From NCBI RefSeq assembly GCF_038637725.1, contig NZ_CP152052.1, forward strand, positions 851,501 through 915,500: a DNA stretch of 64,000 bases. Direction: 5' to 3'. Below the pieces are notes generated by a model. It saw only the letters and a list, made by a program, of their open reading frames with translations. It searched no databases and was not told the DNA's origin. Of the stretch, positions 1 to 64,000 are shown in pieces. The translations under genes and the position numbers were made by a program. The DNA comes from Psychrobacillus sp. FSL H8-0483. GTDB lineage: Bacteria > Bacillota > Bacilli > Bacillales_A > Planococcaceae. Position 1 is the stretch's first letter, and each line of letters opens with the position of its first letter.

Positions 1-88
1 GATTGAATGGACAGCAGACTGGGTAGCAAATGATGGAGAAACGATCAATAAACCAACTCACTTTCAGGAAAGGAAGGGGCAATTCTAA
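1..88 (+). CDS. 3' end of a gene cut by the window edge
   Basis: An open frame enters from the left edge (codons begin at base 2) and ends at a TAA at 86-88, giving 28 residues ending ERKGQF. The stop is directly followed by the ATG of the next gene, so the two are almost certainly co-transcribed and translationally coupled. The tail is too short for me to assign a family. Given the downstream genes it probably belongs to the same catabolic unit, but that is inference. Confidence 0.6.
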   Translation, partial: IEWTADWVANDGETINKPTHFQERKGQF

Positions 89-1144
89 ATGACTTTATCG
101 CAAGAACTAGAGAAACATCTACATGAAGGAGCCTTTATCCCAGCTCATCCTTTAGCATTGACAAGTGATAAACAATTGGATGAATATTCCCAAAGAAGAT
201 TGACTAGATACTATATAGAGGCTGGAGTAGGCGGGATTGCAGTTGGCGTTCATACAACTCAATTTGAAATAAGAGACCCAGCGTTTAATCTGTACGAAAT
301 TGTTTTACGTTTGGCGATGGAGGAAGTTGAAAAAGCACAGTTACAGCGTCCGTTCATCAAAATAGCAGGTGTCTGCGGAGGTACCGAACAAGCATTAGAA
401 GAAACGAAAATAGCTAAAAGACTAGGCTATGATCTGGTGCTTTTAAGTAACGGTGGGTTACATGATTATTCAGAAAAGGAACTTATTGAACGGACGAAAG
501 TTGTTGCGGAGGAATTACCGGTATTTGGGTTTTATTTACAGCCAGCTGTTGGAGGACGAATTTTTAGCTACGAATTTTGGGAGGAATTTGCCAGTATCCA
601 AAACGTAGTAGGTATTAAAATGGCGCCTTTTGATCGTTATTTAACATTGGATGTAATTCGAGCTGTTTGTGCCTCTCCAAGAAGAGATGAAATTGCACTC
701 TACACTGGAAATGACGATAATATTGTTTTGGATTTATTTACAACATACGAATTTGAAGTGGATGGCCAAATGGAAAGTAAAAGCATAGTGGGTGGTCTTT
801 TAGGTCATTGGTCGGTATGGACGCACGAGGCCGTAAACCTTTTTGAAAAAATAAAACAGGCTCGACTTCATAACGAACTAGATAATCGTTGGTTTTCCAT
901 TGCTCAAAATGTAACAGATGCAAATTCTGCATTCTTTGATTCTAAAAATGCCTTCAAGGGAAGTATTGCTGGGATTAATGAAGTACTAACTAGACAAGGG
1001 CTACTGCAGGGGAATTGGTGTTTAACTGATCATGAAGTATTAAGTCCAGGTCAAGCAGAGGAAATCAATCGTGTTTATGCAACCTATCCACAGTTAAATG
1101 ATGATGCATTTGTACAGGATTTTCTTCGTCGTGATAAAGAATAA
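89..1144 (+). CDS. Dihydrodipicolinate synthase family protein (DapA-like aldolase/lyase)
   Basis: This 351-residue protein has the TIM-barrel pattern of the DapA/NanA superfamily: class I aldolases and lyases that form a Schiff base between a lysine and a 2-oxo acid. The expected lysine lies in GIKMAPFD at about residue 177, and the tyrosine position is matched in GFYLQPAVGG (about residue 149). It is longer than true DapA (about 290 aa) and sits next to a Gfo/Idh/MocA oxidoreductase and a regulator instead of lysine genes, so a role in sugar-acid or related carbon catabolism is more likely than lysine synthesis. The ATG touches the previous stop codon, and a purine-rich ribosome site (AGGAAAGGAAGGGG) precedes it. 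The substrate cannot be read from the sequence. Confidence 0.8.
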   Translation: MTLSQELEKHLHEGAFIPAHPLALTSDKQLDEYSQRRLTRYYIEAGVGGIAVGVHTTQFEIRDPAFNLYEIVLRLAMEEVEKAQLQRPFIKIAGVCGGTEQALEETKIAKRLGYDLVLLSNGGLHDYSEKELIERTKVVAEELPVFGFYLQPAVGGRIFSYEFWEEFASIQNVVGIKMAPFDRYLTLDVIRAVCASPRRDEIALYTGNDDNIVLDLFTTYEFEVDGQMESKSIVGGLLGHWSVWTHEAVNLFEKIKQARLHNELDNRWFSIAQNVTDANSAFFDSKNAFKGSIAGINEVLTRQGLLQGNWCLTDHEVLSPGQAEEINRVYATYPQLNDDAFVQDFLRRDKE

Positions 1145-1207
1145 TAAGTAGTAGGAAAAGACACATTAGCAGTCATGTGTCTTTTCGTGCTGGAAAGGAA
1201 GATTGGT

Positions 1208-2530
1208 TTGAAAACTCATATAAAGGTAGGAGTGATTGGACCACGATGGATTTATGACACGCTTGTCCGCTGTTTTAATCTTTTTCCTACCATTCAACCG
1301 ATATTTCGTTTGTCTGATGATATGGATAAAGCAAAAGAATTCACTGTGGAACTTAAGGATAAAGTGGATTGTTTATTTTATTCGGGAAGAATTCCATACT
1401 TGGTCGCTAAAGAAGAAGTGCCAATGGAAGTTCCTTCATTTTATATACCGTTAAAAGGAGCAGGCTTATACCAGGCACTATATAAAATGAAAAGTAAAAT
1501 GAATTTCACACATCTAAGCATTGATGGAATTCAAAATGATTATATTGAAATTGCAAAAAAAAATTTAGAAGAAACGTTTAGTTACGACAACTACAATGAT
1601 TTAGTTTCGTTTGAAAATGTGGATGATATAGTAAACTTTCATGTGGAGAATGTGGCAATAAATTCTAACTCAGTTGTAATTACAAGTTTAAAATTAGTAA
1701 GTGAATTATTGACAAGGAATAATATAGTGAATGAATGGCTGAAGCCTTCAGAAGAAGATATTATTGTTGCGATAGAACGAATGTTATTAGGAACTAATCA
1801 ACGAAAACAAAAAGAAATGCAAATTATAATAGGAAGAATCTTTATAGAAAATTCAACTACGCTAGCCACTGATTTTATGACAGAGCAGCAAATTCAAAAA
1901 AGAAATCATACTACATATCGATTTCTCCTCCATTTTGCTGAGCAAATGAGCGGTTATTTGACCGCATTGAGTAGTACTGAATACTTGTTTGTCACAAACC
2001 GTGGAATATTTGAAAGGGTTACAGAAGGTTATAAAGTATTGCCGATGGTAGATGAGTTAAAGAAAAAATTAGGAGTAACTTTATCAATTGGGGTAGGCTT
2101 TGGATTTTCTGCATTAGAAGCAGGTTCCCATGCGAGAGTAGCACTTATTCAAGCGCAAGAAAATGGAGGGGCTGGCTGCTATATCGTTAATGAGGATAGA
2201 AGTGTATTTGGACCAATTGATATAACTGCACCTATGAAATACCCACTTGCGGTGACAGATCAGCTATTAATACAACAATCAGAGGCAGTTGGTATGAATG
2301 CAGCGAACATAGAAAAGACGATGGCACTAATTGGAAGAAAAAAGAAAAATGAATTTACGGCCCATGAGCTAGCTTCGGTACTTGGAATTACACCAAGGAG
2401 TGCGCATAGAATTGTTCAATCTTGGTTAGATGCTTCTTTAATCGAGGTGATTGGGACAGAGAAAATATCTAGAAGAGGCAGGCCACGGCAAGTTTTCACT
2501 CTACTAAATAGTGAGGAGAATAGCATATGA
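1208..2530 (+). CDS. DNA-binding regulator with cyclase-like middle domain and C-terminal winged helix
   Basis: About 440 residues. The N-terminal part (VGVIGPRW..., about 1-130) looks like a Rossmann-type sensor domain. A middle region (about 250-350) with TLSIGVGFGFSALEAGSHARVAL resembles the ferredoxin-like fold shared by GGDEF and GTP-cyclohydrolase-III-type proteins, but no GGDEF signature is present. The C-terminus (about 370-435, ELASVLGITPRSAHRIVQSWLD, then RRGRPRQVF) is a helix-turn-helix with a basic wing. I chose the TTG at 1208 because GGAAAGGAAG lies 6-7 bases upstream; a longer ATG frame begins at 1175 without a good site. It is followed by an ATGA overlap with the oxidoreductase, so it probably regulates this operon. 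Domain assignment is moderate; the ligand is unknown. Confidence 0.65.
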   Translation: MKTHIKVGVIGPRWIYDTLVRCFNLFPTIQPIFRLSDDMDKAKEFTVELKDKVDCLFYSGRIPYLVAKEEVPMEVPSFYIPLKGAGLYQALYKMKSKMNFTHLSIDGIQNDYIEIAKKNLEETFSYDNYNDLVSFENVDDIVNFHVENVAINSNSVVITSLKLVSELLTRNNIVNEWLKPSEEDIIVAIERMLLGTNQRKQKEMQIIIGRIFIENSTTLATDFMTEQQIQKRNHTTYRFLLHFAEQMSGYLTALSSTEYLFVTNRGIFERVTEGYKVLPMVDELKKKLGVTLSIGVGFGFSALEAGSHARVALIQAQENGGAGCYIVNEDRSVFGPIDITAPMKYPLAVTDQLLIQQSEAVGMNAANIEKTMALIGRKKKNEFTAHELASVLGITPRSAHRIVQSWLDASLIEVIGTEKISRRGRPRQVFTLLNSEENSI

Positions 2531-3393
2531 AAATAGGTTTAATCGGTTTGGATACGTCACATAGTGAAATTTTCACGAGATTATTAAATGATTCGGAGGA
2601 TTCTTATCATGTTACAGGGGCTGAAATAACACATGCTATCCCAACATATTCAGAGGATTTACCTATTAGCCGAGAACGTTTCACTAATTACTATGAAATA
2701 GTCACCAATAAATATGGAGTTATTCCAGTTGAAGACGTTGAAGAGCTTATGGCTGCTGTCGATGCTGTAATCATTGGGACAGTAGATGGAAGAAATCATC
2801 TAGATTGGTTTAAGAAAATAGTGAGCTATAGTAAACCAATTTTCATCGATAAACCAGTTGTCATGAGTAGCAGGGAAATGCAAGAATTGATCCGTTTAAG
2901 TAGTGAACATAACACACCGGTCATGAGTTCCTCATCTTTAAGATATTCAGAATCTGTTGCATCCGTTGCGAATAACCCAGATATACAGAGTGGCTACTTT
3001 TTCGGACCGACCCCTCGTCAAGAACAAATCTCAGGATACTTTTGGTATGGAATTCACTTACTTGAAATGGTTGTCACAATCTTTGGTACTGAAGTTGAAA
3101 AAATGAAAATAGAGAAATATACGGATTGTGAACAAATTCATATGACATTTGCTAGTGGAAAACATGTAATCATTCGAGGAGAAAACGAGTGGCATAATCG
3201 TTTTGGAGCAATCCTTCATTCTAAGGCAAGTGTTCAATCCCTACGCTTGTGGGAAGAAGATAAACCTTATTATGCTGGTTTAATCGAGCAAGTCGTTCAG
3301 TTTTTTGAAACTGGATTATCTCCGGTAGGGATAGAAGAGACCGAGAAAATCGTTGGTTTGATTGAAAAGATCAATCTATTAAGTAATGAGTAG
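2527..3393 (+). CDS. Gfo/Idh/MocA family oxidoreductase
   Basis: 288 residues with an N-terminal Rossmann fold (MKIGLIGLDTSH; the glycine loop is a variant) and the family's lysine-proline motif in PIFIDKPVV at about residue 115, which in characterised members holds the catalytic lysine. Such enzymes oxidise or reduce sugars, inositols and sugar acids with NAD(P). It is slightly short for the family (usually 330-390). The start codon overlaps the stop of the regulator by 4 bases (ATGA), a strong sign of one operon. A terminator follows at once. Substrate unknown; a pathway shared with the DapA-like enzyme is inferred from position. Confidence 0.78.
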   Translation: MKIGLIGLDTSHSEIFTRLLNDSEDSYHVTGAEITHAIPTYSEDLPISRERFTNYYEIVTNKYGVIPVEDVEELMAAVDAVIIGTVDGRNHLDWFKKIVSYSKPIFIDKPVVMSSREMQELIRLSSEHNTPVMSSSSLRYSESVASVANNPDIQSGYFFGPTPRQEQISGYFWYGIHLLEMVVTIFGTEVEKMKIEKYTDCEQIHMTFASGKHVIIRGENEWHNRFGAILHSKASVQSLRLWEEDKPYYAGLIEQVVQFFETGLSPVGIEETEKIVGLIEKINLLSNE

Positions 3394-3396
3394 TGA

Positions 3397-3439
3397 GCCG
3401 TTAGAGGTGATTCAATCACTTCTAGCGGCCTATCTTTTT
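3397..3439 (+). terminator. Intrinsic terminator of the DapA-like/oxidoreductase operon
   Basis: A 14-bp stem (GCCGTTAGAGGTGA with TCACTTCTAGCGGC, two G-U pairs) and a 5-base loop precede TATCTTTTT, immediately after the stop at 3393. Confidence 0.85.
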
Positions 3440-3552
3440 GCCCCAAAGTGGGGAAAAAGTGGGAGAGAAAAAAGGAAACAGCCAAAAGTAACAGCGGTTG
3501 ATTTCTACAAATACCTGCAGAAAATTTTGACGGACCTACGACTCACGGCATT

Positions 3553-3697
3553 CATCAAAACCTAGGAATTTTAGTTGCATATATGCCCTGGTCAAAACCG
3601 ATCTAGGCAGCTTGTAGTAAATAAACGAAAGAAGCCGTATATTCGATTAATAAAATCGTGATATACGGCTTTTTGTGATACGTACCGGAATAGTGGG
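3553..3697. repeat. Dispersed repeat with terminator, copy 1
   Basis: About 145 bp that recurs at 6921-7061. Shared blocks include ATCAAAACCT, a partly conserved middle, a hairpin at 3634-3669 (GCCGTATAT paired with ATATACGGC) with TTTTT, and the tail GTACCGGAATAGTG. The rest of 3440-3793 shows no gene. Confidence 0.75.
3634..3674 (+). terminator. Hairpin terminator inside the dispersed repeat
   Basis: Stem GCCGTATATTCGAT / ATCGTGATATACGGC with a short AT loop and a TTTTT tail. An almost identical hairpin sits at 7000-7040. Confidence 0.75.
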
Positions 3698-3761
3698 CAT
3701 ATTTTTTATAATTCGGGCTTACGGAGCTCTTTTGCCAAAGTATAATTTTTTATTAATAAGC

Positions 3762-3785
3762 CGGCCAGAAAATATTCCCTGGCCG
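3762..3785 (-). terminator. Hairpin after the DUF5050-like gene
   Basis: Perfect 7-bp arms CGGCCAG / CTGGCCG around a 10-base loop, 9 bases beyond the minus-strand stop at 3794. The following minus-strand sequence is AT-rich but has no clean T run, so efficiency is uncertain. Confidence 0.5.
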
Positions 3786-3793
3786 ACATGTAT

Positions 3794-4882
3794 TCAATAT
3801 TTCTCTTCAAAATAGGCAGTCTTTACAAAGTAGCTAACTATACCGGTGTTGATATCAACCTTGACTTTTTTCGCGTCTGCAGGAAGTTTGATATCTTTTA
3901 TAGTTGTACCATTCTTGTCTATTATAGAAGCTCCAGTTGTGGTATATGTTTCCCAGTCATAATTTAATATAGCAAATTGATTTAGGGTTTTAGAGTGATC
4001 TTCAATATAATAGAAAGTTTTATCTTTTACTTCAACCATTTTTCCAGTTGCAAAGTCATAGACGGATGTTTGGTAGTCAGCGTTTTCAAAGTATATACCT
4101 GAATCGGTGAACTTGTAATTTGCAGGTCCACAAGGGAGCATACCTTGTATATCGTCTTTAATCGATTTTAATTGTGTCGATTTCTTTCCGTTGAGGTCCA
4201 TTTTATAGAATTTATTGTCCTTTAAGTAATAAATTTCATTGGTATCTGAAAGAATATAATCATCTATAGACTTAGCTATTTCTACTTTATTTTTACCATT
4301 AGCATCCATTTTATATAGGGTGTAATTTTCTAAAAAGTCTTTATTTACTTTCGTATAATAGATAGTGTTTTCCTTAACCTGTACTGCATCCCCAGTAGCA
4401 TTTGCTAGAGTATCCTTAGTTAGTAGTGTCTCTTTTCCGTTAGCAGCTTTTTTATAAAGTAAAGTGAAAGCGGAGACAGCACCTCCACAGCCACCTGAAT
4501 GTGTAGTTTCCCCTAAGTACTTCTGAAACAGTAGTTCTTTTCCAATTTCAAGAGGATCAGAGAACTGTGTATAATCCGGATAGTACTCTTCTAATACTTG
4601 TTTTGATGTGGTGACTTCACCTAGTTTAAAATGTCTATTATCTTCATTTACGTCTAATTTGACTACGGGTTTTTCTATTTCTACTAGCTTATGAGTATTA
4701 TCTTTAATGATCAAAGTAGCTTTCTTTGTATTCGGTACTACTTGATAAATTCCAGGTGCAGCTCCGTTTTCATAAGAAAGTGGAACATAAATTGCTTTTC
4801 CAGCAGCCAGTGATTGGCTTGGCAATAAAAGCATAGACGTTAAAACTATCCACCCGATGATTCGTTTCTTTTTAAATGACAT
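3794..4882 (-). CDS. Secreted protein with DUF5050-like beta-propeller repeats
   Basis: 362 residues with a clear signal peptide (MSFKKKRIIGWIVLTSMLLLPSQSLA, cleaved after about residue 26). The mature part has repeated segments of the type IYYTKVN...LYKMDANGKNK and IYYLKDNKFYKMDLNGKK (about 175-260), typical of DUF5050 or Tol-like propeller proteins that display extracellular beta-blades. A GGCGG stretch near residue 133 and a later lone cysteine (LPCGPANYKF) could form a disulfide. No anchor motif is visible, so it is probably released or held by partners. It is a monocistronic minus-strand gene; the molecular role is unknown. Confidence 0.65.
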   Translation of the reverse strand: MSFKKKRIIGWIVLTSMLLLPSQSLAAGKAIYVPLSYENGAAPGIYQVVPNTKKATLIIKDNTHKLVEIEKPVVKLDVNEDNRHFKLGEVTTSKQVLEEYYPDYTQFSDPLEIGKELLFQKYLGETTHSGGCGGAVSAFTLLYKKAANGKETLLTKDTLANATGDAVQVKENTIYYTKVNKDFLENYTLYKMDANGKNKVEIAKSIDDYILSDTNEIYYLKDNKFYKMDLNGKKSTQLKSIKDDIQGMLPCGPANYKFTDSGIYFENADYQTSVYDFATGKMVEVKDKTFYYIEDHSKTLNQFAILNYDWETYTTTGASIIDKNGTTIKDIKLPADAKKVKVDINTGIVSYFVKTAYFEEKY

Positions 4883-5073
4883 AAATAATCCCCATTCCTA
4901 CTGAGTATTTTTTACTACAATAGTTATATTGTATGGTGAAATATAGACCGCATATACGTAGTTTCGTTCCACAAATACCGACATATTTGGCATGGGTTTT
5001 TCTTCATATAAAAGCATTTAGCTCGGCGGCGTTACCCCGTGGAAAGCGAATACCAGAACTCTAAATTACTAGA

Positions 5074-5122
5074 AAATAGTGTTGGCTTTCTCTATATTAT
5101 CGAGATAGCCAACACTATTTTT
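5074..5122 (+). terminator. Long hairpin with T-tract upstream of the SLH-NlpC gene
   Basis: Arms around AAATAGTGTTGGC / GCCAACACTATTT, about 17 paired bases, followed by TTATTT. No plus-strand gene ends just before it, so it could be an attenuator in the leader of the gene at 5264 or an orphan terminator. The rest of 4883-5263 holds the promoter region of the minus-strand gene and a short GC-rich patch (5020-5052, CCGTGGAAAGCGA) resembling a decayed bacillary repeat. Confidence 0.6.
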
Positions 5123-5263
5123 ATTTATATGGACTTTTTAAGTGACCTCGACGCAGTCACTTCACACTCCAAATTATTCCGTTACTTATTAACCATAAGT
5201 GGGTATATCCTACCTGCATAACTCGTATATATAATTCAATGTGAAAAACTGAAGGAGGTTTAC

Positions 5264-6847
5264 ATGTACAAAAAGTTATTAGCAATTTTTATTGTATTAG
5301 TATTGGTCGCTGTCCCAAATAGTAAAGCATTGGCTGAATCCATATTTCAAGATGTCACCGACAAATACTCTTCAAAAGCTGAGTTCGATTATCTAATAGA
5401 AAAAGGAATTCTTAAAGCGAACCCTGAAGTTAATTTTGGGATAAATGAGGGAATTACACGAATTCAAGCAGTAGAAATCCTCGTACAAGCACTTAATTTA
5501 GATCTAGAAAATCGACCAGTTCCTACTTTTGCTGATATCAAACCAGAAGATGAAAAGTTTCCACTTATCGCTGCAATAGTTGATGAGAAAATCATGAGTG
5601 GTAATGAAAACTGGGAGTTTAAACCTAATGATAAATTGACTAGAGGACAGATGGCGGCCATTCTTGTCAATGCATTTAACCTTACTGGTACAACAGATGA
5701 ACTTTTCAAAGATGTACCAACTACTTATTGGGCATTCGAATCAATCCAAGTACTCGTAGCTAATAAAATAATAAGTGTATATCCAAATAATATATATAAA
5801 CCAACTGCTTTTATTACCAAATCCGATTTTGTCGTATTACTTGCTCGGATATTAAATCCCACATTCAGAAAGGATGTTAGCACATCCAATCCTGTTCTAG
5901 AGCAAGGACAGACACCAGTGTCATGCGAAAAGCCAAGCGAAACAAAAACATATAAAGTAAATGTCCAAGTAACTTCTCTTTGGAATAAGCCGAACACGCA
6001 CCGAACTGTAGATAGACCATCCCTTACCAACCCAGTAGATATACCAAAATGGACTAAAGATATGAATTTGACTCAAAAATGGTGGCTTGTGGGAAAAATA
6101 GATACGCAAGCTTTATATGGGGATGAAGTAACTGTTCTAAAAAGTAGTGGAAATTGGTACCAAATAGCTGTAAAGGATCAATTTGTACCGTATCAAAAAG
6201 CAGGTTATCCAGGCTGGGTACCCAAATCCCATGTAACAAAATCATCGACTGATTATACGGATTGTTCGATTGCTATCGTAACATCCAAATTAGCAACCCT
6301 CCACAATCTAGTAAATAAGAAGAAGTTTATGGACATTAGCTTTTCTACAATCCTCCCAGTACTAAAAGAAGAGGGAGAATGGCTACATATCCAGACACCT
6401 GGAAATGGTGTAAAACTGTTGAAAAAAGAAGATGCAAAAACAGTTAAAAGTTATAAGGATGTACCAAAACCAACCCAAGCCGAAATAGTGTATGAGGCAA
6501 AGAGATTCTTAGGTCTTCCTTATCTATGGGCAGGTACTTCAGCACTTGGATATGACTGTTCAGGTATTATTTACGCTGTATACAAAGCTCATGGAATTCT
6601 CATTCCGCGAGATTCTTTCTATCAAGCTACAAAAGGCACACCAGTAGCCAAAAAGAATTTACAACCGGGGGATTTAGTGTTTTTTGCCGGTAATGGAGGA
6701 AAAGGAAAAGTATATCACGTCGGTTTATATATCGGCTCTGGTAAAATGCTTCATGCACCACATGCATCATCCAAAGTGAAAATTGAAGCTATTGATGCAG
6801 GAAACTTTAAAAGAAATTATTCTGGTGCTAGAAGGTACCTTGAGTAA
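5264..6847 (+). CDS. SLH-anchored NlpC/P60 cell-wall peptidase
   Basis: 527 residues. A signal peptide (1-25) precedes three S-layer-homology modules at about 27-85, 87-145 and 146-205 (FQDV..., FADI..., FKDVP...TYWAFESIQ), which bind pyruvylated wall polymer. A middle region (about 225-390) looks like two SH3-type wall-binding repeats. The C-terminal NlpC/P60 domain (about 405-527) has the catalytic triad visible: Cys432 in YDCSG, His485 in YHVGLY and His497 in LHAPH. Enzymes of this class cut gamma-D-glutamyl-diamino-acid bonds in peptidoglycan. The ATG is preceded by AAGGAGG. Monocistronic; probably acts outside the cell in wall turnover. Confidence 0.88.
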   Translation: MYKKLLAIFIVLVLVAVPNSKALAESIFQDVTDKYSSKAEFDYLIEKGILKANPEVNFGINEGITRIQAVEILVQALNLDLENRPVPTFADIKPEDEKFPLIAAIVDEKIMSGNENWEFKPNDKLTRGQMAAILVNAFNLTGTTDELFKDVPTTYWAFESIQVLVANKIISVYPNNIYKPTAFITKSDFVVLLARILNPTFRKDVSTSNPVLEQGQTPVSCEKPSETKTYKVNVQVTSLWNKPNTHRTVDRPSLTNPVDIPKWTKDMNLTQKWWLVGKIDTQALYGDEVTVLKSSGNWYQIAVKDQFVPYQKAGYPGWVPKSHVTKSSTDYTDCSIAIVTSKLATLHNLVNKKKFMDISFSTILPVLKEEGEWLHIQTPGNGVKLLKKEDAKTVKSYKDVPKPTQAEIVYEAKRFLGLPYLWAGTSALGYDCSGIIYAVYKAHGILIPRDSFYQATKGTPVAKKNLQPGDLVFFAGNGGKGKVYHVGLYIGSGKMLHAPHASSKVKIEAIDAGNFKRNYSGARRYLE

Positions 6848-6920
6848 TGCGTCTCTTAAAATGCGTCCCTGTGTTAGAAACTAAAAAAATATTTGGTAGT
6901 TCTACCGAATCTTGAAATCT

Positions 6921-7061
6921 ATCAAAACCTGGCGACTTTAGATCGCTAAATACCTTAGTCAAAAACAATCCAGGCAATATGTAGTACAAAATAAAATAAG
7001 CCGTATATTCGATTAAAAAAATCGTGATATACGGCTTTTTGTGATGCGTACCGGAATAGTG
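6921..7061. repeat. Dispersed repeat with terminator, copy 2
   Basis: Second copy of the element at 3553-3697, again placed just past a gene end and again holding the GCCGTATAT hairpin. Both copies end GTACCGGAATAGTG. Confidence 0.75.
7000..7040 (+). terminator. Terminator after the SLH-NlpC gene
   Basis: Same stem as the hairpin at 3634 (GCCGTATATTCGAT / ATCGTGATATACGGC) with TTTTT. Confidence 0.75.
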
Positions 7062-7242
7062 TTCGGGGGAGAGTGTTTTTTAGTGGATTTAGTTGAAATT
7101 GAATTGAGCTTAGAGCTTTTTTTCATGGGTTTAAATAATACATATAAATATACGCCGCCTAATTCAGAAAGGCTAAATAAGGAATAATGAAAATGGTAAT
7201 GCATATCATTAGGAAGGAATGAAAGTATTTAAAATAGGAGGA

Positions 7243-8850
7243 ATGTAACTGTTCTGTACTTCATGTCGTTCTAAAATAAATGAAGCAGCAAAATTTTGTT
7301 CAGCTTGTGGCAAAGAGATTACTGAACAAAAAGTGGACAGGGAATTGATTTATAATAGTAGAAGGAATAGAAATCGATCAGATATAAATAATCATTTACT
7401 GGGATTATTTATTGGAGAAAAAAAGCAAAACTATTACATACGAAAATGGTCAAAAGGATTGAATTCTTGGAACTGGGCGGCATTTTTCTTTTCATTATTT
7501 TGGCTTGGTTATCGGAAAATGTACAATCCAATTCTCTTGATTTTGGGAATATATTTAGTAATTGACCTAATTGTTACAATACTGGGGATAGACGATACCG
7601 TACTCAATAGTTATTTAGGATTAGCTGTTGGAGTCACTTTCGGAATTACAGGTAATAATACATATCGATTATATGCAATCAAAAGAATTCGTAAAATAAT
7701 GGAGAGTAAACCAACTAATCCTGAATTATTACACGACGAAATTCAATTGAGAGGGGGGCCAAGCTGGAAAGGTTTTTTTGCATCAGTTGGGTTATTCTCA
7801 ATTTACATTTTATTAGCAATGAGCATTTTTTCCTTTGTTCCTTCTATTAACGATACGGTAGAGTCTGAAGTAGCTTATGATATTGAATTCGATGTTATAG
7901 AAGTTCTTGAAGACAATATACAGGCTCTCCAAAATGAGCATTTTGATGACTATATGGCTATGGTGTATATAGATGATGACCAAACTATTTATGAAGAAAC
8001 AGTACAAATGGTAAGAGGTATATTTGAAAGATTTGATTTGGCATATGAAATTAGTGATTATGAATTTTTATCAATTTCCCAAAATGAAGTTAAAGTACGC
8101 GTAACTCAAACAACAACTCTAGTAGACGGAGAAGATTTTCGTAATAATGAATCAGTTTTCATCCATACACTTAGACCCCAAAAAGGAAAGTGGAAGTTTT
8201 TTGACACGGAAGTGGTGTCTGTAAGCTACTTAGATGAAGATATATCGGTTCAAAATAATGTCGATAGTTTATCTAATGAACCTACATATAAAACCTTACA
8301 TGCACCTAGTATGTTTGATTTTATTATTACGGATGAAATTGACTTAAATAATGATGGAACCCTAGAAATAGTTTCTTTTAATGGGGGACCAGAAGAAAGT
8401 AGCAACTACATGAATGAAAATGTAGAGATAAAAGTTGAATTTGATACGGGTGAAATATTTTCAGTTCCTGTTAGTGCCGAAAATCCACCTATTTTATATT
8501 TGTATGATATTAATTTAGATGGTTGGATGGAGTTGTTTTATGAAACGGGTGCTCGTATAACAGGAACGGATATGTACCAATTCACTCCTGATGGATTGGA
8601 ATATGTGGATACATTCAACGGAGCCATCGAAAAGCTAAATGCATATGAAGTATTTACTAACGAGGATTATTACACTTTAGATAGTTACTTGAAAGTTACT
8701 AATCATTAGGAAGCGCAAAATGATGGAGTTACAGAAAATGATACTAATGTATCTAATGAAACATCCGATAATAATTCAGAAAACCAATTATCACTTGGTA
8801 TTAATAAAGATGTGAAGGGCGTCCGAAATGGTATCTTCGGACGCCTTTAA
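7243..8850 (+). pseudogene. Zinc-ribbon DUF2628-like membrane protein, apparently interrupted by two stops
   Basis: AGGAGG at 7237-7242 is followed by ATG TAA at 7243-7248, then an open frame LFCTSCRSKINEAAKFCSACG (a CxxC...CxxC zinc ribbon typical at the very N-terminus of such proteins). Translation could restart only at a non-ATG codon such as CTG 7249 or the GTG at 7333, and the latter would lose the ribbon. The body has a DUF2628-like segment (WNWAAFFFSLFWLGYRKMY) with several membrane helices (about 30-155 counted from 7333), then an outside domain ending in an EF-like LNNDGTLEIVSFNGG region. After TAG at 8707 the same frame continues for 46 Asn/Glu-rich codons to TAA at 8848. This suggests two nonsense mutations, unless the strain is translating a shortened form 7249-8709. 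Confidence 0.6.
8815..8850 (+). terminator. CCGAAAT-type terminator hairpin
   Basis: Stem GGCGTCCGAA / TTCGGACGCC around ATGGTATC, followed by TTTAAAAG. It belongs to a hairpin family also at 13701, 18463 and 23734. Confidence 0.65.
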
Positions 8851-9115
8851 AAGATTAAGGTAGGATTTTATCTTTCATTATCCTAAGCAAATGCACTATG
8901 TCTATTCATATTTCAAGAGGGCGACGGACAAACATTCGCCATAAGATTACCGAAAATAGAGAAGCTGGATGTGACGTGGTCACAACCAGCTCCTCTAAAA
9001 ATCCCATGGTAATAGTACAGCCAATGTTTCGTCCAAAGCACGCTGGAATTGGCGAAAGACATGTTGTACTTAAAGTGCACTTGCACTTTTCTTACCTCCA
9101 GCTTTACCCCTGTGT
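8851..9115. other. Intergenic stretch with two hairpins
   Basis: It holds a hairpin at about 8964-8994 (AGCTGG...CCAGCT enclosing GTGAC/GTCAC) and a perfect inverted repeat AAAGTGCA/TGCACTTT at 9072-9089. Either could stop minus-strand transcripts from the operon ending at 9116, though neither has a strong T run. No convincing gene is present. Confidence 0.4.
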
Positions 9116-9490
9116 TTATTCTGTTTCCTTAAAAATCTCCCCTGCTATTCCCATTGCCTGAACAGCTTTTGGAAACCCAACGTATCCGACACAGTGGATG
9201 ATGATTTCGATAATTTCTTCTTTTGAGAGCCCAACGTTTAGAGCGGCCTGTAAGTGAACTTTAAGCTGATCGAAAGCTCCCTGTGTGATAAGTGCTGTGA
9301 GTGTGATGATTTCCCGTTGTACGTGGGAAAGAGTATTTCTAGAGTAGAGATCTCCAAAGCCAAAGGATACAATCATCTCCCATAAGTCAGGTGAAATTTT
9401 TTTTATTTCTTCCATGCCAGCTCGTACTTCTTTAGAAAAAAATTCTTCCATTGCACGTAAACCAGACTCGTATCGCTTGTTATTTTCCAT
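9116..9490 (-). CDS. Carboxymuconolactone decarboxylase family protein
   Basis: 124 residues from the ATG at 9490, chosen because GGGGAGG lies just upstream; a longer frame runs back into the preceding gene. The all-helical core has the segment TLSHVQREIITLTALITQGAFDQLKVHLQAALNVGLSKEEIIEIIIHCVGYVGFPKA, the hallmark of the AhpD/CMD fold, but it lacks the CxxC pair of AhpD, so it is CMD-like (a lactone-ring decarboxylase or a non-redox relative). The stop of the ThDP enzyme is 1 base from this ATG, so the two are coupled. The substrate is not evident. Confidence 0.82.
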   Translation of the reverse strand: MENNKRYESGLRAMEEFFSKEVRAGMEEIKKISPDLWEMIVSFGFGDLYSRNTLSHVQREIITLTALITQGAFDQLKVHLQAALNVGLSKEEIIEIIIHCVGYVGFPKAVQAMGIAGEIFKETE

Positions 9491-9491
9491 A

Positions 9492-11126
9492 TTATTGCCT
9501 CCCCATAGTTGGTGGTATTTCGTTTTCATCCACTAATGCTTCAATCACGATTGGTTTGTTTGTTTCTTCAATCTTATGTAATGCTTCTTTTATACTATCA
9601 GTTAAATCATAAGGGTTATAACAGGTGTATGCTTCCAGTCCCATAGATTCGGCAAATCGGGCTACATTGAGCGGAGTCTCATAAATCCCACCGATAGACG
9701 TGCCAATCATTTTTTGCATCCCTTTTTCCACCATGTCCAATCGTCCATTATTCAAAACGATGAATAGGACAGGGGAGTTATAATTGTACGCCGTTGAAAG
9801 TTCCGTACCGTGCATGAACATACATCCATCCCCAACTAAGCATACAATTGTTTCTTTAGGGGCTGCTAGTTTTGCACCTATGGAATAGCCAATTCCGTTG
9901 CCCATCGCACCGAATATATCATCAAAGAAGAAAGACCCAGGCCTGTAAATGTCAAAGTATTTGATACCGTAAAAAGAGTGGCTCCCATCATCTCCAAAAA
10001 TAATCGCGTCATCTGGAAGCGCGTAACGCATCGCCCGTAATACTTGGACGGCAGACATTCGCTCTCCTGGATTATTATCATGAAGTGGGATTGACTCGAT
10101 TGGCATTAAAAATGCTTCGCTATCGGTTTTCGGTATATCCTTTAAAATAGCTGTCAGATTCGCTTTTATATCGCCAAGTACTGGAGTAGTTGGTACTGGG
10201 ATCGATTTCCCAATAAAGGTTGGGTCATAATCGAAGTGAATGATGTGCTCCGGGTACATCGCTTCAGATAATCCGGCGATTGACATATCACTTAGTTTTG
10301 AACCGATGACAAGGAGTAGGTCAACCTTTTCATGTAAGAATTCTGTCGCTTCGGCGGTACCACCCAATCCGAATGCTCCCAATGAAAGCGTATGATTGGA
10401 AGGAAATGCCCCTTTTCCTCCTGGTGTGGTGATGACAGGAATACTCCAATGCTCCGCAAGATGCTGTACTTCTTCGTAGGCCTGACTTGAATGAACGCCT
10501 TTTCCTAGGAATAAAAGGGGACGTTTGGCCACATTCAGTTTATCGATTACTTCCCCTGTTTTAGGCGAAATCATATCGTGGGACACAGGTAACTCCAGTT
10601 GGAATGGTTCAATCTGTTCTAACAAAATATCAAACGGGATGGACAGATGTACAGGTCCTTTTACACCTGATAACGCTTTTTCAAGGGCATGCTGCAGGAA
10701 CGGCTGTAGCATATCACCTCGTTCTACCCGTGCACTAAACTTGGTGACAGATTTAAACATATCTACAAGATCAGCACCAAATAGGCTAGAGTCTTGTCCC
10801 ATTGCTTTTCCAGTATCTTTCATCGAAGGGTGGCCTGTGATGATTAATAGTGGTAGATTAGAGGCTTTCGCCTGGCCAGCAGCTGTAATCAGGTTAGTCC
10901 CACCAGGTCCAGACGTACCAACTGCGACCCCTATTTTTTGAGTCATTAAGGCATAGCCGGAAGCTTCAAACCCTGCTGCTGCTTCGTGTTTACTTAATAC
11001 AAATTCCATATCATGGTGCAATATTTCGAATAATATAGGAGATATTGCCTTACCAGGAATCCCAAAAATATGATGAATTCCCCAATGTTTAAAATTCGCT
11101 ACTAATACGGATGAAGTCGTTTTCAT
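9492..11126 (-). CDS. Thiamine diphosphate-dependent enzyme, acetolactate synthase-like
   Basis: 544 residues with the three-domain layout of the acetolactate synthase/benzoylformate decarboxylase family. The N-terminal pyrimidine-binding domain carries the cofactor-activating glutamate (KHEAAAGFEA, Glu48), the middle domain has a Rossmann-like fold (about 190-320), and the C-terminal domain has the ThDP/Mg motif VGDGCMFM...VLNNGRLD (GDG to NN spacing as expected). It probably handles a 2-oxo acid. The absence of a small regulatory subunit and the partnership with a CMD-like protein point to a catabolic decarboxylase or synthase and not branched-chain biosynthesis. GGGGGAGGATG precedes the ATG. 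Second gene of the minus-strand operon. Confidence 0.82.
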   Translation of the reverse strand: MKTTSSVLVANFKHWGIHHIFGIPGKAISPILFEILHHDMEFVLSKHEAAAGFEASGYALMTQKIGVAVGTSGPGGTNLITAAGQAKASNLPLLIITGHPSMKDTGKAMGQDSSLFGADLVDMFKSVTKFSARVERGDMLQPFLQHALEKALSGVKGPVHLSIPFDILLEQIEPFQLELPVSHDMISPKTGEVIDKLNVAKRPLLFLGKGVHSSQAYEEVQHLAEHWSIPVITTPGGKGAFPSNHTLSLGAFGLGGTAEATEFLHEKVDLLLVIGSKLSDMSIAGLSEAMYPEHIIHFDYDPTFIGKSIPVPTTPVLGDIKANLTAILKDIPKTDSEAFLMPIESIPLHDNNPGERMSAVQVLRAMRYALPDDAIIFGDDGSHSFYGIKYFDIYRPGSFFFDDIFGAMGNGIGYSIGAKLAAPKETIVCLVGDGCMFMHGTELSTAYNYNSPVLFIVLNNGRLDMVEKGMQKMIGTSIGGIYETPLNVARFAESMGLEAYTCYNPYDLTDSIKEALHKIEETNKPIVIEALVDENEIPPTMGRQ

Positions 11127-11141
11127 GCTGTCATCCTCCCC

Positions 11142-13373
11142 CTATGCTCTATGTTGTTCTAAATAAATCTTCTCTATTTCGTCCGCGGGAAGTGGTTTGC
11201 TAAAGAAATAACCCTGTGAGATATCACACTGGTGATTTTTCAGAAAATCAAGCTGTTCCTTTGTTTCCACACCTTCTGCAATCACCTCCTTATGTAGGTT
11301 GTGTGCTAACGTGATAATTGCTTTTACAATAATGGCATCCTCCTCATTGTTCATTAATCCACTAACGAAGGATCTGTCGATCTTAATATAATCAATCGGA
11401 AAATTTTTTAAATAATTTAGCGAGCTATAGCCTGTCCCGAAATCATCAATACTGATACCAATACCGAGTGCTTTTAGCTGTTCCAATACGTGAATGGAGT
11501 ATTCGTACTCCATCGCCATATATTCAGTGATCTCCACGACAACATATGCCGGATCGATCGCTGTACGTTCCAACACCTCTTCCATAAATGGGATGAGATT
11601 TCCAGTAAGGAATTGTTGCGTCGATAGATTAACGGACATTTTTACCGGTATCATTCCAGCATCTTGCCATTTTTTGTTTTGAGAACAGGCCTCATCGATG
11701 ACCCACTCTCCAATTTGGGTGATCAATCCGTTTTCTTCTGCCAGCTTTATAAATTTTCCTGGAGGTATTTGACCTAACGTAGGATGCTGCCAGCGAATTA
11801 ACGCTTCAAATCCAACCAATTTACCGGTATCGTTATTAATTTGGGGCTGATAATGGAGAACAAACTCATTTTTCTCCAGTGCTCTTCTTAAATCGACCTC
11901 AAGCATGTATTCATCCATCATTGCATCTAATAATTCAGAGGTATGAACAACATAGCGATTTTTCCCTTGCGATTTTGCCTGGTACATCGCATTATCAGCG
12001 TAGACCATGAGCTGTTCCATTGTAATTGGGTAGTCGGGATAAATAGCAACCCCGATACTCGCTGTCGTATGTAATTCTTTCCCGCTGACATGAAAAGGTT
12101 GTCGCACCAGTTGGAGTATCTCTTCAGCTTTTTTCGTGACATAATCCAGATCAACAAAATCTTTCAGTATGAAAATAAATTCATCGCCACCCATTCGAGC
12201 AAGTATATCCTTTTCCCCAAGACATCCACATAAACGCTTGCTTACCTCGATAAGGAGTTTATCTCCGTAAGAATGATTAAAGTTATCATTAATGATTTTA
12301 AAACGATCTAGGTCTATGTATAAAAGGGCTAAAGTCCTATGATGACCTGCATTTAGGTCCTTGATAATGGATTCTATTTCCTTATTAATATATCGTCTGT
12401 TTGGTAGATTTGTTAAATCATCATGATAGGCTAAGTAGTTATACTTCTCCTGCAGTATGTAACGATCTGAAATGTCCCTAAACTGACCAAAGGCACCTAT
12501 CATTTTGTCTTCTTCATAAATTGGCTGTGCATCGAACAGGCAGACGATGAGGTTACCAGCGTCATCTTTAAATTTTATTTCTTCATTATTAAATATTCTT
12601 TCTTGTTCCAGTACTTCTTTAAAATACTCTCCCGTTAGATATGATTCACGAATATTTCTTCCCACAACCGAATCTCTACTGTTATTCGAAATTTTTTGTG
12701 CAAAGCTATTAAACTCGGTAGTGATTCCTTTCTCGTCTGTAATAACAATTCCATTTCTTGTTCTGCTTAACATAATCTGATTCATAATATTAAGCTTCTT
12801 ATTTTGTTTTCTTAATAATAATTCTCTTTCGATTGAGTCAACCGCCTGGGTTAGCATCGTTAAGAAAAGTGCATTCTGAAACTGGATGGGCATCATGAGG
12901 CATACACTGCCAAGCAAGTTATTGTCATCGGTATAGTGAAATGCGGTCCCGTAACAAGCAATGCCATGAAGAAACGTATGATAATGTTGTTCGCCAATAA
13001 GACTAATTGGGTGCTTTTGTTGCAATGATAGACTAATAACATTCGTGCCTGTATCTTCTTGGATGAATAGGCTGGCAGGTCTGATTCCGAATTGTTCGAT
13101 GGTAGACTTTATGGTTTCGTCTCCTTCAATTCCAAGAAGGAAACCGGTTGCATCCGAAACAACAACGAGTATCGGGGTGCCTTTTAAGGAATCCAGTAGC
13201 TTATTCGAGAAAAAACTAACAACTGACAATATTTCGCTATATGATTTTCTCTTCTTTTCAAACTCCACTTCGTTTAAAAAATTCTTTGGTCTTGATACCT
13301 CATTCGGATCCATCCCGGCCTCTATGCACATTCTCTTAGATTCTGTAATGTAGTATGGTTCCCTCGTATTCAT
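11142..13373 (-). CDS. Sensor-PAS-GGDEF-EAL cyclic-di-GMP protein
   Basis: 743 residues. The N-terminus (about 1-190) resembles the GAF-like sensory region of AcoR-type activators. A PAS domain follows (about 205-315, RNGIVITDEKGITTEFN). The diguanylate cyclase domain (about 325-480) has an intact GGDEF at 395-399. The product-inhibition site that should read RxxD five residues earlier is GEKD, so allosteric inhibition is probably lost. The EAL domain (about 490-740) keeps EAL at 523-525 and DDFGTGYSS, so phosphodiesterase activity is plausible. No membrane segments, hence cytoplasmic. It is the first gene of a likely three-gene operon, with 15 bases to the ThDP gene. GGAGGAG precedes the ATG. 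Confidence 0.88.
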   Translation of the reverse strand: MNTREPYYITESKRMCIEAGMDPNEVSRPKNFLNEVEFEKKRKSYSEILSVVSFFSNKLLDSLKGTPILVVVSDATGFLLGIEGDETIKSTIEQFGIRPASLFIQEDTGTNVISLSLQQKHPISLIGEQHYHTFLHGIACYGTAFHYTDDNNLLGSVCLMMPIQFQNALFLTMLTQAVDSIERELLLRKQNKKLNIMNQIMLSRTRNGIVITDEKGITTEFNSFAQKISNNSRDSVVGRNIRESYLTGEYFKEVLEQERIFNNEEIKFKDDAGNLIVCLFDAQPIYEEDKMIGAFGQFRDISDRYILQEKYNYLAYHDDLTNLPNRRYINKEIESIIKDLNAGHHRTLALLYIDLDRFKIINDNFNHSYGDKLLIEVSKRLCGCLGEKDILARMGGDEFIFILKDFVDLDYVTKKAEEILQLVRQPFHVSGKELHTTASIGVAIYPDYPITMEQLMVYADNAMYQAKSQGKNRYVVHTSELLDAMMDEYMLEVDLRRALEKNEFVLHYQPQINNDTGKLVGFEALIRWQHPTLGQIPPGKFIKLAEENGLITQIGEWVIDEACSQNKKWQDAGMIPVKMSVNLSTQQFLTGNLIPFMEEVLERTAIDPAYVVVEITEYMAMEYEYSIHVLEQLKALGIGISIDDFGTGYSSLNYLKNFPIDYIKIDRSFVSGLMNNEEDAIIVKAIITLAHNLHKEVIAEGVETKEQLDFLKNHQCDISQGYFFSKPLPADEIEKIYLEQHRA

Positions 13374-13493
13374 GTTCTCCTCCTAAAACCTTTATATAAA
13401 ATATATACCCTAGCCTAAAAGAGTTGTTATTTTTTGTGAAGTAGTGAAAAAAAGAATCCGTTTCTGCTAAGGTTAAATCTCACATAATAACTA

Positions 13494-13630
13494 GTAGAAA
13501 GAATTCCCAATGAACCTACTTTACCGCAAAACATCGTTCCATTCAATGGAAGGTGGAAGGGGGATGGTTCTCCTGTTCCCCTGACAGCTTTGGTATTAAA
13601 GACTCGTCCCGTTGTTAGGGACAATTCTAC
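13494..13630 (-). ncRNA. Candidate structured leader RNA upstream of the GGDEF/EAL operon
   Basis: On the minus strand the ends can pair (GUAGAA with UUCUAC, plus UCCC with GGGA). Inside are a local hairpin GUCCC-UAACAAC-GGGAC, a GGGG...CCCC pairing and UUCCA-UUGAA-UGGAA. The UCCC segment can choose between two partners. A weak hairpin with a run of seven U lies about 40 bases downstream. It does not match any riboswitch consensus I know, including the cyclic-di-GMP classes. Confidence 0.35.
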
Positions 13631-13690
13631 ACTATTTTTACAATAGACTACAATCCACCATTAAATATTATCTAGTATACATGTTCTATA

Positions 13691-13726
13691 AAAGGAAAAA
13701 GCAGCCGAAATCGAATCTTCGGCTGC
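13691..13726 (-). terminator. CCGAAAT-type hairpin between divergent regions
   Basis: Arms GCAGCCGAA / TTCGGCTGC. The T run (CTTTTTCCTTTT) is on the minus strand, while the plus-strand side reads CTTCATT, so it works best on the minus strand. No intact minus-strand gene lies upstream. Between here and 14180 I see only a decayed coding remnant (13930-14131). Confidence 0.55.
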
Positions 13727-13945
13727 CTTCATTATTATTAATACTATAGAAACAATTCTAAACGAATCCGACAAGAGCGGAGAAGATTGAAAAGCACTTT
13801 CGAACGAGTATCTATTCGTAATTGATATCCACATTTACCCTTCATACATTTGGATGAGGATCGTAGGTATTGCAAAGGGTCCAAATAATCTTCTCATTGA
13901 ATAAATCAATCATCTTCTCTATTTTTTAGAAAATTCTGGTAGTTA

Positions 13946-14131
13946 CTAGGTAGAAATTCTAGAGCTTTTGAATTAGATCCTAATAATATATATATAATTT
14001 TCTCTCTAAGTGAGGTGTATGTGTATTTAAAAGATTTTGAGAGTGCTAGAAAAGTTGTAGAAGACGCATTGATTGGAACGTTAATTGGAAAAAAGAATGT
14101 ATTCTTTAAACAAGTTTGCAATTATGATTAA
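13946..14131 (+). pseudogene. Possible decayed coding remnant
   Basis: One plus-strand frame after a TAG at about 13943 stays open for about 60 codons and ends LIGKKNVFFKQVCNYD at a TAA at 14129-14131, with plausible amino-acid composition (FELDPNNIYIIFS, YLKDFESARKVVEDAL) but no start codon with a ribosome site. It could be the 3' end of a lost gene; no family is recognisable. Confidence 0.25.
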
Positions 14132-14180
14132 GTTAGGAGAAAATTAAATTTTCACTGTTATTTAAAAGGGGATGTAGCAA

Positions 14181-15455
14181 ATGGAAGAGAATAAAATTTC
14201 AATGATTTTAGAAAAGGAATTAGTCGTGGCACTTGGATGCACGGAACCGGTTGCTATCGCGTTGGCAGCTGCTACTGCAAAGAAGCATGTGAACGGGGAA
14301 ATTCAAGAAGTAATGGTGAAGGCTAGTGGCAATATTATTAAGAATGCTAAATCCGTTGGAATTCCTGGGATGTCGGGTAAAGGTCTGGATTTCTCTGCAG
14401 CGATTGGGGTAGTTGCTGGCAACCCGGATAGAAAGCTGGAATTGTTAGAGGGGCTTACGAAGGAAGATGAACGTTTAGCCTTTAAGCTCATAGATGAAGG
14501 GAAAGTGAAGGCTAGCCAATCGGATAGTCCGAAGCGGTTATTCATTGAAGTCATTGTTCAAACAGATCAGCAGAATGCTAGAGTAATTATCTCGGATAAT
14601 CATAGCAACATCTCTTTAATTGAAGTGGATGGCAAAGCAATTTCTCGAGGTGGCTGTGAGAATCTAGGGGTCGCATCAGCAGGAGAAGAACTAGACAAAT
14701 TATCGATTGATGAAATTTATGAGTGGGTTATTCAAACCGATCTGAAGAACTTGGCACTGGTCAAACAGAGTATTGAATTGAACAAAGTAATTGCTCTAGA
14801 GGGACTTTCAGGTGATTACGGACTTAATGTTGGAAAAACCATTCAGCAAAATGTTCAAAAAGGCATATTATCAGATGATTTAGCTACTGTCGCTATGTCT
14901 CTTGCAGCTGCTGGCTCGGACGCTCGAATGGCGGGCTCGACACTGCCTGTTATGGCGAACTCTGGAAGTGGAAATCAAGGGATTGCCGTAACGCTTCCCG
15001 TCGTCGGTGTAGCGGAGAAACTCCAAGTTTCAGAAGAAAAAATGATTCGAGCAGTAGCACTTAGTCACTTAGTTACCATCCATATCAAATCTAAATTTGG
15101 CCGTCTATCCGCATTATGTGGGGTGACTGTTGCTGGAATGGGAGCAAGTGCAGGTATCGTCCATTTGCTGGATGGGTCACTTCAACAAGTCAAAGGGGCT
15201 ATACAAAATACTATTGGGAATGTATCGGGAATGATTTGCGACGGAGCAAAAGCGGGATGTGCTATGAAGGTTTCCACTTGTTCTAATGTTGCCGTTCAGT
15301 CTGCTTTGCTTGCTTTAAATCACCAAGAGATTCAGTCTACAGATGGCTTTATACATGGGGATGTAGAGAAAACGATTGATGCTTTCTGTACATTAGGCAA
15401 CGAAGGTACAAGGCAAACAGATGAATTGATTTTAAAATTAATGATGGAGAAGTAA
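14181..15455 (+). CDS. UPF0597/L-cysteine desulfidase family protein
   Basis: 424 residues matching the CyuA/UPF0597 family, whose members have the fold of serine dehydratase alpha chains and carry a [4Fe-4S] cluster. They break L-cysteine to pyruvate, ammonia and sulfide. Candidate ligands are Cys20 (VALGCTEP) and a C-terminal trio in MICDGAKAGCAMKVSTCSN (about 353-369). Length is normal for the family. AAAGGGGATG precedes the ATG. It stands alone. Specificity for cysteine versus serine or an alternative amino acid cannot be fixed from sequence. Confidence 0.82.
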   Translation: MEENKISMILEKELVVALGCTEPVAIALAAATAKKHVNGEIQEVMVKASGNIIKNAKSVGIPGMSGKGLDFSAAIGVVAGNPDRKLELLEGLTKEDERLAFKLIDEGKVKASQSDSPKRLFIEVIVQTDQQNARVIISDNHSNISLIEVDGKAISRGGCENLGVASAGEELDKLSIDEIYEWVIQTDLKNLALVKQSIELNKVIALEGLSGDYGLNVGKTIQQNVQKGILSDDLATVAMSLAAAGSDARMAGSTLPVMANSGSGNQGIAVTLPVVGVAEKLQVSEEKMIRAVALSHLVTIHIKSKFGRLSALCGVTVAGMGASAGIVHLLDGSLQQVKGAIQNTIGNVSGMICDGAKAGCAMKVSTCSNVAVQSALLALNHQEIQSTDGFIHGDVEKTIDAFCTLGNEGTRQTDELILKLMMEK

Positions 15456-15792
15456 AGTAGTGAAGAAATAGGGCGGAAGAGAAAATTAGAAAATACTTCT
15501 CTGTGTTAGATTCTAATCGTTTCTGATAATATGCTGAAATTCACTTACTATAATCTTCTTTACTTTCGGTATTTCAGTAGTAAATCTTTTTGTAGTAGTG
15601 GATTTGTCCTATAAACTCACTAACTTCGCTAGCCGAAATAATTAGTCCTTCGTGTCACTAAAGATAGATATATTTCGTTCCAAATGTTTTGTTTACATTA
15701 CTAATTAATCAAATATTCAAAATACATTTACTATTAATTTTTCCTTTGTTATTCTGTTAACGAATCTAAGAATAAGAAGGAGTGGATGGGTA
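15456..15792. other. Intergenic region without a recognised element
   Basis: 337 AT-rich bases. I find no clear terminator for the desulfidase gene and no reading frame of note. An AAGAAGGAG ribosome site for the next gene lies at 15774-15782. Confidence 0.4.
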
Positions 15793-16983
15793 GTGAAGAA
15801 GAAAATAGTTAGTACAATTGGAATTTTAGGATTATGTACAAGCTTGGCTTTCCCTGCTTATGCGGCTGATCCTGTAAATCAAGAAATGCATCATCATCCG
15901 TACTCGATCTCTGGTTTTATCAGTCACAGTGAGCTGCAAAAGAGTCTTAAACAGATCGAAAAATCAAGTAATGGGGTTGTACAGGTAGAGGTCGCTGGGC
16001 AATCACACAAAGGTTTGGATATTTATACGGTAAAAGTTGGGACGGGAGACAAGGTTATTCTTATTCAAAGTGAAATTCATGGAAACGAAAAAACTGGTAC
16101 GGTCGCCATTTTAAATCTATTAAATAACCTTTCCACAAATTCAAAAGAAGCGAAAAAAATACGGGAAGAAGTGACCCTTGTATTTATGCCAATGATGAAT
16201 CCAGATGCATCCGAAGGAGATAAACGTCGCAATAGTATGACATGGGCTGAAGTGGTGGAGGATTTCCCACAACTGGCGAGTGCTAAACCTTCTTGGAACT
16301 ATTTAGACCGAGGAATCAGTCAAAGTTATAACTACGGTGAAAATCCAGGTTTCGACGTAAATAGAGATTTCAATCCAAATCTCAACTATGTCCCAACGGC
16401 ACAAGATTTCCCAGGAGCATCCAATAAGCCTGGTTGGTTTATCACACCTGAATCGCAAACTTCTCGTGACGTATACAAAGAATTAAAAGCAGAATATGGA
16501 AACGTAGATGTTTTCGTAGATCTACATCATCAAGGCATGTATTATGTGGATGGCACGTCGGATGAAGTAACCCTTTCGTTATCTGCACAGTTTGTTCCAA
16601 ACCCGAACACGCCTGAAGGAGCGAAATATGCCCAATATGCTGATGACTATAACTATGATTTTTCAAGACAATTGAACGTTGCAGCTTATAACGAACTTCA
16701 ATCGTATGGAAACTCAAAGTTTACAAATATTTCTCTTTATTCTCAAGGTCTTGATCTTCCAGGCACGGCACTTGGAAGTTATGCACTGAATGGAAGTGGA
16801 ACGGTGCTTTTTGAGGTGAAAGGACAGACACAAATGATGGGGCATAAGGAAAAAGGACAACTTGTTAAATCGGTTGAACGTGGACTCGAAGCAATTATCC
16901 AAGGAGTTGCAGATGGTTCTGTTGAAACATTGAATCCGGAAGATTATGAGAAGATTCCACTGACATCTAATAGACCTTCTTGA
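15793..16983 (+). CDS. Secreted M14 zinc carboxypeptidase
   Basis: 396 residues, GTG start 11 bases after AAGAAGGAG. A signal peptide (about 1-25, ending AYA-A) precedes a M14 metallopeptidase domain. The zinc ligands are visible in SEIHGNEKTG (HxxE type, about residues 96-100) and VDLHHQGMYY (about 250), with a candidate catalytic glutamate in VLFEVKGQ near 341. The shape fits zinc carboxypeptidases that trim peptides or peptidoglycan stem peptides outside the cell. No anchor domain. Followed by a strong terminator. Confidence 0.83.
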   Translation: MKKKIVSTIGILGLCTSLAFPAYAADPVNQEMHHHPYSISGFISHSELQKSLKQIEKSSNGVVQVEVAGQSHKGLDIYTVKVGTGDKVILIQSEIHGNEKTGTVAILNLLNNLSTNSKEAKKIREEVTLVFMPMMNPDASEGDKRRNSMTWAEVVEDFPQLASAKPSWNYLDRGISQSYNYGENPGFDVNRDFNPNLNYVPTAQDFPGASNKPGWFITPESQTSRDVYKELKAEYGNVDVFVDLHHQGMYYVDGTSDEVTLSLSAQFVPNPNTPEGAKYAQYADDYNYDFSRQLNVAAYNELQSYGNSKFTNISLYSQGLDLPGTALGSYALNGSGTVLFEVKGQTQMMGHKEKGQLVKSVERGLEAIIQGVADGSVETLNPEDYEKIPLTSNRPS

Positions 16984-17045
16984 TGTCCCGGTATCAGAAT
17001 CAATTCTAATCGATACTTACATTTTTAGATTAATACTAACAAATA

Positions 17046-17088
17046 AGACCTCTTACACTTGAATTAATAAAGTGTAGGAGGTCTTTCT
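17046..17088 (+). terminator. Terminator of the M14 carboxypeptidase gene
   Basis: 15-bp stem AGACCTCTTACACTT / AAGTGTAGGAGGTCT with a 9-base loop and TTTCT. Downstream to 17321 there is only a 20-codon open tail (17092-17154) and AT-rich leader. Confidence 0.85.
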
Positions 17089-17321
17089 AATATTGAACTT
17101 TATTTTGATGAGTTTATAGATCCAGAGCATAAAGGAGAAGTGTTTTCAAAGTAAACTTCAGATTGTATCATCGACAGCTCTTCTATGGTAGGAAATGTAC
17201 TCTTTTACCCTTTCATCTAAAAAATTATCGTTTGAATATGTTAAAAAAAGGTAAGAGTATCAATATATTTGTAAAAAAACGGACTACATTTACATGACGT
17301 TTTTAAAGCGGAGGAACAAGA

Positions 17322-18236
17322 ATGAAGGATTGCACTATTATTGGAGGGGGACCAGCAGGTTTAAATGCGACATTGGTATTAGGAAGAGCCAGACGAACCG
17401 TGGTAATGGTCGATAGCAACGACGCACGCAATAAAGTCACTCATGAGGCACATGGCTTCGTTACAAGGGATGGGGTTAAACCGAATGAATTTCGAGAATT
17501 GGCCCATCAAGAATTTAAAAAATACAATACGATTGAGACAATGGAAGACAAGGTCATAGAGATCATTAAAGAAGCGGATGGTTTCACAATCAAGACGGAT
17601 AAAGGGATGGAATGGAAGACAAGAAAGGTTGTGTTGGCTACAGGCGTGACTGAAAAGTTTCCGAACGTGCCGAACTTTCGGAATTATTACGGCAAGAGCA
17701 TATTCAACTGTCCTTATTGTGATGCGTGGGAACTGAGAGACCAGCCACTTGCGTTGTTCGGGGTTGTGGAATTTACGATCCATATGGCAGAGATTCTTCG
17801 GAATTGGTCCAAGGACTTGGTTATCTTTACAAACGGGGACAAAGTGACAAAAAGCCAGTTCAAACGGTTGAACAGCATGCAAGTACGGGTGGAAACTAGT
17901 CCAGTAAAACTACTTACTGGTAATGACGGGCTGCTCCATAGTGTTGAGTTGGAAGACGGACTTGTCATCGAAAGAACCGGGGGATTTGTCACACCGGAAT
18001 TGGTACAGGCAACGGATCTAGGGACAGCTATGGGTTTGAAGCTGGACGATACAGGGGGCCACAAGTGCGACGAAGCGGGAAAAACGAAAATTCATGGTTT
18101 TTTTGTAGCCGGGGAAGCAGCAACTATTTATCCATCACAAATCATCATTGCGGCAGCAAGCGGTGCGACAGTGGCTATGGCCGTGAATGTGGAACTTACA
18201 CATGAAGGGATTTTAGGGAGTGACAATCATGTTTAA
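17322..18236 (+). CDS. Thioredoxin-reductase-like FAD/NAD(P) oxidoreductase
   Basis: 304 residues. The FAD-binding loop is present at the N-terminus (TIIGGGPAGLNATLVLGRA) and the C-terminal FAD motif at GFFVAGEAATIYPSQIIIAAASG. A redox-active CPYC lies at about 130-133, where thioredoxin reductases have CAxC. The second nucleotide loop is degenerate (LFGVVEFTIHMAE, lacking the usual GGGDSA), so NADPH binding may differ or be lost. Close relatives are annotated as NAD(P)/FAD-dependent oxidoreductases of unknown substrate. GCGGAGG precedes the ATG. Its end abuts a gene remnant. Confidence 0.82.
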   Translation: MKDCTIIGGGPAGLNATLVLGRARRTVVMVDSNDARNKVTHEAHGFVTRDGVKPNEFRELAHQEFKKYNTIETMEDKVIEIIKEADGFTIKTDKGMEWKTRKVVLATGVTEKFPNVPNFRNYYGKSIFNCPYCDAWELRDQPLALFGVVEFTIHMAEILRNWSKDLVIFTNGDKVTKSQFKRLNSMQVRVETSPVKLLTGNDGLLHSVELEDGLVIERTGGFVTPELVQATDLGTAMGLKLDDTGGHKCDEAGKTKIHGFFVAGEAATIYPSQIIIAAASGATVAMAVNVELTHEGILGSDNHV

Positions 18237-18241
18237 TCAGT

Positions 18242-18421
18242 GTGCTTGTCTCTCATATATCTCAAGCGGTTCCTTCTGCATTTGTTGTTTTAGGTAAAGG
18301 TAAAGAGGGAGAACCATCAGTTCACAATCCTCGCATGCATCAAAATGAAGACATCTTTAAATATGGTGCTGCTTTACATGCAAATGTTGCAATGGAATGG
18401 CTAAAAGCTCAGCATAATTAG
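18242..18421 (+). pseudogene. C-terminal remnant of an M20 amidohydrolase/peptidase
   Basis: Starting 6 bases after the preceding stop, an open frame encodes 59 residues ending at TAG. It reads SHISQAVPSAFVVLGKGK, then HNPRMHQNEDIFKYGAALHANVAMEWL, the usual end of M20 aminoacylase/amidohydrolases (histidine-rich loop, then NED and a final helix). The catalytic N-terminal two thirds are missing, so this is the scar of a deletion that brought the flavoprotein gene next to it. Confidence 0.65.
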
Positions 18422-18462
18422 TAGAAAAATAGTCAGTGATCATCTTATAAAGAAGTGAAAGA

Positions 18463-18493
18463 GCAACCGAAATTGTATCTTCGGTTGCTTTTT
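18463..18493 (+). terminator. CCGAAAT-type terminator hairpin
   Basis: Arms GCAACCGAA / TTCGGTTGC with TTTTT. The base pairs below the apical CCGAA/TTCGG are GCAA/TTGC here and GCAG/CTGC elsewhere. The remaining bases to 18797 show no gene. Confidence 0.8.
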
Positions 18494-18797
18494 GAATATA
18501 TAGGAAGTATCAATTCTTTCATTTTCCAAACCTAAAATACTGAGTGTACTGAGGTTATTGGTGAGTGGTGATTTTTCCACAAATTAGGGCATTTTTGTGT
18601 CTATCGAAGAGGAGGAAATATCAATTTATTGCCAATTGCAATTGCGGGTTCAGAGATAGGTATATTATCATTTTAAGTAAATAGGCTGCAAAAATAGCTA
18701 ATATTTGTTTTTTATGAAGTGAGTATGAAGAAATTCAAACAGGGCTTTGATTTCCACATTAAATATAATAGAGGACAACCATTTAGGAGGGGTTTAC

Positions 18798-19433
18798 TTG
18801 AACAATGTGAAGGCTTTTGGTCAATTTGAGGAGCGGAGAGGGTATGTATTCCGTACGTCTGCTTATTTGCAATGGGGGTCGAGTACGAAATCGCTTGGAG
18901 CTTTTCTTTTTCTGAATCCCGGAAGAACGGAACTTTTGACTGGAGCTCTGATAGGAGTAGGAGAGGTACTTTTTGGTGAAGTGAAAGTGGATTTGATGAT
19001 GGAGCAGAAGCGAAAATTAGTCGAACGTATCTATGGCAACGAAAAATTGGAAGGACGTGTTCATCTATACTATCTGTTTTCCTTGCGAAATACGATAGAG
19101 CAAGACCCAATTGATTTGTTTGAGGTATTAGCAAAATTAAGCGATGTTCCGGTTATCGATGCTATTCCTTCCATGGAAGAATTGAGAACTCACCCGTGGA
19201 TCTGCAAATGTTGGGGGATTAATAGTAATCCAAATTGGAAGCAATTAAGCGCGCGAAAACAAGAATGGACAAAACAACTAGAGGATGCTGGTATTCCAAT
19301 GTTTGGGAAGCCGCATCGTAATGGAATTGACTACTTCCATATCCTACCGCATTTGAAAACAACTCAACAAGAGCTACTGGATGATTTGGTAGAGATTTAT
19401 CGGAAAGAAGTACAAGGTAGTGATGGTGTTTAG
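18798..19433 (+). CDS. DUF1643-like protein
   Basis: 211 residues from the TTG at 18798, with AGGAGGGG 5 bases upstream (longer frames lack a site). The pattern LGAFLFLNPGRTE near residue 33 and WICKCWGINSNPNWKQLSARKQEW near 150-173 recall DUF1643 proteins, whose function is unknown and which are often found near restriction or mobile functions. No membrane segments or signal peptide. It is monocistronic. Family assignment is moderate. Confidence 0.55.
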   Translation: MNNVKAFGQFEERRGYVFRTSAYLQWGSSTKSLGAFLFLNPGRTELLTGALIGVGEVLFGEVKVDLMMEQKRKLVERIYGNEKLEGRVHLYYLFSLRNTIEQDPIDLFEVLAKLSDVPVIDAIPSMEELRTHPWICKCWGINSNPNWKQLSARKQEWTKQLEDAGIPMFGKPHRNGIDYFHILPHLKTTQQELLDDLVEIYRKEVQGSDGV

Positions 19434-19642
19434 TCACGATGGTAGATGCAGCAGAAGAGTTGGAAAAACATAAATACATATCTAATGTAGTTAAAATGGA
19501 AATATAAAGTTTTTTATTATGTTATTTGAACTATATGATATTTACTTGTTTATTTCTTTGTGCTACGATTTTAATAAAAAGAAATATACAGAATAGAGTT
19601 TTTTTACCAGTTAATACGTGACAGTTTAGGAGGCGCTTTGTA

Positions 19643-19882
19643 TTGAAATTACATGTGATTATGGGGGTTACAGTTCATACAGGCTATATGATTAAAAAAC
19701 TCAAAGCGAAAAGAAATGTGATGGTTATTGTTATGGATTATGAAATGCCTGGTAATTTAGAACTAAAGGACTCGAATGGAGCCATCTATTGTTCCCCTAC
19801 ACAAACAAAGGCTTATATGGAAAAAGCTGACCGGGTTTTATTTCATCGATATGCTTTTGTGTTCCCCAAACTTAATAACTAG
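19643..19882 (+). CDS. Small unknown protein, paralogue of the one at 49369
   Basis: 79 residues, TTG start 8-9 bases after TAGGAGGCG. It begins LHVIMGVTVHTGYMIKKLKAKRNVMVIVMDYE and ends VLFHRYAF. The protein at 49369 has HVILGFDIHT...LIRNLKSK...VLDYD...VFHKY in the same order, so the two are paralogues. The beta-glycine-loop-helix-beta-D pattern looks like half a nucleotide-binding fold. Monocistronic with its own terminator. No function known. Confidence 0.65.
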   Translation: MKLHVIMGVTVHTGYMIKKLKAKRNVMVIVMDYEMPGNLELKDSNGAIYCSPTQTKAYMEKADRVLFHRYAFVFPKLNN

Positions 19883-19894
19883 ATAGAGTTGTCT

Positions 19895-19929
19895 CAGTTA
19901 AATCATTAGATTTGACTGGTTATTTTTTT
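19895..19929 (+). terminator. Terminator of the small paralogue gene
   Basis: Stem CAGTTAAATC / GATTTGACTG (one G-U) with a short loop and TTATTTTTTT. Confidence 0.8.
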
Positions 19930-19975
19930 GTTTTATTTATTTAGATTTAATTTTAAGGGAGAAGGAAAAAAGCAA

Positions 19976-20593
19976 ATGAAGAAACAATATTTTAATCTCA
20001 TGCAATTTTTTAATGGATATGTACGAAATTATCGGAGATTAAATTTGTCTTCCTTACATAATCGTTCCATGTTTACGAAAAGAGAAATAGATTATTTCGC
20101 CAATCTAGGTGAGATGCTTGGATTTGATGCTTTTGTAGAAGATTCCAAGTTTGATAAGTTAAAAGGACGTTCAAGACCTATGGACTTATCGTGGTGGAAG
20201 TGGGACAAAAGAGAAGATATGGAGAATTTCTTGTATCCTGCACTTCATTTAGAAAGAGAATTTGTCTGGGGTAAAGATGAGGAAACCATTGAAAAGCTCT
20301 TTTCTGACACCGAAGAAGGCTTTGTTCCTCATAACGTCATCGGGATTCAATACATCGCGTCAATGGATAGAATAGAAGTTCTAAACGCCTTGCTCATTCA
20401 AAAGAATAGGAGTCAAATGTCCAATGTATTAATGGTCTACCGTTTCTATGATGCCGATCTTGCAATAGAAAGAGTTTGTGCCTATTATTTCACACCAGCA
20501 GGATTATATGAAACAAGAGAAGCCATTTGCAAAGAAGATGAGTCCGGATACTGGTATATGTGTTTTGAGGAAGAATATGTGGGTTTACAATAG
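19976..20593 (+). CDS. Hypothetical cytoplasmic protein
   Basis: 205 residues from the ATG at 19976, preceded by AAGGGAGAAGG; an upstream in-frame ATG at 19928 lies inside the previous terminator and is unlikely. The sequence is soluble and aromatic-rich (LSWWKWDKREDMENFLYPALHLERE, about 75-100; CEEDESGYWYMCFEEEY at the end is acidic). I recognise no domain. No operon partner. Confidence 0.6.
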   Translation: MKKQYFNLMQFFNGYVRNYRRLNLSSLHNRSMFTKREIDYFANLGEMLGFDAFVEDSKFDKLKGRSRPMDLSWWKWDKREDMENFLYPALHLEREFVWGKDEETIEKLFSDTEEGFVPHNVIGIQYIASMDRIEVLNALLIQKNRSQMSNVLMVYRFYDADLAIERVCAYYFTPAGLYETREAICKEDESGYWYMCFEEEYVGLQ

Positions 20594-20726
20594 CAAGTGA
20601 AGATATAGGTGAAACAGTTCATAATTTAAATGGAACTAAGCTTATCAGTATTATTAGCGCCAAACACGCCGGACGCCAACAAGCATGAAGGTGCAAACAA
20701 AATTGATGGAACAATACGCAAAAAAA

Positions 20727-20759
20727 CTCTTCATCGAGCAATGATGAAGAGGCTTTTTT
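20727..20759 (+). terminator. Terminator preceding 21-bp array A1
   Basis: Stem CTCTTCATC / GATGAAGAG with GGC and TTTTTT. The T-tract runs straight into the array that begins at 20764. Confidence 0.75.
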
Positions 20760-20763
20760 GTGT

Positions 20764-20868
20764 TTTGTCGCGTTCGGCGTGTTGTTTGTCGCGTTCGATG
20801 GGTCGTTTGTCGTCTTCACTAGGCGGTTTGTCGCTTTCGGTCGCTAGTATGTCTCGTTTAGGATTATT
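20764..20868 (+). repeat. 21-bp periodic array A1 (5 units)
   Basis: Units begin at 20764, 20785, 20806, 20827 and 20848, exactly 21 bp apart, each with TTTGTCGCGTTC or a variant followed by 9 variable bases. The last unit has TCTCG and is followed by AGGATTATTTATCC. That flank and the following AATTAG-AAATAATGG also occur after array A2. Confidence 0.85.
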
Positions 20869-21112
20869 TATCCAATTTAATGAACTTGTAATTAGGAAAT
20901 AATGGGTTTGAATGCTGCAATGAATATCATCTTAGGTCTTTATTGTGCTGAGAGGGTTATTTTTATCAAATTTGTGTGGGTTTCTTGCACGAATAGAGAT
21001 TCAAATTAAGATTAATTTTCATTTTTTACAAAAATTTAACACTTTTATGACTTTCTTTTTGGTACAATATAATTGTTTCAATATTACAAATGAGAGATGA
21101 GGAATACTATTT

Positions 21113-23470
21113 ATGTGGAAAAAAGTTTCGGCTTCAGCACTGGCTTTGTCCCTAGCAGTGAGTGGAATGGCTGGTGTGGAACAAGCAGCAGCTGCTAATA
21201 ATCAAGATGTTACGCGTGGTGAATATGTAAAAACGATCATTGAAGCAATGGGTGTTGAGCTAGGCACAGGAAAGTCGGTCACATTTAAAGATGTCCCAGA
21301 TTCATTGAAACCGTATATTGAAAAAGCACTAGAGTTAAAGCTTATCACAGGAAAGTCTTCAACTGTTTTTGCTCCTAATGAAAGGCTTACTCGTGAGCAT
21401 GCTTTTGTGATTGTTTCCAAAGCGGTAGCTTCGGACAAAACTTATGCAGAAGATACATTAGATAAATTTAATGATAAAAATAAAATTGGTAAAGAGAATC
21501 GCAGTCTTATTGCGAAAGCTGTAGGATTAGGTTTTTTAAACGGGTATCCGGATAAAACGATGAAACCTGCAAATGTTGTAAGTAAACACGAGATGAATAC
21601 GATTGTGCAACGCTTCTTAAAAGCATACAAGCCTGCTCAAGCAAATACGACAGTTTCTTTACGTATTTTAGGAACTTCTGATATTCATACAAATATCGTG
21701 AACTATGATTATTACAAAGACACAGAGTCTAATAGCTTAGGTCTTGCTAAAACAGCTACATTAGTCAAAAATGCACGTAAAGAAAATAGCAACACTTTAT
21801 TATTTGACAATGGAGATGCAATTCAAGGTACTCCATTAGGTTCTTATAAACAAGCAGTAGACAAGCTAGTAGATGGGGAAGAACATCCATCTGTAACAGC
21901 AATGAATCTGCTAAAATATGATGGCGCAACGTTCGGGAATCATGAATTCAACTACGGTCTTGATTATTTAAATGAAGTAACGGATGATGCAAACTTCCCT
22001 TATCTAAATGCGAATATTCGCGATGCAGCTACGAAGAAATTGAAATATACACCATATGTATTGATTGACAAAGAAGTGGTTGATTCAAAAGGTAAGAAAA
22101 CAACGATTAAAGTTGGGGTTACTGGTATTGTTCCTCCGCAAATCCTTAAGTGGGACAAGTCTCATTTAGAAGGAAAAGTGACAGTAGACGACTCTGTTCA
22201 AGCGGTGGAGGCAGTGGTTCCTGAAATGCAAAAAGCTGGAGCGGATGTAATCGTTGTTCTATCTCACTCAGGTCTTGGCAATATGACACATGAGGCTGGA
22301 GAAGAGGATGTAACGTATTTATTAACAAAAGTTAAAGGTGTAGATGCAATTATTACAGGTCACGCGCACCAAGTATTCCCTGGTAAAGTGGATGCTTCTT
22401 TAACTAATGTGGATGTTGAAAAAGGTACGATCAACGGAGTTCCAGTTGTTATGCCAGGTAAATTCGGTAGCCATTTAGGGGTTATTGATTTAGAGCTAGT
22501 GAAAAAAGGAAACGAGTGGGATGTAGCAGAGTCACAAGCGGAAGTGCGTGCAATTGCAAAAGACGCTACGGACTTAGATCAAACCGTTGTGAAAGCAGTG
22601 AAAGAAGCGCATGATGGAACGATTAAATACGTTCGTCAAGCAGTTGGAACTTCAACAGCAGACATTCATAGCTACTTCTCCCAAGTGCAAGATGATCCAT
22701 CGATCCAAATCGTAACAAACGCGCAAACTGCCTATGTACAAGCGAAACTGAAAGGTACAGCATATGAAAAACTAGCCGTTCTTTCTGCTGGTGCACCATT
22801 TAAAGCGGGAACTAGAAGTGATCCAGAATACTACACATTCGTTCCAAAAGGCGAATTAGCAATTAAAAACGTAGCGGATCTATACCTATATGACAATACG
22901 CTTTCCATGGTAAAAGTGACAGGAGCAGATGTGAAAGAATGGCTGGAAATGTCTGCAGGTCAATTTAATCAAATCGATGCAACGAAAACAGGAGAGCAAC
23001 AGCTTATCAATTCAGAATACCGTTCATACAACTATGACGTAATTGATGGGGTAACGTATGAAATCGACGTGACACAACCTGCTAAATACGATGTAGAAGG
23101 TAAAGTGAAAAATGAAAGTGCATCACGTATTAAAAATTTACAATACAACGGAAAACCAATTGATTTGAAACAAGAATTTATCGTTGCAACAAATAACTAC
23201 CGTGCAAACGGAACATTCCCAGGTGTGCGTAATGCGACGGCAATCGAAATCTACCCAGATGAGAACCGTCAAGCAATCATCGACTATATTCTTGCGGAGA
23301 AAACAATCGATCCATCTGCTGACGGCAACTGGAAGTTCGCTACAATACCTGCAAACGCACAAGTAGTATTCGAATCATCCAAAAAAGCAGAGAAAGTTAT
23401 CCCTGCAAATGGAAGCATTAAATACCTTGGCGAAGGTACTGATGGTTTCGGAAAATACTCATTGAAATAA
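21113..23470 (+). CDS. SLH-anchored 5'-nucleotidase/2',3'-cyclic phosphodiesterase
   Basis: 785 residues. A signal peptide (1-28) is followed by SLH modules at about 30-170 (FKDVPDSLKPYIEKALELKLITG, then TREHAFVIVSKA). The calcineurin-type metallophosphatase domain (about 180-440) shows all metal motifs: SDIH (Asp190, His192), DNGD near 225, GNHE at 275-278 and GHAH at 416-419. The C-terminal 5'-nucleotidase domain (about 500-740) contains the substrate-side NNYRANGTFPG loop. Such enzymes recover phosphate and nucleosides from extracellular nucleotides. Anchored to the wall by SLH. It is longer than the plain enzyme because of the SLH part. Monocistronic. Confidence 0.9.
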   Translation: MWKKVSASALALSLAVSGMAGVEQAAAANNQDVTRGEYVKTIIEAMGVELGTGKSVTFKDVPDSLKPYIEKALELKLITGKSSTVFAPNERLTREHAFVIVSKAVASDKTYAEDTLDKFNDKNKIGKENRSLIAKAVGLGFLNGYPDKTMKPANVVSKHEMNTIVQRFLKAYKPAQANTTVSLRILGTSDIHTNIVNYDYYKDTESNSLGLAKTATLVKNARKENSNTLLFDNGDAIQGTPLGSYKQAVDKLVDGEEHPSVTAMNLLKYDGATFGNHEFNYGLDYLNEVTDDANFPYLNANIRDAATKKLKYTPYVLIDKEVVDSKGKKTTIKVGVTGIVPPQILKWDKSHLEGKVTVDDSVQAVEAVVPEMQKAGADVIVVLSHSGLGNMTHEAGEEDVTYLLTKVKGVDAIITGHAHQVFPGKVDASLTNVDVEKGTINGVPVVMPGKFGSHLGVIDLELVKKGNEWDVAESQAEVRAIAKDATDLDQTVVKAVKEAHDGTIKYVRQAVGTSTADIHSYFSQVQDDPSIQIVTNAQTAYVQAKLKGTAYEKLAVLSAGAPFKAGTRSDPEYYTFVPKGELAIKNVADLYLYDNTLSMVKVTGADVKEWLEMSAGQFNQIDATKTGEQQLINSEYRSYNYDVIDGVTYEIDVTQPAKYDVEGKVKNESASRIKNLQYNGKPIDLKQEFIVATNNYRANGTFPGVRNATAIEIYPDENRQAIIDYILAEKTIDPSADGNWKFATIPANAQVVFESSKKAEKVIPANGSIKYLGEGTDGFGKYSLK

Positions 23471-23484
23471 ATAGCTAAATGAAC

Positions 23485-23519
23485 AACCGCCTCTGTTTTT
23501 GTAGCAGAGGTGGTTTTTT
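23485..23519 (+). terminator. Terminator of the SLH-nucleotidase gene
   Basis: Stem ACCGCCTCTG / CAGAGGTGGT with TTTTTT. The last T residues are also the first bases of array A2. Confidence 0.85.
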
Positions 23520-23600
23520 GTCGTGTTCGGCAGTGGTTTTGTCGCGTTCACTAGGTGGTTTGTCGCTTTCGGCAATAGTTTTGTCTCGTTGAGGATTATT
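23517..23600 (+). repeat. 21-bp periodic array A2 (4 units)
   Basis: Units start at 23517, 23538, 23559 and 23580 with cores TTTGTCGTGTTC, TTTGTCGCGTTC, TTTGTCGCTTTC and TTTGTCTCGTTG. The last unit and its flank (GAGGATTATTTATCC) match the end of A1. Confidence 0.85.
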
Positions 23601-23733
23601 TATCCATTTCCATCCACTACTAATTAGAAAATAATGGATTTTAATAGGCTGTTAAAGTGTAATATTTAAACGAAATCTCCAACTACAATGAAATGGAATG
23701 CTAGAAGGTTATATGAAATAAAGAAAGCCACAG

Positions 23734-23770
23734 GCAGCCGAAATTGTCTCTTCGGCTGCTATTTTTTTTG
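23734..23770 (+). terminator. CCGAAAT-type terminator hairpin
   Basis: Arms GCAGCCGAA / TTCGGCTGC followed by TATTTTTTTT. It stands 260 bases past the nucleotidase gene and before the membrane-protein gene. Confidence 0.75.
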
Positions 23771-23914
23771 TAGGAAATGGGTATTTGTTTCATTATCCAA
23801 AAGATTGTTTGCTCTTTGCAACGTGGTTCGACATAATTTGTCTTTCCTATGTATTACAATATACATATATTTTTAAATGAGATGTTTGGTACAGAAGGGA
23901 AAGGATGTGAAGAA

Positions 23915-24535
23915 GTGATTCCTTATCGAAAAGAGGCAACCGATAGTAGTATTAATTTCCCTGAAAAGAAAGTTAAAAAAGTTTTTTCACGAAAAACAAT
24001 ATTGCTGTTAGTTTTGGTTCTTATAGGCTTTACACTGCTTGAAAATAGGGGATTTATTGTAGGGGAATTTACGATTGCGCGTCATAAGAAAATAACGACT
24101 TATTTGGATGAAGGCTATCGTTCGTATTATGATATCAATGCTCAATTTATCGTGTTGAATGAGAAGTTGCACACCCCAAGTGATCCTTTGACGAACTTTG
24201 ATATTTTAAATGCCCAAAAAGAATTGATTGTAGCGAAAGAAAACTTGACCGCAATTCGTGTTCCGAAAGAGTTTGAAGCCTTTCACATGAGCATTCAAGA
24301 TGTCCTTGAAACATTAGGGGAATTTTCCATTGCACTAGAGAGAAATGTTACGTTAGATAGAAATAATATGCAGGAAATAAATTCACTAATTGCTGAGTGG
24401 AACATCCAAAATGGAGTAGCTAAAAAGTTACTTAGACAAGCATGTGTCGATGCAAATATAGAATATAAGGAAACGGAAACTGGTTTTGAATATAGATATT
24501 ACACCCATGGACAAACCGATGGCATTCAACGGTAG
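23915..24535 (+). CDS. Hypothetical single-pass membrane protein
   Basis: 206 residues from the GTG at 23915, with GGGAAAGGA 9 bases upstream; an ATG at 23882 is an alternative. A basic cytoplasmic N-terminus (about 1-27) is followed by one membrane helix (TILLLVLVLIGFTLL, about 29-44). The outer domain is largely helical (about 60-190), charged and partly coiled-coil-like (ILNAQKELIVAKENLTAIRVPKEFEAFHMSIQDVLETLGEF). No known family. Monocistronic. Confidence 0.6.
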   Translation: MIPYRKEATDSSINFPEKKVKKVFSRKTILLLVLVLIGFTLLENRGFIVGEFTIARHKKITTYLDEGYRSYYDINAQFIVLNEKLHTPSDPLTNFDILNAQKELIVAKENLTAIRVPKEFEAFHMSIQDVLETLGEFSIALERNVTLDRNNMQEINSLIAEWNIQNGVAKKLLRQACVDANIEYKETETGFEYRYYTHGQTDGIQR

Positions 24536-24634
24536 AGTTCATATTTTTGTTTAACTTATAGATGTTTCATAAAAATGATCTGTATTGGGAAAACTCAACA
24601 TTACACAGACTTATTGGTGTAAGGAGGACAAGCA

Positions 24635-25297
24635 ATGAATATCCGAATCGAATGGATTTATAGAACACCCAAAGGAACCGAAACGGTTTTCCACTCGGAG
24701 GAGATGCCCGCAGCACAAGGGATGCTGCTTGCAGAAGATATGGAGCGGACAGGTCGTGCCAAAAACATTATATTTATAGACCGATTTGATAGCACATGGA
24801 CGATTAAAGAAATGAAGAGTTATTTAAAAGGAATCGAAACCGAGCCGCATAATGTCACAGTTTATTTCGACGGCGGTTTCGATCTTGCGACAAGCAGAGC
24901 TGGTTTAGGGTGCGTCATCTTTTATGATCAGAATGGAAAGTCCTACAGGCTACGGCGGAATGCACCATCTGCACAACTGACGTCGAATAATGAGGCTGAA
25001 TATGCGGCGCTCTATTTAAGCTTGCAGGAGTTAGCGCTATTAAATGTTCATCATCTACCAGTCTGGTTTATCGGAGATTCCCAGGTTGTCATCAACCAGA
25101 TGAATGGGGAATGGCCGGCTCTCGAGAAGGATCTATCCGGCTGGGCGGACCGGATAGATGCGAAGCTGAAAGAACTTGGTATTCAGCCAGAGTATGAACT
25201 AGTGCCGCGAAAAGCAAATGCAGAAGCAGACCGTTTGGCTACACAAGCACTAAATGGAATTGAGATTACGGCGACAAGTGAAGTGACGGAGGATTAG
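24635..25297 (+). CDS. ypeP: RNase H-like protein (YpeP family)
   Basis: 220 residues. The C-terminal part (about 72-210) is an RNase H fold with the carboxylates in place: Asp in VYFDGGFD, Glu in SNNEAEYAAL, Asp in FIGDSQVV and Asp in ANAEADRLA. The N-terminal 70 residues form a separate small domain (IRIEWIYRTPKGTE). This matches the reverse-transcriptase-like/YpeP proteins of Bacillus. It could degrade RNA-DNA hybrids; whether it is active is untested in most species. TAAGGAGG precedes the ATG. Followed by a terminator. Confidence 0.78.
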   Translation: MNIRIEWIYRTPKGTETVFHSEEMPAAQGMLLAEDMERTGRAKNIIFIDRFDSTWTIKEMKSYLKGIETEPHNVTVYFDGGFDLATSRAGLGCVIFYDQNGKSYRLRRNAPSAQLTSNNEAEYAALYLSLQELALLNVHHLPVWFIGDSQVVINQMNGEWPALEKDLSGWADRIDAKLKELGIQPEYELVPRKANAEADRLATQALNGIEITATSEVTED

Positions 25298-25317
25298 TTT
25301 TGGTGCAAGTATAACCT

Positions 25318-25371
25318 TAGGTATCGGTTCTAACGCACTTCTAGAGTGTGCATGAACCTGGTACCTTTTTC
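25318..25371 (+). terminator. Terminator of the RNase H-like gene
   Basis: A long imperfect stem (AGGTATCGGTTC...GCACTT with AGTGTGCATGAACCTGGTACCT) followed by TTTTTC. Confidence 0.7.
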
Positions 25372-25387
25372 AAATTCACTGTTCATT

Positions 25388-25447
25388 TACTAAGAATCGC
25401 AAGATAGACTGTGTAAATCGCAAGGTAACCTCCCCGAATCGCAAAAT
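25388..25447 (-). repeat. 21-bp periodic array B1 (3 units)
   Basis: AATCGCAA cores with TCGCA at 25397, 25418 and 25439, spaced 21 and 21. On the minus strand the cores read CTTGCGATT and the array begins just after the minus-strand T-tract of the hairpin at 25461-25490. Confidence 0.8.
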
Positions 25448-25457
25448 GCTCAATCTA

Positions 25458-25490
25458 AAAAGCCGCTCCGTATTCAAACTGGAGCGGCTA
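25458..25490 (-). terminator. Bidirectional hairpin between arrays A3 and B1
   Basis: Stem AGCCGCTCC / GGAGCGGCT around TATTCAAAC region. The minus strand reads GCTTTTTAG and the plus strand CTAGTCTTATTT, so it may act both ways. Confidence 0.65.
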
Positions 25491-25525
25491 GTCTTATTTC
25501 TTCGACTGAAGTGTATTTATGTGAA

Positions 25526-25630
25526 AATATGGCTGAACGAGACATTCTGTAGAGTGAACGCGACAAACTAAGACACGAACGCGACAAACAGCCACATGAA
25601 AACGACAAACCCACCACCGAAAGCGACAAA
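25526..25630 (-). repeat. 21-bp periodic array A3 (5 units)
   Basis: Reading the minus strand, units start at 25630, 25609, 25588, 25567 and 25546, exactly 21 apart: TTTGTCGCTTTC, TTTGTCGTTTTC, TTTGTCGCGTTC twice, AATGTCTCGTTC. The closing unit carries TCTCG as in A1 and A2. Confidence 0.85.
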
Positions 25631-25777
25631 CCCGCCAAACAATAAGTAATTTTTCTGATACCTGTCACTCACACTAATTGAGCACTATTCTGACAACTTT
25701 ACTAAATTGGATAATTTCTACATATTGGTATCTATTCTACTAATTTTTTAGTAATCTTAAGGTAGGAGGGGATACGA

Positions 25778-27235
25778 ATGAGAAAATTAGCATTATTAGT
25801 AAGTTTATTTATTTTACTAGGAACGACTTTTTCATCACCTGCTCAAGCGCAGACTTTTACGGATGTTCCTACGAGTCATCAATTTTATGAACATATCAAC
25901 TATTTAAATTCGGATAATATTATTAGTGGGGTTGATGCCAATCACTATGAACCAAACGAATTTGTTACACGAAAACAAGCTGCTTTAATGGTTGCAAGAG
26001 CAATGAAATTGGACATGACCAAACAAAAAACTGTTTTTTCAGATGTGAGCATGCAAAATCAAGCTTCTGGTGCTATTCAATCTGCCAATGATGCGGGGAT
26101 TATTAAAGGATATCCGGATGGAACATTCCGCCCACAAGAAGTTGTAACTAGAGGACAGATGACTAGTTTTATAGCGAGAGCTTTTAAGCTAGAGAAGGAA
26201 GCACTTCCTTTTGCGGATGTTCCACTAAATTCATCCGCTTATTCATCTATTCGGAAAGCAGCTGCTTTTGGGGTTGTAGCAGGGTATTCAAAAGATGAGT
26301 TTAAACCAAATCAGCCAGTAACTCGAGCACACTTTGCTGCTTTTTTAGCAAGAGCATTAAATGATGATTTGCGTCTACCTGTAAATGCATGTGGATATAA
26401 TCCAGAAAGTAAAACAAATCCAGATCGTCAAACCGTCAACTGTTTACTGACAGAAGCGGCAAGAAATGCAGAAACACCGATTCCACCTGAGATTGTCAAA
26501 GCAGTGGCTTCCGTTGAAAGTAACGGTTGGGTTCATTTCCAATCGAACGGTGAACCGATGATTAGTAGTGACGGTGGAATAGGGTTAATGCAAATTACAA
26601 ACACAGCAGGATACGATGTAGAACGTTTAAAATATGATCTAACGTACAATATTGAAGCGGGAATCGACATGCTTGTGAAAAATTTCAATAGAAGTGATTT
26701 GCCTAAAATTGCAGATCATAATCCCGAAAATTTAGAGAGCTGGTATTTCGCAGTCATGGCCTATAATGGAACAAAAGCAGAAAATAGTCCATTTTTCCAA
26801 GCTACTGGTGAAAGAAATTTAGACGCTTATCAAGAGAAAGTATTCCAAGCTATTCGTGAAAATGGATTGCTTTCTACCAATATTACTTCGATTGACATGA
26901 ACAAAAATGATTTCACTTATGGGGAAGATACAAATCATTCCATCAAATTTAATAAAAAGAACTTTACCCTTTCATCGAATGCAACTCCATCGAAGGAATT
27001 GTTAAGCGAAGGAAATCAAGTGAAGTATGATGGGAAAGGGATTCGTAAATTACCAAGTACCACGAATTCAGAACTTATCCCAACAAGCAAAGGAGCAACA
27101 ATGAAGATTATAGGGTCACCTATCTATGATAAACGAAAAGACTCTACTAACCATTTTGTATGGTATCCAGTGCAAACCATCATCAATGGTAAAAACGTAT
27201 CAGGTTACATTGCCTCTTCCAATATAGTTCAATAG
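25778..27235 (+). CDS. SLH-anchored lytic transglycosylase
   Basis: 485 residues. Signal peptide (1-25), three SLH modules at about 26-85, 87-145 and 147-200 (FTDVPTSHQFYEHINYL, FSDVSMQNQ..., FADVPLNSSAYSSI). Then comes a goose-lysozyme/SLT-type transglycosylase domain (about 225-370) with catalytic Glu in AVASVESNGW, the GIGLMQIT segment and the AVMAYNG segment. A C-terminal SH3-like part (about 400-485) probably binds wall. It cleaves the glycan strand of peptidoglycan, acting on the outside. TAGGAGGGG precedes the ATG. Monocistronic, with a terminator. Confidence 0.87.
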   Translation: MRKLALLVSLFILLGTTFSSPAQAQTFTDVPTSHQFYEHINYLNSDNIISGVDANHYEPNEFVTRKQAALMVARAMKLDMTKQKTVFSDVSMQNQASGAIQSANDAGIIKGYPDGTFRPQEVVTRGQMTSFIARAFKLEKEALPFADVPLNSSAYSSIRKAAAFGVVAGYSKDEFKPNQPVTRAHFAAFLARALNDDLRLPVNACGYNPESKTNPDRQTVNCLLTEAARNAETPIPPEIVKAVASVESNGWVHFQSNGEPMISSDGGIGLMQITNTAGYDVERLKYDLTYNIEAGIDMLVKNFNRSDLPKIADHNPENLESWYFAVMAYNGTKAENSPFFQATGERNLDAYQEKVFQAIRENGLLSTNITSIDMNKNDFTYGEDTNHSIKFNKKNFTLSSNATPSKELLSEGNQVKYDGKGIRKLPSTTNSELIPTSKGATMKIIGSPIYDKRKDSTNHFVWYPVQTIINGKNVSGYIASSNIVQ

Positions 27236-27242
27236 AATACGA

Positions 27243-27290
27243 GAAAGATCCTTTTGAGTCTACTGACTTGAAAGAATCTTTTTTTTAATT
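27243..27290 (+). terminator. Terminator of the SLH-transglycosylase gene
   Basis: Arms AAAGATCCTTTTGAGT / ACTTGAAAGAATCTTT with mismatches and TTTTTTTT. Confidence 0.75.
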
Positions 27291-27337
27291 TGTACACCTT
27301 TGTTAGAAACTAAGATACAGTATGCCTGGTAAATTTC

Positions 27338-27375
27338 GACGAATCGCAAGATCAACCCCTCAAATCGCAAATTTA
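27338..27375 (-). repeat. 21-bp periodic array B2 (2 units)
   Basis: TCGCA at 27344 and 27365, 21 bp apart, within AATCGCAA cores. On the minus strand it follows the terminator at 27403-27424. Confidence 0.6.
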
Positions 27376-27402
27376 AGTACTTAGTAATCTGAAAAAGCAA
27401 AA

Positions 27403-27424
27403 AGAGATCCATGAAGGTATCTCT
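27403..27424 (-). terminator. Duplicated terminator, distal copy
   Basis: AGAGATCC / GGTATCTCT hairpin; on the minus strand it is followed by TTTTTGCTTTTT. It matches 27714-27735 at 21 of 22 positions. Confidence 0.6.
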
Positions 27425-27713
27425 CAGCCTGACGACAAAAGTATTTTTATAAACAACAGTTATGAATATTAATAAATATTCCTTAAGAGGTTGCTTTATC
27501 TAATTAAAAGTAAAGATAGTGGATATCTATAAGGAATTGTTTATAAGGCAAGGACCACCACGAAGACTCCTGTGGGAACAGCTTGAGCAGAAGACCCTGC
27601 AGGAACGCAGTGACGAGGAGGCTGAAGCCAAGCCCACGGAAAGCGAAGTGGTGATCCTTGCCGAATTTAATATACAACTCTATGCACCCAAAATTGAGTT
27701 TGTCTACAGTCTG
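27425..27713. mobile_element. MITE-like insertion of 289 bp
   Basis: The ends form imperfect terminal inverted repeats of 15 bp (CAGCCTGACGACAAA at the left, reverse complement of TTTGTCTACAGTCTG at the right, 12 of 15 matching). It is flanked by two nearly identical 22-bp copies of a terminator (27403-27424 and 27714-27735). The centre (27545-27663) is a GC-rich bacillary repeat with long inverted arms (GGCAAGGACCACCAC / GTGGTGATCCTTGCC). No transposase is encoded. Confidence 0.6.
27545..27663. repeat. GC-rich bacillary dispersed repeat
   Basis: It contains GACTCCTGTGGGAACAGC, AGACCCTGCAGGAACGC, GACGAGGAGGCT and CGGAAAGCGAAGTGG, the signature blocks of a repeat common in many Bacillaceae genomes. 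It folds into one long hairpin. Decayed relatives lie at 50810-50925, 39760-39800 and 59277-59335. Confidence 0.75.
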
Positions 27714-27735
27714 AGTGATCCATGAAGGTATCTCT
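27714..27735 (-). terminator. Duplicated terminator, gene-proximal copy
   Basis: Hairpin just past the minus-strand stop at 27747; the minus strand into it is AAGAAAGAGATACC. The stem is the same as at 27403, one base different, so the original terminator was duplicated by the insertion. Confidence 0.55.
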
Positions 27736-27746
27736 TTCTTCTTGTA

Positions 27747-28499
27747 TTAAAATAAGTAATTCATATGATCAAAATATCCACCTATTTTTGAATCACCAAC
27801 GATGGTGAGAAACAATATAAATAGAATGATAAAGGTTACAATATACAACATAAATCCATATAGTGGGTCAATTCCAGATTGGTTTTTAGTAAGCAAAAAT
27901 CCTATAACATAAAGTGGTAATATAAAAATACCGAAAATTAAGCAGATAGTTAAAAGAGCATTTCCGTATGTAACTGATTCTACAAGCATAAGTAATATGG
28001 AACCTGTTAACCCAATAATGAGTAGAGATAATTGCCCTCCATAAAAACAGATGATTGCTTTAAATGTATGTTGTGGGCCAAAATAATTGCTGATTAGAAA
28101 AATGGAAAGTAAGACGATTCCGATCATAAAGAATGTAAGTAAAAATGCTTCCATAAAAAAGGATAAAAAGTTCGGTGAATGACTTGCATTTAAGTTTTTA
28201 GTTAATAAAAATAAGGAAAGTGTAAAAAGTACGGTAAATAAAATAATACTAACAATGCTGCTCGTAAACTCATCTTCTCCACGATTGTATGCAAGGGAAG
28301 GTTTTTTTAGGCGTTGAATCAAATAAGAACTATATGTTTTCAATTTCGTTTTAATATTTTCTACATGTACGTTTGGTTTTACTGATCGCGTTCTAGAAGC
28401 AATAGGTTCCGTATTCAAAACAAGCTCCTCTAATTTATTTCCGCATATACTACAATACATCCCAACAGATTGTTCGCGATCACAATTTGAACAATTCAA
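27747..28499 (-). CDS. Zinc-ribbon multi-pass membrane protein (Yip1-like)
   Basis: 250 residues. The N-terminus has a zinc ribbon, MNCSNCDREQSVGMYCSICG (CxxC...CxxC). After a linker to about residue 75 there are five or six membrane helices (about 82-102, 117-140, 148-172, 180-210, 220-240), a layout like Yip1/zinc-ribbon membrane proteins in Bacilli. Function unknown. It shares the ribbon-plus-membrane design with the broken gene at 7243-8850. The ATG has GGAGG upstream on the minus strand. Confidence 0.7.
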   Translation of the reverse strand: MNCSNCDREQSVGMYCSICGNKLEELVLNTEPIASRTRSVKPNVHVENIKTKLKTYSSYLIQRLKKPSLAYNRGEDEFTSSIVSIILFTVLFTLSLFLLTKNLNASHSPNFLSFFMEAFLLTFFMIGIVLLSIFLISNYFGPQHTFKAIICFYGGQLSLLIIGLTGSILLMLVESVTYGNALLTICLIFGIFILPLYVIGFLLTKNQSGIDPLYGFMLYIVTFIILFILFLTIVGDSKIGGYFDHMNYLF

Positions 28500-28621
28500 A
28501 CAATAATCCTCCTTTATTTCTTATTTCTCGTGCGTTCATTTTGTACTAATTATATGAAAATTCTAAATCTTATATTCGTAATACTCTCAAACCATAGATG
28601 TAACAGAAAATTCCTTTTTTG

Positions 28622-28650
28622 TTTACATGATAGACACATGACTATATAGA
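28622..28650 (+). promoter_or_regulatory. Predicted sigma-A promoter of the DoxX gene
   Basis: TTTACA and TATAGA separated by 17 bases, about 50 bases before the start codon. Confidence 0.45.
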
Positions 28651-28698
28651 AAAGGAGAATGTTAGATTATACAATGAGGTTAAAGAGGAGTGATTTAT

Positions 28699-29271
28699 AT
28701 GAGAGAAAAAAGTACTGTTTATTTTCCAGAGAACCCAGTTTCTCGATTCTTATTTAGTAGTACTCATTCTGCGGTTATTTGGTTAATTATCCGACTTTAT
28801 CTAGGTTCCACTTGGTTGAAAGCTGGTTGGGGGAAATTACACAATGATGCTTGGACAGGGGAAAATGCTGGAGCTGCACTCACCGGATTTGTGAATGGTG
28901 CACTTGCAAAATCACAGGAAGGCGCAGATGTGGCTAGATGGTTTGCAACTTTTCTTGAAAACACTGTGCTCCCACATGCAAAGTTGTTTTCGTTCGTAGT
29001 AGCATATGGCGAGTTATTAGTAGCATATGGCGAGTTATTAGTAGGATTGGGCTTAGTGTTCGGTTTACTTACTGGAATCGCAGCTTTTTTCGGTGCTTTC
29101 ATGAACGTCAGTTTTCTGTTTGCTGGAACGCTTAGTACTAATCCATTGCTTTTCATCCTAGCCACTTGGTTAGTACTTGCTTGGAAAGTAGCAGGATGGT
29201 ACGGATTGGATCGCTGGGCTCTGCCATTATTAGGTACTCCTTGGGATAGAAAAAAGAATAGTGCGCCTTAA
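28699..29271 (+). CDS. DoxX family membrane protein with internal 7-residue duplication
   Basis: 190 residues from the ATG at 28699, with AAGAGGAG upstream (a GTG at 28690 is inside the site). Four membrane helices fit the DoxX/thiosulfate-quinone-oxidoreductase-like fold. A conserved helix reads VVAYGELLVAYGELLVGLGLV: the 21-bp block for VAYGELL is duplicated perfectly in tandem (about 29002-29043), lengthening a membrane helix by two turns. Relatives are linked to quinone or respiratory redox chemistry, but for this protein the role is unknown. Monocistronic with a strong terminator. Confidence 0.82.
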   Translation: MREKSTVYFPENPVSRFLFSSTHSAVIWLIIRLYLGSTWLKAGWGKLHNDAWTGENAGAALTGFVNGALAKSQEGADVARWFATFLENTVLPHAKLFSFVVAYGELLVAYGELLVGLGLVFGLLTGIAAFFGAFMNVSFLFAGTLSTNPLLFILATWLVLAWKVAGWYGLDRWALPLLGTPWDRKKNSAP

Positions 29272-29277
29272 AATACA

Positions 29278-29319
29278 ACGCCCGAAGAAAAATAATGCAT
29301 TTTTCTTCGGGCGTTTTTT
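29278..29319 (+). terminator. Terminator of the DoxX gene
   Basis: 15-bp perfect stem ACGCCCGAAGAAAAA / TTTTTCTTCGGGCGT with TTTTT. Confidence 0.9.
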
Positions 29320-29362
29320 GATTTTTAAGACTTGGAATGGCGAGAAAATTTGGCTGCCGCTT

Positions 29363-30172
29363 CTAACTATTTAGCAACATCTCTGGCTTGATTTCATATT
29401 TAACTTCCGAATGATTTTTAATTAGTAGTTCTTCCTTCATATAGTTCCCTGTTCTTTTATCCACCGTTTTTCTCCATATTTCATTCTGTCTAAAGTTCTT
29501 TTCATGCTGCTTTGAAAATGAATGATTCCGTTCCTCAAGATGATAAGAGTAGCGCATTTCCTCGTTCGTATAAATAGCTCCCTTTAGGTGATCATTGGTT
29601 AACCAAACGCGTATCTGAAAGGACTGTTCCGTTGTATTACGAAATCGTAAATCCACATAATTGTAAAAAACACTTGCACCGCTGCCAAATGGAAGAACTC
29701 TTCCTTCGTCCGGGAACGGATCAAAGCTGTGATGATGTCTTTCTAAAATGGTCAAAGGTGTGTGTAAGGCCATCCAATAAAGAAGGTTAGCTAGTTGACA
29801 GATTCCTCCCCCAAAGCCTGTTTTCACTTCTCCCCTAGAGAGTTGCATACCTTCTATATATCCTTTTGCCTTGGTTGTTTTACCTACTAATTCCCAAAAT
29901 GAAAGAACTTCACCAGGGGAAATGACAATTCCGTCGATTTTACTCGCTGCAATGGAAAGATTCACTATCTTATTTTCTTGGAGCTGTGGATCGCTATCAC
30001 CTAAACGCCTCCGTAAAAGCGATTGGTGTTTTTTACAAGTATAAGCATAAGACGTTTTCATCAGATGCTTGGCAAATTTTTTTCTGTCTCTCACGTTCTG
30101 TATAAAGCGAAATAGCCATTTTTGTTTTATTCTAATGTGATAAAACAATGGATGGATTTCGGATAATCTCAC
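29363..30172 (-). CDS. VanW family protein
   Basis: 269 residues with the VanW core, including VISPGEVLSFWELVGKTTKAKGYIEGMQLSRGEVKTGFGGGICQLANLLYWMALHTPLTILERHHHSFDPFPD (about 83-155). VanW occurs in vancomycin-resistance clusters and in many Bacilli without resistance genes, and its activity is not established. No signal peptide is obvious. No van genes are nearby, so a resistance role should not be assumed. It is probably a single minus-strand gene. Confidence 0.82.
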   Translation of the reverse strand: MRLSEIHPLFYHIRIKQKWLFRFIQNVRDRKKFAKHLMKTSYAYTCKKHQSLLRRRLGDSDPQLQENKIVNLSIAASKIDGIVISPGEVLSFWELVGKTTKAKGYIEGMQLSRGEVKTGFGGGICQLANLLYWMALHTPLTILERHHHSFDPFPDEGRVLPFGSGASVFYNYVDLRFRNTTEQSFQIRVWLTNDHLKGAIYTNEEMRYSYHLEERNHSFSKQHEKNFRQNEIWRKTVDKRTGNYMKEELLIKNHSEVKYEIKPEMLLNS

Positions 30173-30275
30173 ATGTTTCTCCCCCAGTTATTCAAACGAT
30201 GTAACCATTATATGTGTAACATTCTTTGTTCACCCATCATATTCCTTTATAAAGTAAGGGGATGAACGCAAAAAT

Positions 30276-30299
30276 AGCTCTTTGCATTAGCAAAGAGCT
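30276..30299 (-). terminator. Terminator of the membrane-anchored unknown gene
   Basis: Perfect arms AGCTCTTTGC / GCAAAGAGCT around ATTA; the minus strand continues ATTTTTGC. Confidence 0.7.
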
Positions 30300-30345
30300 T
30301 CCATTTTATTTTTGAACTTTTTCATTTTACTCAAATGAAGCGTAT

Positions 30346-30756
30346 TTAAGTATTACTTGAGTGGGTAGGATCTCTATCTGTATTTTCCTGTTTTGCTGGA
30401 GATTCGTTATTATCTTTGGATAAAGATTCTTCTGTGCTAGGTCGCTTTTTCTTTTGAGATTTTGGGAAATTTAATTGTCCATTGCTATCTTGTACATTTT
30501 CATTGTAGTATCGCACACTATACATGGAGCCTTCCTCTACCATCCGATTATCATCTGGATCATGAGGATCTGAATGACCAGCTTTCGTCATTTGTGTAGG
30601 CTGATGTTTCCTCGAATCCACATAGGAAGAAACTTTCGTTTTCGTATTTTTCATAGTTACTTTCGCAGTTTCTCTATTTTCGATTTTATAAAGATACATA
30701 AAAGCGAAGCCAGCAACTCCTCCTATTAGCATAGCTCGTTTCTTACCTTTTAACAT
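30346..30756 (-). CDS. Hypothetical membrane-anchored hydrophilic protein
   Basis: About 136 residues. Three ATG codons in a row follow GGGAG; the third (30756) has the best spacing. A short basic N-terminus and a helix (AMLIGGVAGFAFMYLY) tether the protein; the rest is very polar and disordered-looking (SDPHDPDDNRMVEEGSMYS, then KKKRPSTEESLSKDNNESPAK). No family recognised. Monocistronic. Confidence 0.55.
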   Translation of the reverse strand: MLKGKKRAMLIGGVAGFAFMYLYKIENRETAKVTMKNTKTKVSSYVDSRKHQPTQMTKAGHSDPHDPDDNRMVEEGSMYSVRYYNENVQDSNGQLNFPKSQKKKRPSTEESLSKDNNESPAKQENTDRDPTHSSNT

Positions 30757-30841
30757 CATCATCACTCCCAATAGGCATTTTATTTAGATTACCCATATCA
30801 AGTGGTCGGCAAACATTTCCAATTTTTAGAAATGCGCCAAC

Positions 30842-30940
30842 GTAATCGCAAAATCGACTCAACGAATCGCAAAATATGGCCTCTAATCGCAAGATAGACA
30901 CTAATAATCGCAAGTTCACCAAAGTAAATCGCAAGATTGG
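30842..30940 (-). repeat. 21-bp periodic array B3 (5 units)
   Basis: AATCGCAA cores at 30846, 30867, 30887, 30908 and 30929 (TCGCA starts), spaced 21, 20, 21, 21. It lies between the divergent genes at 30756 and 31228, and unlike the others I see no terminator before it. Confidence 0.8.
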
Positions 30941-31227
30941 CTCTCAGTGTATGCAATATAGTACTCGCTCCAATTAGCATAATTTGTGTATGATCTCTTT
31001 TCGAATACATAAACAGTGCGATTTTTTAGGGATATAGGACGTTTTCTCTAGAAAAAACTTGACGATTCCTAACGAATAATAAGAAAATGCGTAATATTAT
31101 AATAAAATATGTGACGATTGGATGAATTTAATCCAAAAAAATATATTTATTCAGTATATTTAGACTATGAGAGTGTGGGGATATTTGGTAGGATGTAAAT
31201 AAGGAGACGGCAAGGGGAGATATATTT

Positions 31228-31722
31228 TTGATCAATTGTGATTCAAAACTAATTGGTAAGCGAACTTTGATGATCGAATCATCTTTTTTAGATGGTTATC
31301 AATCGAAAATTACTACAACCCATGGAATTTATTTTTCAGGAAAGACAGTGATTTATTTACTAGACAAAGCTTGTATTCGTTATGCTTCTACGCTAGAAGG
31401 GCGAATGGAAGCAATCAAAAAAATGATGAACTATCTGAATAAAACACCACTTATCATCCATCCATGTGAGATTGGCGCTTTCCCGACAATGTCCTATAAA
31501 AAATTAGAATGTGTTTGGATTTTTAATCATCACTTTGAAGTGGAAGAGCTTAGTAAAGGGATTTCGAGACTAACATTTTTTGATGGTACATGTGTTACTG
31601 TGAATGCTTCCAAACACGTCCTATTAAAACAACAACAAAGACTACTCACCACAATCAGTACCTATAACCTCATTCATAGAGAAAAAGACCTCTACATAGG
31701 GAACGATTTTAGAGGAAAGTAA
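31228..31722 (+). CDS. comK: ComK-type competence transcription factor
   Basis: 164 residues, TTG start about 9 bases after AAGGGGAG. The body follows ComK: SKITTTHGIYFSGKTVIYLLDKACIRYASTLEGRMEAIKKMMNY, then PLIIHPCEIGAFPTMSYKKLECVWIFNHH and FFDGTCVTVNASKHVLLKQQQRLLTT. In Bacillus subtilis ComK binds AT-rich K-boxes and activates DNA-uptake genes; that protein is 192 aa, so this one is short at the C-terminus as in other Planococcaceae. Whether the strain is competent is not shown here. The leader 31060-31200 is very AT-rich, as expected for K-boxes, but I do not see a clean pair. Confidence 0.78.
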   Translation: MINCDSKLIGKRTLMIESSFLDGYQSKITTTHGIYFSGKTVIYLLDKACIRYASTLEGRMEAIKKMMNYLNKTPLIIHPCEIGAFPTMSYKKLECVWIFNHHFEVEELSKGISRLTFFDGTCVTVNASKHVLLKQQQRLLTTISTYNLIHREKDLYIGNDFRGK

Positions 31723-31893
31723 AAAGACGGAATCATTTTTTACTAGTAAATTATTATTATAAAAATTCGTCTCCTACTGTTTTTGTGCAAGAAGATAAGA
31801 TAAAAGGAAAAGCGGATGATTTTTTACTTTGCTAAAGCGTATATCCGAGTAAGAATCAGGTAATTCACTGTTTGATAGAATAGGAGAATTGAT

Positions 31894-32385
31894 GTGGGAA
31901 ACTTAAATGTTTATATTGATTTTCAATTGAATATTGAAGAAGGTACGCCAATATTCAGTGCTCAGGCTACATGCTTAAGATATACAGAAGACTTAGAAAG
32001 AGCGATTACTGTTGGACATGCCACAATGTATTTGGTGAAACTTAGCCAAGATACATATTTAGATGTGTGTGTAGACGCAGTGTGCGTTTGCGCGGATTTA
32101 TATACTGCACTGACAAGCTTAGAGAAGATTTGTGATCTAGATAATTTACAAGGGCTAGTAGCTACCTTTCACATCTTAAGTATGACGGAAGAAGGAAAAG
32201 GTTTAGAAAATGCATTTATGAAAAAAATCATCGAGCAATTAGCTCTTTTAAATGTAGATGTCGTTTTAACAACAGATGCAAATGAGACACTTAAGTCTTT
32301 AGAATTCGAAAACAATGAAATTTCAGATAAGGTATCCGTAATGTATAAGTATTTACAGAAGCAGTATGTAACTTTGGAAAATTAA
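31894..32385 (+). CDS. Hypothetical cytoplasmic protein
   Basis: 163 residues, GTG start 8 bases after AGGAG. The sequence is acidic and soluble, with a cysteine-rich stretch DVCVDAVCVCADLY near 57-70 and no known motif. A strong terminator follows at 32396. It may be a small enzyme or regulator fold; I cannot assign it. Confidence 0.55.
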   Translation: MGNLNVYIDFQLNIEEGTPIFSAQATCLRYTEDLERAITVGHATMYLVKLSQDTYLDVCVDAVCVCADLYTALTSLEKICDLDNLQGLVATFHILSMTEEGKGLENAFMKKIIEQLALLNVDVVLTTDANETLKSLEFENNEISDKVSVMYKYLQKQYVTLEN

Positions 32386-32395
32386 AATATACTTA

Positions 32396-32443
32396 AAAAC
32401 GTTTCTTTTTCATAGTAACGCTATGAGAGAGAAACGTTTTTTT
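32396..32443 (+). terminator. Terminator of the hypothetical gene at 31894
   Basis: AAAACGTTTCT...CATAG with CTATG...AGAAACGTTTT, then TTT. Confidence 0.8.
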
Positions 32444-32660
32444 ATGCTGAAAGAGGAATTTCTCGAGTATACTTATCAAAAATTAGAAAATAGTACCACG
32501 AAATAATAAAATTCATACCTAGATAAATGTCTAAAAGATACAGTTTTATTTGTTAAAAGAACAAATTATTGTGAATTGCTCCATTCCTTTGTCCAGATGG
32601 TGTAAAGTAGTAGAATGCACGTTCGTGTATGATAAAAGGAAAAAGGAGAATAAACAAGGC

Positions 32661-33140
32661 ATGACAGGAAACACACACATCTTAGGCGGTATCACAGCAA
32701 GTCTTGCTTTTGCACAAGTTTCGGATTATGATCCAGTGCTTTTAGTTGGTGCAGGTGTCGTTGGAGCACTGCTACCAGACATTTGCCATGGAGGTAGCAA
32801 AATTGGTCGGACGTTTCCACTCCTATCAAAAGTGATTAATTCACTTTTTGGCCATCGTTCCTTCACCCATAGTTTGCTATTTTTATTTCTGATGGGAGCG
32901 TTATTAAATTCATTCGTGACCAATGAATCGGTGATAAAGGGCATTTTGGTTGGAATGGTGAGTCATTACATATTGGACATGGCAACTAAAAATGGCATTA
33001 AATTGTTATTTCCAATAAAAATGACCATTCGTTTTCCTATTACGATGACAACAGGGGGAGCAGTAGAGAATGGGGTATTTGCAGCATTATCACTACTTTC
33101 TCTGTACTTTGCATATGGAGCTCTTGCAACCTATTTTTGA
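32661..33140 (+). CDS. YdjM-type membrane-bound metal-dependent hydrolase
   Basis: 159 residues from the ATG at 32661. It starts MTGNTHILGG and has the conserved LLPDICHGGSKIGRT and GHRSFTHSLLFLFL motifs plus the SHYILDMATKNGIKLLFP segment, with about four membrane helices. This is the YdjM/DUF457-type family, where the histidines and aspartates are thought to bind metal. In Escherichia coli ydjM is LexA-regulated; no LexA box is evident here. GGAGAATAAACAAGG precedes the start. A terminator follows. Confidence 0.78.
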   Translation: MTGNTHILGGITASLAFAQVSDYDPVLLVGAGVVGALLPDICHGGSKIGRTFPLLSKVINSLFGHRSFTHSLLFLFLMGALLNSFVTNESVIKGILVGMVSHYILDMATKNGIKLLFPIKMTIRFPITMTTGGAVENGVFAALSLLSLYFAYGALATYF

Positions 33141-33161
33141 AAGTTAAATGTAGTAACTAAA

Positions 33162-33207
33162 AGGCACCTTTAATCTGATGTCAGTCGGATTGAAGGTGTT
33201 TTATTTT
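33162..33207 (+). terminator. Terminator of the YdjM-type gene
   Basis: Stem CACCTTTAATC / GGATTGAAGGTG with inner pairing and TTTTATTTT. Confidence 0.75.
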
Positions 33208-33396
33208 CCTGTATTCTATGAAATAGTTTTGAATTATTAATGCGTTAGATAGAATAACATAACTCGTTAAAGTGCTTATCTTCATATTTAATAACCAATA
33301 GATTAGGATATTTTTATGCTAATTTTTCCGAATGGAAAGGAAATATGGTAACATTGTGAAGGGTTGTCATTTATATATAGAAGAGGGAGTGAACTA

Positions 33397-34086
33397 ATGA
33401 AGAAGCAAAATTTGTATGCCAAGTTATTGAAAGTAACTGTAGCGGCATTCTTAGCCATTGGTGTAAGTGTTGCAACAGCGCCAATTAATTCACAAGCAAA
33501 AGAAAAGAGTTTTTCGGATGTTAGTGTAGACCAACATTTCTATGAAAGTGTAACTAGTTTGTCTTCAAGAGGTATCATTAATGGATACGAGGATGGAACT
33601 TTTAGACCTGGGAAAAATATAAGTAGGGCACATGCGGCTAAAATTATTTCGTTAGCGTTGGACTTAGATACAGTAAATGTAAAAAATCCTGGCTTTACAG
33701 ATGTACCAAAAAGTCATCCGTATTATGGGCATATCGCTGCACTGGTAAATGCAGGTATCATTAAAGGATATGATAATAAAACGTTTAAACCAACAGCTAA
33801 CCTAACTCGTGCACATATTGCCCAAATTCTTGTATTAGGATTTGATATGGAAGTACAAAAGCTTTCAAATCTTCCTTTTAAAGATATAAATAATAAACAA
33901 TGGTACGCAGATTATATTCAAACACTATACTCTAACGAGATTACTACAGGTAAAACAGAAACAACCTTTGAAGCGAATTCATTTGTAACACGCGGTCAAG
34001 TCGCATCGTTTATTTACAGAAGTGAACTTGCAACTAATCAAAACCCGGGAAATGGAGAAGATTTTGAAATCATAGGTGTTGATTAA
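33397..34086 (+). CDS. SLH-only surface protein
   Basis: 229 residues from the ATG at 33397 (MKKQNLYAK), with GAGGGAGTG upstream. A signal peptide (about 1-34) is followed by three SLH modules filling the protein: FSDVSVDQHFYESVTSLSSRGIINGYEDGTFRP, FTDVPKSHPYYGHIAALVNAGIIKGY and FKDINNKQWYADYIQTLYSNEITTGK. With no extra domain, it may act as an anchor or scaffold on the wall. The next genes encode a repeat-rich secreted protein and a partner that lack SLH, which makes an anchoring role plausible. A strong terminator separates them. Confidence 0.85.
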   Translation: MKKQNLYAKLLKVTVAAFLAIGVSVATAPINSQAKEKSFSDVSVDQHFYESVTSLSSRGIINGYEDGTFRPGKNISRAHAAKIISLALDLDTVNVKNPGFTDVPKSHPYYGHIAALVNAGIIKGYDNKTFKPTANLTRAHIAQILVLGFDMEVQKLSNLPFKDINNKQWYADYIQTLYSNEITTGKTETTFEANSFVTRGQVASFIYRSELATNQNPGNGEDFEIIGVD

Positions 34087-34090
34087 AATG

Positions 34091-34135
34091 AAAAAATCCT
34101 CTCAAGTTGTCATTGACTTGAGAGGATTTTTTTTT
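34091..34135 (+). terminator. Terminator of the SLH-only gene
   Basis: Perfect stem AAAAATCCTCTCAAGT / ACTTGAGAGGATTTTT with a long T run. Confidence 0.9.
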
Positions 34136-34410
34136 AGTGAATATAAAATAGTATATTAATATCAGGGACTAAAGTAATGATATTCATTTTTTGAAAAAAA
34201 TTGCTAATAGACTAGGTTAATAGTATAGTAATGTATAGTACGGAAGTTTTTATATAGGAGGTATCTATTCAAGTATTTTTTTACTAACATGCTATTTATC
34301 GGCTCTTCTCGACTTATTTTAAGTATTTTCGACAGACCTTTCTGCATATTTCCCAGGGAATTATTCAAGACACATACATATTTTTTACTATATAAAAAGG
34401 AGCTAAATCA

Positions 34411-36792
34411 ATGAAAAATAATCAAAAAATGAACAGACGCTTGCAATTAATGTTATTACCACTTATTGCTTTTATGCTTGTTCTCTACACAGTAATGCCA
34501 TCTGTTGCATTTGCTACTGACCCGAAATTAACGGTTGATGCAACTACTATGACAGAAGCGAATATTGAGACTGGAAACGCAAAAATTGTTCTTGATTTGA
34601 CAGATGCCGAATGGGTTGACGACTTTACAGATGCTAAAAAACTTGCTCTGATTAATGCGTTGGTAGCGACAAATCAATCAGAACAGTGGGAACAAGTAAA
34701 AAATTCGATACCACTTGGAAATATTGTTCGAACAGACATTGATACCGTAACAATTTCAATTCCTTCATTATCTAGTTATCACCTTACAGCGAACCAAACT
34801 ATTTCGCTTCAATTACCTTATCAGTTATTAAAAGAGGATGTGAATTTACCAGAAAGTTCCTTTGATATTATTGCATCACCTAAAGCCCTAATCTCAGGTT
34901 CTGCAACGCCTACCGTATCACAGTCAGACATCTTAAAAGGTGGTAAAACGATTGAAGTTACGTTAGTCAATGCAAAATGGATTTCCAATATCGCATCAAA
35001 TACAGCGAAACGTGAGGCTTTACTTAATGCATTTAATTTTGGTGATTCCTATAAAAATATTATAAATGCTAATGCAAAAGTAATAAGGACTAGTGATACT
35101 GTCGTAACCATTACATTGCCTGCTATTCCTGATTTCAGAGTTTCAGGAGATTCATTTGCGGTCAAATTGGATCCTAATGCAACATGGGCTACTCCTAGTA
35201 TTGACACGACACAAATAGAAGCTTTTCATGTTACACCGATTACTGACCTATCTGCTACTATTTCGGGGTCAGCTTTATCAAACATCAATGAGTTTGATAT
35301 TGTAAAGGGTGAAAAGACTATCATGATCACCTTGAAAAATGATGTATGGGTGAAAGATATTGCTTCAAAAGCTGGACTTTTAATGAGTGGATTCTCCGAT
35401 AAACAATTGAATGCGAAGTCAATCGTAAGAAAAAGCGATACAGAAGTAGAAATTACTTTAAATGGTAATTCTTACGATATTGATACAGATAGTATTGTTA
35501 GCTTAACAATTGATCCAAGTTTATTAACATTCTCGACTAAACAGTTAGAAGTTCAACCAACATTTAAAATCCTTGCAGTAAAAGCTGATGTATCTGGAAC
35601 TGCATATCCAACACTAGACCCTTCAGACGTAATAAAAGGTAAAAAAACAATTGTTGTGGACCTTAAGAATGCCGAGTTTGATATTTCTAAGCCAATTACG
35701 GAGTATATCAAAATATTACAAGGATCATCAGCGGTAACTTCAGCACTAACTGTGAAGGATGTTAAGGTTACAAAAAACAGAGTTACTTTTACATTACCGG
35801 CAGTTCCTAATTTTACTTCTACTGGAGTAAATAATTTAACGGTGGAGATCCCACAAAATTTGATTACTGGTGCAAATAAATCAATAAAAGCTGACAAAGT
35901 AATTTCTATAGGACAAACCGCAACTGCTTCTCTTGGTGGTGCTAATGTAATGATTGATACAGATATTGTAAATGGCGGAAAAGCAATTACGATTACACTA
36001 GGAAACGGTGCTCAATGGGATCCTACTATTACGTCGAACAAAAGTAAACAAGCAGCTTTATTAAAAGGCTTCACTACATCAGATCAGACAAAAGAGTGGG
36101 CAAAGGTTATTGCAGCTTTCAAGTCTTCAGGTAAGTTCGAACTATCAGGTTCCACTTTAACGATTACTCTACCAGCTGTTGCTGGGTATGCAATTATACG
36201 AAATCAAGATGTGAAAATTACTATTCCAAAATCGGTAATAATAAGTTCTAAAAGTGACGTGGTAGTTTCGGGGAATTTATTAATCACTTTACCATCACTA
36301 GGAAACATAACGATGACTTTTGCTGAGTTCTTAGAAGGAGATCTTACAGATGCTATTATTAAAAGTAGTCGTTTAATTGTACCTAAGAAAAACGTAGAGT
36401 CTATTTCTCTCAATACAATTGATGTAGCAAGTACAGGAACAAAAAATAGTAGTATTACAACTATTGAAGTAAAAACAAGTAGTGTTGTAAAAAAAGTTGC
36501 AGTGACAATAGGTGGGGTAACGAAAGAGGTAAGTGGAAATAATAAATTTATTTTTGTATTCCAAAACCTTGATAAAAATAGCGAAATGAAAGTATCTGTT
36601 TTTGGAAATAGTAACGAACAGTTGCAAGCAGATATTTATAAGAAAATTGCCAAAGGTAGTAAAACGTATAATGAGTTACCTAAAAAAGATTTAGCAGGGT
36701 CCTATTCTCTTTATCCAATTCTTACAGAAAAAAGTTTAATGAAAGACATCTTAAAATATTATTCCATAGACGACTTGAAAGTCCAAAGATAA
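34411..36792 (+). CDS. Large secreted protein of five tandem beta-rich repeats
   Basis: 793 residues, preceded by AAAGGAG. Signal peptide to about residue 36. Five modules of about 110 residues follow (about 39-140, 158-275, 285-385, 390-500 and 505-630), each with a version of SGSA...DIxKGGKTIxVTLxNAxW and ending VTITLPAxPxF. Sequence drift between modules is considerable. A different C-terminal part (about 640-793) contains KVAVTIGGVTKEVSGNNKFIF. I know no named family for the repeat. It lacks SLH, LPXTG and lipobox anchors. The next gene starts 16 bases on and has a C-terminus of the same type. Probably a surface or adhesive protein; this is inference. Confidence 0.7.
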   Translation: MKNNQKMNRRLQLMLLPLIAFMLVLYTVMPSVAFATDPKLTVDATTMTEANIETGNAKIVLDLTDAEWVDDFTDAKKLALINALVATNQSEQWEQVKNSIPLGNIVRTDIDTVTISIPSLSSYHLTANQTISLQLPYQLLKEDVNLPESSFDIIASPKALISGSATPTVSQSDILKGGKTIEVTLVNAKWISNIASNTAKREALLNAFNFGDSYKNIINANAKVIRTSDTVVTITLPAIPDFRVSGDSFAVKLDPNATWATPSIDTTQIEAFHVTPITDLSATISGSALSNINEFDIVKGEKTIMITLKNDVWVKDIASKAGLLMSGFSDKQLNAKSIVRKSDTEVEITLNGNSYDIDTDSIVSLTIDPSLLTFSTKQLEVQPTFKILAVKADVSGTAYPTLDPSDVIKGKKTIVVDLKNAEFDISKPITEYIKILQGSSAVTSALTVKDVKVTKNRVTFTLPAVPNFTSTGVNNLTVEIPQNLITGANKSIKADKVISIGQTATASLGGANVMIDTDIVNGGKAITITLGNGAQWDPTITSNKSKQAALLKGFTTSDQTKEWAKVIAAFKSSGKFELSGSTLTITLPAVAGYAIIRNQDVKITIPKSVIISSKSDVVVSGNLLITLPSLGNITMTFAEFLEGDLTDAIIKSSRLIVPKKNVESISLNTIDVASTGTKNSSITTIEVKTSSVVKKVAVTIGGVTKEVSGNNKFIFVFQNLDKNSEMKVSVFGNSNEQLQADIYKKIAKGSKTYNELPKKDLAGSYSLYPILTEKSLMKDILKYYSIDDLKVQR

Positions 36793-36808
36793 GGAGAGAA
36801 AAATAATC

Positions 36809-37417
36809 ATGAATGTAAAAAGATTCTTGTATTCTTTCCTAGCTGCCCTTTTGGTTGTTGTATCTTTTTCTCAAATGCCAACTTTGGCGGAGAAGTGGGA
36901 TTATAAAACAACTGAAGATGTTAATAAAGTGTGGAAAGTTCGTTTTAACGCACAACTGGATTCCAAATCTTTAACGAAAAGTAATGTATATGTAACTGAT
37001 GGTCAAAATGTGCATCCAACTACTTTTTTAACTTCTAATAATGGGTACGTAGTAGAAGTGAAGCCAACTACTCCTTATCAAGTAGGAAAAGAATATCAAT
37101 TGGTAATAAAAAAAACAGTTCAATCTTCTAAAGGAAAAGCATTAAAAACTGCAATCGAAGTTCCCTTCAAAATAGAGGATTCCAAGCTGAAGATTAAATC
37201 AGTCCAAAGCGAGACAAATAGCTACTTTACGACACTAACAGTTCAATCCAGTGCTGACGTATATAGAGTTACTGTTGGTGGAGTAGACATGGTTTATCAA
37301 GGAAGTAACAAGTTTACTTCTACTTTGTTAGATACGTCTGCGGGTACCACTGTTACCATCATTGCTTATGATGAAAATAACAAACAACTAGAGACGAAAA
37401 AATATACAGTAAAATAA
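36809..37417 (+). CDS. Secreted partner protein with Ig-like domain
   Basis: 202 residues, signal peptide (about 1-28), AAGGAGAG upstream, 16 bases after the large repeat protein, so one operon. The first half (about 35-125) looks like a bacterial Ig-like domain (Big_5 type): VWKVRFNAQLDSKSLTKSNVYVTD... and YQLVIKKTVQSSKGKALK. The second half (about 130-202) shares the pattern VYRVTVGGVDMVYQGSNKFTSTL with the C-terminus of the preceding protein. A docking domain common to both is inferred. Confidence 0.7.
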   Translation: MNVKRFLYSFLAALLVVVSFSQMPTLAEKWDYKTTEDVNKVWKVRFNAQLDSKSLTKSNVYVTDGQNVHPTTFLTSNNGYVVEVKPTTPYQVGKEYQLVIKKTVQSSKGKALKTAIEVPFKIEDSKLKIKSVQSETNSYFTTLTVQSSADVYRVTVGGVDMVYQGSNKFTSTLLDTSAGTTVTIIAYDENNKQLETKKYTVK

Positions 37418-37430
37418 TTTTATTAATAGA

Positions 37431-37474
37431 GAAAGACCAAATGGATTCTGGATGAATCTGTTTGGTCTTTTATT
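37431..37474 (+). terminator. Terminator of the repeat-protein operon
   Basis: Stem AAAGACCAAATGGATTC / GAATCTGTTTGGTCTTT with TTTATT. A very similar hairpin is at 37587. Confidence 0.8.
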
Positions 37475-37586
37475 CTATAGAGACATCAAAAATACTGTAA
37501 GAGCAGCTGTGGTAAACATAAATCTGAGTAGATGCTGTTAAAATTACTAGAAAGTTGTCCAGTAGGTTTATCTAGCTTTGCACTGC

Positions 37587-37627
37587 AAAAAGACTAAATG
37601 GATTCTAGAGGAATCTACTTAGTCTTT
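37587..37627 (-). terminator. Terminator of the alpha/beta hydrolase gene
   Basis: AAAGACTAAATGGATTC / GAATCTACTTAGTCTTT, reading on the minus strand into CTTTTTGC. The stem nearly repeats the one at 37431. Confidence 0.75.
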
Positions 37628-37654
37628 CGAATTTATATTATAGTGAACTCTTCA

Positions 37655-38464
37655 TTATCCAATAAATGCTGCAAGCTCCTGATTGAACTTGTCTAATTCG
37701 CAGTAGAATAGACCGTGGCCACTGTAATCAAAAGGAATCAATATCGAATTTTTAATACTTGCGTGCATTAATTCGCCTAAAACAAAAGGACATACTTTAT
37801 CTTGTCTTCCATGAAAAATCGCAGTAGGCACTTGGATGCGAGGTAAGTCATTCCGTAAATCTTCGTCACGAAGGGAAACTAAACACTTTGCTGTTGCGTT
37901 CCCCGATGCCACTAATCCAAGCCCTTGAAACCATTCTTGAAAGCTTTTTGTTAAATAACGTGCGAAGAAGGTGTCCCCGAAGTCGCTTACCATTTTCGGA
38001 CGATCTGTATAGGTTGCATCTATTAGTGTATTGACTTCTTCTATCGTTTTTCCATAGGGGAAATCAGGACGCTGTGTGAAAACAGGGGCTGCAGCTCCGA
38101 ATAGAGCCAGTTTTGAGACTTTATGTCCTCCATGTCGAGTCATATATCGAATAGAAATGGCTCCCCCCATTGAATGCCCGGCCAGTGTAATATCCTCGAG
38201 CTGTAGCGTATCGATAATGACCCGAATGTCATCAGCCAACCGGTCATATGAGTAACCATCCCACGGTCGACATGACTTTCCAAATCCGCGAATATCAATA
38301 CCAATGCATCGATAACCAAATGCTGGAAGATGATCAAATTGATACTCAAACATCTGATGATTTGCCGGCCAACCATGAACAAATAAGATGGTCTTAGTCG
38401 AAGCCGGGTTCACATCCTCCACATAAATATTCACACCTTTTTCCACTTTCACGTAATAGCCCAT
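37655..38464 (-). CDS. Alpha/beta hydrolase
   Basis: 269 residues from the ATG at 38464, with GGGAGGGG directly upstream (an upstream ATG at 38479 overlaps this site). The triad is visible: Ser in GHSMGG, Asp in HGRQDKVCP and His in YSGHGLF. The oxyanion motif VHGWPAN is present. It resembles chloroperoxidase/arylesterase-type hydrolases of Bacilli. The substrate is unknown. Minus-strand single gene. Confidence 0.85.
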   Translation of the reverse strand: MGYYVKVEKGVNIYVEDVNPASTKTILFVHGWPANHQMFEYQFDHLPAFGYRCIGIDIRGFGKSCRPWDGYSYDRLADDIRVIIDTLQLEDITLAGHSMGGAISIRYMTRHGGHKVSKLALFGAAAPVFTQRPDFPYGKTIEEVNTLIDATYTDRPKMVSDFGDTFFARYLTKSFQEWFQGLGLVASGNATAKCLVSLRDEDLRNDLPRIQVPTAIFHGRQDKVCPFVLGELMHASIKNSILIPFDYSGHGLFYCELDKFNQELAAFIG

Positions 38465-38571
38465 CCATACCCCTCCCATATTAAGCCGATTTACTACTAT
38501 ATGAACTTATTATTATCTTTATGCGAGGTTGCCATTTGCTCATAACGATAGCTCATAACGATAATTATTAC

Positions 38572-38616
38572 AGTGGTGTTACTGGTGCCAGGCACCAGTA
38601 ACATACCTGTAACGAT
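38572..38616. repeat. GTGCCAGGCAC palindrome, copy 1
   Basis: A perfect inner palindrome of 12-bp arms (38578-38602) inside outer TTACAG / CTGTAA ends. Other copies are at 40593, 49198, 49979, 52515, 53712, 54718, 55885 and 57618. Confidence 0.85.
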
Positions 38617-38726
38617 CTTATGCATTATTAATATTTTAGGGACACGTCTAGTATTTTCTATATATTTAAAAAAGTTAGTATAATGTAGTAGTAACTTTAA
38701 TTATTTGAAAAAAGGGAGAGGAGAAA

Positions 38727-39623
38727 ATGATGAGAAAAGCGTTAGTTTTAGGGGGAACACGATTTTTTGGAGTGCATCTAGTAGAAGCCTTATTGGAAGA
38801 AGGATTTGAGGTCACGATAGGGACTAGGGGGAAAATGGTTGATCCATTTTCAACTAGAGTAAATAGAATTGTTTTGGATCGATTGAATTTGGTAGATTAC
38901 AAGGATCAGTTGGAAGCGGAAGAGTGGGACATCGTTTTCGATCAAATCTGTTATTCTTCCCAGGAAGCTTTGGACGCTATCGAAGTATTTAAGAATAACA
39001 CAAAGAAATATGTATTCACTTCCTCTAAGTCAGTATATGACGAAGGGGATGCAGAAGTAGGATACGTGGAAGAAGACTTTATTCCTGCAGAGCATACAAT
39101 TATTCAAGGGCCGAAAGAAGACTTTACGTATCATGAAGGGAAACGACAAGCAGAAGCTGTATTTTTTCAAAAAGCTCCTTTCCCAGTAGTGGCAGTGAGA
39201 TTTCCAATTGTTATAGGTTTAAATGACTACACGAAGCGTCTTCATTTCCATATTGAAAAAATAGCTAATCAAGAAGAAATTCATCTTGTAAATCCAGATG
39301 CATCAATCGATTTCATCTCGGAGGAAGAGGCTGGTCAATTCCTAACATGGATTGGTCTTTCAGATTTCACTGGCACCATTAACGCGACTTCTAATGGGAA
39401 AGTAAAATTAAGTGAAATGATGACTACGATAGAAGAAAAGGCAAAAACATCTGCCATCATTACTTCTACGCCAAATGAATCTAATGTCTCTCCCTTTAAT
39501 CTTTCTAAGACTTGGTTGATTAGCAATGAGCGTGCAAGAAAATTAGGTTTTCCATTTAGAGATTTGAATGCGTATCTTCCATTATTGATTGGGGATGCTT
39601 TGGAGAGAATAAAAGGAAGATAG
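38727..39623 (+). CDS. NAD-dependent epimerase/dehydratase (extended SDR)
   Basis: 298 residues. The N-terminal NAD loop is LVLGGTRFFGVHL (GGTxFxG) and the active-site region reads SKSVYDEG, with YHEGKRQAE holding the Tyr-Lys pair (YxxxK). This fits the isoflavone-reductase/NmrA-to-epimerase part of the SDR family. GGGAGAGGAG precedes the ATG. The substrate is probably a nucleotide sugar or a small carbonyl compound but cannot be specified. Monocistronic. Confidence 0.8.
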   Translation: MMRKALVLGGTRFFGVHLVEALLEEGFEVTIGTRGKMVDPFSTRVNRIVLDRLNLVDYKDQLEAEEWDIVFDQICYSSQEALDAIEVFKNNTKKYVFTSSKSVYDEGDAEVGYVEEDFIPAEHTIIQGPKEDFTYHEGKRQAEAVFFQKAPFPVVAVRFPIVIGLNDYTKRLHFHIEKIANQEEIHLVNPDASIDFISEEEAGQFLTWIGLSDFTGTINATSNGKVKLSEMMTTIEEKAKTSAIITSTPNESNVSPFNLSKTWLISNERARKLGFPFRDLNAYLPLLIGDALERIKGR

Positions 39624-39867
39624 ATTTGGAATGATAGGATTTATTTAAAGTAACTAGATGTCCCGTTGATATCAGTAATGGGGGAGAAGTGGATATCCTT
39701 TATTTTCAGGGGTATGTGAAATTAGGCTGTTGTTTTTTAGAAGCATCTATTTTGTGAAGAAAATCGGCCAGACTCCTGCGGAAAAATGGGCTGCCAATAA
39801 CCCGTAACGAGTTTATAGGGACAAACCCTGCATTCGCCACATCAAATAATGAAGGAGTTTTGGTAAT

Positions 39868-40566
39868 GTGAAGCGAAGGTTATTTTTCTTAGTGATGTGC
39901 ATTTTTTTACTGCAAGGTTGTTTGGGAAAGGAAAAGAGAGAGAGTGATTATGAAGGAGTGGATAATGGGATGAAGAAAGAGCAATTTTTACAAGCGGTAG
40001 AGGAGAAGGATGTTCATTTGGTTCAAGCATTAATTGCTGATGGGGTAGAAATTAATGGGCAAGATGCACAAGGTCGAACTGCCATCATGATTGCTACTTA
40101 TGGAAATGATGTGGAAACTGCAAAAGTGTTGGTGGACGCAGGAGCAGATGTGAATATTCGAGATGAGATGAAAAATAATCCGTTTCTGTATGCAGGGGCA
40201 GAAGGATATTTAGAGATTTTAAAGCTTACCATTGCAGCGGGAGCTGATCCGGCCATTACAAATCGATACGGCGGAGTTGCTCTCATACCAGCTTCAGAAC
40301 ATGGGTATGTAGAGGTCATAAAAGAACTTCTTTCAAATACTTCGATTGATGTGAATCACGTAAATAATCTTGGGTGGACAGCACTGTTGGAAGCAATCAT
40401 TTTAAATGACGGGAATGAAAGACAACAACAAAGCGTCCAACTACTAATCGACCACGGAGCAGACGTCAATCTAGCAGATGGTGATGGGGTCACACCTTTA
40501 CAACATGCACGAAAAAGAGGATTCCAAGAGATAGAAGCAATCTTAATGGAAGCTGGAGCAAAATAA
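39868..40566 (+). CDS. Ankyrin-repeat lipoprotein
   Basis: 232 residues, GTG start 10 bases after GAAGGAG. The signal peptide ends in a lipobox (LLQGCLG), so Cys at about 18 is lipid-modified and the protein is tethered to the outer face of the membrane. Five ankyrin repeats cover about 35-232 (DAQGRTAIMIATYGNDVETAKVLVDAGADVN and similar). Such proteins bind other proteins; partner unknown. Upstream 39745-39835 holds a decayed bacillary repeat (AGACTCCTGCGG). Confidence 0.83.
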   Translation: MKRRLFFLVMCIFLLQGCLGKEKRESDYEGVDNGMKKEQFLQAVEEKDVHLVQALIADGVEINGQDAQGRTAIMIATYGNDVETAKVLVDAGADVNIRDEMKNNPFLYAGAEGYLEILKLTIAAGADPAITNRYGGVALIPASEHGYVEVIKELLSNTSIDVNHVNNLGWTALLEAIILNDGNERQQQSVQLLIDHGADVNLADGDGVTPLQHARKRGFQEIEAILMEAGAK

Positions 40567-40592
40567 GATCGATTTCAGATGGGAAAGTACGG

Positions 40593-40636
40593 AGGGAGTA
40601 TTACGGGTGCCAGGCACCCGTAATACTTCTGTAATG
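40593..40636. repeat. GTGCCAGGCAC palindrome, copy 2
   Basis: GTATTACGGGTGCC and GGCACCCGTAATAC in inverted orientation, with TTCTGTAA at the end. Located between two plus-strand genes. Confidence 0.8.
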
Positions 40637-40751
40637 AAATTGTGAAATTTATCCACTTCAGATCATTTGTTTTTTGAAAGTAAAAATATTTTGTGGAATT
40701 GGTTGCGCTTAGGGTAAAGTAAATGAAAAAGGAAAGAGAAGGGGTTACGTA

Positions 40752-41816
40752 TTGAAAAGGTTTACGGCATTTTTATTGGCAGCATTTTTATTTGTATTTA
40801 GCGTGAGTACTCCTGCTGTACTTGCGGAGAATGTGAAAATAGATTATGTAGCATTAGGTGATTCTTTAGCATCTGGACATACGCCATATGGAGTAAAAGT
40901 GGGTAGGGGCTTCACAGATATGATTAGTGAAGAACTTGCTAAGAAAGAAATGCTCGCTTCGTTTACAAAGGACTTTGCTACTTCTGGTGAGACAAGTGAT
41001 GGATTGTTGCATACATTAAAACGGGATGATGTGCAACAAGCATTAAAAAAGGCAGAGCTAGTCACGATTATAAGTGGTGCCAATGATTTTATAGATGACA
41101 TGTATAATCCAGCAGATGAAAGTATTAATTTTGATCTAACTAGAGCGACTACGCTTTTAAATACGGTAGCGGGTAATCTGACCACCGCAATTAAACAGGT
41201 GAAAACTATAAATCCTGAGGCAGATATTTATTTATTTGGTTATTACTTTCCACTTCCGCATTTAAAGGATGCGGCGTCCAAACAACAATTAAAAACTGCA
41301 TTTACTATTGTAAATAATCGTTTAGCAAGCATTGCAAAAAATGAGGGGATTCGCTTTATTGATGTAGCATCTACTTTTGATGCAAACGGTGCTTCTTATT
41401 TAGAAAATCCTAAAGATATTCATCCGAATGAAGCGGGATATCGAGTAATCGCCAATCAATTTTTTCTTCAATATAGCATACCTGTAAACGGTGCTTTTCC
41501 AAATCCCACTGGTGAATGGGGAAGCAAAATAGATAAAACAGAGTTAGTAGCAGCAGACAAGCAATGGACCGTGACTTTAAACAAAGAAGTAAATCCTGCT
41601 AGTGTCCTAGGTTCGATTTTTGTGGTGAAGGATGGTACACAACTTATGAACGTAGCGCTCGAAGTATCCAAAGATAATCCAAAACAAATTATTGTAACTG
41701 CCCCTAAGCAAGGCTATAAATCAGGTCCCTATCAATTAATGATAACCAATAAGTTAACAGACAAATCTGGTAAACCTCTTCTTAAAAGCGTGTTAGTGAA
41801 TTTCAAAGTGAAATAG
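40752..41816 (+). CDS. Secreted SGNH/GDSL hydrolase with Ig-like C-terminus
   Basis: 354 residues, TTG start. A signal peptide (1-25) precedes an SGNH hydrolase (about 28-235): Ser in ALGDSLASG, Gly in TSGETSD, Asn in SGANDF and Asp-His in KDIHPNEAGY. The C-terminal 110 residues (about 250-354) look like a bacterial Ig/Big_5 domain (WTVTLNKEVNPASV...YQLMITNKLTDKSGKPL), similar to the first half of the protein at 36809. Likely an extracellular esterase, substrate unknown. Terminator follows. Confidence 0.86.
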   Translation: MKRFTAFLLAAFLFVFSVSTPAVLAENVKIDYVALGDSLASGHTPYGVKVGRGFTDMISEELAKKEMLASFTKDFATSGETSDGLLHTLKRDDVQQALKKAELVTIISGANDFIDDMYNPADESINFDLTRATTLLNTVAGNLTTAIKQVKTINPEADIYLFGYYFPLPHLKDAASKQQLKTAFTIVNNRLASIAKNEGIRFIDVASTFDANGASYLENPKDIHPNEAGYRVIANQFFLQYSIPVNGAFPNPTGEWGSKIDKTELVAADKQWTVTLNKEVNPASVLGSIFVVKDGTQLMNVALEVSKDNPKQIIVTAPKQGYKSGPYQLMITNKLTDKSGKPLLKSVLVNFKVK

Positions 41817-41840
41817 CAGGATGTTGAAAAGAAAAATAAG

Positions 41841-41875
41841 AGCTGTCGAGCTTTGCATGTTCGACGGCTTTTTTC
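41841..41875 (+). terminator. Terminator of the SGNH hydrolase gene
   Basis: Stem AGCTGTCGAGC / GTTCGACGGCT with TTTTT. Confidence 0.85.
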
Positions 41876-41991
41876 TATTAGGTATGAAGGTAGAAGGGCT
41901 AAATAGGTTAGAGGAATAAAATGGATTTTTAATTAAGTAAATTGTACTATTAAGGAAAGATGTAAATTCTTCCTTTGAAAGGTGTTGCAAT

Positions 41992-42387
41992 TTGTTAATT
42001 TATCCTTTTTTAACTTTCTTATGGTCCTCCTTTATTTTGGTTGCGATATGCACATTTGATGCACACGCCTTTTTATATAATCAAGTTGTAGGTTTCACCT
42101 TTCAGACAAACCCCAATTTTTCGGAGCTGTTTATTATCAATGATATGAAATTAACAGAAAAATTTTATGTAATTCAAAAAACAGGTCATATGATTTGTTT
42201 TGCCATTCTATATGTTCTCCATCTACTTTGGGTGAGGAAATATGGAGTTGCATTCGTATTAACGGTCATTTTTGCCGCTTTTACGGAGATTCTGCAGCTT
42301 TATTTTTACCGAAATGGAAGATTGGTGGATGTTGCTATTGATTTGGTGGGTATCAGTTTCGCGTATTTGATTTGTAAATACTTTTGA
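41992..42387 (+). CDS. VanZ-like membrane protein
   Basis: 131 residues, TTG start 8 bases after GAAAGGTG. Four membrane helices and the VanZ signature: KTGHMICFAILYVLHLLW and FAAFTEILQLYFYRNGRLVDVAIDLVGI. VanZ-like proteins are widespread and mostly of unknown function; there is no link to antibiotic resistance here. Monocistronic or weakly linked to the BASS gene 83 bases on. Confidence 0.82.
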   Translation: MLIYPFLTFLWSSFILVAICTFDAHAFLYNQVVGFTFQTNPNFSELFIINDMKLTEKFYVIQKTGHMICFAILYVLHLLWVRKYGVAFVLTVIFAAFTEILQLYFYRNGRLVDVAIDLVGISFAYLICKYF

Positions 42388-42470
42388 ATAAGTGATTGAT
42401 TAAGATGCAATAATCGTATCTAATTATTGTTAAGAGTTATATGTCATATTGGTCAAGGAGATTCTAAAGC

Positions 42471-43442
42471 ATGATTTTAAAGATAAATAGATTTTTAGAA
42501 AAAGCGATGCCGTTTTTTATTCCAAGTAGTGTTGTAATTGGTGTGCTGATATCAGATTATATCGTGGACTTTTCTTATTTAATTCCGTGGATTTTTGCTT
42601 TTATGACGTTTACAGGAAGCCTTAATTCAAATTTTGCATCATTTAAAAATGCCGTTTTACATCCATTTCCGATTTTTATTGCTCTTATTGTCTTACATAT
42701 TGTCATGCCTCTGATGGCTTTGGGAATTGGTCATGTTGTGTTTACGGGTGATATTTATACGATTACTGGTATGGTTTTAATGATGTCCATTCCAACTGGA
42801 ATCACTAGTTTTGTGTGGGTATCGATCAGTAAAGGTAATAATACGTTAGCCCTAACGATTATATTAATCGGAGCTTTGCTATCGCCTTTTATTGTCCCGT
42901 TAACGATGTCATTATTGGTCGGAGGAAATGTCCAAATAGATTCCTTTCATATGATGGTAGGATTGTTTTGGATGATTGTTATTCCTTCTATTATCGGAAT
43001 GACTTTAAATCAGGTGACAAAAGGAAAGGTAGTAAATATTTTGAGTGCTCGGCTATCACCGATTTCTAAAATTGGCATGGGAATTGTTGTCATGTTGAAT
43101 GGAGCAGTCGTGGCGCCTTATTTATTAGATGTCAAACTTAAAGTAGTGGGAATTGCCTTTACGGTTTTGGCAATTGCTTTTTTAGGTTACGTGATTTCCT
43201 TTTTAGTTGCAATTTGGTGTAAGCAACAAAAAGAAACGGTTATTGCTTTAACATTTACTGGTGGAATGAGAAATATAAGTGCTGGAGTGGTGTTAGCAAT
43301 TACTTATTTCCCTGCACCTGTGGCTGTTCCAGTTGTATTAGGAATGCTTTTTCAACAAATTTTGGCTTCTATATTTGGTGTATTATTAAACAAATATTAT
43401 CGAAAATTAGAACTGGATGATACCATTATTAGCGAGAGTTAG
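42471..43442 (+). CDS. Bile acid:sodium symporter (BASS) family transporter
   Basis: 323 residues with nine or ten membrane helices. The conserved core GGMRNISAGVVLAITYFPAPVAVPVVLG and GSLNSNFASF match the BASS/YocS family, which import organic anions, 2-oxo acids or bile acids with sodium. The ribosome site is weak (CAAGGAG). Substrate unknown. Terminator at 43503. Confidence 0.82.
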   Translation: MILKINRFLEKAMPFFIPSSVVIGVLISDYIVDFSYLIPWIFAFMTFTGSLNSNFASFKNAVLHPFPIFIALIVLHIVMPLMALGIGHVVFTGDIYTITGMVLMMSIPTGITSFVWVSISKGNNTLALTIILIGALLSPFIVPLTMSLLVGGNVQIDSFHMMVGLFWMIVIPSIIGMTLNQVTKGKVVNILSARLSPISKIGMGIVVMLNGAVVAPYLLDVKLKVVGIAFTVLAIAFLGYVISFLVAIWCKQQKETVIALTFTGGMRNISAGVVLAITYFPAPVAVPVVLGMLFQQILASIFGVLLNKYYRKLELDDTIISES

Positions 43443-43502
43443 TAAATGGGTGACTGAACTATTATTCTAAATAAAAAAATTGCGCATATACATAATAGAA
43501 GT

Positions 43503-43550
43503 GCCAAGAACCAAGGAGTTTTCTAATTCCGATTGGTTCTTGGTATTTTT
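43503..43550 (+). terminator. Terminator of the BASS gene
   Basis: Arms GCCAAGAACCAA / TTGGTTCTTGGT with TTTTT. Confidence 0.8.
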
Positions 43551-43725
43551 ATTAGGGGTAAAGGTGCTTTTTTGATTATTATTATCGGTAAAATTTTTTG
43601 AATATTATGTACTTTTATAGTGTTGATTATGCTAAAATGTTTCGAAAGAGATTTATTATGAACAAATTCTGATTTGAGCAGTGGGATTGGGAGCAAATTT
43701 TCTATTAAAAGGGGTGTTTTCATAT

Positions 43726-45135
43726 ATGGGTCAAATAAAATCGATGGAACTTTTTGAGGAATACGCGTTCAAAATGATGGAAAAACACTATATCCCAGGT
43801 GTAGGAATTGGTATTAATAAAGAGGGAAAACGCCTATATGAGCAGGATTTTGGATTTCGAGATGTAGAGAAAAAGCTACCGGTGAATGCAGATACCGTTT
43901 TTGGAATAGCTTCTATGACAAAATCATTTACATGTGTCGCTATTATGCAATTGCAAGAATTGGGGAAGCTATCCGTACATGACAAGGTAATAAAGTACTT
44001 ACCGGATTTTCGTACAGCAGATATAGAAAAAACGAAAGAGATTACGATTCATCATTTGATGACCCATACAGCTGGACTTCCTCCCATTTCGACCCATGTT
44101 TATGCTAGAAAACGTAGCATTGACCAAGATCCTTCTGCAAAAGACTATGGATTAGATTTGGTTAATCATCCGGGAGCAGCTATTGATACGTATGAAGAGA
44201 TGCTCGATTTTATAGCCAGGCTCGACGTTAAGCTACTCGGAGATCCTGGTACTGCTTATAGCTATTCGAATGATTCTTATGGTTTACTTGGAATTATCGT
44301 TAGTAGGGTAAGCGGACAAGCATATGAAGAATATATTACCGAGCATATTTTGCAACCGGCTAATATGCAAAATAGTTTTTTTGATATTACGAATATAGAT
44401 ACCATGGATAATATTACAACGTTATATGCCGCTAAGCATTCCGCAGATGGCGTGGAGGTATATGCAGCTCCATTATGGTGGGATGCTCCTTCGATGAGGG
44501 CAGTTGGTTATCTCAAATCTTCTGTGAATGATATATTGAAATTTTTGGAGATCTTTCGGAATAAGGGTGTCGTCGGTGAAGAGCGTATTTTGACTGCTGA
44601 AAGTGTCGACCAAATGATTTATCCTCATGTAGAATTCGAAAAAGGAAGATTTTATGGGTATGGTTTACGCATTATTCCAGATTATTTTGGCACAACGTTC
44701 ATTAATCATGGTGGAGGTTTAAAAGGAGTTTCCTCGTTTATGGGGGTTATTCCTGAGAAGGGTTTGTCGGGAGTGATTTTAAGTAATTTATCTGACGTTC
44801 CTACAGACAAGCTATTGATGGGTGCACTCAATGTGTTAGAAGATAGAGAGGCTAGTGCCACACATCTTCACTTCGACAGTTATCAAATGCAAGAGGAAGA
44901 CTTGATGTCATTTGTTGGCACTTATAAATCTGGTGAGGGAATGAAAGTCGTTGTGGAAGTAGTTGACAATCAACTTGCTATCATTTCTGGAGTGACAATA
45001 AGTCCATTGCGATGTATTGGAGAAAACTTGTTTATTGTGAATGAAGAAGATAGAATTCAATTTTTACCGGATCCAACTGGAGTGATAGATCGTATTTTTT
45101 ATGCGTCTAGACAAATTCTTAAAGTAGCTGAGTAA
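43726..45135 (+). CDS. Serine hydrolase of the beta-lactamase/PBP class C fold
   Basis: 469 residues from the ATG at 43726 (MGQIKSME); longer in-frame starts have no ribosome site. Motifs: SxxK as SMTK in GIASMTKSF, YxN as YSNDSY, and HxG as HGGG near the end. No signal peptide, so it appears cytoplasmic or otherwise unexported. Such enzymes are often D-aminopeptidases or esterases; a resistance role is not implied. A C-terminal beta-barrel-like region (about 370-469) is typical. The next gene begins 22 bases on, so the two form an operon. Confidence 0.85.
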   Translation: MGQIKSMELFEEYAFKMMEKHYIPGVGIGINKEGKRLYEQDFGFRDVEKKLPVNADTVFGIASMTKSFTCVAIMQLQELGKLSVHDKVIKYLPDFRTADIEKTKEITIHHLMTHTAGLPPISTHVYARKRSIDQDPSAKDYGLDLVNHPGAAIDTYEEMLDFIARLDVKLLGDPGTAYSYSNDSYGLLGIIVSRVSGQAYEEYITEHILQPANMQNSFFDITNIDTMDNITTLYAAKHSADGVEVYAAPLWWDAPSMRAVGYLKSSVNDILKFLEIFRNKGVVGEERILTAESVDQMIYPHVEFEKGRFYGYGLRIIPDYFGTTFINHGGGLKGVSSFMGVIPEKGLSGVILSNLSDVPTDKLLMGALNVLEDREASATHLHFDSYQMQEEDLMSFVGTYKSGEGMKVVVEVVDNQLAIISGVTISPLRCIGENLFIVNEEDRIQFLPDPTGVIDRIFYASRQILKVAE

Positions 45136-45157
45136 TGTAGAAGAAAAGGAGATTATT

Positions 45158-45859
45158 ATGAAACCGATTATTGGTATTTCATCGAACCTAAAGGAACATG
45201 TACTTAGTGTACCTACTTATAATATTGATGCTATTACGCAGTTCGGAGGTGTTCCTATTGTTCTCCCAAATGTCAAAGAGGATGTCATCGAATCAATTGT
45301 CGGGATGATAGATGGGCTACTTTTAACTGGAGGAGGAGATATTGACCCAACTTTATTTGGAGAAGAGCCTCATCAACGGCTTGGAAGTATCGTGCCGGAG
45401 CGAGACGTGTTTGAAGTAGCACTTATCCAAAAAATGCTGGAGCTAAATAAGCCAATATTGGGGATTTGCCGAGGAGCTCAAATTATCAGCATCGCTGCGG
45501 GTGGAGATATGTATCAAGATATTTATACGCAGACCGATGTCCAGCTAATTCAACATGATCAGCAGGCGCCTCGCTCGTATGCATCCCATTTTGTGCAAGT
45601 GACAGAAGGCTCCTTTTTAAGTAGCATCGTTGGAGTGGAGAAGTTTAAAGTAAATAGTTTTCATCACCAAGCTGTCAGAAATATGCCTAGTGGATTTGAA
45701 GTGAGTGGAATTGCGAGCGACGGAATCATTGAAGCGTTTGAAAGTAAAAATCATGCATTCGTTTTAGGATTGCAGTGGCATCCGGAATGCTTGCTTTTAG
45801 AAAATGATTCGGTTTCGGCTTCTATTTTTAAAGCTTTTATTGAAGCCTGTGCGAAATAA
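45158..45859 (+). CDS. Gamma-glutamyl hydrolase (peptidase C26) family
   Basis: 233 residues with the class I amidotransferase triad: Cys in LGICRGAQ and His-Glu in LQWHPE. The opening PIIGISSNL and the LLTGGGDIDP segment match gamma-glutamyl-GABA hydrolases (PuuD-like). It would split gamma-glutamyl amides. Linked to the serine hydrolase upstream, perhaps for peptide or polyamine-amide processing; the link is inference. AAGGAGAT precedes the ATG. Confidence 0.83.
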   Translation: MKPIIGISSNLKEHVLSVPTYNIDAITQFGGVPIVLPNVKEDVIESIVGMIDGLLLTGGGDIDPTLFGEEPHQRLGSIVPERDVFEVALIQKMLELNKPILGICRGAQIISIAAGGDMYQDIYTQTDVQLIQHDQQAPRSYASHFVQVTEGSFLSSIVGVEKFKVNSFHHQAVRNMPSGFEVSGIASDGIIEAFESKNHAFVLGLQWHPECLLLENDSVSASIFKAFIEACAK

Positions 45860-45874
45860 TTTAATTTGTTGAAA

Positions 45875-46284
45875 GCGACTGTTTATTGACAGTCGTTTTT
45901 TTTGGTTGCGGTTAGGGTGGAATTGGTCTCGGTTGCAGGTAAATTGGTCTCGCTCAGAAGCGATTTGGTCTCGGTTACAGTAATTTGGTTGCGATAAGCC
46001 ATTTATTGTAAATGAAATCTGATTCGTGCAATGATTTAGCTTAGGGCGACAGTTTATTTTCAGTCGTTTTATATTTGGTTGCGGTTAGGGTGGAATTGGT
46101 CTCGGTTACAGGTAAACTGGTCTCGCTTAGAAGCGATTTGGTCTCGGTTAAAGTGATTTGATTGCGATAAGCCATTTATTGTAAATGAAATCTGATTCCT
46201 GCAATGATTTAGCTTGGGGCGACTGTTTTCTGACAGTCGATTTTTTTTTGGTTGCGATAAGCCATTTATTGTATAAGAAATCTG
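45875..46284 (+). repeat. Tandem 171-bp repeat containing array C (three copies)
   Basis: A terminator hairpin GCGACTGT...ACAGTCG with T-tract, five TTGGTCTCGGTT-type units and the common tail TAAGCCATTTATTG-AAATCTGA recur at 45875-46045 (171 bp), 46046-46218 (173 bp) and 46219-46284. The third copy has only one unit. Units start at 45902, 45923, 45944, 45965, 45985 and at 46075, 46096, 46117, 46138, 46158: spacing 21, 21, 21, 20 in both. It fills the long gap before the M23 gene. Confidence 0.85.
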
Positions 46285-46355
46285 AACTTTATTTATTCAT
46301 GAAACAAGCTGAACTGGGAATCCTATTTAAAGTATTAAAAAAGGAGGTATTTTGT

Positions 46356-47357
46356 TTGATTCACTGGATTAAAATCACCTTTTCCATAAGTGTCCTATTT
46401 TTTCTCTTTGCTTTCACTGTTTTAGCAGAAGAAAAAGTGCCGTCGAGAGAAGAAATTTTAGAAAATCGGATGGATTATTATATTAAGTATTCTACGGATA
46501 CCTTACCTTGGTATTATCTGGCTGCGGTGGATCAATATGAACGGAATATTCAAGAAGTCCGCAATGATATACCTAAAAGCGAAGGTGTAGTTGCTATTCA
46601 GTTTTCCGAGGACTTTTGGACTGGAGTACTGAATCCGTTAAAGAATGATACGGATTTAACCTCGATTGTTTTCTTTGCTGGTAATGGAGTTGATGGTAAT
46701 AATGATGAATTGGCCGATCGAGTAAATGACGATGATGTCATGTTGACATTGACTCAATATTTAAGTGCTCGTGTTCATTCCGAAAGAGATTTTAAAAAGG
46801 CTCTTAAAGAGTATTATGTGCGAGATATGACCGTTAATCAGATTATGACCAATGCTAAAATTTACAAGCATTTTGAAATGTTGAATTTGGATAAGCGTGC
46901 TTTTCCTCTTTCTATTCGACACGATTATAGTTATCGCAGTACTTGGGGAGATAGAAGAGGCTGGGGCGGACGTCGAATGCACGAAGGTACTGATTTGTTT
47001 TCCTTTAGTGGAGTTCCTGTGAAGTCTGCTACATATGGTGTGGTAGAAACAAAGGGGTGGAATGATTATGGGGGCTGGCGAATTGGCATTCGAGATGTAA
47101 ATAATACGTATCACTATTATGCCCATTTATCGAGTTTTGCGAAAGGAATAGAAGAAGGGGACATTCTGGAACCTGGTTCAGTCATTGGTTATGTTGGTAG
47201 TTCGGGATATGGGAAGAAAGGGACTTCTGGTAAGTTTCCTCCTCATCTTCACTACGGTATGTATAAATATAATGGGCGGACAGAATGGGCTTACGATCCT
47301 TATCCTTTATTGAAAAAATGGGAAAGAGAAGAAAAAAGTGCAGTTAAAAAGCAATAA
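46356..47357 (+). CDS. Secreted M23 (LytM-type) peptidase
   Basis: 333 residues from the TTG at 46356, with AAGGAGGT 7 bases upstream; the longer frame from 46185 reads through the repeats and is unlikely. Signal-anchor (about 1-25). A helical N-terminal region (about 40-190) precedes the zinc domain (about 215-320), with HxxxD in RRMHEGTDLF and HxH in PPHLHYGMY. These enzymes cut peptide cross-bridges in peptidoglycan. Monocistronic with a terminator. Confidence 0.86.
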   Translation: MIHWIKITFSISVLFFLFAFTVLAEEKVPSREEILENRMDYYIKYSTDTLPWYYLAAVDQYERNIQEVRNDIPKSEGVVAIQFSEDFWTGVLNPLKNDTDLTSIVFFAGNGVDGNNDELADRVNDDDVMLTLTQYLSARVHSERDFKKALKEYYVRDMTVNQIMTNAKIYKHFEMLNLDKRAFPLSIRHDYSYRSTWGDRRGWGGRRMHEGTDLFSFSGVPVKSATYGVVETKGWNDYGGWRIGIRDVNNTYHYYAHLSSFAKGIEEGDILEPGSVIGYVGSSGYGKKGTSGKFPPHLHYGMYKYNGRTEWAYDPYPLLKKWEREEKSAVKKQ

Positions 47358-47360
47358 AAT

Positions 47361-47392
47361 GAATCCAGCAGCTAAGTGGTTGCTGGATTTTT
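47361..47392 (+). terminator. Terminator of the M23 peptidase gene
   Basis: Arms AATCCAGCA / TGCTGGATT with TTTTT. It also lies at the end of the convergent minus-strand gene and may serve both. Confidence 0.7.
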
Positions 47393-47727
47393 TAGGTTGC
47401 TACAAAGATTAAGTATAACCAATAAATGTGTTGAAAAAGCACGAATGCGTATAAGAAAAGGGCAGCAGCAATTAATAACTGCAAGTACCTTTTCGGTTCA
47501 AATTTCGAGATTAAATACATAAATAAGAGGGGAAGGATAATTTTTATGGCGTAAAATCCAGGTACACTGGTTTCATATATGATTCGCATCAAGGGATTTG
47601 CTTCTGAGATGTAGTTGTTACTTATACCAAAATCAGTAACAATGCTATCGAAAATAGCAAGTGTTAATAGAAGGAATGTAATGTTGAATGATTTGCTCCG
47701 GGTGGGGAGATGTAGCTTTATATCCAC
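47392..47727 (-). CDS. DUF5658 family membrane protein
   Basis: 111 residues with four membrane helices. The signature LAIFDSIVTDFGISN and EANPLMRII matches DUF5658, a small Gram-positive membrane family of unknown function. GAGGAG precedes the ATG on the minus strand. Convergent with the M23 gene. Confidence 0.72.
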   Translation of the reverse strand: MDIKLHLPTRSKSFNITFLLLTLAIFDSIVTDFGISNNYISEANPLMRIIYETSVPGFYAIKIILPLLFMYLISKFEPKRYLQLLIAAALFLYAFVLFQHIYWLYLIFVAT

Positions 47728-47891
47728 ATAATTGAACTCCTCTCTGTAAGTGACAAATAACTAGGTGCTTGTGCTATTATGTTGAATTTTGTGTTAAATT
47801 ATACGTAATACTTTACATATTTATTCAACAAGTAAGTGTTATTAATAGGTTTGATTGGATTCAAAATCATAAAAAAGGAGTGTGATGAAGT

Positions 47892-48557
47892 ATGAAAAAC
47901 ACTATTTTTGTTTCTTCGTGGAGTGGTGGCAAAGATTCTGCGATGGCGTATTATCGTGCTTTGAAATTAGGGATGACCCCGAAAAAGATTTTGACGATGT
48001 TTGAAGAGGATGGGGATATTTCCAAATCACATGCGCTTCCTCTCGAAGTTGTTCAAGCGCAAGCGGAACGGCTTGGGGTGCCTTTATTCATCAAAGAGAC
48101 AAGTTGGAATTCGTATGAAAATCAATTTATTGGTGCAATGGATGAGTTTCGGGATGAAGGAATTACGCATGGTGTCTTTGGGGATATTGATATAGAAGAA
48201 CATTTGGAATGGGTGCAGAATACCTGTGCAAAGTCGGACATTGTCGCTGTACATCCTTTGTGGCAGGAGCCTCGAAGAAACATTGTGGAAGAGCTGCTGG
48301 ACGCTGGTTTTGAAGCATGGATTGTTGTGGTAAATACATCCATGATGCCGGCGAAATATGTTGGAAAGCAGTTTACGAAAGAGATTGTCGAAGAACTGGA
48401 AGCAGCGGGGATTGATTCGTGTGGCGAAAATGGAGAGTTTCATACGGTTGTCGTCGATGGACCGATTTTTTCTAGTAGGGTTCCTGTGGTGGTTGGAGAG
48501 CTAGTAGAAAGAGGAGATTATGTTTTCGCGCCGGTTTTATTGAATAAAAAAAGTTAA
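47892..48557 (+). CDS. Dph6-like ATP pyrophosphatase
   Basis: 221 residues with an N-terminal PP-loop (WSGGKDSAM) and the C-terminal GENGEFHT motif of the diphthine-ammonia ligase/YtxJ-independent PP-loop family (adenine nucleotide alpha hydrolase). Bacteria do not make diphthamide, so its substrate is probably another acid that is amidated or thiolated. AAAAGGAGTG precedes the ATG. Monocistronic. Confidence 0.8.
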   Translation: MKNTIFVSSWSGGKDSAMAYYRALKLGMTPKKILTMFEEDGDISKSHALPLEVVQAQAERLGVPLFIKETSWNSYENQFIGAMDEFRDEGITHGVFGDIDIEEHLEWVQNTCAKSDIVAVHPLWQEPRRNIVEELLDAGFEAWIVVVNTSMMPAKYVGKQFTKEIVEELEAAGIDSCGENGEFHTVVVDGPIFSSRVPVVVGELVERGDYVFAPVLLNKKS

Positions 48558-48639
48558 ATTTTTTTCGATTATTTCTTCCTAAAGAGGGAATCTTATAGAA
48601 GAAAATACATACCATCATGAAGAGTGTTGGAGGCTACTT

Positions 48640-49122
48640 ATGAAAAAAATGAATAGAGGAATCGTAACTGCGTTATCCGCAATTGGTATAGCACAGGGAT
48701 TAAAGATACTGACGCATAAAAAACTTACTGGAAAATGGGATATGAAACAAGCGTTTACAACGGGGGGAATGCCAAGCTCCCACTCTGCAGGGGTTTCAGC
48801 CTTGGCATCTTATGTCGCTGCAAATAAAGGGACACGGCACACGGAAACAGCACTTGCCGTAGTGTTTGGTGTAATCGTCATGTACGATGCGCAAGGGATT
48901 AGAAGGCATACAGGCGAAATCGCGCAGTTGGTCAACGATTTAGAAGATAATGTGGCGGCTTTGTCAGGAAACTTCCCGAGTTTTGAGTATGTCCAGAGAG
49001 AAGTGGAACTCAAAGAACTTCTGGGACATCAACCAGTAGAAGTCGCAGCAGGTGCACTGTTAGGAACAGCATTCGGTTTACTTTGTGCAAAGATAGAAAA
49101 CGATGAGAAAAAGTATAGGTAG
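48640..49122 (+). CDS. yuiD: Divergent PAP2 family protein (YuiD type)
   Basis: 160 residues with three to four membrane helices and the DUF212 signature GGMPSSHSAGVSAL, VIVMYDAQGIRRHTGEIAQLVND and ELLGHQPVEVAAGALLG. The proline-serine-serine-histidine motif and RRH resemble phosphatase motifs of PAP2 enzymes, but activity in this branch is uncertain. Present in Bacillus as YuiD. GTTGGAGG precedes the ATG. Terminator at 49132. Confidence 0.83.
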   Translation: MKKMNRGIVTALSAIGIAQGLKILTHKKLTGKWDMKQAFTTGGMPSSHSAGVSALASYVAANKGTRHTETALAVVFGVIVMYDAQGIRRHTGEIAQLVNDLEDNVAALSGNFPSFEYVQREVELKELLGHQPVEVAAGALLGTAFGLLCAKIENDEKKYR

Positions 49123-49131
49123 TGGATTTGA

Positions 49132-49167
49132 AACCCCATGAGTCATTTTGACTTGTGGGGATTTTTT
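49132..49167 (+). terminator. Terminator of the YuiD-type gene
   Basis: AACCCCATGAGTCA / TGACTTGTGGGGATT and TTTTT. Confidence 0.85.
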
Positions 49168-49197
49168 GTTACAAGAATTTACGGCTGCGTGGTATTA

Positions 49198-49242
49198 CTA
49201 CAGGAGTGTTACTGGTGCCAGGCACCAGTAACACTTCTGTAA
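49198..49242. repeat. GTGCCAGGCAC palindrome, copy 3
   Basis: TACAGGAGTGTTACTGG...CCAGTAACACTTCTGTAA, nearly palindromic throughout 45 bp. Confidence 0.85.
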
Positions 49243-49368
49243 TAAACTGAATCTGAACGGTCTAAATAAAAATCAGAACCAGAAAATTTGCTTGCTGTTT
49301 ACTTCCTATTGCTAATGAGAGGTGAATAATTTAAAGTTAAGAGATTGTGAGTATTTGGAGGAAACAGG

Positions 49369-49605
49369 ATGGAACTAATTAAAATGCCAGTTCATGTAAT
49401 TTTGGGCTTTGATATACATACAAGAATTTTGATTCGAAATTTGAAATCAAAAGGTGTTAAAAATATTTGTGTGCTAGATTATGATCGAGAAGTAGAAGGA
49501 GAGCAGCATGATTTTGTGTTTTTCTTTACACCAGATGAAACATTAGAATATATACAGTTGTTTGAAAAAAAGGTGTTTCATAAATACATGGAAGCAGTTG
49601 TTTAA
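49369..49605 (+). CDS. Small unknown protein, paralogue of the one at 19643
   Basis: 78 residues, ATG with GGAGGAAACAGG upstream. Conserved positions with the 19643 protein include HVI-L/M-G, IHT, LxxKLKxK-like, VLDYD and VFHKY. Short, soluble, no partner gene; its own terminator at 49686. Function unknown. Confidence 0.6.
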   Translation: MELIKMPVHVILGFDIHTRILIRNLKSKGVKNICVLDYDREVEGEQHDFVFFFTPDETLEYIQLFEKKVFHKYMEAVV

Positions 49606-49685
49606 TTAGCTACTTGCAGAATATGAATAATGCAGTTATAAGGTTAGTGGAGCTATGTTTTAAGGACTGATAAATAGGTAAAAAC

Positions 49686-49721
49686 CCAAGTTGGAGTAGA
49701 ATGTCCGACTTGGCTTTTTTT
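49686..49721 (+). terminator. Terminator of the small paralogue at 49369
   Basis: Stem CCAAGTTGGA / TCCGACTTGG and CTTTTTTT. Confidence 0.75.
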
Positions 49722-49978
49722 ATTTTGTGTTGTTAGAATATGTTATCTTTTCTCCATCTTCTTTTTTAATTTCTAATTGAAGTTGGTGTACTATTTCTCC
49801 TTTCGAGACAGTAAAGCCTATACTTTTTTATCGCCCAAAAATAAGCTATATAAAACAACATAGTAGAAAGATGTGTAGCAGGTGGTGGTATTAGTTCTTA
49901 CAAAGACATCTTTTTTAGGTATACTGCCTTCAAAGATTTTTCTTAGAAAATGGATATGAGAAGATTGAGGAATAAACG

Positions 49979-50023
49979 TTACAGAAGTGTTACTGGTGCC
50001 AGGCACCAGTAATACTTCTGTAA
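49979..50023. repeat. GTGCCAGGCAC palindrome, copy 4
   Basis: TTACAGAAGTGTTACTGG...CCAGTAATACTTCTGTAA, a nearly perfect 45-bp palindrome. The rest of 49722-50178 holds no convincing gene. Confidence 0.85.
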
Positions 50024-50178
50024 CATCAGAGGAAGTGGAATACACTAGGAAAAAAGGAAACATTAAAGAGTGCTTAGTGTAAAATGGAATTAAGGAATTG
50101 AATGATTATGTTGTTGGGTTTTGGGATATTGGGGTAAAGAACTAGTGAGAAGATTGTTATTTAGAAAGGATGATTTAG

Positions 50179-50511
50179 TTGGCAGGGTATAAGGAGATTA
50201 CTTCGGTTGAGGATTGGAAGGTTGTCTTGGAGGAGTCGAAGGAAAAGGCAGTGTTATTGTTTAAGCATAGTACAACTTGTCCAGTTAGTGCACGAGCGTA
50301 TGGGGAGTTTACTTCGTTTAATTCGCCCGTGAAAACGTATTTAGTGAAGGTGATTCAAAATCGTGCGGTGTCTAATGAGATTGAACGTGATTTAGGCGTT
50401 CGGCACGAGTCGCCACAAGCTTTTTTGATTAACAAAGGGGCAGTTGTTTGGAATGCGTCGCATTGGAAGATTACAAGTAAGGATTTAGGAAAAGCAGTGG
50501 AATCTATCTAG
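50179..50511 (+). CDS. ytxJ: Monothiol bacilliredoxin YtxJ
   Basis: 110 residues, TTG start with AGAAAGGATG upstream. It has a thioredoxin-like fold and the YtxJ motif FKHSTTCPVSARAYGEF with a single active cysteine, then LVKVIQNRAVSNEIERDLGVRHESPQAFLI. YtxJ removes bacillithiol from proteins after oxidative stress. This implies bacillithiol synthesis elsewhere. Possibly co-transcribed with the small frame 16 bases on. Confidence 0.85.
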   Translation: MAGYKEITSVEDWKVVLEESKEKAVLLFKHSTTCPVSARAYGEFTSFNSPVKTYLVKVIQNRAVSNEIERDLGVRHESPQAFLINKGAVVWNASHWKITSKDLGKAVESI

Positions 50512-50527
50512 GGGAGGTGTAGAGAGA

Positions 50528-50677
50528 ATGGCTGGAGAACAGCAAGCAGCTGTTTTCGGAAAGTTTTCTACACTCATTAAACCATATGCCAAAAATCGTT
50601 TAATGTATTTAAAATATATAACTCAAATTTCTATCGACCATGGGTTGTCGACTAAAGAAGTAGCGACGATTAATTAA
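50528..50677 (+). CDS. Small hypothetical protein downstream of ytxJ
   Basis: 49 residues, MAGEQQAAVFGKFSTLIKPY then AKNRLMYLKYITQISIDHGLSTKEVATIN, with GGGGAGGTG about 8 bases upstream of the ATG. The frame stays open after the TAA for another 20 codons (to about 50737), so it may be a truncated version of a longer gene. No recognised family. Supported by the strong ribosome site only. Confidence 0.45.
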   Translation: MAGEQQAAVFGKFSTLIKPYAKNRLMYLKYITQISIDHGLSTKEVATIN

Positions 50678-50740
50678 AACGTTTGGGAGTGTCCAACAAG
50701 CAGTGGAAAGTGTGAAAGTGTTTTAATTCATAAGAAATAG

Positions 50741-50783
50741 AAATCCAATCCCTCCTTGAGAGAGATTGGATTTATTTTATTTT
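50741..50783 (+). terminator. Terminator after ytxJ and the small frame
   Basis: Arms AAATCCAATC / GATTGGATTT (with CTC/GAG inside) and TATTTTATTTT. Confidence 0.75.
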
Positions 50784-50809
50784 TTGGATCTGTTTAACGA
50801 TCATGTTGT

Positions 50810-50925
50810 TGTGGAAGAAAATCCACTCGCTTTCCGCGGACGAATGCCAACCTCTTCACTCGCAAGCTTGTTGTGGAGTATTGGTAGCCCATCTTTCCGC
50901 AGGAGTCTCGCGGATTTTCGTCACA
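50810..50925. repeat. Decayed GC-rich bacillary repeat, inverse orientation
   Basis: Blocks GCTTTCCGCGGACG and CCGCAGGAGTCTCGCGG are in the opposite orientation to the repeat at 27545. Not coding. The rest of the gap to 51212 is AT-rich with no feature. Confidence 0.6.
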
Positions 50926-51212
50926 AAATATATTCTTCTAAAAAACAACAATCTAATTTAACAGAGCCTATTTTATCCAACTTTCCATTTGTTGGTCCAT
51001 TTAATCTAGGTTTTACTTTCATATAAATGGAAGTATAATAGTTTTGAAAGAAAGATTTTTCTGATAATTAAATGTATTAAGCACCGATCTCTATTATTTA
51101 ATCTAAGGGGTATTTGAGAGATGTTTGTTACGGAAATTATCAAAAGCTTGCCTAGGAAAGCAAGTGGATAAGTACTGAAAAATGCAATGCAAGAAGGATA
51201 GGGGGAAATTAT

Positions 51213-52394
51213 GTGAATTCAGTTTTTCTAGTAGACGGAGCAAGAACAGCTTTCACGAGCTTTGGTGGTTCTTTTGCCAATGTGAAAGCGGATGATTTAG
51301 GAGTAGCGACAGCTGTCGAAGCTTTGAAACGTTCTAAGGTAGATGCAGATCAAGTTGATCATGTTATCTATGGAAATGTTATTCACTCGAGTACAAATGC
51401 GGCGTTTTTATCGCGGCATATTGCGCTAAAAGCAGGTGTGCCGATGGAGGTCCCTGCATATAATCTGAATCGTTTATGCGGTTCGGGTGCACAGGCTGTA
51501 GTGTCTGCTGCGCAACTGATTTTATTGAACGAAGCAGAAATCGTTTTAGCTGGTGGAGTAGATAATATGTCATTGGCTCCTTATGCGAATTTTCATGCCC
51601 GATTTGGCGGTGCGAAGCTTGGAACGATTGTGTATGAAGACATGGTGTTAAGCACGTTGAATGATGAGTATATCGGAAGCGGCATGGGAATGACGGCGGA
51701 GAAATTAGCGGAGCAGTATAACCTATCACGAGAAGAGCAGGACGAGTTTGCTCTTTTAAGTCAGAAACGTGCAGCGAAAGCGCAAGAGACTGGAGTATTT
51801 TCAGAAGAGATTATTGCAGTGGAAGTTCCCACTCGAAAAGGGTTTGTATCTGTTTCAGCAGACGAACATATTAGAGGAGATATGACGTCGGAAAAACTTG
51901 CTTCCTTGAAACCATCTTTTATAAAAAATGGGACGGTTACAGCAGGAAATGCTAGCGGAATCAATGATGGAGCAGCTTCTGTTATTGTGGCTAGTGAAAA
52001 AGCGGTAGCGGAGCATGGGTTAACTCCGATGGCGAAGATCATCTCGTGGGGTGTGGCAGGGGTCGATCCTTCTATTATGGGAATTGGTCCAGTACCCGCT
52101 ATTCGACAAGCATTGGAACGGGCAGAGCTACGATTAGAGGATATGGATTTGTTTGAAATCAATGAGGCATTTGCTTCTCAATATTTAGCAGTTGAAAAAG
52201 AACTTGGATTAGATCGGGAAAAGACAAACGTCAACGGTGGTGCGATTGCGTTAGGGCATCCCGTTGGAGCGAGCGGTACGCGAATTCTCCTTTCATTAGC
52301 ATATGAATTAAAAAGACGTGGCTTAAAATACGGAGTGGCTAGTTTGTGTATCGGCGGTGGCCAGGGGATTGCGGTCATTATTGAAAGTGTGTAG
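51213..52394 (+). CDS. Acetyl-CoA acetyltransferase (thiolase)
   Basis: 393 residues, GTG start. Motifs: nucleophilic Cys in NRLCGSGAQA, INEAFASQY, the GGAIALGHPVGASGTRI histidine region and the second cysteine in LCIGGGQG. Joins or splits acetyl-CoA and acetoacetyl-CoA. It pairs functionally with the 3-hydroxybutyryl-CoA dehydrogenase at 52812 in butanoate/fatty-acid metabolism, although a terminator and palindrome lie between. The ribosome site AGGATAGGGGG precedes the start. Confidence 0.9.
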   Translation: MNSVFLVDGARTAFTSFGGSFANVKADDLGVATAVEALKRSKVDADQVDHVIYGNVIHSSTNAAFLSRHIALKAGVPMEVPAYNLNRLCGSGAQAVVSAAQLILLNEAEIVLAGGVDNMSLAPYANFHARFGGAKLGTIVYEDMVLSTLNDEYIGSGMGMTAEKLAEQYNLSREEQDEFALLSQKRAAKAQETGVFSEEIIAVEVPTRKGFVSVSADEHIRGDMTSEKLASLKPSFIKNGTVTAGNASGINDGAASVIVASEKAVAEHGLTPMAKIISWGVAGVDPSIMGIGPVPAIRQALERAELRLEDMDLFEINEAFASQYLAVEKELGLDREKTNVNGGAIALGHPVGASGTRILLSLAYELKRRGLKYGVASLCIGGGQGIAVIIESV

Positions 52395-52437
52395 GGAGTA
52401 ACAAGGTATTTACACAGTATAATTTTATAGATTGATA

Positions 52438-52490
52438 AAAGGTATCTTGCGAGGCTATTAATAAATAGTTTTGAAAGATACTTTTTTATT
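52438..52490 (+). terminator. Terminator of the thiolase gene
   Basis: Stem AAAGGTATCTT / AAAGATACTTTTTT with CTATT/AATAG inside. Confidence 0.75.
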
Positions 52491-52514
52491 TGGCCCCGTT
52501 AACTTAGGTTGTTA

Positions 52515-52556
52515 TTACGGGAGACTGGTAATGCGGGTGCCAGGCCCCCGTAATGA
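52515..52556. repeat. GTGCCAGGCAC palindrome, copy 5 (degenerate)
   Basis: ATTACGGGAG and GGGTGCCAGGCCCCCGTAAT; the inner half-sites are mutated compared with the others. Confidence 0.6.
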
Positions 52557-52612
52557 AATTGATATATAAATGTAATGGATGAAAAATATCAAACTTTTGC
52601 GTGAATTTGATA

Positions 52613-52640
52613 TTTACATTTTCCTTATTGTTAGTATAAT
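52613..52640 (+). promoter_or_regulatory. Predicted sigma-A promoter of the 3-hydroxybutyryl-CoA dehydrogenase gene
   Basis: TTTACA, 16 bases, TATAAT. It lies about 170 bases before the start, leaving a long leader. Confidence 0.45.
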
Positions 52641-52811
52641 TATTAGTGAATAATAATCTGATAATTGAAGGAATATGTTCATTTTGGTAATGGGTTAATA
52701 TAGAAATATTATAGAATTGGGGTTTTTTAAGCTTGCGTACATAGTAATTTTTATCTTTAGGAATGAAGTAAGTAATCCGTTATGTTTGATAGTCTGTGGG
52801 AGGTTTCGTTG

Positions 52812-53654
52812 ATGAAAATTGGTGTTTTAGGTGCTGGGACAATGGGTAATGGCATTGCGCAAGTGATGGCTTCAGCTGGATATGAAGTTATCCTATGTGA
52901 TGTGAACAAAGAAATGCTTGGTAAGGCTGCTAAAATGATCGATGCTAATTTATGGAGACTATACAAGAAGGAAGATCGAGATTTTAATGAAATTGGCCAA
53001 GTGCTTTCTCGGATTACGTTTACGGCGGAGAAAAATGCCCTAGTTGATATGGATGTTATAGTCGAAGCAATAGTCGAAAATATCGATTGGAAGAAAAAAG
53101 TGTTTGCTGAGCTGGATGCAATTTGTGAGGAGAAGACTATTATTGCTTCTAATACGTCTGGTCTAAGTATTACGGAAATTGGAGCTGCCACAGATCGAGC
53201 AGATCGTGTTATTGGTATGCATTTCTTTAATCCTGTTCCGGTGATGAAACTAGTCGAAATTATTCGAGGTTCAGACACTTCGAATGAGACTTACGAAATA
53301 ATTGCTAGATTAGTGCAGAAGATAGGCAAGGAAAGTATTTCTATTGTCGATGCACCTTTGTTTGTTGTGAATCGTATTCTTGTGCCAATGTTAAATGAAG
53401 CTATGTTTGTACTTGGAGAAGGTATTGCATCTGCAGAAGATATCGACAAGGGCATGATGCTTGGAACAAATCAACCAATTGGACCATTGGCGCTAGCTGA
53501 TTTAATCGGTCTTGATACGTTACTTTCGGTTGCAGAAACTTTATTTGAGGAAACAGGAGATTCAAAATATCGTGTCCCTCCTTTACTTCGAAAACATGTA
53601 CGAGCAGGACATCTAGGCAGAAAAACTGGTCGAGGATTCTATCAATATAACTAG
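52812..53654 (+). CDS. 3-Hydroxybutyryl-CoA dehydrogenase
   Basis: 280 residues from the ATG at 52812 with GGGAGG 8 bases before it; an upstream ATG at 52782 lacks a site. The NAD loop is GVLGAGTMGNGIAQ. Catalytic residues fall in IASNTSGLSI and IGMHFFNPVPVMKLVE (His). The C-terminal part ends GRKTGRGFYQYN. It oxidises (S)-3-hydroxybutyryl-CoA to acetoacetyl-CoA; usual length about 280. Regulation unknown. Confidence 0.9.
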   Translation: MKIGVLGAGTMGNGIAQVMASAGYEVILCDVNKEMLGKAAKMIDANLWRLYKKEDRDFNEIGQVLSRITFTAEKNALVDMDVIVEAIVENIDWKKKVFAELDAICEEKTIIASNTSGLSITEIGAATDRADRVIGMHFFNPVPVMKLVEIIRGSDTSNETYEIIARLVQKIGKESISIVDAPLFVVNRILVPMLNEAMFVLGEGIASAEDIDKGMMLGTNQPIGPLALADLIGLDTLLSVAETLFEETGDSKYRVPPLLRKHVRAGHLGRKTGRGFYQYN

Positions 53655-53657
53655 TTC

Positions 53658-53703
53658 CAAAAACCGCAATCCTTTAAATCAAGGAGTTTGCGGTTTTTTT
53701 TTA
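53658..53703 (+). terminator. Terminator of the dehydrogenase gene
   Basis: AAAACCGCAA...GG and TTGCGGTTTT with a T run. Confidence 0.8.
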
Positions 53704-53711
53704 TCTTCATA

Positions 53712-53757
53712 TTACAGAAGATTTACGGGTGCCTGGCACCAGCAATACTTTTGTAAT
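53712..53757. repeat. GTGCCAGGCAC palindrome, copy 6
   Basis: Reads TTACAGAAGATTTACGGGTGCC then TGGCACCAGCAATACTTTTGTAA; the orientation of the central base is reversed (CCTGG). Confidence 0.8.
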
Positions 53758-53775
53758 ATGAAAGGGATGAACTAA

Positions 53776-53818
53776 AAAAACGCATGTTATTCGATTTTAT
53801 CGAGTATCATGCGTTTTA
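53776..53818 (-). terminator. Terminator of the small minus-strand gene
   Basis: Arms AAAACGCATG / CATGCGTTTT with inner TCGAT/ATCGA; the minus strand continues GCGTTTTTTAG. Confidence 0.75.
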
Positions 53819-53849
53819 TATGTATGAGAGGTCTAGGGTGGTGAGTAGG

Positions 53850-54032
53850 CTATTTTTGTATTTTTACTTTTATACTTTTTAGTTGTGAAATGTTAATCGT
53901 GTACTGATTTTCTGTAACTACAAAGGTACCACCGTTTATTTTGTCTTTTTTTGCTTTACGGAGGTCGGTGTCGGTTTCGAATACTAAGTCATGCCCACCT
54001 TTAAAAGTTAAGTAATATTTAAACTTCTTCAT
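53850..54032 (-). CDS. Small hypothetical protein
   Basis: 60 residues from the ATG at 54032 (MKKFKYYLTFKGGHDLVFETDTDLRKAKKDKINGG and VTENQYTINISQLKSIKVKIQK). A longer frame starts at 54083 without a clear site. The beta-rich basic sequence resembles the short SH3-like proteins of Bacilli. No family name known. It has its own terminator. Confidence 0.55.
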   Translation of the reverse strand: MKKFKYYLTFKGGHDLVFETDTDLRKAKKDKINGGTFVVTENQYTINISQLKSIKVKIQK

Positions 54033-54250
54033 TTGACTGATACTTCCCAAATTCTCCCACCCCTTTTTATTGGAGTATATCATGCGAGGAAAATTAATTT
54101 CAATAGATTGTGTAAAAGTTCAAAATATTGTTGAAATTACTTAGTTTCTGTCGATTATTTAGATAAAAATAGGAGTTATGAATGATGTAGTATATAATGA
54201 TGGGATGGAGAAAATAATTAATATAAGAACATAAAAGGAGTTTGGATAGA

Positions 54251-54688
54251 TTGAGTAAAAAGATCGTCACAAATGAGTTGCCAGAGAATTATGAGGAACT
54301 AAAAAAAGCAGCAAACCGCACGGCAAATTGGAAAGCGCGTTATGATGCTGTCGAGGAACTGGGCAGGTATAATACTAGTCAAGTAATCGATGTATTAAAA
54401 GTAAGAGTAGCAAACGATCCAGTGTACAAAATTAAAGAAGCAGCACACCGCATACTCCTTGAATTTGGAGAAGACGTTCAATTACCAAAACAAACAAAGT
54501 TTGAAGTTATCAAAGGTGCAAATAAAGTATTCGTTCGAGTGAAAAAAAGCTTACCAGCTGGTCATACATTTGAGGAATTTTTAACGAAATTGAAAAGAAT
54601 GCGAATCGATGTGTATGATGCATACGAAGGCGAAAAAGGCGACAATTTCAAAACATGGCTTGAAAATGAATGGGCTAACTTGAAATAA
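54251..54688 (+). CDS. HEAT-repeat-like small protein
   Basis: 145 residues from the TTG at 54251, with AAAAGGAG about 9 bases upstream (TTG 54242 is too close). The first half (NWKARYDAVEELGRYNTSQVIDVLKVRVANDPVYKIKEAAHRILLEFGED) has one or two HEAT-like helical repeats; the second half is basic (KVFVRVKKSLPAGHTFEEFLTKLKRMRIDVYDAYEG). Members of this group have no assigned function; protein binding is likely. Monocistronic. Confidence 0.65.
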   Translation: MSKKIVTNELPENYEELKKAANRTANWKARYDAVEELGRYNTSQVIDVLKVRVANDPVYKIKEAAHRILLEFGEDVQLPKQTKFEVIKGANKVFVRVKKSLPAGHTFEEFLTKLKRMRIDVYDAYEGEKGDNFKTWLENEWANLK

Positions 54689-54717
54689 GCATTTTAGCTA
54701 GAACAACTAGAAGTTTT

Positions 54718-54763
54718 GTTGCAAAAATATTACAGGTGCCAGGCACCAGAAACATTTTTGTTA
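54718..54763. repeat. GTGCCAGGCAC palindrome, copy 7
   Basis: Centred on ACAGGTGCCAGGCACCAGAAAC, with AAAATA / TATTTTTG-like arms decayed. Confidence 0.75.
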
Positions 54764-54778
54764 CATATAAATAAGCAA

Positions 54779-54817
54779 GGAGGGCGATCGTTCAATAGAC
54801 GATCGTCCTCTTTTTTT
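54779..54817 (+). terminator. Terminator of the HEAT-like gene
   Basis: GAGGGCGATCGT / ACGATCGTCCTC with TTTTTTT. Confidence 0.85.
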
Positions 54818-54821
54818 ATGC

Positions 54822-55000
54822 TCTAGGTGCCACAGGAAGTGGCGCACTTTACAGACCTACCCCATCCCCATTTGCCTTTCGGAGGCCTGCAGGATGCAGG
54901 TCATATAGTCGTTGCGAAATGTTCTTTTATTTTGCGCAGGAGCACCACGATGTCGCGAACTTAGACTGTATTCCTCTAACATAGGCGCTTGTGCTTATGT
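54822..55000. repeat. GC-rich structured intergenic element
   Basis: 180 bp downstream of the IclR gene, much richer in G and C than its surroundings, with several hairpins: GTGCCAC / GTGGCGCAC, GGCCTGCAG / TGCAGGTC and CATAGGCGC / TGCTTATG, plus the pair TCGTTGCGAA / GTCGCGAAC. No frame of note. It looks like a decaying mobile repeat. Confidence 0.45.
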
Positions 55001-55003
55001 TCT

Positions 55004-55741
55004 TTAGCTACCAGAAGCTACTTTTGCAGAAATTCTTTTACCGGTTTCGATTACTTTAGTTCTTAGGTATTCTAGACGTTCTTCTGTGAGGTTGAAGCTG
55101 ACGACACCTATGCTGATGGCACCAATAACTCGGCCAAAGCCGTCTTTTATAGATACAGCAATTGATGACGTGCCTTCCGTTCTTTCTGAATGGCTTATGG
55201 CAAAGCCTTGTTTTCTAATATCCTCCAGCGTTTTTTGGAATTCGGCAATTTTATCAGCAGGTAACAACTGAGGTAAAATAGCGATTGATTTGTCTGTAGA
55301 CATCGCGGCTAGCATGGCCTTGTTTGCTGCACCGATGTTCATTGGGATACGTAAACCGAGTTGGTCATAAATTCGAATCGGGTTTTTTTCGCTGTCGATT
55401 CTTTCTACGATGATTGCTTCATTACCAAGTGGCTTGTTTAAATAGACGCTTTCCTCAACTTCTTTGGACAATCGTTCTAATTCTGGTCTAATTTTGCTGA
55501 CATAATCGATAGATTCATACACTTGCAGTCCGTATTCCAGCCAACGTATTCCAAGTCGATAGGTTTTAGAACGTTCGTCTTGTTCGACTAGCCCTTGTTT
55601 GATCATTGCTTGCAGGAGTCTGTGCATCGTACTAAGTGGAAGCTCACATTGCTTAGATAAATCTGATATGGTAACGCCATTTTCCGTTGAGTGAGATGCT
55701 AATACTTTTGCAACGGTCATGGCTCGGATGATAGATTGCAT
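55004..55741 (-). CDS. IclR family transcriptional regulator
   Basis: 245 residues from the ATG at 55741. The N-terminal winged helix (about 5-65, VTISDLSKQCELPLSTMHRLLQAMIKQGLVEQD) and a C-terminal effector-binding GAF-type domain (about 80-240, NIGAANKAMLA and GFAISHSERTEGTSSIAVSIKD) are typical. IclR proteins regulate carbon and amino-acid catabolic genes. It is divergent from rocB, with two palindromes between them at 55833-55870, so control of rocB is the simplest reading. It is monocistronic. Confidence 0.88.
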   Translation of the reverse strand: MQSIIRAMTVAKVLASHSTENGVTISDLSKQCELPLSTMHRLLQAMIKQGLVEQDERSKTYRLGIRWLEYGLQVYESIDYVSKIRPELERLSKEVEESVYLNKPLGNEAIIVERIDSEKNPIRIYDQLGLRIPMNIGAANKAMLAAMSTDKSIAILPQLLPADKIAEFQKTLEDIRKQGFAISHSERTEGTSSIAVSIKDGFGRVIGAISIGVVSFNLTEERLEYLRTKVIETGKRISAKVASGS

Positions 55742-55832
55742 ATAATACACCGCCTATTTTTATATATAAATAAAAAAGTTTTCTTAATATATTGACATTA
55801 TATCATGGAGCATCTATATTTTAAATATAAAC

Positions 55833-55870
55833 TTTCCGATATACGGAAACGTTTTCCGCTCAGTGGAAAA
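55833..55870. promoter_or_regulatory. Two tandem palindromes between the IclR gene and rocB
   Basis: TTTCCGATATACGGAAA (6-bp arms, 55833-55849) and TTTTCC...GGAAAA (55852-55870) have centres 20 bases apart, about two helix turns. Both match the TTTCC/GGAAA half-sites usual for IclR-family operators. Confidence 0.6.
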
Positions 55871-55879
55871 TGTGGTGAG

Positions 55880-55903
55880 TTATTAAGGTGCCAGGCACCC
55901 ACA
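55880..55903. repeat. GTGCCAGGCAC palindrome, copy 8 (short)
   Basis: AAGGTGCCAGGCACCCAC; outer ends lost. It lies within the IclR-rocB intergenic region. Confidence 0.65.
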
Positions 55904-55968
55904 CAAATTAGACACTATTCAACCTATTTAATATAGTAGGGGATTGATAGATAAAGGAGATAATGGAG

Positions 55969-57567
55969 ATGAATCAATTATTATGGGATACACCGGAGAA
56001 ACTTCGCGCGTTGCTTTGTGAGATTGTTAGTTGGAATAGTATTACGTTGACGGAAGGGGAAACTACTTTTGCTCCGAAAGCGCTTGATAAGTTGAGAGAG
56101 TTGAAGTATTTTCAAGAGCATCCAAGTCATTTGCAGTTACATGATGCAGGTCTTGGTAGACATGTTGTCACGGGTTTATATAAACATCCTGAGGCGACGG
56201 AGACGGTTGTGCTCATTAGCCATTTTGATACGGTTCAGACGGAAGAGTATGGTGTATTAGAACCGCTTGCGTATTTTCCAGAGGAATTAACGAAGAAGCT
56301 TATGGAGAATCCAACCGATTTACCAGAGTCGGCTCGAATTGATTTGGAAACAGGCAAGTATTTATTTGGCCGTGGAACAATGGATATGAAAATGGGACTG
56401 GCTCTGCATATGCAGTTGATAGAAAAAGCAAGTGTAGAAGAGTGGCCAATCAATCTTATTTTGACTACAGTTCCTGATGAAGAAGTGAACTCTGCAGGTA
56501 TGCGAGCAGCGGTTACGCAGTTAGTACGTATTCGTGAAGAATTCGGATTGACGTATAAATTATTTTTAAATAGTGAGCCTTCGTTTTCTCAAAGCCCAAC
56601 GGATATTCATGAATATATTTACTCTGGAACTATTGGGAAAATCATGCCTGCAGCTTTGTTTTACGGGAAGGAGACTCATGTTGGAGAGCCGATGAAAGGA
56701 ATGACGGCGAACTATATTGCATCTTATTTGACGCAGCGTATGGAATGGAATCCTTTATTTTGTGAGACGGATCTTGGAGAAAGCACTCCACTACCGGTTT
56801 CATTGCAGCAAAAAGATTTAAAGATGTCCTATTCGACACAAACTCCTTATCGTGCGGTTGCATTGTATAATGTGTTTTTATTGAAACGAACGGCTTCGGA
56901 AGTTATGGATTTATTCGAACAAGTGGCAAATGAAGCAATGTCTGCTTTGAACGAGGACTACCAACTAATTTGCGACCGCGAGCAAGTAAAAGGTGTAGGT
57001 AATGTGAAAGTTCTTCGCTACGAACAATTACTTGCATATGCGAATAAAAAATTAGGCTCAGAAGAAGTGGAACGCTTGAAACGGGAAGCGCTTCAGCATG
57101 ATGATTGGGACGATCGAGAAAAATCACTACGCATCGTAGACAATCTGATGATTCAGTGCCAAGAGCTAGCACCTGCAACGGTAATCCTATTTGCACCACC
57201 ATATTATCCAGCAGTTAACACGTCTAATCATCCACTTGTAAAAGAGTTGGTAGAGCTAATGAAAAAATCTGCACAAACGTTTAACAACAAAATCGATCAA
57301 ATCCACTATTTTAATGGCATTTGTGATTTAAGTTATGTAAATTATGAGGATGACGGAAACGGATGGTCTGCCTTTGAAAGTAACACGCCGGTATGGGGTG
57401 ACACGTACAGCATTCCATTTGAAGATATGGCGCAGCTAAAAGGACCTGTACTAAATGTTGGCCCATTCGGGAAAGACGCACATCAAAAAACAGAGCGCCT
57501 TCACGTCGATAGCGCGTTCGTCGAAATGCCAGTTATGCTAGAAACACTCATAAAAAGTTTATACTAA
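55969..57567 (+). CDS. rocB: RocB-type M20 peptidase (arginine utilization)
   Basis: About 532 residues. Two ATGs, at 55963 and 55969, follow AAGGAG; the second has the better spacing. The M20 zinc motifs are visible: SHFDTVQ, GRGTMDMKMGLAL and TTVPDEEVNSAGM. The rest matches RocB, which acts in arginine/ornithine/citrulline catabolism in Bacillus, although its exact reaction is not settled. In Bacillus subtilis RocR/SigL control roc genes, but no -24/-12 promoter is seen here; the divergent IclR gene is a better candidate. GdhA follows after a terminator. Confidence 0.85.
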   Translation: MNQLLWDTPEKLRALLCEIVSWNSITLTEGETTFAPKALDKLRELKYFQEHPSHLQLHDAGLGRHVVTGLYKHPEATETVVLISHFDTVQTEEYGVLEPLAYFPEELTKKLMENPTDLPESARIDLETGKYLFGRGTMDMKMGLALHMQLIEKASVEEWPINLILTTVPDEEVNSAGMRAAVTQLVRIREEFGLTYKLFLNSEPSFSQSPTDIHEYIYSGTIGKIMPAALFYGKETHVGEPMKGMTANYIASYLTQRMEWNPLFCETDLGESTPLPVSLQQKDLKMSYSTQTPYRAVALYNVFLLKRTASEVMDLFEQVANEAMSALNEDYQLICDREQVKGVGNVKVLRYEQLLAYANKKLGSEEVERLKREALQHDDWDDREKSLRIVDNLMIQCQELAPATVILFAPPYYPAVNTSNHPLVKELVELMKKSAQTFNNKIDQIHYFNGICDLSYVNYEDDGNGWSAFESNTPVWGDTYSIPFEDMAQLKGPVLNVGPFGKDAHQKTERLHVDSAFVEMPVMLETLIKSLY

Positions 57568-57572
57568 TAGTT

Positions 57573-57610
57573 AAAGTGACTCCCAAGTTCTAAGTGGAGT
57601 CACTTTTTTT
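57573..57610 (+). terminator. Terminator of rocB
   Basis: AAAGTGACTCC / GGAGTCACTTTT and TTTT. Confidence 0.85.
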
Positions 57611-57617
57611 GCTTTTA

Positions 57618-57663
57618 TTACAGAATTGTTGCGGGTGCCTGGCACCAGTAACGCTCCTGTAAT
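57618..57663. repeat. GTGCCAGGCAC palindrome, copy 9
   Basis: ATTACAGAATTGTTGCGGGTGCC then TGGCACCAGTAACGCTCCTGTAAT; the last copy in the window. Confidence 0.8.
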
Positions 57664-57822
57664 ATCGTTCAAAAAGTCAGGAGTACGCTAGAACATATTC
57701 GGTTAGGTTAAAATGTATAATTATTAACAAAAGTTTATAAAAGTTGAATGGATATGAGATTTTGGAGATAATAGTAGAATAGAATAATGACTAAATAATT
57801 CAAGTAGAAGTGAGGGGTGGAT

Positions 57823-59205
57823 ATGGATTTGTTGAATGGAAATAGTGTGGAGCAGAGAAATAGAGCCAATGATTATGTGCATGAAGTATATGAAATGGTG
57901 AAGAAGCGCAATCCTGGGGAGAAGGAGTTTTTGCAGGCGACTCGAGAGATATTTGATTCGCTTCGTCCTGTGTTTTTGAAGCATCCTGAGTTTATTCATA
58001 ATGGGATTTTAGAGCGTATAACGGAACCAGATCGAGTAATTACGTTTCGTGTAGCTTGGGAAGATGATGTTGGAAAGGTGCAAGTGAATCGTGGTTTCCG
58101 CGTTCAGTTTAATAATAGTATTGGACCTTATAAGGGTGGGATTCGATTCCATCCTACTGTTAATAGCAGTATTATGAAGTTTTTGGCTTTTGAGCAGACC
58201 TTTAAAAATGCGTTAACTGGACAGCCGATAGGAGCAGGGAAGGGTGGTTCTGATTTTAACCCTAAAGGGAAATCAGAGCGCGAAGTAATGCGGTTTACGC
58301 AAAGTTTTATAACGGAATTAAGCAAATACATTGGACCAGATATGGATGTGCCGGCAGGAGATATTGGCGTTGGTAAAAGAGAAATTGGCTATATGTTTGG
58401 GCAATATAATCGCTTAAAGGGTGGTTATGAGGCTGGGGTTTTCACAGGAAAAGATCCCAACCATGGCGGAAGCTTAGGTCGAAAAGAAGCTACAGGCTAT
58501 GGCACTGTTTATTTTGTGGAGGAGATGCTGAAGCAGACAGGGGATAGTTTTGCTGGCAAAAATGTCATTGTTTCCGGTTCAGGAAACGTTGCAATTTATG
58601 CGATGGAGAAGGCAATTGAATGTGGTGCCACAGTATTGGCATGTAGTGATTCAGGTGGATATATTTATGACCCAAATGGGATTAATGTAGAGACTGTAAA
58701 ACAAATAAAAGAATTCACGAATCAACGAATTCAAGATTATTTAAAGTTCCATAAAAATGCTGTTTACTATGAAGGTTGCAGGAATATTTGGTCGGTAGTT
58801 TGCGATATTGCTTTGCCGTGTGCTACACAAAATGAGTTGGTAGAAGAGGATGCTAAATTACTTATTCAAAATGGAGTAAAAGCAATTGGTGAGGGTGCGA
58901 ATATGCCTTGTACAGAAGAAGCGGTTCTTGCATTCCAAGCGAAAGGTGTTTTATTTGGACCAGCAAAAGCTGCAAATGCAGGAGGAGTTGCTGTTTCTGC
59001 CATGGAGATGTCTCAAAATAGCATGCGTCTATCTTGGTCATTGGAAGAAGTGGATGAGAAATTAAAACAAGTAATGAAGAACATTTTTGAAAGTTGTCAT
59101 GAGGCTGCTGCAAGTTATGGTTCTCCTGGTAATTTAGTCGTAGGTGCAAACATAGCAGGGTTTCTAAAAGTGGCCGACGCAATGGTTGCGCACGGCATTC
59201 ATTAA
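57823..59205 (+). CDS. gdhA: NADP-specific glutamate dehydrogenase
   Basis: About 460 residues from the ATG at 57823, with GAGGGGTGG upstream (a GTG at 57817 is the alternative). This is the hexameric 50-kDa class: IGPYKGGIRFHPTVN, IGAGKGGSDFNPKGKS with the catalytic lysine, PAGDIGVGKREIGYM, then a Rossmann loop VSGSGNVAIYA, and GEGANMP. It links 2-oxoglutarate and ammonia with glutamate; biosynthetic NADP specificity is expected for this class. It follows rocB but has its own transcript signals. Confidence 0.9.
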   Translation: MDLLNGNSVEQRNRANDYVHEVYEMVKKRNPGEKEFLQATREIFDSLRPVFLKHPEFIHNGILERITEPDRVITFRVAWEDDVGKVQVNRGFRVQFNNSIGPYKGGIRFHPTVNSSIMKFLAFEQTFKNALTGQPIGAGKGGSDFNPKGKSEREVMRFTQSFITELSKYIGPDMDVPAGDIGVGKREIGYMFGQYNRLKGGYEAGVFTGKDPNHGGSLGRKEATGYGTVYFVEEMLKQTGDSFAGKNVIVSGSGNVAIYAMEKAIECGATVLACSDSGGYIYDPNGINVETVKQIKEFTNQRIQDYLKFHKNAVYYEGCRNIWSVVCDIALPCATQNELVEEDAKLLIQNGVKAIGEGANMPCTEEAVLAFQAKGVLFGPAKAANAGGVAVSAMEMSQNSMRLSWSLEEVDEKLKQVMKNIFESCHEAAASYGSPGNLVVGANIAGFLKVADAMVAHGIH

Positions 59206-59258
59206 TAGAAGAGGGGGCTTTCGAACGTTTTTCCAACGTTGGGATGCCCCTTTTTTAA
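59206..59258 (+). terminator. Terminator of gdhA
   Basis: GGGGCTTTCGAACGTT / AACGTTGGGATGCCCC with CTTTTTT. Confidence 0.85.
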
Positions 59259-59351
59259 GCTCTGTTAAATAAGGCTATTGTTCTTTAGAGTATATTTGCG
59301 GTAGAATCCCGCGGAAAGTGTCCGTCTGGAACAGAAATAATACATTGGAAA

Positions 59352-59394
59352 AGGGACCATCTCTCAGTCACAATGTGACTGAGAGATGGTCCCT
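59352..59394 (-). terminator. Perfect 20-bp hairpin ending the chemoreceptor gene
   Basis: AGGGACCATCTCTCAGTCAC / GTGACTGAGAGATGGTCCCT with AAT loop. The minus strand continues TTTTCC. Between here and gdhA, 59277-59335 is a decayed bacillary repeat. Confidence 0.8.
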
Positions 59395-59403
59395 TCATTT
59401 ATT

Positions 59404-61110
59404 TTAAAGTTTAAATCTTAATACGATTTGTTGAAGCTCTTGTGCGACTTGACTAGTTTCAGTTGAGCGGGTAGCAACTTCGTCGATGGACGCAGTAGTT
59501 TCTTCGGTCACTGCTGAAATGGATGTTGTTACTTCTTCAATTTCGTGTATAGATTCAGTTAATTGATTAATCAATTTCACAACCTCTTTGGAATTTTCCG
59601 CTTCCATTGTTGTCATGTTAGAGATCATCGAAATTTCTTCCACTGTCTGAGCAACTGCGGCTGAAATGTCGCTTAGTGATTGAGATGTTTCTTGAACGGT
59701 AACAGAACCTGTTTCAATCAGTTTTGTGCTCTCTTCTGTAGAAGAAACGACTAGTTGAATACTTTCTGTAATATCTTTGACGATCATTTCGACTTGATTG
59801 ACTTCTACATTTGATTGCTCCGCTAGTTTTCGAACCTCTTCAGCAACAACAGCAAATCCTTTCCCTTGTTCACCTGCACGAGCAGCCTCTATGGATGCGT
59901 TTAAGGCAAGTAAATTCGTTTGAGCTGCAATTGCTGCAATGGAGCCGGTAATATGCTGAATTTTAGTCGTTGCTTCATTTAAACGCTGAATGGTATCACC
60001 AGTTTCAATAGATGCACTACGAATTTTATCCATGTCACGACTAATTTCGCTTGCACGAGTTAGTCCTTCTTTAGCAGTCTGCATCGTCGTTTTGGAATTC
60101 ATAACACTCGCATCTGCATTTTCTTTCGAATTTTGAAGACCTGCCGCCAGTGATTGTAAAATGGAAGAAGATCGCTCTGCAGTGATCGTGCCGTCTGATA
60201 TAGATGCCACATTTTCACTCATATTCGTAGCTACCTGATGGATAGCATCTTTCATTTCATTTAAAGAAGCCGACGTTTCCTCCGCATTTCGAGACAATTG
60301 AAGAGAAGTCGTTTGTATAGTTCCAATAATATTCCGTAAGTTACCAGAGAGACTGTTCAGCGTTTGGCTTAAGTCACCGATCTCATCCTTACTCGTAAAG
60401 TTCGTATCTTTTACAGCAAGATTGCCATTTGCGATTTCACCAGCATAGGTAATGAGTGCGGAAAGCGGTTTAGTTTTTCTTCTAATTAATAAAAAGGTAA
60501 CGAATGAAGCAAGAATCAATGGAATTACACTTACAAGTAATCCTTTACTTACAACATCCCAAGTTCGATCTGCCACAATAGAGGCATCAAAATCAATAAC
60601 ACTAATAGCGATAATTTTCCCATTAGGATCGTGGTTTTCAAAAATAGGTGCATAACCAGAAAGACGCTTCATGCCAGCGAATTCATAACTTTCTGTGTAT
60701 GTAGGATGTCCCATTTCTGTAAGCATTTTAACGGCTTCTTCATCTGTATAAAATTGATCGCCAGCCTTATAACCTAGCTCTTTTAAATTATCATCGAGTG
60801 CTAATAATTTTCCATCCAGATCAATAATATATTGGGTTTCAAAAATATCTTTATGTGCAGTTGTCCAGTTTAACTGCTTACCAACGGCATCAATGGTCGC
60901 AGTATCACCAGCGATTATTTGTTTAATATCATTTGGTGCTATCAGACCAGTTGTAATATTTGCACAGCCATATGCTTCTATCCCTGCAGCCTTATACAAT
61001 TCGTCATAGGCTGTTTTATATGTAGCAACAGAAGTAATTAACAGCATAACTACGATTATCCCAACAATAATCGCTCCCAAATGAATTGTTAGTGTGTTTT
61101 TTAATTTCAC
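59404..61110 (-). CDS. Methyl-accepting chemotaxis protein
   Basis: 568 residues. A membrane helix (about 10-30), an extracellular Cache-like sensor (about 35-190), a second helix (about 192-214), HAMP (about 215-270, with [22 protein letters not shown]) and a signalling domain with the hairpin tip [30 protein letters not shown] (about 405-435). Repeated glutamine/glutamate pairs provide methylation sites. It senses an unknown ligand. Monocistronic minus-strand gene ending in a perfect hairpin. Confidence 0.9.
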
Positions 61111-61326
61111 TTTCTATTTCTCCCCTGTTCTTTAATCCATTAAATAATTATGTATTCACCTATTTATACCATAAAAGCGGGAAGAAAAGATATGCAATAT
61201 ATGTACATTTAATTAATATGACATGTAAGATTTTAATGCATTTTAATAAAAAAATCCATTATTTTAACGTTATTATGATATAATTTGCTAATTGCTTATA
61301 GTATTAAATGAATAGAGGTTTGGAAA

Positions 61327-62580
61327 GTGTATAAGAAATTAGTCGTTGTTTTTCTGTTAGTGATAGCTAGTTCAATATTATTAATGGACGAAACTGTTTC
61401 AGCAGAGGAGACACAAAGTCAGGAACGCATTCAATTATTAAAAAGAGAAGTTGCTTATGGAAAACTCTCAGAAGGCGAGTTTTATCCTTTAGCGGGATTA
61501 TTGAAAGGTATGGAGTATAACTTAGTAGGAGAGACAGAAGAGTATTTTGTATTACCGTTCGGAAATGGAGAGATGTATGTACAGAAAGACAATGCAATAA
61601 AAGTAGGAAAAGCAAATTATTCGGTAGAGTCTTATATTACTAATATTGTCACGAAATCTGAAGTATCTGTTTATAATCAGTCAAAACCAGGTGGAAAAGT
61701 AATCGGTAAAATAAAAAAAGGTATTCGTGTCCCAATTAAAGAAGCAGAAGCTGGCTTTTATCAAGTACAATTTGGTGGGCAAATAGGGTACATTTATAGA
61801 AAGAGTACAGAAGAAGATACTGGAATTCCTATATTAATGTATCATCATTTGGCCAATGAAAAATTGGGTACAATATATGAAGGTAATTTATCTGTTTTGG
61901 AAACAAATAAATTTAGAGAACAAATGAGATATTTGAAACAAAATGGTTGGAGAACAGTAGATTTACATGTATTTGAAGAGTGGATAAAAGGAAAAGCAAC
62001 ACTCCCGGATAAAGTGTTTTTAATTACATTCGATGATGGTTATTTATCAAATGTGGAATATGCATATCTTTATTTAAAGCGATTAGATTTTAAAGCAATC
62101 AGCTTTCTGATTAGTAGTAAAGTGCCCGAGCAAAGTGAAGCGTTTGATTTATGGAAATATCAATATATCGGTGCTAATGACATAATGAGAACGGACGATG
62201 TTTTTAATTATCAATTGCATACTCATGATTTTCATCGATTTAATAGTAAAACGAATAAAAGTTACTTAGAATCTGAATCTACTTTTGCGATAAGTAATGA
62301 TCTAAATACAGGCTCCACTTTATTAACTTCCTTGCAAAACGCAGAGAATGAAATACTTTCTCTTGCATATCCGTATGGAAAAACATCCGATAAGGCATTA
62401 GCTGCTATGGAGGAAAATAACATTCGTTTAGGATTTACGATACGAGAAGGAACTGTAAAAATGTTTGACGACCCTCTTCGCATCAATCGTATTCGAATAC
62501 ATTCTCAACATACATTAGAGGATTTCGCAAAAAAATTAACGAACAGCTATAACGAATCTGAAATAGCTTCAACTAAATGA
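61327..62580 (+). CDS. Secreted polysaccharide deacetylase with SH3-like domain
   Basis: 417 residues, GTG start. Signal peptide (about 1-26). A bacterial SH3-like region (about 95-160, VYNQSKPGGKVIGKIKKGIRVPI) precedes the deacetylase domain (about 168-400): TFDDGY (metal-binding Asp pair), HTHDFH (His-x3-His) and a late LRINRIRIH. It removes acetyl groups from a surface glycan such as poly-N-acetylglucosamine or peptidoglycan. Promoter-like TATAAT lies near 61276. Monocistronic. Confidence 0.85.
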   Translation: MYKKLVVVFLLVIASSILLMDETVSAEETQSQERIQLLKREVAYGKLSEGEFYPLAGLLKGMEYNLVGETEEYFVLPFGNGEMYVQKDNAIKVGKANYSVESYITNIVTKSEVSVYNQSKPGGKVIGKIKKGIRVPIKEAEAGFYQVQFGGQIGYIYRKSTEEDTGIPILMYHHLANEKLGTIYEGNLSVLETNKFREQMRYLKQNGWRTVDLHVFEEWIKGKATLPDKVFLITFDDGYLSNVEYAYLYLKRLDFKAISFLISSKVPEQSEAFDLWKYQYIGANDIMRTDDVFNYQLHTHDFHRFNSKTNKSYLESESTFAISNDLNTGSTLLTSLQNAENEILSLAYPYGKTSDKALAAMEENNIRLGFTIREGTVKMFDDPLRINRIRIHSQHTLEDFAKKLTNSYNESEIASTK

Positions 62581-62731
62581 TAAGCCCAATCTGTTAATGA
62601 GATTAATGTAATCATTTTGTTACACAACTGTAAAGTCACGGCTGTTTTGTTCGTGTTAGTATAGGTATAGAGAAATTTTCAGAAATTAGTTATATGAATT
62701 TTTCAATACGTGTCTTTTGGAGGAACAAGTT

Positions 62732-63217
62732 TTGACTTCTTTGTTTAAAAAAATCATTACTATCTTTAGTTTAACTGTAGTTTTAGCAGCGGGAACATTT
62801 GCAGGAAATACAGAAGCAGCAAGCTCTGTAGCATCAACTCAAATCGTATCAAGTGCGAAAAGTCTAATAGGAATTGAATATCGTTATGGTGGAACAACAA
62901 AGGCAGGATTTGATTGCTCAGGTTTCCTCAATTACATTTACAGGATAAATGGTGTTTCATTGCCAAGAACAGCAGCAGGAATGTATAGCACAGGGGAAAC
63001 AGTAAAAAAAGCGGATTTAGCCGTGGGAGACTTAGTTTTCTTCAATACATCAGGTAAAGGCGTATCTCACGCTGGTATGTACATAGGTAGTGGAAAGTTC
63101 ATTCATGCTTCTACATCAAAAGGTGTTCGAGTTGATAAATTAAATGACCCTTATTATTGGGGGAACAAATACGTAGGTGCTAAGAAAGTGGCATCTGTAT
63201 ATGTAGCAAAAAAATAA
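62732..63217 (+). CDS. Secreted NlpC/P60 endopeptidase
   Basis: 161 residues from the TTG at 62732 with GGAGGAAC 8 bases upstream (an earlier TTG at 62717 overlaps it). A signal peptide (about 1-30) precedes a single NlpC/P60 domain. The triad is Cys62 (GFDCSG), His113 (SHAGMY) and His125 (FIHAS). It has no wall-binding module, unlike the SLH-NlpC protein at 5264. It cleaves peptidoglycan stem peptides. A perfect terminator follows. Confidence 0.88.
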   Translation: MTSLFKKIITIFSLTVVLAAGTFAGNTEAASSVASTQIVSSAKSLIGIEYRYGGTTKAGFDCSGFLNYIYRINGVSLPRTAAGMYSTGETVKKADLAVGDLVFFNTSGKGVSHAGMYIGSGKFIHASTSKGVRVDKLNDPYYWGNKYVGAKKVASVYVAKK

Positions 63218-63227
63218 TGATCCATAC

Positions 63228-63262
63228 AACCGTTTCAGTGGAAAAGCTGAAACGGTTTTTTT
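63228..63262 (+). terminator. Terminator of the NlpC/P60 gene
   Basis: Arms AACCGTTTCAG / CTGAAACGGTT with TTTTT. Confidence 0.85.
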
Positions 63263-63264
63263 GT

Positions 63265-63646
63265 TGTTTAGCACACGTGTTGATTAACCAAAAGTACCCA
63301 GTAAATTGCTTATTAAAATGGTGATAACAACCTAGGCACTCTACGTATAGGTGCTTTTGCAGTGCTTGGAACTGAACGAGTTCTACACCATTAACTGGAT
63401 TTCTTGATGCGACAAAGTTGCATCCCTCCAAATTTTACGATAATCGTGTGGTAGTCGTTCATTCGTCACACTCCATAACTACTTGTAAAAGAAGTGCCAA
63501 AGATTTTGGAAAGGAAAGAATAGCCACAATGTCGATCACTTTCTCCAAGTGTTTCTACCTCTTGGCTACAGTACTTTTCTGGCGTTCTTGAAAATGGACA
63601 TCAAGTGCAGTCCAGTGCATTGCAATGCAATTCTGTGCTGCACTTA
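63265..63646. other. Gene-free stretch with nested palindrome
   Basis: No intact frame; 63270-63580 has scattered open pieces in the minus strand that look like decayed coding DNA but match nothing I know. At 63603-63641 a hairpin combines AAGTGCAG / CTGCACTT arms with the perfect palindrome TGCATTGCAATGCA and could end the minus-strand regulator. Confidence 0.4.
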
Positions 63647-64000
63647 TCAGTTTTTCCGGATCGTCATCCATAATGCGATTTGTAGTATGATGGCGTCTTG
63701 AAAAATGGTTGGGTTATATCCAGTCAACTCGCGTATTTTATTTAGACGATATGTAAGTGTGTGTCGGTGAATTGCTAATGTATCTGCACATATTGCATGT
63801 TGTTGATTGACATTAAAATATGCTTGTAGTGTGCTAACGAGCTTGTCATCTAAATTGGATAGAACTCGATGTGTAAAATGTTTTGCTTCTGGAGATTCTC
63901 CCTTTTTGAACAATGAAAAAATTTCTGCCTCTTTGAAATGAATAATTGGCTTATGTCGGTCACCAAATTGTAGAGCAATTTTCGCGGTTTGGTAAGCGTG
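63647..64000 (-). CDS. PucR/CdaR-type regulator, 5' end beyond the window
   Basis: The minus-strand frame is open from 64000 to TAA at 63647, at least 117 residues, and continues out of the window. The last part has the C-terminal helix-turn-helix of the PucR/CdaR family: LVSTLQAYFNVNQQHAICADTLAIHRHTLTYRLNKIRELTGYNP. These regulators control purine or sugar-diacid catabolism and often have a GGDEF-like or GAF sensory part in front, which is not seen here. Confidence 0.75.
   Translation of the reverse strand, partial: HAYQTAKIALQFGDRHKPIIHFKEAEIFSLFKKGESPEAKHFTHRVLSNLDDKLVSTLQAYFNVNQQHAICADTLAIHRHTLTYRLNKIRELTGYNPTIFQDAIILQIALWMTIRKN

Follow-up and report, generated by a model that had tools for sequence, protein, structure and literature searches.

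Short tandem repeats of constant size have been described in Bacillus. Surveying 176 Bacillus genomes, Subirana and Messeguer (2021) found that 66.2% of the 4029 tandem repeats have units of either 20-21 or 51-53 nt, without sequence conservation, and B. simplex, B. muralis and B. weihaiensis are rich in the 21-nt form (PMC8161180). A short signal is found in all repeats, TCGCGG in B. weihaiensis, and the authors, who noted that the unit corresponds to two helical turns, proposed either proteins polymerising on the DNA or RNAs; in the parts of the paper available to us, no tested mechanism accompanies the class (PMC8161180). We calculate that a 52-nt unit would span roughly five helical turns, a length that fits phasing too. 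The arrays reported here, from Psychrobacillus sp. FSL H8-0483, are equally of 20-21 nt and non-coding, in both cases several families of the same length and different sequence occur in one genome, and a short signal is present in every repeat, here too as judged by the information per position. The arrays thus have the main features of this class, which is itself not new, and the remark in an earlier note on this DNA that no named family like this was known has to be withdrawn, since non-coding bacterial repeats of 20-21 nt with constant size and variable sequence are in print (PMC8161180). A term search of the main text of that paper found neither Psychrobacillus nor Viridibacillus. As far as this text goes, it contains no five-site order, terminal unit with tail, conservation at orthologous sites, type switching, gene-orientation statistics or link to Bacillaceae-1 RNA, so that the additions made here are the anatomy, position, site conservation and type switching of the arrays, and a composite with Bacillaceae-1 RNA.

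Other systems share some of these features. LytTR operators, such as those of RcoM and CoxC, are direct repeats about two turns apart, as here, but consist of two or three repeats at promoters (PMC11347149), and the arrays match their motif only in part. BldC-type oligomers are formed by a small polymerising protein on non-palindromic direct repeats of varying number, in which the repeats here are alike, but each protomer takes about 9 bp, or one turn, versus 21 bp here (PMC5859096). TIGR arrays lie beside a tas gene and contain two alternating repeats of 8-12 nt that are processed to 36-nt RNAs; their short repeats and variable spacers of fixed length (about 9 nt) resemble the present ones, but the units measure about 36 nt versus a period of 21 or 42, and here tens of short arrays are dispersed in 3' regions (PMC12045711). 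None of ten window genes near arrays matched a Nop-domain family, and three of them matched no Pfam family. The REP/BIME elements of enterobacteria are high-copy, extragenic, located at gene 3' ends, and differ in family between species. They are palindromic hairpins, whereas the arrays, likewise high-copy, extragenic and 3', are direct repeats without structure (44 arrays).

The window is the whole stretch of 64,000 nucleotides that was analysed (G000:C1:851501-915500), part of a single-contig genome of 4,136,829 bp. Other genomes named below include Psychrobacillus sp. OK032 (G012) and Bacillus sp. FJAT-22090 (G014, strain DE0292), both of the same genus as the window, and Viridibacillus arvi (G022). 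All nine places listed in the earlier note, with about 35 units, are present in the window sequence, as eight arrays and one lone unit with 35 units counted, and the steps are indeed 21 bp except for three of 20 bp, one each in the 30844, 45902 and 46075 arrays (Table 1). The fifth unit of the 46075 array was assigned by eye from the sequence, automatic chaining having ended at the fourth, and the lone unit at 46248 is a third, shortened copy of the 45902/46075 element. The mechanical ORF of an M23 peptidase (46185-47357, plus strand) begins upstream, amid the repeats; its likelier start is the in-frame TTG at 46356, which follows AAAGGAGG (46340), and automatic gene calls may therefore extend into arrays. 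A perfect 21-bp tandem repeat inside the ORF at 28690-29271 (28997-29044) is unrelated in sequence to the arrays. At gathering score, Rfam gave a single match in the window, a Bacillaceae-1 RNA (RF01690; 54886-54980, minus strand, 49.9 bits).

Table 1. Repeat arrays and associated features in the window (window coordinates).
Feature	Position	Strand	Details
Terminator-like hairpin and T run	20727..20760	+	Directly 5' of the 20764 array; read from the sequence
A-type array, 5 units	20764..20860	+	TTTGTCGCGTTC class; steps 21, 21, 21, 21; last unit TATGTCTCGTTT
Tail AGGATTATTTATCC past last unit	20860..20873	+	Present behind the 23517 array too
A-type array, 4 units	23517..23592	+	Steps 21, 21, 21
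B-type array (TTGCGATT), 3 units	25395..25444	-	Steps 21, 21
A-type array, 5 units	25534..25630	-	Every step 21
B-type unit pair	27342..27370	-	Step 21
B-type array, 5 units	30844..30934	-	Steps 21, 21, 20, 21 (minus-strand reading)
C-type array (TTGGTCTCGGTT / TTGGTTGCGGTT), 5 units	45902..45997	+	Steps 21, 21, 21, 20; then tail AAGCCATTTATTG
C-type array, 5 units	46075..46170	+	Last step 20; repeats the 45902 element in tandem (173-bp super-repeat)
Lone C-type terminal unit TTGGTTGCGATAA	46248..46260	+	Hairpin before, tail after

At 10.5 bp per turn, 21 bp corresponds to two turns of the helix. In the 4,136,829-bp chromosome the A core TTTGTCGCGTTC has 14 matches versus none for the reversed word. 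When the spacing was left free, this genome contained 31 pairs of the A core (TTTGTC type), 25 at 21 bp and 6 at 42 bp, and 14 pairs of the B core, 13 at 21 and 1 at 20, with no pair for either reversed word. C-type pairs, searched at a fixed spacing of 21 with up to two mismatches, numbered 82 versus 4 for the reversed pattern, the 82 including at least three (2061688, 3967731 and 965724) that resemble coding or chance matches. A PWM trained on units 21 bp apart was run on 299,927 bp of FSL H8-0483 loci, mostly array-bearing and including the window, and at its loosest threshold gave 113 pairs at 21 and 9 at 20, with 1, 1 and 2 pairs at 19, 22 and 23, and none at 20 or 21 on the reversed sequence of the same 299,927 bp. 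Free spacing in six relatives gave 73 pairs by hand count, 71 at 21, one at 20 and one at 41. Three further cores, two taken from syntenic blocks and one from the congener G013, were searched in 19 genomes in the same way: the E core TTATCCGATT gave 25 pairs (24 at 21, 1 at 20), the H core TCCGCAAGGTT 47 (16 at 21, 1 at 19, 23 at 42, 7 at 40), and the core TCTCAGAAAATC 32 (12 at 21, 13 at 20, 7 others), with zero pairs for each of the reversed controls. Counted as single steps with the period free, 21 bp accounts for 25/25 steps in A, 13/14 in B, 24/25 in E, 16/17 in H and 71/72 in the six relatives. These counts across cores indicate that 21 bp is the rule, that 20 bp is tolerated, and that one family is split. 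The proposal that the period is fixed and does not vary freely thus holds for four of the five cores, found almost only at 21 (or 42), and fails for the TCTCAGAAAATC family, which mixes 20 and 21 about equally; enrichment of the spaced core elsewhere in the genome and in relatives, on which a check set in advance turned, was found as well.

The same step emerged without any core being specified. Autocorrelation at lags of 12-44, on the window and three syntenic blocks that had been selected for holding arrays (which our own ORF calls divide into about 106 kb of intergenic and 476 kb of coding sequence), detected 56 intergenic periodic segments, 45 at 21, 9 at 42, and one each at 35 and 38. The coding part gave 21 segments, at 12, 18, 21, 24, 30, 33 and 36; six of them were at 21, among them the one at window position 20759, which is the first array beneath a small over-called ORF, and the one at 28992, a true coding repeat. 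Evenly spaced samples were not selected in this way. Among them G013, which has no A/C profile match, had three segments, all at 21 or 42 and built on three other cores; G204 had one at 21 and G180 one at 27, and no periodic intergenic segment was present in G008, G091, G123 or 100 kb of E. coli. In some arrays alternate units match best, giving the period of 42. That 33 arrays could be aligned without gaps does not prove the period, since all of them had been selected for five units at 21.

According to the earlier note, all arrays align as one core. The A and C cores do align well, as T-K-G-T-Y-K-C-G-N-T-T, but the B core fits only the right half of it, being identical to the last part of the C variant TTGGTTGCGATT; one common core is therefore established for A and C and, on sequence grounds, only suggested for B. 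In FSL H8-0483 most core positions carry about 1-2 bits of information and three carry 0.4-0.8, whereas spacer positions 13-18 carry 0-0.2 bits (up to 0.7 in OK032 and 1.3 in Viridibacillus). The commonest form measures exactly 97 bp, corresponding to five units, in 29 of the 62 arrays in the three blocks. Its units differ by rank, tandem copies being included in the counts: in five-unit A-type arrays with all steps at 21 (n = 16) the first unit is GTCGCTTTGG in about six out of ten, and the last has GTCTCG versus GTCGCG, GTCGTG or GTCGCT in the others, while in the corresponding C-type arrays (n = 15) it is chiefly the fourth unit that is distinct, with GTTGCG in about seven out of ten. The last unit is followed by a tail, often AGCCATTTATTG or AGGATTATTTATCC. 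In Viridibacillus, terminal unit and tail together read TTTGTTATTTAGCAGAATATTCACGTCC, with few changes in most of the G022 and G275 arrays listed and with more divergence in those listed for G276. The commonest form is thus an ordered five-site element and not an open-ended repeat, and at several sites whole elements are tandemly duplicated. The families found were A, B, C and E in FSL H8-0483, C, A, E and F in G003, and A, D and E in OK032, where one array has five identical cores between unrelated spacers. The strand composition of the arrays is T.40, G.29, C.16 and A.14. A further 21-bp family with the core ATCCGCYCCTA is present in the OK032 block (12303-12700 and 55257-55890), in one case in a region orthologous to a C-type array of FSL H8-0483.

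By our own ORF calls, and after dropping five small ORFs (<190 aa) overlying arrays, 60 of the 62 block arrays are intergenic. Together with the 20-bp steps, which break the reading frame, this agrees with the earlier view that the arrays are not coding, and a protein-coding repeat was rejected for these reasons. Among intergenic regions of at least 100 bp in the three blocks, an array was present in 15/44 convergent, 19/145 tandem and 2/49 divergent ones (convergent versus divergent, p = 2.6e-4, with orthologous regions pooled and hence not fully independent), confirming the suspected tendency towards gene 3' sides and differing from the promoter position of LytTR operators. In tandem regions (FSL H8-0483 loci plus two blocks) the arrays ran with the genes 17 times and against them 14 times, and as both directions occur no link to the direction of transcription was seen; an initial view that arrays are oriented like the gene upstream broke down in OK032, where 8 of 9 tandem cases ran against it. 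A terminator-like hairpin lies just before 21 of 75 arrays versus 5 of 75 reversed controls. A Rho or terminator function, which the strand composition had suggested, was considered and rejected, since orientation is free, only these 21 arrays are preceded by a hairpin, and the A type is poor in YC steps (8.6 per 100 nt of the C-rich strand versus 13.5 in the C type). As to replication polarity, arrays occur on both strands within one chromosome half of FSL H8-0483. On scaffolds C15, C17 and C18 of Viridibacillus arvi all 31 of 31 two-unit matches are on the plus strand, the FSL H8-0483 genome being mixed.

Sites are shared between species. Orthologous regions of FSL H8-0483 and G003 contained an array in both genomes in 6 cases, in FSL H8-0483 only in 2, in G003 only in 4 and in neither in 31; the corresponding numbers were 5, 4, 2 and 43 for FSL H8-0483 and OK032, and 3, 4, 2 and 34 for G003 and OK032. 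For the first pair the sharing has p ~0.02 when stratified by gene orientation, versus 0.0008 unstratified. At the 10 distinct shared sites the orientation of the array agrees at 9, while its type can switch: one convergent site has a C-type array in FSL H8-0483, five copies of a related C type in G003 and an A-type array in OK032, and at another a C type stands against a different family, TATCCGCTC, in OK032. Two FSL H8-0483 array sites are empty in OK032, where only the terminator remains. Compared unit by unit, the spacers of arrays at shared sites show 24-68% identity, with in-register identity exceeding out-of-register identity in only 3 of 7 comparable pairs, whereas alignable array-free regions are 73-74% identical, with 0.06-0.08 gap openings per mismatch (regions below 60% identity left out). 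Units are thus replaced at a rate that point mutation does not account for, and the contrast between core and spacer is therefore not plain purifying selection; depletion of indels in spacers was dropped as proof, since spacers seem replaced rather than drifting. The arrays are therefore inherited in place, with units that turn over quickly. Identical spacers between loci numbered 6 in FSL H8-0483 (100 shuffles: mean 1.4, highest 5), 0 in G003 (shuffled 0.5) and 2 in OK032 (shuffled 1.9), which indicates at most a little exchange of spacers between loci, in the FSL H8-0483 genome.

The explanation that we prefer for the observed period, core/spacer contrast, five-site anatomy, position, site sharing and unstructured RNA, and to which we would give nearly even chances, is that the arrays are phased docking sites for a sequence-specific DNA-binding protein, whose binding we infer. 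Spacing that stays constant while the words change points to docking sites for proteins in a row, and units of 21 bp fit binding to the same face of the DNA. Recognition sites of about 12 bp, mostly five per array and spaced two helical turns, would be occupied by copies of one such protein sitting side by side on one DNA face, presumably assembling along the array. This arrangement is suggested by the two-turn step that is kept across unrelated words, by the nearly information-free spacers of FSL H8-0483, and by the absence of RNA structure and of a tie to the direction of transcription. The element would occupy dead space past gene ends, where it would be inherited at fixed sites and turned over, with the recognition word drifting between species and the geometry being kept. 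The role would probably be a structural one, each array forming a small patch of nucleoprotein that lies between transcription units. A more far-reaching version, in which the arrays are ordered five-site platforms for a chromatin-like protein family, with a drifting word and a constant geometry, site and orientation, we regard as rather unlikely.

Patchy distribution, high copy number in some species, membership of a composite and fast turnover all speak against a simple host function, and keep our estimate for docking sites where it is. A rival reading is selfish dispersed DNA, in which the arrays would be the recognition sites of a mobilising or copying enzyme, retained in 3' regions only since insertions do no harm there, and of no benefit to the host; we consider this unlikely, though a serious contender. 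A sequence-only profile, trained on 33 five-unit arrays of FSL H8-0483 and related genomes, matched 41 times in FSL H8-0483 (each tandem copy being one match here and below), 44-80 times in five congeners, and at least 135 and at least 137 times in two, where high counts are possibly underestimates given that 150 candidates per genome were scored. Elsewhere among the 19 genomes it matched 13 times in one, 4 times in one, once in each of three and not at all in six. The element is therefore not needed in every species, and a range from 0 to >130 within one genus is what selfish DNA could produce; a 199-kb sample of one of the six congeners without a profile match contained no array. The A and C types are common to several species of the genus, and E, H and F occur in 4, 3 and 2 of the 19 genomes, respectively. 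A two-unit pattern matched in 44 of 261 genomes of the order, with only 1-3 matches per genome, near the reversed control, outside Psychrobacillus and Viridibacillus. Among the matches listed, those in Bacillaceae without a long ORF were from Peribacillus saganii, Filobacillus milosensis and Evansella clarkii, with frames of 77-204 codons that make them possibly coding. The non-Bacillales stretches among at least 118 matched were mostly ORFs of >100 codons or plain tandem repeats, and were excluded by eye.

In Bacillus sp. FJAT-22090 (loci L363-L382) the array is part of a composite element, several hundred bp long and dispersed, that has Bacillaceae-1-like ends. Twenty loci were obtained, of which L369 was left out as part of another local tandem array; 18 of the 19 compared have a common flank on at least one side, and L377 has only array and tail in common with the others. 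In five aligned copies the end resembles TATAGGGATA.TGCGTC and recurs, as an imperfect inversion, on the opposite side, and the composite contains one full array, most aligned copies also carrying, as judged by eye, a remnant array in the opposite direction. A Bacillaceae-1 RNA match was found in 5 of 9 FJAT-22090 loci tested. At L296, L297 and L298 (G010) and L294 (G016), A-type and TGGTTGCTCT-type arrays stand back to back and read outward from the common centre CTCACTYCAAGTAAACTTGCTATT, with a Bacillaceae-1 match adjoining one of these four loci. Bacillaceae-1 may travel within a MITE-like element, MITEs being characterised by terminal inverted repeats and target duplication. This composite with its inverted ends, the clean absences at orthologous sites, and the free orientation and avoidance of divergent regions all speak for selfish DNA. 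Against it, the end sequence of the composite (15-mer, up to two mismatches) was not found at the solo arrays in the FSL H8-0483 loci scanned, sites and orientation are common to several species, and neither viral contigs, searched with two A/C patterns, nor plasmids and phages, searched with one A-type array, gave a match. According to an earlier paper by Subirana and Messeguer, transposition of non-coding satellites is rare in prokaryotes (PMC6749651).

Mutation alone, with tandem units arising by copying in inherent steps of about 21 bp and the core being simply the part that has not yet diverged, we regard as improbable. A period that holds across unrelated cores is what a core-independent process would give, and whole elements are tandemly duplicated too, but a recent duplication would leave spacers as similar to each other as cores, whereas the FSL H8-0483 spacers are nearly empty and the cores carry 1-2 bits at most positions. 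The OK032 array with identical cores and unrelated spacers argues against such a process as well, and units that differ by rank are not expected from it.

A role at the RNA level, with arrays transcribed into small or sponge RNAs, seems less probable again. In B. coagulans, repeats of the 52-nt class are transcribed, according to the part of the report available (PMC8625621), and the strand bias in composition is strong. However, 44 arrays showed no structure beyond that of shuffled sequences (mean z -0.05 sense and -0.55 antisense), no Rfam family matched the window arrays or 12 other loci at gathering score, orientation is free relative to tandem genes, a period exact to one base is unneeded by an RNA code, and the YC content of the A type leaves a Rho-type reading weak. 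Least probable of all is a LytTR-domain protein as the binder: these domains recognise 8-9-bp direct repeats in pairs or triplets about two turns apart, the CoxC repeats following at 18-21-bp intervals with the motif TTNNNGCN (PMC11347149), the A and Viridibacillus cores contain TTNNNGC, and in one case only, in G003, an array (3001578; G003:C1:3001236-3001682) starts shortly 3' of a LytTR gene, but C-type GTCTCG units are without the motif, the sites described lie at promoters (PMC11347149) while the arrays avoid divergent regions, and the number of LytTR genes (2 to 6 in 19/19 genomes, four in FSL H8-0483) does not track that of arrays, no binder having been found.

For this class of repeat, Psychrobacillus is a tractable case, with compact five-site elements, sister species that have different cores at one site, and congeners without these cores. 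What recognises a constant 21-bp phase although the words change is a directly testable question. If the five-site platform reading is true, an array would keep its place in a given gene gap while its core differs from one sister species to the next, and bacteria would have a structural DNA code whose lasting part is the spacing and not the sequence. A protein, if one is found, would add a new type of sequence-directed component to the nucleoid; should none be found, the arrays would serve as a clear-cut case of strictly stepped DNA that is either selfish or driven by mutation.
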